A stretch of 28,922 bases of DNA from a virus, in the IMG/VR virus record IMGVR_UViG_3300023435_000076, positions 1 to 28,922 of that record. The stretch is one strand, 5' to 3'. Positions 1 to 28,922 of this stretch are shown piece after piece. The notes under the pieces were generated by a model. It made no database searches. It saw only the letters and a list, made by a program, of their open reading frames with translations, and had not been told where the DNA came from. Every line of letters starts with the position of its first letter. Position 1 is the first letter of the stretch. The position numbers were made by a program, and so were the translations under genes.

Positions 1-288
1 TATTATTAGTATTTTGTAGTTTACTGAAGGTTTAGTAGATCTTATATCCATGTACTTATTGTCTATTCCTTGAACATATACATCTCCTACTAGTGGTAAC
101 CAGCCTACTGGTCTACGTGCTGATGAGTGGTTTACTAAATTCTTAGTATCTGATCCTTTAGTGGTTCCTTCTAGTACACGTAGGGACATATTATCTAAAG
201 ATACATTACCGCCTAATACGTTTCTAATAGATTCAAAGTTTTCTTGAACTATTTTATCTATTTTTGTATCTTCTATAATGGGTTTCAT
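1..288 (-). CDS. Partial virion-region protein, N-terminal 96 residues
   Basis: The start codon at 288-286 overlaps the stop of the upstream 634-aa tail gene as ATGA, so translation is probably coupled. The frame stays open to the left edge, so the C-terminus lies outside the window. The protein begins MKPIIEDTKIDKIVQENFES and has a predicted helical N-terminus followed by mixed sequence with a GWLPLVGDVYVQG stretch. I do not recognise a family. Position directly after the tail-hub gene suggests another tail component (needle, fibre or fibre-anchoring protein), but this is inference from gene order only. Confidence 0.8.
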   Translation of the reverse strand, partial: MKPIIEDTKIDKIVQENFESIRNVLGGNVSLDNMSLRVLEGTTKGSDTKNLVNHSSARRPVGWLPLVGDVYVQGIDNKYMDIRSTKPSVNYKILII

Positions 289-2189
289 TCTGTTATTATC
301 CTATATAGTAATCTCATGGCTTTGATTGCAAATTGTGCATCTAAATCATCATTGTAGAATCCAAATCTTCCTACGTATGCTTTTCTATTTGGAAAGAAGC
401 TTATTGCTGAATATATTAGGCCAGCCCATTTGAATGTGGCCCATTTAGCTGTGGCCCATTTGGTACTGGTGGTTATTGTAGCTGTTTCTGTTTTTACTAC
501 TGATTCACTACCATTCTCTTCCCAAGTGTTGTTTAATATGTTATCAGGGGATGCTGAATTAGTGGTAGCTAGGTATTTTATTGAATGGAATGATTTTAAC
601 ATCATGGCATCTCTACCTGGTTCCCATTGGCATTTTACTCTAAAGTATATTGGATCTCCATCATCATTAGTGCCGTAGTTGTATCTACATACTTTACCGT
701 TGGAGTTACTACTACCAAAGTAATGTTCTGTTTGGTTGTTTATAGTGGTTTCCCATATTGATGCTATTGGGAGTCCTGGGTGTGAACTGTTTATAGGACC
801 TGGGCTAAACATTGTCCATGCTATTACAGGATAGTTTTGGTAGTGGGCTATTAGTTGATAGTCTGGTTCTGTTTTACCTTCTCTGGTTGCAGATATTATT
901 ATTTGTAGATTCGATGATATTACTACACTACTTGCTTTGTATGCTTGGTCTTTGTTTAAGCTACGAATAGTATCTCTTATTCTACTGGCTATTGGGACTA
1001 CGTCTACTCCGTTAGTCATGTATATGTTGTCTTTACCTAGCCATCCCATTTTACCTGCTACTTCAAATATTGAATGATGATTGGTTCCTGTACAATCATC
1101 TGATAGTCTTCTGTATAGGTACTTGGTGGAGCCTCCTGTTTCTAGTCCTCCTATTGTTAGGTCTAGTGGGATTAGTTTTCCTACTTTCTTTTCTTTAACT
1201 ACTCCTACTTTAGTATCTATTAGGCCTAATCCTATTATTTTATCTTTATCGTTTAGGTCACAGTCTATGAAGTCTGTTGCTTGGAATGATTCGAACATGG
1301 AGCCATTGATGCCTATTTTAGAGTGATGTATTCTATTAGGATTGGAAGCGAAGCCTCCTACGAATAGTCTGCTGTCTAAGAGTATGGCAAATTTGGCTGG
1401 TTCTGGGAGTCTTTCGTTGTCTATTTCTAATTCATCTCCTAAGACTGCATCTGATATGGTTGATTCATATGTGGTGGCATCTATGTCTGCTGTGCCATCT
1501 AGGAAGAATATGGAGCCTCCTGATACTGTTCTATATACCTTTATTTGGTCTGATAGGGAGTTACCTGGAGTTATTTGTATTGTGATACCTCCGTTGGCTC
1601 CTGCATCTAGTGTTGCTGATGGTAATGATGGGGATGATTCTGCTCCTGATAATGTATTATAGTAGGTGTATACATATAAGTAATGACCATCTATGTTTAA
1701 GTCTCCTGATATGTTGCTGTGTATTGTTGGTATTACCGTAGGAGCATCTATTCCTATTTGTTTAGTAGTGGTTCCGTCATACTGGAAATCTTCTTCTCCT
1801 GTAAATACAAATAGTGCTGTACGTACTTGTAGCATGCAAGGTTTAATGCCGTCTGGTAGTCCTGTTTTAATGCTGTCTAAAGTAGTTCCATTCTTACGAG
1901 CTAGTATTCCACTATTACCTGTGGCGGTAGTTGATACTAGGTATACTATTGTTTCTATTGTACCATCTGGTTTAATGTAGTCTATACCTTCTCTTGGAAT
2001 GTAGTTTCCTTTAGCTCCTGTTACTGTGGTATATCCATTACGAGTTTTAATGATGTCTGCATTAATCATTTCACCATTTAGACATTCAGATAGAGTGTTG
2101 GCTATGTTCTCTGATTCTAAAGGTGTAGTGTTATCTACACCATTTATGAATGTTCTAGTTGGTAGGTATTGTTTGGATTTAGTTGCCAT
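285..2189 (-). CDS. Large tail-hub/nozzle-type structural protein (634 aa)
   Basis: A long, beta-rich protein with many short strand-turn motifs and almost no charged helices, as expected of podovirus tail nozzle or P22 gp10-type packaged-DNA stabilisation proteins. The N-terminus (TLSECLNGEM...KTRNGY, about residues 32-52) resembles the opening of many phage virion proteins of this kind. Near residues 575-595 is a Trp-spaced TKWATAKWATFKWAG stretch, a pattern I associate with virion proteins. The start overlaps the adaptor stop by one base and the end overlaps the next start as ATGA. The structural role is well supported by position and composition; the exact tail role is inferred. Confidence 0.75.
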   Translation of the reverse strand: MATKSKQYLPTRTFINGVDNTTPLESENIANTLSECLNGEMINADIIKTRNGYTTVTGAKGNYIPREGIDYIKPDGTIETIVYLVSTTATGNSGILARKNGTTLDSIKTGLPDGIKPCMLQVRTALFVFTGEEDFQYDGTTTKQIGIDAPTVIPTIHSNISGDLNIDGHYLYVYTYYNTLSGAESSPSLPSATLDAGANGGITIQITPGNSLSDQIKVYRTVSGGSIFFLDGTADIDATTYESTISDAVLGDELEIDNERLPEPAKFAILLDSRLFVGGFASNPNRIHHSKIGINGSMFESFQATDFIDCDLNDKDKIIGLGLIDTKVGVVKEKKVGKLIPLDLTIGGLETGGSTKYLYRRLSDDCTGTNHHSIFEVAGKMGWLGKDNIYMTNGVDVVPIASRIRDTIRSLNKDQAYKASSVVISSNLQIIISATREGKTEPDYQLIAHYQNYPVIAWTMFSPGPINSSHPGLPIASIWETTINNQTEHYFGSSNSNGKVCRYNYGTNDDGDPIYFRVKCQWEPGRDAMMLKSFHSIKYLATTNSASPDNILNNTWEENGSESVVKTETATITTSTKWATAKWATFKWAGLIYSAISFFPNRKAYVGRFGFYNDDLDAQFAIKAMRLLYRIITE

Positions 2190-2905
2190 TAGTCCTCATA
2201 TCCATCACAGTTAAAGTTTAATGGATCTATTTGGTCATAAGCTACTCCTAGTTCTTCTTCAAAGAACCTAAATCTAGCTGATGATTCTAAATGTTTCATG
2301 TCAGCATTGATAGCTAGGGGCCTCCACATTTTAGTTATTTCTACTAGTAGGCCTTGTCTGCGGTCATCGTTGTCTATAATCATCATTTCTGATAGTACTA
2401 GTTTTTCTAGTAGGTAATGTGCATAGTCAGGTACTCCACATACTGCTTCTAAGTCATCGTCATCGCTAGTGGGTAGAGTGGCTTTAGCTAGGTATAAATA
2501 CTTCATTACATATACTGCATCTGGAATGTTATCAATGTGTATTGACTTATTATCCCAAGGGGCATATCTTTCTGGTTTACCTGAAGCTAGTCCTTCTGGG
2601 TATTGTCTTCTTAGTGTTCTTAATGTTGTTTTACTTAGTACTGTCTTGTTCGTAGAATCATACAATACTTCTAAATCTTGAGAAGATCTTACATCTACAC
2701 TAGATGTACTTACATCGTATGTTTCTGTTCCTGATACTGTACTAAATGTACCTTCCTTATGTTTCCAATTCCAATCATGCATATCAAACATTACAAATAA
2801 CATTTGATCTAATCTACCTGATATCTGTGTTTTAAATGCTGTATCATCAGGTCTTTCTAATGCAGTAGCTACGTTGGTAATAAATTGTCCTCTAGTTAAT
2901 GCCAT
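2189..2905 (-). CDS. Head-to-tail adaptor protein (P22 gp4-like)
   Basis: A 238-residue protein with the usual size and layout of podovirus head completion/adaptor proteins: helical N-terminus (MALTRGQFITNVATALERPD), aromatic-rich segment around residues 40-50 (FDMHDWNWKH), strand region with a TETYDVS motif, then helices in which a PDYAHYLLEKLVL segment precedes a long C-terminal helix. Such proteins bind the portal ring and connect it to the tail hub. It sits directly before the tail-hub gene, the expected order. Ribosome binding site AAGGGA lies upstream. Assignment rests on pattern recognition and context, not a database search. Confidence 0.65.
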   Translation of the reverse strand: MALTRGQFITNVATALERPDDTAFKTQISGRLDQMLFVMFDMHDWNWKHKEGTFSTVSGTETYDVSTSSVDVRSSQDLEVLYDSTNKTVLSKTTLRTLRRQYPEGLASGKPERYAPWDNKSIHIDNIPDAVYVMKYLYLAKATLPTSDDDDLEAVCGVPDYAHYLLEKLVLSEMMIIDNDDRRQGLLVEITKMWRPLAINADMKHLESSARFRFFEEELGVAYDQIDPLNFNCDGYED

Positions 2906-2907
2906 AA

Positions 2908-3504
2908 TTAGTCCCTTTGGTTTTTAAATAGCATTATAGGCAATAGGAAAAATGCTCCTAGTGCTGATCCATAGTGTGCTAAGTATCCTATTCCTGAGTT
3001 CATAAAAAGACTTTTTCCTGCTGATAGTCCTTGAGACATGAAATAGAATAATGCTGGTAGTACTATTATTAGTCTTCCATTGATTAGGTGGTGGAATATC
3101 CATATCATCATTAGTCCACAAATACTTCCTGAAGCTCCTAATGCTGTAGCTTGTGGTAAGAACATTGCAAATAATACACTTCCCATTATTCCTGTAAAGC
3201 AATAAGCCAATAGTATAAATCTTTCTCCATAGGCTTTCTCTATTACAGGTGTAATGAATGATAAGAATAACATATTACCCATTAAATGTCTTAATGATCC
3301 ATGTAAGAAACAAGCTGTTAAGTATGAATACCATATATTACTACGGAATACATACATACTTGTTATATCTGGATTTATACATTGCATTATATATACTATT
3401 ATATTAACTACTATCAGTATTTGAGTCATTATTAGTGCTTTACTAGATATTTTACTAGTTAATCTTCTTAGTAATTCCATTAACATGTAGTGTAATTTTA
3501 TCAT
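2908..3504 (-). CDS. Rhomboid-family intramembrane serine protease
   Basis: A 198-residue polytopic membrane protein with about six hydrophobic segments. All core rhomboid motifs are visible: H-x4-H-x3-N (H68, H73, N77 in HGSLRHLMGN), the catalytic serine loop GASG (S125), and the last-helix histidine in YLAHYGSALGA (H177) followed by small residues for helix packing. The S/H catalytic dyad is therefore intact. Rhomboids cleave substrates within or next to transmembrane helices. The gene lies inside the structural operon; the preceding stop abuts the start (TAAATG) and no clear Shine-Dalgarno is seen, so translation is probably coupled. Alternative starts at Met7 and Met9 would keep all motifs. 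Its phage function is unknown; the neighbouring small membrane protein is a possible substrate or partner. Confidence 0.85.
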   Translation of the reverse strand: MIKLHYMLMELLRRLTSKISSKALIMTQILIVVNIIVYIMQCINPDITSMYVFRSNIWYSYLTACFLHGSLRHLMGNMLFLSFITPVIEKAYGERFILLAYCFTGIMGSVLFAMFLPQATALGASGSICGLMMIWIFHHLINGRLIIVLPALFYFMSQGLSAGKSLFMNSGIGYLAHYGSALGAFFLLPIMLFKNQRD

Positions 3505-3801
3505 TTACATTATACTCAATACCAGGATACCAATTACATATCCTGAATAGTTAGTTATAAGATCTGTTAATAGGTCTATTTTAGCTTCTCTGTCTTCATT
3601 AAATATATTATAGTGTTTATCAATTATAAATTCTTTATATAAAGGATATATAGCTACCCAGTAAGGGCTAGTGAATAAATTAAATACAAATACCATAGAA
3701 CAAGTTAAGAATATATGTAATGCTGCTTGAGTACATACATACTTATTATTTAAGTTTAGCCAAGTAATCTTACTTAATTTATTTATTATCTTGTCTATCA
3801 T
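3505..3801 (-). CDS. Small membrane protein next to the rhomboid protease
   Basis: A 98-residue protein with one strong transmembrane segment (about residues 27-45, ALHIFLTCSMVFVFNLFTS), a possible amphipathic middle with KEFIIDKHYN, and a hydrophobic C-terminus (VIGILVLSIM). The K-E...D...D-L-x-x-D/N-x-x-G spacing around residues 57-90 recalls small bacterial YfiM/DUF2279-type membrane proteins, but this is a loose resemblance. It is packed between a structural gene and the rhomboid gene with direct stop-start junctions. It could be a holin-like protein or a rhomboid substrate; neither is shown by the sequence. Confidence 0.7.
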   Translation of the reverse strand: MIDKIINKLSKITWLNLNNKYVCTQAALHIFLTCSMVFVFNLFTSPYWVAIYPLYKEFIIDKHYNIFNEDREAKIDLLTDLITNYSGYVIGILVLSIM

Positions 3802-4296
3802 TTAAAATGCCTTATAGTCTATAACTACTCTTACTCTTCTATCATCAGTATCAGAAAAATTCCCTGAATTAAGTAGTGCCTGAGCAGCGGTAGCTATTCT
3901 AAGTAGCATTGCTACACCACTTGCTTCTGCAATTAATCCTAGCCATGTTCCACCATTTCTATAGTAGCCATTCATATTCATGCTAGCGACCGAATAATCT
4001 GTAGATATTTTACTGCTTGCTGGTATAGCAAAGTATAGAACATCAGCACCACTACCCGCCGTTCCTCCAGCATTATTAGTTAAATTTATAGCTAGAGACA
4101 TCTTTCCATCTCGTTGTAATGTATAATAACAAGCCTGTGTGGCAAAAGTAGGTAAGGTAGATGCCCCAGTTTGGAATATGTAACCCCCTGAATCTGCACC
4201 ATTCTGCCCTGTTGGGAAGGTAAATACTGTTTGTTCATGGTATCTGTTAATACCGTCTGCGTTATTTAATGTTTGAATTGTCCAATAATCAGCCAT
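3802..4296 (-). CDS. Predicted beta-sandwich virion protein (164 aa)
   Basis: Function not recognised. The protein is rich in Gly, Thr, Ser and Asn with alternating hydrophobic residues, ending in a strand-like DRRVRVVIDYKAF, so a jelly-roll or C1q-like beta fold is likely. It has no signal peptide or transmembrane segment. The start overlaps the upstream stop by one base, with GAGGAAA as ribosome binding site. Position among structural genes suggests a decoration or fibre-tip protein. Together with the 165-aa protein at 4573-5070 it may form surface appendages; that is inference. Confidence 0.65.
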   Translation of the reverse strand: MADYWTIQTLNNADGINRYHEQTVFTFPTGQNGADSGGYIFQTGASTLPTFATQACYYTLQRDGKMSLAINLTNNAGGTAGSGADVLYFAIPASSKISTDYSVASMNMNGYYRNGGTWLGLIAEASGVAMLLRIATAAQALLNSGNFSDTDDRRVRVVIDYKAF

Positions 4297-4562
4297 TATA
4301 TTTCCTCATTTAATATTTGTACTAGGTCTGCTCCTAGGCTTACTGCTTCATCTAATAGTTCTTGTGCTAAATCTTTCTTTATCTTGAGTTCATTGATTTG
4401 TCTAATCATTTCCTTCTTAGGTAGTTCTTTAATACCTTTTCTATTGCTCATGTGTTCTATGTTCTTTATTTGAGCTTCGCAAGTAGTGACCTCTTGTATT
4501 TTACGTCTTATATTAATACTCTCTTCACCTTTAGTTAATACACTTCCATTTAAAGTACTCAT
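4296..4562 (-). CDS. Small coiled-coil protein (88 aa)
   Basis: The frame is open further upstream, but AAGGAG followed by a short spacer places the start at 4562 (MSTLNGSVLT), which also avoids overlapping the upstream gene. The rest is nearly all helix, with heptad-like hydrophobics from about residue 16 to 80 (IRRKIQEVTTCEAQIKNIEH, KKDLAQELLDEAVSL). No family is recognised. In context it may be a chaperone or linker for the virion proteins on either side. Confidence 0.65.
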   Translation of the reverse strand: MSTLNGSVLTKGEESINIRRKIQEVTTCEAQIKNIEHMSNRKGIKELPKKEMIRQINELKIKKDLAQELLDEAVSLGADLVQILNEEI

Positions 4563-4572
4563 ATATATCTCC

Positions 4573-5070
4573 TTAAGTAGTCCATTGTATTCTAATTGCT
4601 CCCACACATACACAAGGCTTGGCAGCTAAATCATCTCCACCACTATCTGTCATACATAAGAAATTACCTTGTACATTGGCTCCACCTACATTTTTATAGT
4701 ATACTGTGGCAGGGGTTTCTGTTTTAGTTGGGTCATCTGATAGGCCCCAATACACTTTAGAATTACCAAAGTTTATTGCATAAAGGTATAAAGGTCTGTC
4801 TTCAGCCCAGTTTACTGTAGTAGTAATACCCCATGAGTTATCACCTAATTCATTAGTGTCTCCATGTGATATGGTTGCATTGGCTGTTACGTTTAATGTT
4901 TTAACTAGTCCTGCTGTAGTACTTGGTATACCTACTGAGCCATAATTAGAAGTACTTAAACTAGATCCATCTGCACGACATATATTGAAAGCTGTTGCTG
5001 TTTGGCTTATACCTATGTCTCTACATTCACCTAGTGATAGTAAAGTTTCTTCTCTTGGAAATATTGGCAT
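4573..5070 (-). CDS. Predicted beta-rich virion protein (165 aa)
   Basis: Unrecognised protein with small-residue-rich, strand-forming sequence (for example VKTLNVTANATISHGDTNE) and several cysteines near the C-terminus (CMTDSGGD, PCVCVGAIRIQW). It begins MPIFPREETLLSLGECRDIG, with a TTTCTCC/GGAGAAA ribosome binding site upstream. The composition suits a decoration or adsorption protein. It lies between the repeat protein and the coiled-coil protein in a run of tightly spaced genes. Confidence 0.65.
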   Translation of the reverse strand: MPIFPREETLLSLGECRDIGISQTATAFNICRADGSSLSTSNYGSVGIPSTTAGLVKTLNVTANATISHGDTNELGDNSWGITTTVNWAEDRPLYLYAINFGNSKVYWGLSDDPTKTETPATVYYKNVGGANVQGNFLCMTDSGGDDLAAKPCVCVGAIRIQWTT

Positions 5071-5082
5071 TAGTTTCTCCTA

Positions 5083-6450
5083 TTATTGTATTTTATTCCA
5101 TACTATTGAATATGGTAAAGCTCTATCTGCTGCTTCATCTACATCTTCTTCATATGTTACTTTAAAGTCATCTGTGACACCCATGTTTAGATCTATATAT
5201 ACACCATCTAAGTCTGCTGTAGTCCATGATTCACTCATTACTTCACGATAGTTAGTACCATCTACTTTATAATATATTTTAATTGTACCATTTTGAGTCA
5301 TATTTACCATATCTAGCCATACTCCATATAATATCTTTCTGTCTGTTACTGTTAGTTCTACTACTGTTTGTTCTGATCCTGCATCTGTATAACTAAATGT
5401 AGCCTTGTCTTCACCAGAACCTCCTAGAGCATCTACTGCTGTTTGTACAGCTGCAATGTCTGTACTGATGTCTGCACCTACTGGTGATCCAATAGTTGCT
5501 TCTAATGCACCATTATCTACTACTGCTTTAATGGCTCCAAGACCATCTGTAGCATTGTCTAAATCTGTTTGGATTCCATCTACTACTGTGTCTACTGTGG
5601 TAAGGGCTGCTGCTTTAGCTACTGTACTGTCTAAGGCCATGTCTGTTGGAGCTGGGATTGCACTTAATCCTAGTCCTGCTACGCCTACGGTTGTAATTAG
5701 GCCATCTATTAGTGTATCTAGTGAGGTAATGCTACTTTCTAATGCGCCATTGTCTGCTACTGCTTTTATTGCAGCAATGTCTGCGCTAATGGATGCACCT
5801 ACTGCGGATCCTATTTCTGCTGTATCTAATAGTATGTCATCTACTATTCCATCAATAGTTGTTACATCTCCTTGTACTGCATCTACTTTACCGTCTGTGA
5901 CTGCGAAAGCTGCTGCAATTACTGAAGCATCTGCTGGATCAGTAGGGAGGTTGTCTGTACTTGTCTTAATGGAATCTACTACGGTATCTACTGTAGTTAT
6001 TAAACCATCTGTTGTTACGAATGATGCTGCTACTACAGCTGCATCTGCTACGTTTGCTGGAAAAGTGTCTGTTTTAGCTTTAATAGCATCTACTATGCTG
6101 TCTATTAGTCTTACTAATCCTACTAATGATGTTCCTGCTGATGTGTCTGACTTACTTCCTATTACATCACTCATTATTACATTGTCTGCTGAGTCTGCCG
6201 AAGGAGTGTCATGGAAAGCATCTATTACATCTATCTTGCCATCTGTTACAGCAAATGCAGATACTATTACTGAAGCATCTGCTGGATCTGTTGGTAGATT
6301 ATCTGTAGAGGCCTTGATTCCATCGATTAGTAAATCTAACCTGCCTCCATCCTTTAGATCTCCTTGTATTTCATTAGTATCTTCTAATATTGAATCCACA
6401 TTAGCATCTATAACCGTTAGTTCTAATGTATCTTTGCTTGTAAATGGCAT
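5083..6450 (-). CDS. Virion protein with tandem coiled-coil-like repeats (455 aa)
   Basis: The N-terminal two thirds is built of degenerate repeats: residues about 41-73, 116-150 and 155-189 share the pattern D-x-I-K-x-x-T-D-x-L/F-P-x-x-x-A-D-A-(S/A)-V-(I/V)-x-x-(A/S)-F-x-x-T-D-G. A second repeat type (AIKAVADNGALE and AIKAVVDNGALE, each next to VGAxISxDIAA) follows at about 215-240 and 305-340. The C-terminal 110 residues (from about 346) look like a compact beta domain. This shape, a rod with a globular tip, fits a fibre or head-surface protein; the KTDNLP-type repeat is seen in many phage virion proteins. Start supported by GGAGATTA upstream of 6450. Confidence 0.75.
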   Translation of the reverse strand: MPFTSKDTLELTVIDANVDSILEDTNEIQGDLKDGGRLDLLIDGIKASTDNLPTDPADASVIVSAFAVTDGKIDVIDAFHDTPSADSADNVIMSDVIGSKSDTSAGTSLVGLVRLIDSIVDAIKAKTDTFPANVADAAVVAASFVTTDGLITTVDTVVDSIKTSTDNLPTDPADASVIAAAFAVTDGKVDAVQGDVTTIDGIVDDILLDTAEIGSAVGASISADIAAIKAVADNGALESSITSLDTLIDGLITTVGVAGLGLSAIPAPTDMALDSTVAKAAALTTVDTVVDGIQTDLDNATDGLGAIKAVVDNGALEATIGSPVGADISTDIAAVQTAVDALGGSGEDKATFSYTDAGSEQTVVELTVTDRKILYGVWLDMVNMTQNGTIKIYYKVDGTNYREVMSESWTTADLDGVYIDLNMGVTDDFKVTYEEDVDEAADRALPYSIVWNKIQ

Positions 6451-6479
6451 GGTATTAATCTCCTATTTATTAAATTGTA

Positions 6480-6917
6480 TTAGCCCCATTGAGGCTTTCT
6501 GTCTATAAAAGTTCTTGGTAATTGTGGTATAGCTGTTACGAAATGAGTTCTAAATATCTTTTCTGCTCTCTTATGGTCTACCATTCTCATCTTAATTAGG
6601 TTCGATACTATAGCTCTCCATCCTCTCCAAAGGAATACTTCATCATTTGGAGCATGTCCTGTATCTATCATCTCATTTAGTGTTTCTCTTCCTTGTTCTT
6701 CTATTATTTCATTAAAGTTTAATGCTGATACTGAATATTCAGGTACATGATTATGAGGTATTCCAAATAAGTATTGCATTATTCCTTTAGCTTCTCTTAG
6801 ATACAGCCCTGCTGTGGGGTAGTCTTTAAATCCTGGTTTAGCTACTTGATGTTTTACATCTATGTATAGTCTAGGATTTAGTTTCTTTAATAAGTATTGA
6901 AAGTCTGTAAATAGCAT
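6480..6917 (-). CDS. Hypothetical protein directly after the capsid gene (145 aa)
   Basis: Function not recognised. A 145-residue, mixed charged/aromatic, mostly helical protein beginning MLFTDFQYLLKKLNPRLYID and ending in a basic, Trp-containing tail (FIDRKPQWG). No membrane segment or signal peptide. AGAGGT ribosome binding site just upstream. It follows the major capsid gene after a strong hairpin, so its expression may be lower. A head-completion or capsid-associated role is possible from position only. Confidence 0.65.
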   Translation of the reverse strand: MLFTDFQYLLKKLNPRLYIDVKHQVAKPGFKDYPTAGLYLREAKGIMQYLFGIPHNHVPEYSVSALNFNEIIEEQGRETLNEMIDTGHAPNDEVFLWRGWRAIVSNLIKMRMVDHKRAEKIFRTHFVTAIPQLPRTFIDRKPQWG

Positions 6918-6934
6918 TTAATACCTCTAGGATA

Positions 6935-6951
6935 GGGAGGAGATCCCTCCC
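6935..6951 (-). terminator. GC-rich hairpin between major capsid gene and next gene
   Basis: On the minus-strand transcript GGGAGG, a five-base loop (GATCT) and CCTCCC form a perfect six-pair GC-rich stem, conspicuous in AT-rich DNA. It starts 14 bases past the capsid stop and ends just before the next gene's ribosome binding site. There is no following U-tract, so it is more likely a partial terminator or an mRNA end-stabiliser that raises capsid expression relative to downstream genes. Confidence 0.5.
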
Positions 6952-6964
6952 ATACCCAAAAGCA

Positions 6965-7951
6965 TCAACCACCTGTGGCTGCACCTCTAATCTGTACGCA
7001 TAAGTCTGGTGATGCACCTTCGTCTGCATCTTCTGCCCAGGCTCCGCCTACATAGGCACTGCCGAACATCATTTTATAACCTATTGAACCTCTTTGGTTT
7101 AATGGGTCTGCTGCTCCTGATGATCCTACTTCTTTATTGATGTATTCGATGAAATCTTTGTCTAAAGATGTGAATACAAAAGGATCTTGGGCACATAGTA
7201 ATCCTCTATATACATTTACACTACTACCATTTTCTACTGAGCTAATGTTGTTAGATTCGATTACTTTAGCACCGTAGGCTTTACCTACTTCACCTTTTAA
7301 TGGTTTTTCTTGCATACCTGCTACATACTTATTCAATTCGATGATACCACCTGCTGAAGTGTCTGACATCATATCCATAGCTATTAGACTATGGACTACC
7401 ATTGTATAGTATCCATCTTCTCTTTCAGGGGCATCTTGTCCTCTAAGAACACGTACGCCTTTAATTACATCTAGGGCTGTAAATACTTCTGTAGCTGAAA
7501 TGTCATCATCTACTGTATTACCTGCTCCTACATATTGGATGCTATTTGTAGCTCCTGCAATTAATACTGCTATAATTGTAGAATCTACTGATTTAGCTGC
7601 TGCATAACCAAGTCTTTTGGAAATGTTTTCAACTACATCATCTATGGCTACTTTTGATATTACATCAGAGTGGCCTATCCATCTACCATATTGGGATAGT
7701 GTTATAGTAGTCTTATTGGTTGATATTTCACTTTCTGATGGTGTTACACCTTCTGTTATAGAATCGCTAGTATTATCTAAATTAGAGTACTGTAACACGT
7801 ATGATTCTTTACCTGTTCTTTTAGGATGAAGTTTTTTCATTCCTAGTTGTGCTACTACTAGTTTCTTTTCGGCTGATTCTAACAGAGTTTTAAAGTAAAA
7901 ACTATGTAAGTTATCTGATAGTGTACTAGTATCTACATATGGAGTTGTCAT
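6965..7951 (-). CDS. Major capsid protein, N4-gp56 family
   Basis: A 328-residue protein resembling the N4-gp56-type HK97-fold major capsid proteins. Supporting features: a helical N-terminal segment leading to KLVVAQLGMKKLHPKRTGKE, the TEGVTPSESEISTNKTTITL strand, and the QYGRWIGHSDV motif around residues 87-97, followed by a helical spine and a central domain containing the VLRGQDAPER and GYYTMVVHS segments. Length is typical. It follows the scaffold gene, the standard order, with an AGGAATAAAC ribosome binding region. Family assignment is by motif recognition. Confidence 0.85.
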   Translation of the reverse strand: MTTPYVDTSTLSDNLHSFYFKTLLESAEKKLVVAQLGMKKLHPKRTGKESYVLQYSNLDNTSDSITEGVTPSESEISTNKTTITLSQYGRWIGHSDVISKVAIDDVVENISKRLGYAAAKSVDSTIIAVLIAGATNSIQYVGAGNTVDDDISATEVFTALDVIKGVRVLRGQDAPEREDGYYTMVVHSLIAMDMMSDTSAGGIIELNKYVAGMQEKPLKGEVGKAYGAKVIESNNISSVENGSSVNVYRGLLCAQDPFVFTSLDKDFIEYINKEVGSSGAADPLNQRGSIGYKMMFGSAYVGGAWAEDADEGASPDLCVQIRGAATGG

Positions 7952-7971
7952 TGTTTATTCCTCGTACAGCA

Positions 7972-8805
7972 TTAGTATTCTAGTTCACCACTTTTTAGTT
8001 TGGCTTTGATTTCTGATGCTGTTAGTTTGTCTACGTCTGATTTCTTACTTTCTTGATTGCCGGAGGATCCTTCGATCTTAGCTTTAGCTTTTTTACGCTG
8101 TAGCTTCTGGCCCTTAATGATTCCCTTTTGTTTAGCTTCGTCTGCTGCTTTCTTTGCTATTTCTGTAGCTTTTACACCTTTAGCTGCATAATGTAGAATG
8201 TCTAATAGACGAGGATCGTTATTCATACCATTAGCCTGTATCATGTCTCCATAATGGGTGGCTATCTGAGTCATTACTGGCTCTAGTTCAGCAAATTCAG
8301 GATCTTGCATACGTTGTTCGTATGCTCCTGCAAATTTCTCTGATTGGGCTACATTTCTATCCTTGTCTGTTTCTGATCTAACTATGTTCTTAATAGCTTC
8401 TACAGGGTCTTTCTTTATCTCTTCAGCAAATCTAACTAATCTTTCATTTCTGTCTTCTGGGGATTCTCCCTTGCGGGGTGGGGCTGTTACCGCTGATCTT
8501 AGTTTCTGGATTTCACTACTTTGGGATCCTGTGAATGTTTCTAGTTCTCTGTAGGATTTAAGTAGATCTTCCTGAGTTTTGATCCTTCCTGGTATGATCC
8601 AATCTTCATCTGGAGTTCCCTCATCAGAATCGTTGTCTGAGGCTCCCTCAAGTGTTCCCTCTTCATCAGAGGCACCTTCATCGTCTTGGGATTTCCCTTC
8701 GTCTTCATCGAGTTCATTGTCTAGTTCAAGATCTTCTTCATCGTTTTGATCTTCGTCAATGGCCTCTCTGAGTTCGTCTAGGGACTTGTCCATTTCTTTG
8801 TCCAT
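7972..8805 (-). CDS. Capsid scaffolding protein
   Basis: A 277-residue protein with a very acidic N-terminal third (residues 1-70, long runs of Asp/Glu), a predicted helical middle, and a strongly basic C-terminal region (KGQKLQRKKAKAKIEG, about residues 228-243) ending in a short amphipathic tail. Acidic body plus basic coat-binding C-terminus, location directly before the major capsid gene and lack of conserved enzyme motifs all fit an internal scaffolding protein as in P22-like assembly. AAAAAGGAG ribosome binding site upstream. Confidence 0.75.
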   Translation of the reverse strand: MDKEMDKSLDELREAIDEDQNDEEDLELDNELDEDEGKSQDDEGASDEEGTLEGASDNDSDEGTPDEDWIIPGRIKTQEDLLKSYRELETFTGSQSSEIQKLRSAVTAPPRKGESPEDRNERLVRFAEEIKKDPVEAIKNIVRSETDKDRNVAQSEKFAGAYEQRMQDPEFAELEPVMTQIATHYGDMIQANGMNNDPRLLDILHYAAKGVKATEIAKKAADEAKQKGIIKGQKLQRKKAKAKIEGSSGNQESKKSDVDKLTASEIKAKLKSGELEY

Positions 8806-8827
8806 TTTGTTCTCCTTTTTTCAGTTA

Positions 8828-9127
8828 CTATATATCGTATTCTTTTTTTAATTGTTCATCTTCTAATATGTCTTGCATTTCTTCATATAGTTTTTCTTTA
8901 ATACTTTTTGATGATTTTAGTATCATTATGACACTATCAAATGCTCTATAGCGTTCTTGGTATCTTACTATTTTATTGTAGTCCTTTTCTTGTAGTAATG
9001 CTTGAGTTACTATGTTTTTTACTCTTTCTAATTCACTTAGAAGGATGGGCCATCCATCATGTTGGGTTAGATTGTCTAAGAGGGTATATTTATTGGTTTC
9101 TTGGCTTTTAGATTCTATTTCACTCAT
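8828..9127 (-). CDS. Small helical protein between portal and scaffold (99 aa)
   Basis: Start overlaps the portal stop as ATGA, indicating translational coupling. The sequence is charged and almost entirely helical (ELERVKNIVTQALLQEKDYN, LKSSKSIKEKLYEEMQDILE), suitable for a coiled coil. No family recognised. Small genes at this site in related phages are often assembly factors or internal head proteins; nothing more specific can be said. Confidence 0.65.
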   Translation of the reverse strand: MSEIESKSQETNKYTLLDNLTQHDGWPILLSELERVKNIVTQALLQEKDYNKIVRYQERYRAFDSVIMILKSSKSIKEKLYEEMQDILEDEQLKKEYDI

Positions 9128-10977
9128 TGTTGACCTCCTTTATCACCTTGTACTTGTTCAATGGGTACTACATTTACTGGTTGGCCTTTTTCGTCTAAGA
9201 GGTTACCTTGGCCATCGTCTATTACTGTAGTTGGACCTTCTGGGTTTAGGAATTTGTCTGGGTGTGGGTATCCTTTAAGTTTAAATGATTCTAATAAGAG
9301 TTCTCTGAAGTTTACTGTTCCTGGAACTACTCCTTCTACTTGGGCTATTGTTTGCATTAGGTATGCTAAGTCTTCTGATCTTTCTGCTCTGGTTGCTTTG
9401 ATTGGGGATGATTCTGGTACAAAGTCTACATCTGATAAGAAGGATGTGTTGTCTAGTTCTCTGAATGGGTTACTCTCTGTATCTGATACTCTGTACTCTG
9501 TTTTAGATCCTTCTTCTGTTCCTATAAATTCTCTGTTGTACCAAAGGAGTATCCTGGCCAATGGTTTAATGAATGTGTACTGTAATAGTTTAGCCTTAAT
9601 TACACTTCTTAATTGGCCTCTACTAGCTAAGTAAGATATGCCTGTTGCTGTTCTACCGAAAGCTGCTCCTACGTTAGATACATCTTGTCTTGGGTTTAGT
9701 ATTTCTGTAGTGGATTGGATGTCATAATCTATTCTAGCTAGTTCTTCTACGGAGGCTTGAGAAGCTCCTGAATGTTCTAGTTTCTCTATGGCTTCTTTAT
9801 CATCGCATAGTACTATCTTATCTGGTGCTGTGTATAAATCTCTTAAATTTACACCTGAAGTACGTTCTACTAACCACATTGAGTGTAATGATATATTAGT
9901 TCTATCTAATCTAGCGTTTCTTAGTGCTGTAGATTCACTAATTAGTCCTTTAATGTGATTTAGTTCTCCGTAACCGTAGGATTCACCTTCTACTGGATAG
10001 TTGTATGACATTGTAAAGGGTTTGAATTTATATTTAAAAGGGTTGGGTTCTTTTCTTAGTAGTAGAGCATCATCTTCTCCTGTATGTGCTACTGCTATTA
10101 ATGCTGGTTCTTTACGACCTTTTCCTAGATTGTACATTCCCCACCATTCTATGATTTCCCATTTACCTTGATTTTTCTTATCTAGGTCTTTTCCTTGACC
10201 AAATAGTGCTACTCCTGCTTCTTTAGATACTTCTTTATCCGAATCATTCCTTATTACTGGTTTATTTGATTCTAGTTTGTTATCTTTCTTACCTATCATC
10301 TTTTTAATCTTAGCATGTGCCATCTTGTAGTTATCATTATCTAAGAGTTCTTCTGGGGTTCTATATACCCTATGGGCTACCCAAGGCATCTTTTGTACAT
10401 TGCAATGGTCTACTCCTTTAGGGATTATAAAGGAGAATAAGGAAATGTTATAGAATCTTGGACCATCGAATGTTACTCTATCTTGTATATATTCTTTAGG
10501 TTCTCCTGTTTCCATGTCAAATTCATATTCATCTGGTTCTAGTTCTATTTCTGTTGAATCTTCTTCCCAGTTAATCTTCATTACGGCATTACCTAGTTTT
10601 CCTAGGTTACGGAAGTATTTTCTTGCTTCTGGGTAAAGTTCACCTATTTCTGTTTGCCATTGGGTGAAGTTTGTTATTTCTTCTGATGCTTCTAAGTCTT
10701 CTTTGTTTCTTCCTACGTACTTTATGTAAGGAGCTTCTCCTAATAGAAGTTCTGATAACTGGTCTACGAATGGTTCTATTTGTTGGAAAGCTATGGGTAG
10801 TTCTAGGTTGGCTCTGCCTCTAGGAGTGTTCTTTTTAGCTGCTCCTTTAGCATAGATGTATTCGAAGGTGTTCCACTTCTTATGGAGTGGTTTATAGAAT
10901 TTTCTTGAGCTAGTTAATAGATCATCTACGTATTCTAAACACTCTTTATTCTTTATCTTTTTAGACTTTTTAGCCAT
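9124..10977 (-). CDS. Portal protein (P22-like)
   Basis: A 617-residue protein matching portal proteins of short-tailed phages in size and layout: N-terminal helical, basic segment; an early LPIAFQQIEPFVDQLSELLL motif (about residues 77-98); a beta-rich wing containing WEIIEWWGMYN; a NHIKGLISESTALRNARLDR helix characteristic of P22-type portals; and a C-terminal proline/glycine-rich tail. The portal forms the dodecameric ring through which the terminase packages DNA. It follows terL by 13 bases and has an AGGAATAAAT ribosome binding region. Confidence 0.85.
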   Translation of the reverse strand: MAKKSKKIKNKECLEYVDDLLTSSRKFYKPLHKKWNTFEYIYAKGAAKKNTPRGRANLELPIAFQQIEPFVDQLSELLLGEAPYIKYVGRNKEDLEASEEITNFTQWQTEIGELYPEARKYFRNLGKLGNAVMKINWEEDSTEIELEPDEYEFDMETGEPKEYIQDRVTFDGPRFYNISLFSFIIPKGVDHCNVQKMPWVAHRVYRTPEELLDNDNYKMAHAKIKKMIGKKDNKLESNKPVIRNDSDKEVSKEAGVALFGQGKDLDKKNQGKWEIIEWWGMYNLGKGRKEPALIAVAHTGEDDALLLRKEPNPFKYKFKPFTMSYNYPVEGESYGYGELNHIKGLISESTALRNARLDRTNISLHSMWLVERTSGVNLRDLYTAPDKIVLCDDKEAIEKLEHSGASQASVEELARIDYDIQSTTEILNPRQDVSNVGAAFGRTATGISYLASRGQLRSVIKAKLLQYTFIKPLARILLWYNREFIGTEEGSKTEYRVSDTESNPFRELDNTSFLSDVDFVPESSPIKATRAERSEDLAYLMQTIAQVEGVVPGTVNFRELLLESFKLKGYPHPDKFLNPEGPTTVIDDGQGNLLDEKGQPVNVVPIEQVQGDKGGQQ

Positions 10978-10990
10978 AATTTATTCCTAG

Positions 10991-11695
10991 TTATATTGGA
11001 AATCCTGTTGTGCTGTCGTATTCTCTTTCCATGTTGGTTTGGGATTGTTTATCGTATCTAGTTACTGATCTTAGTACTAGTACTTGTTCCCAGGCTAATG
11101 CTAATGCCATTACTGTATCATCGTTGGCTACGCCTTTGGCTCCTATCTTGCCTGTCTTTTCATCTCTTACGAATGTACTTAGTTCTTTTATTGTTCTTTG
11201 GTCTTTGACTTTCAGTTCACCATCTCTTAGGGCTGCTTTTAAATTGGATATTAACTGGCCTTTATTGTTGCCTGTTCTGTATCCAATGATTTTAGTTTTC
11301 TTTTTAGTGTATTCGTTGTACTCAAACCTTTTATATAGATATGGGTATCTTAATGATGTAGAGTATGTTCCAGCTAGGTTTGTTATTACTGCACTACCTG
11401 TATTGTTACTTTCTATAATTACTCTTGCTTTGTTGTAATAGTAACCTGCTTTATATACTTCTGCTGCATAGTTATCTTCGTCTATTTGGTTGGACCAGAA
11501 GTTAGCTACTACTACTCCTGTATCACAGTCTACTACTTGGGAACATGATGCATCTTTTCCTTTGCCTTCGGCTGTATCCACCCCTATAGCATAGGTATGT
11601 AGTTCTTTAGGTTGTTCCCAGATTCTCCAGCCATGGAAATCTTCATCATCGCCTTTAAATACTCTGGATTCAAATTTTATCTTTAATTTAGGCAT
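10991..11695 (-). CDS. terL: Terminase large subunit, nuclease domain as a separate ORF
   Basis: A 234-residue protein with the RNase H-like TerL nuclease motifs: GVDTAEGKGKDAS with D40 at the metal site, IIESNNTG with E95, and GVANDDTVMALALAW with D192/D193 near the C-terminus. Residues 18-40 (DFHGWRIWEQPK...YAIGVD) match the strand that in ordinary terminases directly follows the linker from the ATPase. The ORF begins inside the last codons of the ATPase ORF, overlapping it by eight bases in the +1 frame. A GGAG lies about 15 bases upstream of the ATG, a long spacing, so coupled re-initiation or programmed frameshifting are both possible. Confidence 0.85.
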   Translation of the reverse strand: MPKLKIKFESRVFKGDDEDFHGWRIWEQPKELHTYAIGVDTAEGKGKDASCSQVVDCDTGVVVANFWSNQIDEDNYAAEVYKAGYYYNKARVIIESNNTGSAVITNLAGTYSTSLRYPYLYKRFEYNEYTKKKTKIIGYRTGNNKGQLISNLKAALRDGELKVKDQRTIKELSTFVRDEKTGKIGAKGVANDDTVMALALAWEQVLVLRSVTRYDKQSQTNMEREYDSTTGFPI

Positions 11696-12722
11696 GGGCT
11701 GTTCTCAAGTCTCCTTTAAATGCTGGATCTGTACTGTTCATCCATAGGTTTCTTACTAGCTCTGCTGAGAATATTGATGATGCTCCTGATAAGAAGCATG
11801 TTACTGGATCTTCTGGGTATTTCTTTAAGAACTCTGCTTCTGAGTCTCCGGCTTCTGATATCTTTAATCTTCTAAATAGTATGTGATCTTCATCTAGGTC
11901 ATTGATCTTCATTAAGTCATCTTCTTTATCTGTAAGTACAAATGTTTTAGGTCTTCTCATACAAGAAATATCTTCTTCTTCTGGATAGATCCACCACCAA
12001 GGAAAGAAGTGTCCTGTGAACATAGCTTTATCTGGGTTCTTTAGGAATGAGTCCCAATACTTAAAAAAGAGTCCTGATGCTCCGTCTGGAGTGGACTCTA
12101 ATACGATGTGGCCTGATAGGGGGACTGATTCTATTGATTCTTGGATTCTCTTTTCTTGGACAAATGCTGCTTCTGCTATATGTAGGAAATCTAAGGTAAG
12201 TCCTTTAGTTTCAGTACATACCATTAGAAGAGAACCTGTTTCTGCTATTAGTAATTCAAAGGCATTATCAATAGAGTTATGTACTGGGTAGAACTCACCC
12301 CAATCTTTTTGGAATTGGTTGAAAGCGTTTTTAGTTATTCTGAAGTACTTTTTAACGTTGGGTAGAACTTCTGCCATGATTGCAGCGTTCATGCCTAGTC
12401 CAAATAAGCATAAATCTAATGCCATTACACAAGATAGTGTCGTAGTACCACCTTGTCTCATTTTTAGGATTGAGTCTCTATGGGTTCTATGGTCGTAATA
12501 ATAGTCTTGCATTTTGTTCATTCTAAATGATACATATCTTGATCTTTGCCCAGGGATTGCCCTTTTAGGTCTTACTTTATAGAGGTTATTTATACGTTCT
12601 TTAGCACCTAATTTTATCATGCCTTTTTCAAAGAAGTCTCTTAAAACTAGAACTGGCTCCTTTTTGGAAGCCATTTCATTTAGTTCTTTTAAGAATTTCT
12701 CGAATTTAGGTGTGTAAGACAA
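11688..12722 (-). CDS. terL: Terminase large subunit, ATPase domain as a separate ORF
   Basis: A 344-residue protein with terminase ATPase motifs: the Walker A-like KMRQGGTTT (residues 87-95), a Walker B/acidic region LDFLHIAEAA (177-186, E184 the likely catalytic glutamate), and motif III LESTPDGASG (208-217). It powers DNA translocation into the head. The start is TTG at 12722, supported by AAGGGG with a six-base spacer; the next ATG lies 16 codons in. The ORF ends in the interdomain linker, so the nuclease domain is missing here and is supplied by the overlapping next ORF. Confidence 0.85.
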   Translation of the reverse strand: MSYTPKFEKFLKELNEMASKKEPVLVLRDFFEKGMIKLGAKERINNLYKVRPKRAIPGQRSRYVSFRMNKMQDYYYDHRTHRDSILKMRQGGTTTLSCVMALDLCLFGLGMNAAIMAEVLPNVKKYFRITKNAFNQFQKDWGEFYPVHNSIDNAFELLIAETGSLLMVCTETKGLTLDFLHIAEAAFVQEKRIQESIESVPLSGHIVLESTPDGASGLFFKYWDSFLKNPDKAMFTGHFFPWWWIYPEEEDISCMRRPKTFVLTDKEDDLMKINDLDEDHILFRRLKISEAGDSEAEFLKKYPEDPVTCFLSGASSIFSAELVRNLWMNSTDPAFKGDLRTAHA

Positions 12723-12741
12723 TATTATCCCCTTATATACA

Positions 12742-12972
12742 TTATATCATACTATCGGGTATATCTTCAATACTTTCTTCATTTATTTCATATATTTGGT
12801 AAGAATGTCCATCTTCTGTTAGATAGTCCATATTTAAGACTTCTTGGGCAATGAACTCATTAGATATGTAGTTATGGTCATAACGTCTATTTATGGCGTT
12901 TATATAGTCTTGGATAGTGATAGGATTATCCTTTCCATTTAGGGACAGATAAATAGTTATTAGTTGTTCCAT
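12742..12972 (-). CDS. Small acidic protein between terS and terL (76 aa)
   Basis: Acidic 76-residue protein (MEQLITIYLSLNGKDNPITI...), no recognised family. It overlaps the 3' end of terS by 47 bases in another frame and ends 19 bases before terL. The ribosome binding site is weak (GAGAGAAAACG). The segment TIQDYINAINRRYDHNYISN could be a small winged-helix or helix-turn-helix fold, but this is speculative. It may modulate the terminase complex, judged by position. Confidence 0.55.
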   Translation of the reverse strand: MEQLITIYLSLNGKDNPITIQDYINAINRRYDHNYISNEFIAQEVLNMDYLTEDGHSYQIYEINEESIEDIPDSMI

Positions 12973-13330
12973 TTCGTTTTCTCTCTGATTCGGTTAAAAA
13001 CTCTGCTAGTTTAAGTATGTATTTACGTGCTTCTGCTCTTACTCGGGGGTCCTCATCCATTAGGTCTAATTCTGCTGTTTGCATGGCTAGTTTCATTAAT
13101 CCAGTATCTTTCATTGTGTCTAGCATGCCATCTTTTAATTCTTTTATTTTAGAATCTACTAAATCTTGGATTAGGGGTTTGGCCATGTTTTGAGTACCTA
13201 TATTTCCAGCGTCTATTTTATTCTTAGCGTCATAAGATACCATAGCTGCTTTAGTAGCATTTCCACCATTTGCTACGTACTCATCTACGAATTTGGATTG
13301 TTTTAAGGTGGGTTTTCTTTTCTTGGTCAT
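12926..13330 (-). CDS. terS: Terminase small subunit
   Basis: A 134-residue protein with the typical small-terminase N-terminal DNA-binding helices: TLKQSKFVDEYVANGGNATKAAM (residues 8-30) followed by KNKIDAGNIGTQNMAKPLIQ, then a helical oligomerisation region (KIKELKDGMLD...) and a basic tail. TerS recognises the packaging site and hands DNA to TerL. It is the first gene of the late operon. No Shine-Dalgarno is visible; a near-consensus promoter ends six bases before the ATG, suggesting a leaderless transcript (see promoter entry). Confidence 0.8.
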   Translation of the reverse strand: MTKKRKPTLKQSKFVDEYVANGGNATKAAMVSYDAKNKIDAGNIGTQNMAKPLIQDLVDSKIKELKDGMLDTMKDTGLMKLAMQTAELDLMDEDPRVRAEARKYILKLAEFLTESERKRNGTTNNYLSVPKWKG

Positions 13331-13336
13331 ATCTAT

Positions 13337-13365
13337 ATTATATCACATATAAGGGGTATTATCAA
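13337..13365 (-). promoter_or_regulatory. Sigma70-like promoter immediately upstream of terS
   Basis: Reading the minus strand, TTGATA (13365-13360), a 17-base spacer and TATAAT (13342-13337) match the sigma70 consensus at 11 of 12 positions with optimal spacing. Only six bases separate the -10 box from the terS ATG, so the predicted transcription start falls on or next to the A of the start codon. In AT-rich DNA chance matches occur, so confidence is moderate. Confidence 0.5.
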
Positions 13366-13393
13366 CATTATTATAGTGGTGCTACAGAATTGT

Positions 13394-13424
13394 AAAAATA
13401 GAAAATAGAAAAATAGAAAAATAT
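13394..13424. repeat. Short A-rich tandem repeat
   Basis: Four imperfect copies of a 7-8 base unit close to AAAAATAG lie head to tail. Regularly spaced A-tracts can bend DNA and are common at origins and terminase recognition sites; they may also act as an upstream element for the terS promoter 30 bases away. Confidence 0.6.
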
Positions 13425-13437
13425 TTAACGGGTATCT

Positions 13438-13470
13438 GTGTGTATGTGCTAGGGGAGGTAGTATACACAC
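13438..13470. repeat. Inverted repeat GTGTGTAT / ATACACAC
   Basis: Perfect eight-base arms (13438-13445 and 13463-13470) flank a 17-base loop containing AGGGGAGG. It could be a protein-binding site (TerS or a regulator) or an RNA hairpin in any transcript crossing the region. Confidence 0.5.
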
Positions 13471-13610
13471 TGTTACACTACACAGAGTGGCCTTGTGGGT
13501 AAGGGGGGGTGGTTAGTATCTATTAGCATGTAATATACTTACTATTAGAGGTATATGCTATTAATACTATATGGTATTATTATAGTATTGTTATATGATA
13601 TACTGTATTA

Positions 13611-13741
13611 TTACCGTAGGTGTATATAGTATGTAATGTTATAATATATACATATGCATATATATACATATATACGCAGAGGTTTTGGGCAATGCAGACC
13701 CCACCCCGCTAATAATGCGCTGTAGCATACACCTACGGCAA
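13611..13741. repeat. Spaced inverted repeat around ACCGTAGGTGTAT
   Basis: TTACCGTAGGTGTAT at 13611-13625 reappears as its reverse complement with one mismatch at 13727-13741. The AGGTGTAT part resembles the half-site GGGTGTA of the palindrome at 17633-17667, so the same regulator might bind both regions. The intervening DNA includes the alternating AT-rich tract and a C-rich ACCCCACCCC segment. Confidence 0.5.
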
Positions 13742-13953
13742 TAAAGGCAATAATAGGTAACATATAGACGTATAGAAGTGTATAGAATGGGTATTTATCC
13801 GATAATTTGTATAATATTCCTTCTAATCTCTTATATAGGGAATGTACCTAATATGCAATAGTAATTGTTAGTGTTTACCTTATATAATCTTTACCGACGG
13901 AGTATCCTATGTTCTATTAATTCTATTAAGTAGGCTAGTAACACCAATACAAT

Positions 13954-13991
13954 TACCTTTCTAAGCCCTCTGAAGGGGTCAAGGTTCTACG
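13954..13991 (-). promoter_or_regulatory. Shared 38-bp element, late-operon copy
   Basis: Read on the minus strand from 13991 to 13954 this matches the copy at 23221-23258 at 29 of 38 positions without gaps. The conserved blocks are GAACCTTGACCCCTT and TTAGAARGGTA separated by eight variable bases. Both copies point toward the downstream genes. It may be a phage-specific promoter (TTGACC as a -35-like core) or an RNA structure, since CCTT near the 5' end can pair with AAGG near the 3' end. Confidence 0.55.
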
Positions 13992-14076
13992 CAATAGTGT
14001 TATCAATAGCTATGCTAGGGTTTTTAATAATAATGGCTTAAATAGGTCTTGTAGGACGTAATTGACTATAACAGGT

Positions 14077-14104
14077 GCTAACCTATAACAATTAATAGGC
14101 TAGC
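14077..14104 (-). repeat. Stem-loop after the minus-strand accessory cluster
   Basis: Arms GCTAACCTAT (14077-14086) and ATAGGCTAGC (14095-14104) pair over ten positions (one G-U in RNA) around an eight-base loop. It starts 29 bases past the stop of the last accessory gene, where a terminator would be expected, but lacks a U-tract on the minus strand. It may be a factor-dependent terminator, an mRNA stabiliser or an operator. Confidence 0.5.
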
Positions 14105-14133
14105 ATTGATAAACTATAATTACTTAACTTCAA

Positions 14134-14313
14134 TTAATGAATAGTATCATCCTTTTGAACATACCTTATCTCAATACCTGCACTTGTAGCCGAATAGGTG
14201 CTAAGTATTTTATATTTGGCCTTTAAAGCATTGGTAAAGGTATCAATGCCTTGCTCTACTACCGTTTCAATAGTTTCGTCCAATATATCATCCACTAATA
14301 CTAGTTGATACAT
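14134..14313 (-). CDS. Small hypothetical protein (59 aa)
   Basis: An ORF beginning MYQLVLVDDILDETIETVVE, preceded by AATGAGGTAAC, the same ribosome-binding cassette used by other genes in this cluster, which supports it strongly despite its size. Acidic helical N-half, strand-like end (GIEIRYVQKDD). No family recognised. The DETI segment is also found in the 59-aa protein at 14860-15039. Likely an early accessory protein and last gene of the cluster. Confidence 0.65.
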   Translation of the reverse strand: MYQLVLVDDILDETIETVVEQGIDTFTNALKAKYKILSTYSATSAGIEIRYVQKDDTIH

Positions 14314-14328
14314 AGTTACCTCATTGGG

Positions 14329-14841
14329 TTATTTATTAAGTTTGTCTTTAACTAATTGCTGTAATATTATCAACCTTTTCCTAATAGCCTCATAAGATAA
14401 TCCATGCTTATCACCAATGGCGCGATAAGATAAATCATTCATATTCCTATCAATATATATCTCATAATCTACACTATCGCCTAATATGATTTTAATTTTA
14501 TCAAGTAACAATTGAACTGTAATATTACTATCTGAATTGTTATGGTGCAAATTGTCTACAAAATCGGCACACCTACTATCACACAATTTATGCTTATAGC
14601 TTGGAATACGTACTAGAGAGCCTGTATTCTCAATCGCTCTGATGATAGATTGTTTTATCCATTGGTACGCATAGGTGCTAAACTTACACTTATTGTTCTC
14701 AATATACTTGCTATTAGCTGTTAGTAGCCCTATGTAGCCCTCTTGACACAAATCCTCGAAGTCTAATCCATTATTAATATACCTTTTAGCTACATACTTG
14801 ACCAATCCCGTATGCTTTTCTATTAGTTTGGCATTATCCAT
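14329..14841 (-). CDS. Sigma-70 family RNA polymerase sigma factor
   Basis: A 170-residue protein with a recognisable sigma region 2: HTGLVKYVAKRY, DFEDLCQEGYIGLLTA (core-binding 2.1-2.2 helix), and KFSTYAYQWIKQSIIRAIEN (2.3-2.4 helix, promoter melting and -10 recognition), ending with the typical VRIP. The C-terminus has a region 4-like helix-turn-helix, LSYRAIGDKHGLSYEAIRKR (about 137-156). Regions 1.1 and 3 are absent or reduced, so it is a small alternative sigma factor. The host RNA polymerase would be redirected to phage promoters. It sits at the boundary before the late operon, fitting a late-gene switch. AAGGGG ribosome binding site. Confidence 0.85.
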   Translation of the reverse strand: MDNAKLIEKHTGLVKYVAKRYINNGLDFEDLCQEGYIGLLTANSKYIENNKCKFSTYAYQWIKQSIIRAIENTGSLVRIPSYKHKLCDSRCADFVDNLHHNNSDSNITVQLLLDKIKIILGDSVDYEIYIDRNMNDLSYRAIGDKHGLSYEAIRKRLIILQQLVKDKLNK

Positions 14842-14859
14842 GTTACACCCCTTCGGTAA

Positions 14860-15039
14860 TTATTCAAGATTATCCATCTGTTCAATATCTCTATAACCCG
14901 TCCTACAATATAAAACCTCATCCAATGTATCTAGACTACATCCTTTCGCATTAGTGATTAACTTTAATTCCTCTTCGGTAGCAATGCCACGTTCGATAAG
15001 TATATCCCACATATCGCTTATAGTTTCGTCAATGGTCAT
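14860..15039 (-). CDS. Small hypothetical protein (59 aa)
   Basis: ORF beginning MTIDETISDMWDILIERGIA with a strong GAGGTAATATT ribosome binding region. Helical and acidic; the pattern TEEELKLITNAKGCSLDTLDEVLYCRTGYRD resembles the short conserved proteins encoded on Gram-negative plasmids and phages, each with a helix-loop-helix arrangement, but no function is known to me. Located between the sigma factor and the NlpC-like gene. Confidence 0.7.
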   Translation of the reverse strand: MTIDETISDMWDILIERGIATEEELKLITNAKGCSLDTLDEVLYCRTGYRDIEQMDNLE

Positions 15040-15062
15040 AATATTACCTCATTAGTTACTTA

Positions 15063-15479
15063 TCATTGCTTTCTTAAAAATATGAATTTATTGCCGTATG
15101 CCGTACATTCATTGATAGGGGTTTCCCATAGTCCAAAACTGCCCCATTTACTAATAACCCTAGTATTTAGCAGGTTCTTATTATCGGTGCTAGATACTAA
15201 AGCATAGTGTAGCAGTATGCTATGGTCAAGAACACATACTAAATCACCTTTTTTTATATCGTTAAGTGTGATTTTATTATAACCCTCTTCCAATAGTTCT
15301 TGTATACTATAATCGCTCCATATCCATTCAATAAGGCAGTCATGTACTGCATAGCTTTCACAATTATATTCCGCATTACTATCTTCATGTAATATATTGC
15401 TTATAGTGCTTTTTGGAGTGTACCTGTTTTCATCATTGTTTATGTATGATGGAGTTTCAATAGTATATGTATAAGTCAT
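15063..15479 (-). CDS. NlpC/P60-like cysteine peptidase fold protein
   Basis: A 138-residue protein with the arrangement of a papain-like NlpC/P60 relative: YNCESYAVHDC with likely nucleophile C40, IKKGDLVCVLD (the strand before the active histidine), HYALVSS with H91, and the SKWGSFGLWE segment (110-119), which is characteristic of the SKWG-containing subgroup (DUF7689-like). The third active-site position, usually another His after SKWG, appears as Glu here, so activity is uncertain. No signal peptide, so it acts in the cytoplasm or needs release by a holin. It lies among accessory genes, not beside the spanins. Confidence 0.55.
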   Translation of the reverse strand: MTYTYTIETPSYINNDENRYTPKSTISNILHEDSNAEYNCESYAVHDCLIEWIWSDYSIQELLEEGYNKITLNDIKKGDLVCVLDHSILLHYALVSSTDNKNLLNTRVISKWGSFGLWETPINECTAYGNKFIFLRKQ

Positions 15480-15491
15480 AATATTACCTCA

Positions 15492-15743
15492 TTAGTTGTC
15501 TAAGTCGTATATATACGGCCGTTTACCTTCAATATCCACTTCACTATATGAGGCGATATAGTAATTATCACTCTCAAGTAGTCTATCTAAATCCATATAG
15601 GTTTTATCAGTAGGCAATAACTTGCCGTTCACTTGTAATAATAAATAATCTTTACAGCTTTGCTCCGAAAAGCCTATAAACTCAATTATTGTATTGTTTT
15701 CGTCCCAATCGTCATAATACTTTAAAATATAAATATCCTGCAT
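15492..15743 (-). CDS. Small hypothetical protein (83 aa)
   Basis: The frame is open from a GTG at 15752, but GGAGGTG with a six-base spacer selects ATG 15743 (MQDIYILKYYDDWDENNTII). Acidic, aromatic-rich alpha/beta protein ending YIYDLDN. The form, starting with a strand and a SEQSCKDYLLLQ helix, is typical of short accessory proteins on phages and plasmids, function unknown. Its end YDLDN is echoed by IVNLDN in the next upstream gene. Confidence 0.65.
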   Translation of the reverse strand: MQDIYILKYYDDWDENNTIIEFIGFSEQSCKDYLLLQVNGKLLPTDKTYMDLDRLLESDNYYIASYSEVDIEGKRPYIYDLDN

Positions 15744-15762
15744 GGTGTACACCTCCAGTCAA

Positions 15763-15945
15763 TTAGTTATCTAAATTTACTATCAATATCTCTGTATCTG
15801 GTAATTCAGGATGGTAGTCCTCACTATTCCATTCAACACTTTCCACCCCTTTATCTTTTAGGTACTTCTCTATAGCCTTGTCGCCGTCTAGTTCTTTACT
15901 TTCTGCAATATCGTTCAGTTCTCTTATTTTGTCTAATCCATGCAT
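15763..15945 (-). CDS. Small acidic protein (60 aa)
   Basis: Starts MHGLDKIRELNDIAESKELD after CCGAAGGGG, the same leader as the sigma-factor gene. Highly acidic, helical first half and strand-like C-terminus (TEILIVNLDN). No recognised family. Its size, charge and cluster suggest an inhibitor or host-takeover protein, but that is only a general expectation. Confidence 0.6.
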   Translation of the reverse strand: MHGLDKIRELNDIAESKELDGDKAIEKYLKDKGVESVEWNSEDYHPELPDTEILIVNLDN

Positions 15946-15964
15946 ATTATACCCCTTCGGTTAA

Positions 15965-16255
15965 TTATTTAATAAAATGTACATCTGTATCAACTACCTC
16001 AAAATATATACAATCCTCTTTCCATCTTTTATTTAATGCTATTATGTAGGCCTTTAACACTTCAACCTTATCTGTCAATACCTCATACTTATAAGACAAG
16101 TCATATTCAACCTTTCCAGTTTCTGGATTAAACCATCCACCTTTTATTTCATACTTTGTAAAACCACCGAACTTCTCACACAAAGTATCATGGAATAGCA
16201 GTTTATCACACAATACTAATTTACACAATGGAACTATAAAGACTACCTTTTTCAT
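15965..16255 (-). CDS. Conserved phage/plasmid-type hypothetical protein (96 aa)
   Basis: Starts MKKVVFIVPLCKLVLCDKLL, then LCEKFGGFTKYEIKGGWFNP, a pattern I recognise loosely from small accessory proteins in plasmids and phages, followed by a YKYEVLTDKVEVLKAYIIAL helix and a strand (IYFEVVDTDVHF). Likely a compact alpha/beta fold of a single domain. Function unknown. Two bases separate it from the upstream gene, so the two are probably cotranslated. GAGGTG ribosome binding site inside the upstream coding end. Confidence 0.7.
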   Translation of the reverse strand: MKKVVFIVPLCKLVLCDKLLFHDTLCEKFGGFTKYEIKGGWFNPETGKVEYDLSYKYEVLTDKVEVLKAYIIALNKRWKEDCIYFEVVDTDVHFIK

Positions 16256-16257
16256 AA

Positions 16258-16941
16258 CTACACCTCGCTTTCTAGTTTATTTAATCTCTTTAATAGCAAT
16301 AGTTGATAAGTATCACCAAATTTTAAGTCTTTTAACTGGCACTTTATACCTTCGGCAGTATTGTCAAACTTGTTAAAATCTACATATGAATAAACATCAA
16401 TATCATCCATTACATTATAATACAAGTCTACTTGCTCCAAATCACCTAGTATAAAACCTAACACACTGCCTAACATATGCTTATTGTCGCTAAAATCCGT
16501 AAACTCTTTTGTAGTTGCTATCCAATCCCTATTATCATTACTATAATATGAACTAAAGCCGTCATACGAGGTATACCTATTTTTAATATATTCTTTAAAT
16601 TTTGCCTCATTATCTCTTATATATACTTGAATAGCCTGTATTGCATTATCTGTTAAAGCTATCTTACAGTTAATAATATCAGTTTCAAAGTTATAGGCGT
16701 TCGGACTATATAAGCTATCAAATTCAATCCTAATATCTTCAAACTGCAAGCCTAAATCTAATATAGTATGTGCCTTAATTACCTTACATAACCTTTTAGA
16801 CACGTCTTTTTGATACTCTTTATAATCTATGTAGTCAAGTATCTCATCACCATACTCGTCACGTAATTGACTATCGTCAAAATCCCAAATAGTTTCATAA
16901 AACCCACTGAATTTAGGCAAGTATGTATCATATGTAGCCAT
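16258..16941 (-). CDS. Conserved hypothetical protein (227 aa)
   Basis: The largest gene of the accessory cluster. N-terminus YLPKFSGFYETIWDFDD and the segment FDSLYSPNAYNFETDIINCKI (about 74-94) are features I associate with a family of uncharacterised proteins carried by phages and plasmids. Acidic, aromatic-rich, no membrane segment. The C-terminus is helical and basic (LLLLKRLNKLE). Start supported by AAGGGG. The function is not known; being paired with the 96-aa gene suggests they act together. Confidence 0.7.
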   Translation of the reverse strand: MATYDTYLPKFSGFYETIWDFDDSQLRDEYGDEILDYIDYKEYQKDVSKRLCKVIKAHTILDLGLQFEDIRIEFDSLYSPNAYNFETDIINCKIALTDNAIQAIQVYIRDNEAKFKEYIKNRYTSYDGFSSYYSNDNRDWIATTKEFTDFSDNKHMLGSVLGFILGDLEQVDLYYNVMDDIDVYSYVDFNKFDNTAEGIKCQLKDLKFGDTYQLLLLKRLNKLESEV

Positions 16942-16965
16942 AAGACCCCTTTTGTTAGTTATAAA

Positions 16966-17253
16966 TTACATTCTATCATTAAAAACTATTAAACTAGTGT
17001 ATTTTGCGCCTTCGTTATAAAACATCTCCAACTCTTCAACTAAAGCTTGTAAAGTTTCGTTCACTGTAAAGCCGTCTTTTAGAATAAAACCTGACTGTAA
17101 AAATCCAGTGTTGCAGTAACCACCAAACACTAATGCTCTTTCAGTTTCTAATATATCAAAGTATACAAAACCATCATTAGTTTCTAATTCAATACCACTT
17201 AAATTTTCACCAACTCTTTTTGCATCTTTTAAGTTTTGTGCCATCCATTCCAT
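16966..17253 (-). CDS. Hypothetical protein (95 aa)
   Basis: Alpha/beta protein beginning MEWMAQNLKDAKRVGENLSG with a strand region GFVYFDILETERALVFGGYC and a C-terminal helix plus strand (YTSLIVFNDRM). AGAGGT ribosome binding site. No family recognised. The layout (helix, beta hairpin, GGYCNTGF turn, helix) is of a small globular protein; second gene of the leftward accessory transcript. Confidence 0.65.
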   Translation of the reverse strand: MEWMAQNLKDAKRVGENLSGIELETNDGFVYFDILETERALVFGGYCNTGFLQSGFILKDGFTVNETLQALVEELEMFYNEGAKYTSLIVFNDRM

Positions 17254-17269
17254 GTTAATACCTCTTTGG

Positions 17270-17545
17270 TTATTTAATATTATCTATCTTCTCCACTAAT
17301 GTTACATCATCATCATCATTAGTTAACAAGTCTTTATTTTGACACATTAAAATATCTTGAAAGAAAGATGTGAAGTCTTCATTAGTTTCATCAAAGTATA
17401 TATGGCCTTCTGGCATCATGTTATAATCACTTACTTTACTTGCTACGATTATTTTATATGCTAGTTTCATACTTCTATTACCCTGCATGTACCATGCCAA
17501 TAAAAACTCCAATGATATTAGTATGAGAATATATTCCCGTGTCAT
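17270..17545 (-). CDS. First gene of leftward accessory cluster, possible membrane protein
   Basis: Start uncertain. ATG at 17545 gives a 91-residue protein with an N-terminal hydrophobic stretch (YILILISLEFLLAWYMQG), so a one-pass membrane protein; a GTG at 17566 is also in frame. Neither has a Shine-Dalgarno. ATG at 17470 (MKLAYKIIVASKVSD) has AGGGTAAT upstream and would give a soluble 66-residue acidic protein. The body ends with an Asp-rich segment (NDDDDVTLVEKIDN). No family recognised. Confidence 0.55.
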   Translation of the reverse strand: MTREYILILISLEFLLAWYMQGNRSMKLAYKIIVASKVSDYNMMPEGHIYFDETNEDFTSFFQDILMCQNKDLLTNDDDDVTLVEKIDNIK

Positions 17546-17619
17546 AATATTGACAAGGTATTGCACAATAAGCCTATAACTTAAGGTGTATCTATATGAT
17601 ATTGTTATACAAGTAATTA

Positions 17620-17635
17620 ATGACCCACTATAGGG
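17620..17635 (+). promoter_or_regulatory. T7-promoter-like sequence
   Basis: The bases from 17620 to 17635 match the -13 to +3 part of the phage T7 class III promoter at 14 of 16 positions, including the full CACTATAGGG core. It points rightward and its GGG is the left end of the palindrome at 17633-17667. No single-subunit RNA polymerase gene is in the window, so this may be coincidence. Confidence 0.3.
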
Positions 17636-17667
17636 TGTATTTATACCTTTAAGGTAGTATTACACCC
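17633..17667. repeat. Symmetric two-tier palindrome, probable operator
   Basis: Outer arms GGGTGTA and TACACCC and inner arms TACCTT and AAGGTA are all perfect, separated by equal four-base gaps and centred on a single T at 17650. Equal spacing on both sides is expected of an operator bound by a dimeric or tetrameric regulator. It lies in the divergent region where a genetic switch would act. Confidence 0.6.
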
Positions 17668-17880
17668 CTTTAAAATATAATGACATAATTATTATAATAT
17701 GGTATATTAATTGCAACTACACAAACTATACCAATATGGCTAGAATTATTATTTATTATTAAAAATATAGGACTTTATTTAATTTGTGTCGAATAATGAG
17801 GTTTGCAATATTTTCATACTTTTAGCTATGGTCCGAGAAACTTCGATTAGGGCTTGGGTATTACAACATAAGGAAACTAT

Positions 17881-18015
17881 ATGGAACGAATAGAAAGCTG
17901 TGTAATATGTGGTGAACCGTTATCAGTAGATAGAGTTATGAATGGTATTTCTATATGTGATGAATGTGAGGAGTTATCAACTACCGAAGGAGAATGTTAT
18001 GATAAAGAGGATTAG
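17881..18015 (+). CDS. Small zinc-finger protein (44 aa)
   Basis: Short ORF with two Cys pairs, CVIC and CDEC (residues 7-10 and 26-29), in the spacing of a treble-clef or zinc-ribbon fold similar to DksA/TraR-type minimal zinc fingers. AAGGAA ribosome binding site before the ATG. First gene of the rightward operon; its end overlaps the start of the lipoprotein gene by 17 bases. Possibly a transcriptional modulator that acts early; inferred from size, fold and position. Confidence 0.6.
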   Translation: MERIESCVICGEPLSVDRVMNGISICDECEELSTTEGECYDKED

Positions 18016-18553
18016 TATATTACTTTTATTGCTATTTATAGCTTCATGTGGTAGAACCTCCGGCAAGTTTGATCAAAATGATACAACACCATTAACGTGT
18101 CAAGAAATGTATAGTCAAGAGTTTTGTGATAGTATTAGAGGAGAGGATGGTGAGTCTATTACTGGTGCCGAAGGATTATCAGGAGAGAATGGTATTAATG
18201 GAATAGATGGTGAGGATGCAGAGCCTTGCACAGTAGTTGGTGTATTAGATGAGGACACAGGAGACACAGGAGCCTTAATAACGTGCCCAACTAGCCAAGC
18301 TATAGTATGGGATGGGGTAGAGGGAGAAGATGGATCAGATGCCATCCTGGAGGTTATAGACCCCTGCGGTAAAGAAACTACTTATGATGAAGTATTGTTT
18401 AGACTATCTGATGGTAATATATATGCTGTATATGCACACATTAAAGGTAATAAATATGAAATAATGTTGACACAGCTTATTAATTCATGGTATATAACAA
18501 CTGATGGCACAGATTGTAATTTTAACCTATTCAATGGTGAGGTAACCTGGTGA
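17999..18553 (+). CDS. Lipoprotein with collagen-like repeats
   Basis: A 184-residue protein with a classical lipoprotein signal: KR followed by a hydrophobic core and IASC lipobox, C17 the predicted lipidated residue. After it comes a Gly-x-x region (about residues 48-72, GEDGESITGAEGLSGENG and on) typical of short collagen-like triple helices, then Cys-containing segments and a beta-rich C-terminal domain ending in FNGEVTW. AAGGAG selects this ATG; the open frame extends further upstream without a plausible start. It would be placed on the host envelope, so superinfection exclusion (by analogy with T5 Llp-type lipoproteins) is a reasonable guess, not shown. Confidence 0.75.
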   Translation: MIKRISILLLLLFIASCGRTSGKFDQNDTTPLTCQEMYSQEFCDSIRGEDGESITGAEGLSGENGINGIDGEDAEPCTVVGVLDEDTGDTGALITCPTSQAIVWDGVEGEDGSDAILEVIDPCGKETTYDEVLFRLSDGNIYAVYAHIKGNKYEIMLTQLINSWYITTDGTDCNFNLFNGEVTW

Positions 18554-19866
18554 GAAATAAGATTATAAAAGTATGGAAAGATGAGGATAACAGAAGATGG
18601 TACTTACCTGACTGTGATGACTTTCCTTATATATCCTCTTCAACATTGGTAGGCATAGCCAAGACTTATAGGTATAGAGGTTTTAAGAAAGATGATAAAT
18701 CAGCTAAGAGATTACAGAAAGCTGGTCAAATAGGTACTAATATACATGCTGTATTTGAACAATATAATAGGAAACAACTAGGAGAAGACTTCTATGTAGA
18801 TCCTAAGATATGTACTAGATATAATCAAATACTACTCAATTATATTAAGAAAGTAGAATTAATATCTCTTAATGAAGGAGAGGTTAAAGTAGTAGAGGTA
18901 GAACGTGGTGTTATTAACTCCTTATACAAGTATGCTGGTAGATTTGATGTATTAGTTACCGTAGGAGGAGAATATGAGATATGGGATTATAAAACAAGTA
19001 GACAAGTAAAAGAAGAGGACGGCTGGCAGTTAGCTAGTTATATGCTTGCATTGCTCCTAGAGGGGATTAAAGTAAAAAGAGTACGTATCATACACATAGA
19101 TAAAATATCCTATAAGATAACAGATTTAAAATATCGACATCATGGATATATGATACGTAAGTTTCTAGGACTAATGGACACATTTAAAGGAATGTACTTT
19201 AATGACCTATTAAGAGGCCGTATTAATGATATAGATGAACTAGGTAAGAAATATAAATGGCCTTTAGACGAATTACTTAAGTGTTATGTAATAGACTATA
19301 ATAAACAAGAGGAGAACATTATGGAACTACAAGAAGTAACAGGACTAGGAGACAAGAAAACATTTGTCAAAGATCCTAACAGAGTAGATTTTAGTGATGG
19401 AGAAGTAATTGGCACCCTATTAGGTGCTGTGCCTAGCCGATGGGTACACAAAGCCGGCAAGAAAGTATTTGCATGTACCGGTAAGGATAAGTGTGAGAGA
19501 TGTAAGTTAGGTATGAAGAAAGCAGTACAGTTTAAAGCCAATTTCTTAACACTAGATGCTACAGATAAACCAGTTATTAAATACATAGTATCTGAATCAA
19601 TTAGACTGTTCTTTGCTTTAAATGGAGCTATGAAAGAAATAGCCGCTAATGATGGTGATACTAGAACAGCAGTAATAAGGATAGAAAGATCAGGTACAGG
19701 ATATGATACACAGTACAAAGTAGAAAGTATTGCACCTAAGTGTAAAGCATTACAGAACATAGCTGAAACTATTAAAGATATGGAACCACATGAATTAACA
19801 TTTGATCCACTTGAAGATGATGGAGATCAAGGTGATACCCCTGATAGAACAGATATTGTAGAGTAA
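18550..19866 (+). CDS. RecB-type nuclease fused to gp32-like single-strand DNA-binding protein
   Basis: A 438-residue protein starting at GTG (18550) and overlapping the lipoprotein stop by four bases. Residues 1-250: PD-(D/E)XK nuclease of the RecB/Cas4 type with H66 (GTNIHAVFE), D133 (GRFD), D146 and K148 (WDYKTS), and a downstream Q160/Y164 motif. Residues 258-438: SSB-like domain with a likely zinc site H300, C309, C315, C318, resembling the H-C-C-C set of T4 gp32, an OB-type strand region (QFKANFLTL, AVIRIERSGTGYDTQYKVES) and an acidic tail. The nuclease would resect DNA ends while the SSB covers the strand. An internal start (next entry) implies that the SSB is also made alone. Confidence 0.8.
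   Translation: MRNKIIKVWKDEDNRRWYLPDCDDFPYISSSTLVGIAKTYRYRGFKKDDKSAKRLQKAGQIGTNIHAVFEQYNRKQLGEDFYVDPKICTRYNQILLNYIKKVELISLNEGEVKVVEVERGVINSLYKYAGRFDVLVTVGGEYEIWDYKTSRQVKEEDGWQLASYMLALLLEGIKVKRVRIIHIDKISYKITDLKYRHHGYMIRKFLGLMDTFKGMYFNDLLRGRINDIDELGKKYKWPLDELLKCYVIDYNKQEENIMELQEVTGLGDKKTFVKDPNRVDFSDGEVIGTLLGAVPSRWVHKAGKKVFACTGKDKCERCKLGMKKAVQFKANFLTLDATDKPVIKYIVSESIRLFFALNGAMKEIAANDGDTRTAVIRIERSGTGYDTQYKVESIAPKCKALQNIAETIKDMEPHELTFDPLEDDGDQGDTPDRTDIVE
19321..19866 (+). CDS. Internal in-frame start: free SSB domain (181 aa)
   Basis: Met258 of the fusion lies exactly at the start of the SSB domain (MELQEVTGLGDKK, which resembles the N-terminus of stand-alone phage SSB proteins). It is preceded by GAGGAG and a six-base spacer, an ideal ribosome binding site in a place where a random one is unlikely. 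This would give a separate SSB in excess of the fusion, as SSBs are needed in stoichiometric amount. The same reading frame is retained, so the ORF need not be broken. Confidence 0.6.
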   Translation: MELQEVTGLGDKKTFVKDPNRVDFSDGEVIGTLLGAVPSRWVHKAGKKVFACTGKDKCERCKLGMKKAVQFKANFLTLDATDKPVIKYIVSESIRLFFALNGAMKEIAANDGDTRTAVIRIERSGTGYDTQYKVESIAPKCKALQNIAETIKDMEPHELTFDPLEDDGDQGDTPDRTDIVE

Positions 19867-19884
19867 TAACTAGAGGACAATACT

Positions 19885-20580
19885 ATGTTTAAGAAGACAC
19901 AACATAAACCGTATTTAATTATTCCAGATACACATGCACCTTATCATCATAAGGACACCATCAAGTTCCTTAAGGCAGTATATAAGAGGTTTAATTGTCA
20001 AGATAAGGTGATACATATAGGAGATATATTTGACTTTCATGCCATTAGTAAGTATACAGTAGAACCAGATGCACCTACGGCAAAGGATGAGTACCAAAAG
20101 GCATTAAAGTTCAGTAAGGAGCTATGTAAAGCATTTCCTAAAGGAGTATTAATAATAGGTAACCATGATACCAGAGCTACATCTACATTAAAAGCAATGG
20201 GAATACCTATGGAGTTTATGAAGTCATCTAAGGAACTATTCGGATTAACTAAAGGATGGAAAGTAGAACCACTATGCCATGTAATTAAAGAACTAGATGT
20301 ATTATGTGAACATGGTAACAATAGTACCGGCCCTAATGGAGCATTAAACACAGCTATATTTAAACGTACTAGCTTTGTTCAGGGCCATTGCCATAGTGAA
20401 GCAGGATGTAAGTACAGTGCTAACCACGATAGCTTAATATTTGGTATGAATGTAGGCTGTTTAGTGGATAATACATCTCTAGCTATGAGATATGGCAAAT
20501 ACTTAAAGAAAAAAGGTGTATTAGGATGTGGTCTAGTATACTCAAATAGTCATGCAGAGTTTATACCAATGGAGATATGA
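19885..20580 (+). CDS. Calcineurin-like metallophosphoesterase
   Basis: A 231-residue protein with the full metal-binding motif set: PDTHAPY (D15, H17), IGDIFD (D47), GNHD (N93, H94), CEHG (H143) and GHCH (residues 167-170). It could be a DNA-processing nuclease of the SbcD/Mre11 superfamily or a phosphatase acting on nucleotides or nucleic acid ends; family fold alone does not decide. Its place directly after the nuclease-SSB gene favours DNA end processing or repair. Confidence 0.85.
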   Translation: MFKKTQHKPYLIIPDTHAPYHHKDTIKFLKAVYKRFNCQDKVIHIGDIFDFHAISKYTVEPDAPTAKDEYQKALKFSKELCKAFPKGVLIIGNHDTRATSTLKAMGIPMEFMKSSKELFGLTKGWKVEPLCHVIKELDVLCEHGNNSTGPNGALNTAIFKRTSFVQGHCHSEAGCKYSANHDSLIFGMNVGCLVDNTSLAMRYGKYLKKKGVLGCGLVYSNSHAEFIPMEI

Positions 20581-20590
20581 GGAGGAAGAT

Positions 20591-21067
20591 ATGATTGGTA
20601 AAAGAAATTGCCCTAAATGTGGTAGAGCTATGGAAGTATTATTTACTAGCTACTACTGCCCTTACTGTGCAAAGATGGAAGAAAGAGATAAACTCAATAG
20701 AGAACTAAACGAATGGGATTGCCCAGAAGAAGGACAAGATGGTATATCAGTAATAAGTTATGGTACTAAAACAGAGTATGATCCTACTTATGGGAATACC
20801 TCAAGTGGGGCTAAAGCACCTTCTCCTTCTGGAGTACCACAATGCTCATTTAGAGAGCTTATTATAGGAGATACTGTAACGATAAAGAATGATCTAATTG
20901 TAGGTAGTGACTATGATGATGCACCCTTTATGGATGAAATGAAAGCATTAGCAGGAACGACTACAGTGATTAGGAGTAAAAAGTATAATTCATTTATTTC
21001 TAGTACCTTATATAGATTAGATGCAGATCAAAGGAAATGGAATTGGACTCAAGAAATGTTTGAATAA
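20591..21067 (+). CDS. Zinc-ribbon protein with C-terminal domain (158 aa)
   Basis: The frame is open from further upstream, but GGAGGAAGAT selects ATG 20591 (MIGKRNCPKCGRAM). Residues 7-23 form a two-pair zinc ribbon (CPKC and CPYC). The last 60 residues (FRELIIGDTVTIKNDLIVGS ... WNWTQEMFE) form a small beta-barrel-like domain found also at the end of various phage proteins. Zinc ribbon plus this domain suggests a nucleic acid or protein adaptor; function unknown. Confidence 0.7.
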   Translation: MIGKRNCPKCGRAMEVLFTSYYCPYCAKMEERDKLNRELNEWDCPEEGQDGISVISYGTKTEYDPTYGNTSSGAKAPSPSGVPQCSFRELIIGDTVTIKNDLIVGSDYDDAPFMDEMKALAGTTTVIRSKKYNSFISSTLYRLDADQRKWNWTQEMFE

Positions 21068-21082
21068 ACTAGGAAAGGTATA

Positions 21083-21442
21083 ATGAAAAAGAAACGTATT
21101 AAAGATCCTGAGTTTAAAGTGTATATAGAGGGACTACCCTGTTATATATGTGGCCATAAAGCTGATGGGTATAGGAGTATATATAGTGAGTATACTGATA
21201 CGTTTAAGAAGAAACCTTGTAAGAATACTGCACATCATTGTGATGTAGATAGGACTAGAGCTAAGAACGATCATAGAGTATTACCTTTATGTGGTCACTA
21301 TGTAATAAGTGGTAAAGGTACTTGTAATTGTCATAATATTGTTCATTCCGAAGGAGTGTACAAAACTAAAGAATCACTAGAGAAGCTTAGTAAAGATGCT
21401 GATAAGTATTATGAAGAGTATCTTAAACTAAAGGAGAATTAG
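21083..21442 (+). CDS. HNH-like treble-clef nuclease (DUF968/Ref-type)
   Basis: A 119-residue protein with CYIC (residues 20-23), HHCDVDR near residue 52, LPLCGHY and CHNIVHS: paired cysteines plus histidines in the spacing of a treble-clef HNH nuclease. The conserved HHC...R...DHRVLPLC...H pattern resembles RecA-dependent nuclease Ref and the DUF968 family in lambdoid recombination modules. RecA is present downstream, so a role in recombination is plausible. Ribosome binding site AGGAAAGG. Confidence 0.65.
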   Translation: MKKKRIKDPEFKVYIEGLPCYICGHKADGYRSIYSEYTDTFKKKPCKNTAHHCDVDRTRAKNDHRVLPLCGHYVISGKGTCNCHNIVHSEGVYKTKESLEKLSKDADKYYEEYLKLKEN

Positions 21443-21925
21443 ATGAAAGCCTATTTAGCAGGTGGTATTGATAGAAGAGATGATAGAGGCATGACCTGGA
21501 GAAGACTAATTACTCCAATGCTATCTGATATAGGCATAGAAGTCTATAATCCATGTATAGAAGAGAATGATATATTTGAGAAACATAATGTAGCACCTAG
21601 TGAATTAGAAACTACTAAGAAGTATAACTTTGAAATAACTAAAGAATTAGGACATGATATCTGTGAAAGAGATATATCAGCAATCAAGAAATGTGATATG
21701 ATGATAGTATATTATGACCGTTCAGTAAATCTCTCCTCCGGTACAGTATCGGAGATGACTTTAGCTAAACATATATTCAAAATGCCAATATATTGTATTA
21801 AGAAGGTATCTAAAAAAGATATACCATTATGGACTTGTGGTACACTATACTCTAATGTACCAGAATTTAAAAACTTAGAAGAGTGTGTAAGCTATATTAG
21901 AAAGGAACATAAGAATGGGATATAA
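21443..21925 (+). CDS. Nucleoside 2-deoxyribosyltransferase-like protein
   Basis: A 160-residue Rossmann-like protein: KAYLAGGIDRR at the N-terminus (substrate loop), ERDISAIKKCDMMIVYYD (DNA-site strand and acidic end, about 75-92), and SSGTVSEMTLAKH (98-110), in the order of the deoxyribosyltransferase/DUF4406 family. Such enzymes exchange bases or hydrolyse deoxynucleosides. The start directly follows the HNH stop. The active-site Glu is probably E104. It belongs to the nucleotide-metabolism part of the module. Confidence 0.75.
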   Translation: MKAYLAGGIDRRDDRGMTWRRLITPMLSDIGIEVYNPCIEENDIFEKHNVAPSELETTKKYNFEITKELGHDICERDISAIKKCDMMIVYYDRSVNLSSGTVSEMTLAKHIFKMPIYCIKKVSKKDIPLWTCGTLYSNVPEFKNLEECVSYIRKEHKNGI

Positions 21926-22100
21926 GCCTAAGTTTAAAATAGGTGATAAAGTAAGATACATAGGAAATGAAAGAAAAGTACCAGGACCTTGTACAATAGA
22001 TAGAATAGTAAAAACGTTCCAGAATTATCATGTAATAGACGCTAAAGGAATAGGTAGAGTATTCACAGAGAATGATTTAAAACTAGTAAAGGAGAAGTAA
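21915..22100 (+). CDS. Small SH3-like beta-barrel protein (61 aa)
   Basis: Starts MGYKPKFKIGDKVRYIGNER, an SH3/KOW-type opening (FKIGDKVRYIG), followed by a strand pair (PCTIDRIVKTFQNYHVIDAK) and VFTENDLKLV. It overlaps the upstream stop by 11 bases and has AAAGGAA as ribosome binding site. Possibly a nucleic acid-binding or protein-protein adaptor; function unknown. A similar SH3-like segment starts the following protein. Confidence 0.65.
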   Translation: MGYKPKFKIGDKVRYIGNERKVPGPCTIDRIVKTFQNYHVIDAKGIGRVFTENDLKLVKEK

Positions 22101-22102
22101 AT

Positions 22103-22852
22103 ATGCTTACCATAGGAGAAATAGTAAACTATAAAGGTGTAGCCTATAGCACTGTTGCTAATCCTTGTGTAGTATTGAAGGTAGACCCTGGTTCAGCATA
22201 CCCCTTTATTGTCCAAGATAGTAATAATAACACCTGGTGCTTTGAGGAAAAGGACCTAGAAGCAGTACCTAATGATGAAGAGAAGGACTGTGACTGTATA
22301 AGCTGTAAAGGTGATGGATGTACTAAGTGTAGTGTTAATAGTTTAGATAATTATGAGCTAAGGGTAGATCAAGCATTACCGGAGGATTATACAGGAATTG
22401 CATTACAAAAGTATACAAAAAAGAAGAATGATGCACTTGATAGAATGTGCAAAGAAAATAAGGAGCCTGATCCTGTGGTGATTAAAGAAATGACAGATAG
22501 AATACTACAAGACTTCGGAGATCCTTCGGCAGAAGAAATAGAAACTAACTCTAAAGGCGGTAAGAATAGTAAGATAGGAGTAAGATATGACCTAATACCT
22601 CCATTAGCTATTAAAGAGTTAGCTAAAGTATTAGAACAAGGATCTAAGAAGTATGACGAATGGAACTGGTTGAACGTAGATGTAAATCAACACATTAATC
22701 ATGCTTTAAACCATATATTTGAATCACTAGTAAACAAATCTGAGAATAATACTAGTGAAACTATAGAACAAAATAGAATAGAAGAACTATCACATGCTTT
22801 CTGTAGATTAGGGATGGCATTAGAACTACTACTAAGAAGGAGACTTAAATGA
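22103..22852 (+). CDS. dATP/dGTP pyrophosphohydrolase-like protein with SH3 and Cys-rich N-terminus
   Basis: A 249-residue three-part protein. Residues 1-55: SH3-like barrel (TIGEIVNYKGVAYS ... WCFEEKDLEAV). Residues 63-76: four-plus-cysteine knuckle (CDCISC and GCTKC). Residues 150-245: a domain resembling the N-terminal dATP/dGTP diphosphohydrolase fold (GGKNSKIGVRYDLIPPLAIK, YDEWNW, HINHALNHI, ELSHAFCRL), which in some phages is the MazZ-type enzyme that lowers dGTP/dATP. Predicted to hydrolyse deoxynucleoside triphosphates. Strong AAAGGAGAAG ribosome binding site. Confidence 0.75.
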   Translation: MLTIGEIVNYKGVAYSTVANPCVVLKVDPGSAYPFIVQDSNNNTWCFEEKDLEAVPNDEEKDCDCISCKGDGCTKCSVNSLDNYELRVDQALPEDYTGIALQKYTKKKNDALDRMCKENKEPDPVVIKEMTDRILQDFGDPSAEEIETNSKGGKNSKIGVRYDLIPPLAIKELAKVLEQGSKKYDEWNWLNVDVNQHINHALNHIFESLVNKSENNTSETIEQNRIEELSHAFCRLGMALELLLRRRLK

Positions 22853-22947
22853 CTAGTACACTAATACTAATACTAATGTTTATAGGAGTAGTATTCATAT
22901 TACGTAATGCTCCTAGTAGTGATGATAGTGATTATGATAACTTTTAA
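22849..22947 (+). CDS. Tiny membrane peptide (32 aa)
   Basis: A 32-residue ORF overlapping the upstream stop as ATGA. The sequence MTSTLILILMFIGVVFILRN is one hydrophobic helix with a short acidic tail (DDSDYDNF). AGGAG lies upstream inside the preceding gene. Small membrane peptides of this type are common in phage operons; no function can be assigned. Confidence 0.6.
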   Translation: MTSTLILILMFIGVVFILRNAPSSDDSDYDNF

Positions 22948-22962
22948 CCGAAGGAGTAAGGT

Positions 22963-23196
22963 ATGCCAATATTTGAAACTAAAGATGATCTAGTATCATT
23001 CTTTAAGGTACTAACGGATAACCTGGATAAGAACTTAGGTGAATCAGGATTTGAACTAAGTTTAAACATATCTGCCATCAATATGAACAATACTGATGCT
23101 ATAATGGATGCATTTAAAACCTGTCAGAAAGCAGGAGAGAAGAAGATAGTAGGAGTAAAAGGCAATATACCTAACCCTTTGGCAAAGAAAGGGTAG
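22963..23196 (+). CDS. Hypothetical protein (77 aa)
   Basis: Starts MPIFETKDDLVSFFKVLTDN after CCGAAGGAG. Alpha/beta with an N-terminal helix, a strand (FELSLNISAINM) and a basic C-terminus (PNPLAKKG). No family recognised. It precedes the polymerase gene by 76 bases, the stretch that holds the shared 38-bp element, and may be the last gene of a sub-operon. Confidence 0.65.
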   Translation: MPIFETKDDLVSFFKVLTDNLDKNLGESGFELSLNISAINMNNTDAIMDAFKTCQKAGEKKIVGVKGNIPNPLAKKG

Positions 23197-23220
23197 GCCT
23201 ATGTATAGGTAGAGAGAGAT

Positions 23221-23258
23221 CGTTGAACCTTGACCCCTTAGAGAGTGTTAGAAGGGTA
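23221..23258 (+). promoter_or_regulatory. Shared 38-bp element, polymerase copy
   Basis: Ungapped 29-of-38 match to the reverse complement of 13954-13991, with the same conserved blocks GAACCTTGACCCCTT and TTAGAARGGTA. It ends 14 bases before the polymerase start codon, close to its ribosome binding site, and points toward it. As RNA, CCTT near the 5' end or ACCC in the middle can pair with AAGG or GGGT at its end, so translational control is also possible. Confidence 0.55.
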
Positions 23259-23272
23259 TTATAGGAGGTGTT

Positions 23273-25060
23273 TTGAGTAAGATACCAAAGGTATTAGATG
23301 TAGAGACTACCGGACTTAACTGGACTAAATGCGGTATTATAGGCTGGGGATCTTACAGCAAACAAGATAAAGATATCAGCTTTACTAAAGATATTGAATC
23401 AGAAGAGAAGTATGAGTATATCTACCATAATGGCTCATTTGATGTTAAAGTAGCACATAAGAATGGAATAGAGTTACCATTTGATCATGATACTATACTA
23501 ATGGCTAGTTTATTACAGTATAGGAATAGTGTTAAAGAGTATTACTATAATAGTTATGATGAAGAGACTAAACTTAAAGAGAGTCTATCCTTAGATGCGT
23601 TAGCTAAGAAAGACCTAGATATTCAAAATACCTGGAAAATAGACTGGAATAAAGATACTCCTACTTATGATGAGATTAAAGAACATTGTCTAATGGATTG
23701 TAGAGTAACTTACCACCTGTTTGAAATATATAAGGAAAGACTTATTAATAATGGACTGTGGGAGTACTACGTTAAACTAATGATGCCCTTTGCTAGGATG
23801 TTAGTAGATGTAGAGTGTGCAGGTATTAGATTAGATTTAGCGAAGCTAACCAAACTTAAAGCAGATTATGGAGAACGATTAAAAGTATGGGAAGTTGTAT
23901 TCCGTAAAACTCATAAAGAAGTACTGGATATAGTAAGTAGACATTTGATCCGAGATAAAATAGCTAAAGTAAAACCTGGTAAGAAACCTGAAACTAAACA
24001 AAATAGAATAGATAAGATAGTTAAGGATGGCATTGAATTTAACCCAAGATCTAATGTACATATGAATAAGTTATTAGAACTTAAAGGATTAGAGATAAAG
24101 GATAAGAATGGTAAAAGAACTAGCTCCTCTAAGTTATTATATAGGTATAGACATGATCCAGTAATAGGGTCTATATTAGAATACAAGAAGATTAAAAAGA
24201 TCCATAGAGACTTCTTATGTAAATGGGACGATTTAAGGATAGATGATGTATTATATACTAACTTTAGATTATGGGCTACTAGAACAGGTAGACTAAGTAG
24301 TGCAGAGCCTAACTTACAGCAAGTACCTAAAGATAAAGAGATTAGAGAGTTGTTTATACCTAGAGAAGGTAAGGTGTTTACTGTAGTTGATGCTAAACAA
24401 ATGGAAGCAAGGCTAGCGGCATATTTTAGTAAAGAGCCTAATCTCATTAAAGCATTTAAGGATGGTACAGATGTATATGGACAAATAGCAATAGATCTTA
24501 TGGGATTAGATTGTTTACCCAATGATGTAAAACTTAAATATCCTAAGGAGAGACAAGTAGGTAAACAGTTATTCTTAGCTAGTTTATATGGACAGGGATC
24601 TAAGAGTCTACATTTTATATTAAGTAGAGAACATGAGATAGATATTACATTAAGTGAGTGTAGGTCTTATAAGAGATTATTTAATAAGACATACCATAAA
24701 CTTATCTCCTTCGGTGAAAAACTTAAAGAAGAGGTAATGGATAAAGGTTATATTACTAATTGGTTTGGACGTAAAGTATTTATACCGAAGGATAAGGCGT
24801 ATAGAGCTATTAATTATTATATTCAAGGGTCTAGTAGTGAATTACTATCATTCGTTCAACTGAACATAGTTAAACATCTCCCAGAGGGTGCTAGGATACT
24901 TCTATTAGTACATGACGAAGTAGTATATGAACATAAACCAGAAGATACTGATAAGATAGTTGACATCGTTAAGAAATATATGATAGAACTAGTTAACAGC
25001 AAGTATGACATGTTTATGGATATGGACATCTCAACTGGCAAAGATTGGAGTGTAAAATGA
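23273..25060 (+). CDS. DNA polymerase, family A (Pol I type), with 3'-5' exonuclease
   Basis: A 595-residue protein starting at TTG (23273) behind AGGAGG. Exonuclease domain: DVETTGL (D9, E11), YHNGSFDVKVA (N53, D57), LMDCRVTYHLF (D142). Polymerase domain: TGRLSSAEPNLQQVP (338-352), motif A VVDAKQMEARLAA (D373), motif B R427-x3-K431 to YG440 (RQVGKQLFLASLYG), motif C LLVHDEVVYE (H547, D548, E549). The 5'-3' exonuclease domain of bacterial Pol I is absent, as in phage replicases. All catalytic acids are present. Stop overlaps the next gene as ATGA. Confidence 0.95.
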   Translation: MSKIPKVLDVETTGLNWTKCGIIGWGSYSKQDKDISFTKDIESEEKYEYIYHNGSFDVKVAHKNGIELPFDHDTILMASLLQYRNSVKEYYYNSYDEETKLKESLSLDALAKKDLDIQNTWKIDWNKDTPTYDEIKEHCLMDCRVTYHLFEIYKERLINNGLWEYYVKLMMPFARMLVDVECAGIRLDLAKLTKLKADYGERLKVWEVVFRKTHKEVLDIVSRHLIRDKIAKVKPGKKPETKQNRIDKIVKDGIEFNPRSNVHMNKLLELKGLEIKDKNGKRTSSSKLLYRYRHDPVIGSILEYKKIKKIHRDFLCKWDDLRIDDVLYTNFRLWATRTGRLSSAEPNLQQVPKDKEIRELFIPREGKVFTVVDAKQMEARLAAYFSKEPNLIKAFKDGTDVYGQIAIDLMGLDCLPNDVKLKYPKERQVGKQLFLASLYGQGSKSLHFILSREHEIDITLSECRSYKRLFNKTYHKLISFGEKLKEEVMDKGYITNWFGRKVFIPKDKAYRAINYYIQGSSSELLSFVQLNIVKHLPEGARILLLVHDEVVYEHKPEDTDKIVDIVKKYMIELVNSKYDMFMDMDISTGKDWSVK

Positions 25061-25416
25061 ATAATAAAGAATACGCAAAGGCATTAAGATTAATGGCAAA
25101 GATATATAAATATAATCCAGAGCTTCCTCAGATTAATGAACTTAAGCTATATCCATCAGGAATAGAGCAGGTTAGATTATGTATTAAATCATTAGATAAT
25201 ATTAAAAAGAACTATGATTCCCATTTTATACGTATTACAGGTACTATAGGTGGAATACGTATAGAAGCAGTAGATTGGAGAGAGGTAGTATGTACTAAAA
25301 GAGTAGTAGGTACTAGACTAGTTAAAAGAGAAATACCTATAGAAACTAAAATAGTAGAAGTAGAAGAAGAAATAGTAGAGTGGGATTGTAATCCAATACT
25401 GGGAGACTCAAAATGA
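25057..25416 (+). CDS. Hypothetical protein downstream of polymerase (119 aa)
   Basis: Start taken at ATG 25057 (MNNKEYAKALRLMAKIYKYN): GGAG with a six-base spacer and ATGA overlap with the polymerase stop. The frame is open 12 bases further to a TTG, which is less likely. Helical N-terminus; the C-terminal third alternates hydrophobic and charged residues (KREIPIETKIVEVEEEIVEW) as in a long beta hairpin. A polymerase-associated factor is possible from coupling only. Confidence 0.7.
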   Translation: MNNKEYAKALRLMAKIYKYNPELPQINELKLYPSGIEQVRLCIKSLDNIKKNYDSHFIRITGTIGGIRIEAVDWREVVCTKRVVGTRLVKREIPIETKIVEVEEEIVEWDCNPILGDSK

Positions 25417-25652
25417 TAGTAATGAATTTTACATTAGAACATGAGAATAATCTTTATGAAATAGAATGTGATGTAACATTGAGTAGAGAGTTATATGGAG
25501 CAGATTATGATGGTAATAGAGGAGCTATGTTAGATATGTATGAGTTAGAGAATTGTTATATAAGTAACTCAGCAGATGGAGAGACAGCTAATGAATTATT
25601 TGAATTACTAGAAGACCCTATAAATGATTATATAAGTAGTAACATAGACTAA
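25413..25652 (+). CDS. Small acidic protein (79 aa)
   Basis: Overlaps the upstream stop as ATGA with GGGAG upstream. The N-terminal half is strand-rich (MNFTLEHENNLYEIECDVTL), followed by a strongly acidic region and SADGETANELFELLEDPIND helix. No family recognised. Its coupled position between the polymerase-linked gene and recA suggests an accessory of the replication module. Confidence 0.65.
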   Translation: MIVMNFTLEHENNLYEIECDVTLSRELYGADYDGNRGAMLDMYELENCYISNSADGETANELFELLEDPINDYISSNID

Positions 25653-25659
25653 AGAGGAT

Positions 25660-26649
25660 ATGATGACTGAACCTAAAAAGAAAGAGTTTAAGGATATTAA
25701 TAAGGCTTATGGAGAGGATACTATTAAGTACCTTACAGATGATTATGTTACTCCTGATGAGGTAATTCCTACTGGTGTTCTTTCTCTTGATCTTGCCGTA
25801 GGAAATGGAGGGTTAGCTACTGGTACTATAATGGAAGTATATGGCCCTGAATCAGCAGGTAAGACTACTATAGCCATGTTCATTATGAGAGAAGCACAAA
25901 GGTTAGGACATAAAGTAGCATTTGTGGATATGGAACATGCATTTGATACAGGACTAGCTAAGAACTATGGACTAGACCTTTCTCAAGTGGCTTTCTCCCA
26001 ACCTGAATGTGGAGAACAGGCTTTAGGAATAGTAGAGATGTTAGTAGAAGAAGGGAATCATAAAGTTATAGTGGTAGATAGTGTAGATGCATTAGTACCT
26101 AGATCTGTTCTAGAGGGAGACTTTGGTGACAGTAATATGGGTAGGCAGGCTAAGATGATGAGTCAAGCATTAAGGAAACTTACTCCTGCGGTATCTAAAC
26201 AAGGAGTATTACTAATATTCATTAATCAAATCAGAATGAAAATAGGCATAGTATATGGCAATCCAGAAACTACTAGTGGAGGTAATGCTCTTAAATTCTA
26301 CGCTAAGTATAGATTAGAAGTACGTAGGAGAGAAGTACTTAAAGACGGTACATTAGTAATAGGTGCTAAAACTAGAGTAAAGGTAGCTAAGAACAAGAAA
26401 GCACCACCTTTTAGAGAATGTATATTTACATTAATATATGGTAAGGGTACCGATACAGATCAAGAACTAGCTGATGTATCCTTAGAGCTAGGTATAGTAG
26501 ATCGTAAAGGGGCCTGGATGTTCATAGATGGAGAACAGATAGGACAAGGCTCTAAGAGCATAGTAGAGAAGATTAAGTCAGACCCAGAGTTTAAAACCAT
26601 GCTTACAGATCTAGTAGCAAATAGTACTAAAGCTGAAACGAAGGAGTAA
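25660..26649 (+). CDS. recA: RecA recombinase
   Basis: A 329-residue protein similar along its whole length to bacterial RecA. Walker A GPESAGKTT (62-70), the MEHAFD catalytic glutamate segment (E92), Walker B VIVVDSVDALVP (136-147), the FINQIRMKIG stretch (187-196), the L2 DNA-binding loop NPETTSGGNALKFYA (201-215), and C-terminal GAWMFIDGEQIGQG. The usual RecA core is intact; the N-terminal helix is short and the acidic C-terminal tail is reduced. RecA promotes homologous strand exchange. Together with nuclease-SSB and the RuvC-like gene it makes a full recombination set. Confidence 0.95.
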   Translation: MMTEPKKKEFKDINKAYGEDTIKYLTDDYVTPDEVIPTGVLSLDLAVGNGGLATGTIMEVYGPESAGKTTIAMFIMREAQRLGHKVAFVDMEHAFDTGLAKNYGLDLSQVAFSQPECGEQALGIVEMLVEEGNHKVIVVDSVDALVPRSVLEGDFGDSNMGRQAKMMSQALRKLTPAVSKQGVLLIFINQIRMKIGIVYGNPETTSGGNALKFYAKYRLEVRRREVLKDGTLVIGAKTRVKVAKNKKAPPFRECIFTLIYGKGTDTDQELADVSLELGIVDRKGAWMFIDGEQIGQGSKSIVEKIKSDPEFKTMLTDLVANSTKAETKE

Positions 26650-26650
26650 T

Positions 26651-26857
26651 ATGAAAGATATAACTGTTAGAGTAACACCTTGTACATATAGAGGCATCTA
26701 TAATAACTGTACTGAGATACGTGTTGAAGTAAATACTAGGGGAGAAAAATATTCATATATTATGATGCTTGATAATGATGTATTTTCAAGTATTTGGGAA
26801 CAATCCTTCGACCATATTAAAGAAATAGTGAAAAATGAAATACAAGATAAGGAGTAG
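26651..26857 (+). CDS. Small hypothetical protein (68 aa)
   Basis: Start follows the recA stop by one base with AAGGAG in the recA end. The protein begins MKDITVRVTPCTYRGIYNNC and is strand-rich (EIRVEVNTRGEKYSYIMML), ending in a helix. No family recognised. It is immediately followed by the spanin gene, whose ATG lies one base past its stop. Confidence 0.6.
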   Translation: MKDITVRVTPCTYRGIYNNCTEIRVEVNTRGEKYSYIMMLDNDVFSSIWEQSFDHIKEIVKNEIQDKE

Positions 26858-26858
26858 T

Positions 26859-27155
26859 ATGACTGCATTACTTACACTATGGGCTAAGAAGATATTTATT
26901 AATAAGTATACATTAATGTTCTTAATTCTTGTGCTATGCAGTATGGCATCTTATTATAAGGGTAGACAAGATATGAAGAATAAGTACGCCAGATCTCAAC
27001 TTAAAGAGGTGATAGAATATGTGGATGAAAAGAATAAAGTTACTGATTATTATGATAGCAATAAGTTTGATGATGAATGGGTGCTGTCGGGAATCATTAG
27101 TAAAAATTCCAAAGGATGCATATCCTCAGATGGAATGTGTGACAATAAACGATAA
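26859..27155 (+). CDS. Inner-membrane spanin (Rz-like)
   Basis: The frame is open upstream, but AAGGAG places the start at 26859 (MTALLTLWAK). The 98-residue product has an N-terminal membrane anchor (residues about 17-33, YTLMFLILVLCSMASYY), then a charged periplasmic segment with helical repeats (RQDMKNKYARSQLKEVIEYV). Its size, N-in topology and the overlapping lipoprotein gene in another frame are the hallmarks of an i-spanin, which with the o-spanin fuses the inner and outer membranes at lysis. It has no strong sequence match that I can name. Confidence 0.65.
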   Translation: MTALLTLWAKKIFINKYTLMFLILVLCSMASYYKGRQDMKNKYARSQLKEVIEYVDEKNKVTDYYDSNKFDDEWVLSGIISKNSKGCISSDGMCDNKR

Positions 27156-27261
27156 TTGTGTATGTGGAGAAGAGCTTAGGAAAGTAATTAATAACATGCT
27201 TAAACTACAAAAACACATTGACAATTTAAGTATATCACCAGGCTTTAAAAAGGAGAAATGA
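27019..27261 (+). CDS. Outer-membrane spanin lipoprotein (Rz1-like)
   Basis: An 80-residue ORF in another frame within the i-spanin gene, extending 106 bases past it. It has a basic start, hydrophobic core (LLIIMIAISLMM) and lipobox MNGC with C22 as predicted lipid site, followed by several prolines and cysteines and a helical tail. AAAGAGGTGAT selects ATG 27019. Nested architecture with the i-spanin is the classical lambda-type arrangement and supports both calls. The -3 lipobox residue is Met, slightly unusual. Confidence 0.65.
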   Translation: MWMKRIKLLIIMIAISLMMNGCCRESLVKIPKDAYPQMECVTINDNCVCGEELRKVINNMLKLQKHIDNLSISPGFKKEK

Positions 27262-27262
27262 C

Positions 27263-27412
27263 ATGAAACGAATAAAACAACCAATAAATTTTAAAGAATT
27301 GGATCCTGCTACGCTAAGAGGTAAGGATTTACTTAAAGCATTAGATATAGTAATTAAAGATATTTATAAGATATTAAATGAACTAAAGGATAACACTAAT
27401 GAAACCAGATAG
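27263..27412 (+). CDS. Tiny basic protein (49 aa)
   Basis: ATG one base after the o-spanin stop, with AAAAGGAG upstream. Begins MKRIKQPINFKELDPATLRG and is helical and lysine-rich, with an amphipathic segment DLLKALDIVIKDIYKILNEL. No family recognised. It overlaps the next ORF by 14 bases. Confidence 0.55.
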   Translation: MKRIKQPINFKELDPATLRGKDLLKALDIVIKDIYKILNELKDNTNETR

Positions 27413-27614
27413 ATCATATACATATGTAGAACACACTAATCCAGAAAACTATGACTCTGATGATATAATCTATGCTAATGGAGGTAGAGGATATAGGAGT
27501 AGAAAAGATGGTAAAATTAAGCTAATCAGATGCCCTGCTTGTAAAAGAGAGAACTGGGCTATGGCTGTAACTTCAGGTGAATGTGCCTGGTGTGGCTACA
27601 AAGAGGAGGAATAA
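27399..27614 (+). CDS. Zinc-ribbon protein (71 aa)
   Basis: Starts MKPDRSYTYVEHTNPENYDS; the C-terminal half contains CPAC and CAWCGY, two Cys pairs 15 residues apart, a zinc ribbon. AAAGGAT ribosome binding site. Such small zinc ribbons occur in phage recombination modules and bind nucleic acid or RNA polymerase. Function unknown. Confidence 0.7.
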   Translation: MKPDRSYTYVEHTNPENYDSDDIIYANGGRGYRSRKDGKIKLIRCPACKRENWAMAVTSGECAWCGYKEEE

Positions 27615-27799
27615 TACTTACTTATAAAGTAGAGGACATACTAGCTAACATATCCGTCCAAGTAGGAGGATATGGAGAGACTCTTAGTAAGAAAGGTATA
27701 AGTCTTACAGATCTAGTAGACTTAACAGAGTTCTTAGTAAATGAAGTATCTAAACTTAAAAGCATTATAATAGAAATACCAGAGACTTATAACTCATAA
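27581..27799 (+). CDS. Small helical protein with uncertain start (72 aa)
   Basis: The body LTYKVEDILANISVQVGGYG ... SKLKSIIIEIPETYNS is clearly protein-like. A strong AGGAGG at 27604-27609 has no ATG/GTG/TTG behind it in frame, only ATA at 27611 and 27614. Candidate conventional starts are ATG 27581 and GTG 27590, which lie inside the preceding zinc-ribbon gene in another frame. Either the ATG is used or an unusual ATA start operates. No family recognised. Confidence 0.5.
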   Translation: MCLVWLQRGGIILTYKVEDILANISVQVGGYGETLSKKGISLTDLVDLTEFLVNEVSKLKSIIIEIPETYNS

Positions 27800-27807
27800 G
27801 GAGAGGC

Positions 27808-28083
27808 ATGATGCCTAGATCAAAGAAAAAACAAAAATCTATTAGTGATAAGTATACTCTAGTAATAGTTGAATGGATAGATATAGCAAGTGATGCTTCA
27901 TGGGTTAGTGAGAAAGATGCTCAAAAGATGGAATGTGTTACATGTATTGAGGTAGGATGGATGATACATGAGGATAAGAAGCAGATAGTATTATCATCAC
28001 AGTTCAATGACAGTGACTGTGGAAATAGGACTGTAATTCCTAGAGGGGTAATTTTAGATATAAAGAGGATTAACAATGAATAA
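27808..28083 (+). CDS. Conserved phage hypothetical protein (91 aa)
   Basis: Begins MMPRSKKKQKSISDKYTLVI, followed by VEWIDIASDASWVSEKDAQK and GWMIHEDKKQIVLSSQFND with CGNRTVIPRGVILDIKRI. This is a small beta-rich family seen in many phages without known function; W/D-rich strand pairs and the RTVIPRG motif are typical. AAGGAGAGG ribosome binding site. Expect a globular all-beta protein. Confidence 0.75.
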   Translation: MMPRSKKKQKSISDKYTLVIVEWIDIASDASWVSEKDAQKMECVTCIEVGWMIHEDKKQIVLSSQFNDSDCGNRTVIPRGVILDIKRINNE

Positions 28084-28204
28084 GTTCCATGCATTATACA
28101 TATACACTATTATTAAGTTCTTATTAGATTTCTTATTTATTGTACTATGCAAATGGGATGTATTCGCTGGATTTATAATTAAACTACTAAAGAGGACAAT
28201 ATGA
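28076..28204 (+). CDS. Tiny membrane protein (42 aa)
   Basis: Start overlaps the upstream stop by eight bases, with AAAGAGGAT as ribosome binding site. It has a hydrophobic core (IIKFLLDFLFIVLCKW) and a second hydrophobic patch (FAGFIIKLL), with basic ends, so one or two membrane spans. It overlaps the next ORF by four bases. No family recognised. Confidence 0.55.
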   Translation: MNKFHALYIYTIIKFLLDFLFIVLCKWDVFAGFIIKLLKRTI

Positions 28205-28380
28205 GCAAATATAGTATATACCAAGAACAAGAGATAATTCAGACAATAGATCTAGTACTGGATAAGGTATATGATATAGATATACCTGGATTTACAGTTA
28301 TTATGATAAGAGAGATCAGAGAAGAAGTATTAGGTGAATTAAAGATAGATCCACTTAAAAAGGAGGTCGTATATGCGTAA
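28201..28380 (+). CDS. Small helical protein (59 aa)
   Basis: Begins MSKYSIYQEQEIIQTIDLVL; acidic, predicted helical, with VIMIREIREEVLGELKID in the C-terminal half. AAAGAGGAC ribosome binding site within the upstream gene and an eight-base overlap with the downstream ORF. No family recognised; its coupling to neighbours is the main support. Confidence 0.55.
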   Translation: MSKYSIYQEQEIIQTIDLVLDKVYDIDIPGFTVIMIREIREEVLGELKIDPLKKEVVYA

Positions 28381-28648
28381 CCATGAAGATGGGCATACAT
28401 TAGTAAATAATGTTAATGGTATTAAGATCAGGGTATTTAAAGATTGTATGGTACTAGGAGCATTGGATAGGCAGGGTATGTTAGCATTATCTTTTTTAAG
28501 TAGTTCTATGGATTATACAAGTAACTCAAATATTACAGTACATTCATTAGATGATGAATCAGTACATACAGTAGAGATATATTATAATAAAGAACAAGAC
28601 GATGAACCTGAAGATAAAAGTAATGAAATAGGTTTTGTATTTGAATGA
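28373..28648 (+). CDS. Hypothetical protein (91 aa)
   Basis: Start ATG at 28373 is preceded by AAGGAGGT, an excellent ribosome binding site. The protein begins MRNHEDGHTLVNNVNGIKIR, is strand-rich in the middle (HTVEIYYN) and ends with an acidic stretch (EQDDEPEDKSNEIGF). No family recognised; precedes the RuvC-like gene by 18 bases. Confidence 0.65.
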   Translation: MRNHEDGHTLVNNVNGIKIRVFKDCMVLGALDRQGMLALSFLSSSMDYTSNSNITVHSLDDESVHTVEIYYNKEQDDEPEDKSNEIGFVFE

Positions 28649-28666
28649 TTACCAAAGGAGTACAGT

Positions 28667-28922
28667 ATGATATTAGGACTCGATCTTAGCAGTAGTTGCA
28701 CTGGTTATGGTATCTTAGATACTGAGGGTAAGGTAGTAGGCTTTGGACAGATTAGACCTCCTGCTAAGTTAGACCATGGTAATAAGTATTTGCACATAAT
28801 ACATGCAGTTAGATCATTACTAATCAGCCATAATATTACTGAGGTAGTACTAGAGAGATACTTTGTAGGAGGATTTAAGACTCAAGGTACATTTATATGT
28901 GCAGAACTGAGAGGGGCTGTTT
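28667..28922 (+). CDS. RuvC-like Holliday junction resolvase, N-terminal part
   Basis: The ORF begins MILGLDLSSSCTGYGILDTE, the first RNase H-fold strand with the catalytic Asp (D6), followed by VLERYFVGGF (the conserved Glu after the third strand, E65) and GTFICAELRGAV. This matches phage RuvC/resolvase-like proteins, which cut four-way junctions. AAAGGAG ribosome binding site. The right edge cuts the gene after 85 codons, so the later acidic residues cannot be seen. It completes the recombination set with RecA and nuclease-SSB. Confidence 0.8.
   Translation, partial: MILGLDLSSSCTGYGILDTEGKVVGFGQIRPPAKLDHGNKYLHIIHAVRSLLISHNITEVVLERYFVGGFKTQGTFICAELRGAV

Follow-up and report, generated by a model that had tools for sequence, protein, structure and literature searches.

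Results

A nuclease-SSB fusion gene heads the replication block of an uncultured phage

The window, by which we mean the whole stretch of DNA analysed here, is the 28,922-base virus record IMGVR_UViG_3300023435_000076, a contig that is a fragment. Its minus strand holds a structural block with the genes for the major head protein, portal and terminase, and its plus strand a replication and recombination block that starts at about 18 kb. The latter opens with the ORF under study and continues with a calcineurin-like metallophosphoesterase as the next gene of the operon (19885..20580; phrog_221, E 2.7e-51), nucleotide enzymes, a family A DNA polymerase (23273..25060) and a UvsX/RecA-type recombinase (25660..26649), both of the last two identified by PHROG and Pfam matches, and a RuvC-like resolvase gene that is truncated by the contig end.

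The ORF itself (18550..19866, plus strand) runs as a single open frame of 438 codons from a GTG start to a TAA stop, and is preceded by a GAGG Shine-Dalgarno sequence (18539..18542) with a 7-base spacer and a duplex energy of -7.5 kcal/mol. An earlier note, made from the sequence alone, had read it as a nuclease joined to a gp32-like single-stranded DNA-binding protein (SSB), and our analysis bears this out in that both domains were identified within one uninterrupted frame. Near-identical copies of the intact fusion are present in contigs from two other samples (L001 and L002), and three diverged phages (L008, L010 and L012; 65-66% identical) likewise encode it in a single ORF, 435-439 aa long; an assembly error can therefore be dismissed as its origin. 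The gene neighbourhoods around the fusion are similar in these three phages. Together with the window they are referred to below as the four lineages, with the qualification that L008, L010 and L012 do not count as independent of one another. All fusion-bearing phages belong to a small, uncultured group, and the fusion was not found in searches of cellular genomes. The two domains are joined by a variable linker of six to seven residues (residues 252-257 in the window; 19303..19320), in which the four-lineage alignment shows a one-codon in-frame indel; the frame is open through the join in all four lineages.

Directly upstream of the fusion lies a putative lipoprotein gene (17942-18553, plus strand) encoding a signal peptide, a lipobox-like ASC/QGC and collagen-like GXX repeats, the stop codon of which overlaps the GTG start of the fusion in the window; its counterpart in L010 (2202-2690, plus strand) matches Pfam Collagen (E 8e-9). 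The structural block includes a rhomboid-family intramembrane protease (2908-3504, minus strand; Pfam Rhomboid, E 6.9e-19). A small sigma-70 region 2 factor (14329-14841, minus strand; E 1.3e-18), for which similar ORFs occur in L008, L010 and L012, possibly serves late transcription.

The N-terminal half is a RecB-like nuclease related to a cyanophage exonuclease

Residues 1-251 (18550..19302) comprise a RecB-like PD-(D/E)XK nuclease domain with a family-specific C-terminal extension. When residues 1-257 were searched, they matched the PHROG_298 exonuclease family (E 1.5e-20, covering residues 11-209) and Pfam PDDEXK_1 (PF12705; E 3.6e-11, above cut-off), and a further ~45 conserved residues follow the end of the PHROG_298 match before the join. 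The residues D133, D146 and K148, listed for the nuclease in the earlier note, lie in the catalytic motif region GRFD(133)...WD(146)YK(148)T (18946..18993) and are invariant in all four lineages. The N-terminal half would be expected to have nuclease activity.

All four cyanophages that we examined (P-RSM1, P-SSM7, S-P4 and WH25-B) encode a homologous nuclease upstream of gp32 on the same strand. In three of them the order exonuclease-gp33-gp59-x-gp32 is continuous, and in P-SSM7 the ends of the deposited record fall within the nuclease/gp32 cluster. The cyanophage exonuclease is a PD-(D/E)XK nuclease of the same family (PHROG_298, E 7e-94 for a 225-aa stand-alone protein) and shares strand and cluster with gp32, but it is encoded by a separate gene about 1.3 kb from gp32 and has no SSB domain, whereas in the window the two are fused. 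To the question raised in the earlier note, whether related phages encode the two parts as adjacent genes, the answer is that the genes lie close together in one cluster but are not direct neighbours. That two clustered genes have become fused suggests that nuclease and SSB act together. We also considered whether the metallophosphoesterase might be a neighbour in common with the 'cAMP phosphodiesterase' beside gp32 in cyanophages, and dropped this comparison since the latter lacks such a domain. The PHROG_298-type nuclease of the gp33-gp59-gp32 cluster in S-P4 (L080, 3432-4112) bears a DexA note; this label looks wrong, because Pfam assigns the homologue in P-RSM1 to the PD-(D/E)XK proteins.

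The C-terminal half belongs to the gp32-like SSB superfamily

The C-terminal half (19321..19866), which would correspond to a free product of 181 aa, was assigned by PHROG matches, profile bridging and structure comparison. The direct match of the window's own sequence to the PHROG_1607 SSB family is weak (E 1.7e-3), and all four fusion homologues match this family, the best with an E value of 1.2e-4. Stand-alone relatives were recruited by scanning viral contigs for the motif C-x-G-K-D-x-C-x-x-C. A profile built from the four SSB halves matched small stand-alone zinc SSBs on two viral contigs, L029 (E 7.7e-10) and L024 (E 5e-6), which themselves belong to the PHROG_14578 SSB family (E 5e-21 and 2e-23, respectively); the L024 protein is also related to the annotated SSBs of phages Dp-1, MS1 and G. 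A separate Cas4-like PD-(D/E)XK nuclease gene is located a few genes downstream of the SSB gene on L024, and the same functions therefore also occur unfused.

An AlphaFold2 model of the SSB half, computed from eight sequences (four fusions and four stand-alone relatives), has a core with a pLDDT of ~80 and an OB-like strand order, followed by a tail that is predicted to be disordered and in which pLDDT falls below 50 from residue 153, counted within the SSB half. Its top PDB matches, at E values of ~2e-3 (just over 1e-3) and with low TM-scores, are mostly OB-fold ssDNA binders (RPA, a telomerase OB subunit, PrgE and PRD1 P12), and comparison with viral structures yielded matches down to E 1e-6, named phage SSBs among them. 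The structure prediction that the earlier note had proposed as a check thus favours an OB-type SSB. A model of the full-length fusion from four sequences reached a pLDDT of 37 and was set aside. PDB sequence searches with either half or with the SSB profiles returned nothing meaningful.

The ligand set that had been likened to T4 gp32 is present as a putative zinc site, H300-X8-C309-X5-C315-X2-C318 (19447..19503). C309, C315 and C318 are shared without exception by all eight proteins, H300 is invariant in the four fusions, and H300 probably matches the histidine of the EHxE motif in the stand-alone relatives when these are aligned by eye. The expected acidic tail was also recovered; its acidity is strong in the window and weaker in the relatives, and it ends in a tip, DRTDIVE (19843..19863), of which D-R-T-x-I-V is conserved in the four lineages. 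An OB-like core, an H-C-C-C ligand set and a disordered tail with a conserved tip are shared with T4 gp32-type phage SSBs (relatives in PHROG_1607, 1192, 14578 and 28938, including those of Streptococcus phage Dp-1 and Bacillus phage G). Unlike these, the SSB of the window sits behind a nuclease, and its ligand spacing is shorter, X8-X5-X2 compared with X12-X9-X2 in T4 gp32. Its sequence is too distant from T4-like gp32 for a direct significant match, and hhalign against a small alignment of cyanophage gp32 likewise gave no significant match. Taken together, the evidence supports a gp32-like OB-type SSB with a putative zinc site, which we place in the gp32-like superfamily rather than file as a gp32 orthologue because the link runs via PHROG_1607/1192 and stand-alone relatives.

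On the opposite strand, a 154-aa open frame (19296-19760, minus strand) extends across the SSB half, and the antisense frames of the relatives are open too (159-221 aa); this is probably a by-product of codon composition.

A conserved, probable internal start lies at the domain boundary

It had been pointed out that Met258 falls exactly at the domain boundary and is preceded by GAGGAG. We found this Shine-Dalgarno sequence at 19309..19314, separated by a six-base spacer (19315-19320) from the ATG at 19321..19323, and both elements are kept in the three further fusions. Met258 is invariant in all four lineages while its neighbouring residues vary. The Shine-Dalgarno sequence reads GAGGAG in the window and AAAGGAG in L008, L010 and L012; its phase relative to the codons is shifted between lineages, and the overlying peptide is Q-E-E-N in the window as opposed to K-G-D/E. 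Ranked by duplex energy among the internal in-frame ATGs, the Met258 site shares first place in L010 and is alone at the top in the other three lineages; in all four, it comes second after the gene's own start. Within the window, 32 of the 37 gene starts do not exceed this site in strength.

Of all codon positions in frame, 3-7% have an upstream site that is equally good, and when the peptides were recoded at random with synonymous codons, a comparable Shine-Dalgarno sequence appeared in 20-42% of trials; one sequence taken by itself would therefore prove little. Synonymous conservation at the join (~0.64-0.70, compared with 0.56 overall) is raised but not among the highest windows, and we regard both the recoding and the synonymous-conservation tests as suggestive at most. 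The case for an internal start is carried by conservation across the lineages, on the basis of which we consider it quite likely that ribosomes initiate at ATG 19321. A scan for promoters that could give the SSB a transcript of its own returned 13 sites, with 13.2 expected, and was uninformative.

Discussion

With a single open frame, two identified domains, a conserved fusion and a conserved internal Shine-Dalgarno sequence and ATG at hand, the reading that we favour as probable is that one gene gives rise to both a full-length nuclease-SSB and a free 181-aa SSB made from the internal start. Translation from GTG 18550 would yield a PD-(D/E)XK nuclease with a gp32-like SSB on its C-terminus, in effect a resection enzyme pre-loaded with SSB. 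Strands bared by the nuclease could then be coated in cis by the attached SSB and passed on to the phage UvsX/RecA. Separate initiation at ATG 19321, guided by the Shine-Dalgarno sequence in the linker, would produce the SSB alone, in excess over the fusion and as the bulk supply for replication and recombination. SSB is required in large amounts, as established for gp32, for which a one-to-one fusion would hardly be enough, and a search of five contigs with the fusion (fragments of up to 41.5 kb) turned up no second SSB. Free SSB made from an additional start would resolve this shortfall.

Alternatively, the fusion might be the only product, its SSB half serving as a built-in module with which the nuclease holds ssDNA and its internal Shine-Dalgarno sequence arising as a by-product of the linker peptide, with bulk SSB supplied by the host or by a gene beyond the contigs. 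The frequency of comparable sites among synonymous recodings is compatible with this, as are the incomplete contigs, beyond which a separate SSB gene could lie. However, the linker peptide varies while Shine-Dalgarno sequence and methionine are kept, the internal site is as strong as true gene starts, and the fusion-bearing contigs yielded no other SSB, which together make this explanation unlikely. We think it improbable that two once-adjacent genes merely lost a stop codon, such that selection acts on the free SSB and tolerates the long form as read-through: the conserved internal start does resemble a normal gene start and cyanophages keep nuclease and gp32 as separate genes of one cluster, yet in all four diverged lineages no stop codon interrupts the join, and even the one-codon indel there preserves the frame. 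A sequencing or assembly artefact, or a C-terminal half that is not an SSB, has next to no probability in our view, given that the weak direct PHROG match of the window is outweighed by near-identical contigs from two other samples, three diverged fusions, the profile bridge and the fold comparison.

The favoured design of one gene with two products has precedents. Gene 4 of phage T7 produces 63- and 56-kDa forms of the primase-helicase, the latter from a second start at codon 64 (PMC9198812). As there, a single phage replication gene would give two in-frame products by internal initiation, and the window has the corresponding feature, a conserved in-frame internal start with a Shine-Dalgarno sequence; the short form of T7 drops a zinc domain, whereas that of the window would drop the whole enzyme and leave free SSB. 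In Cas8/Cas11, the C-terminal part is made separately from an internal in-frame start with a possible Shine-Dalgarno sequence (PMC11899642), a similar plan for unrelated proteins in an unrelated pathway.

T4 gp32 represses its own translation. By analogy, one may speculate, though we hold it to be rather doubtful, that free SSB acts as a repressor at the internal ribosome-binding site from which it would be made, so that the ratio of tethered to free SSB tracks the exposed ssDNA, and that the tethered SSB hands the cut strand to UvsX.

Nuclease and SSB each belong to known families; literature searches of open-licence papers returned no report of a nuclease-SSB fusion, and the combination with an internal start is unreported as far as we could find. 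If the proposed arrangement is true, two steps that normally fall to separate proteins which need to find each other, end resection and the coating of ssDNA, would be covalently coupled, and the stoichiometry of tethered versus free SSB would be fixed by two start codons within one gene. The fusion would then offer a compact natural system for asking whether resection needs local handover to SSB, and would lend weight to the view that gp32 of marine T4-like phages has a working partner in the little-studied exonuclease whose gene lies near its own.
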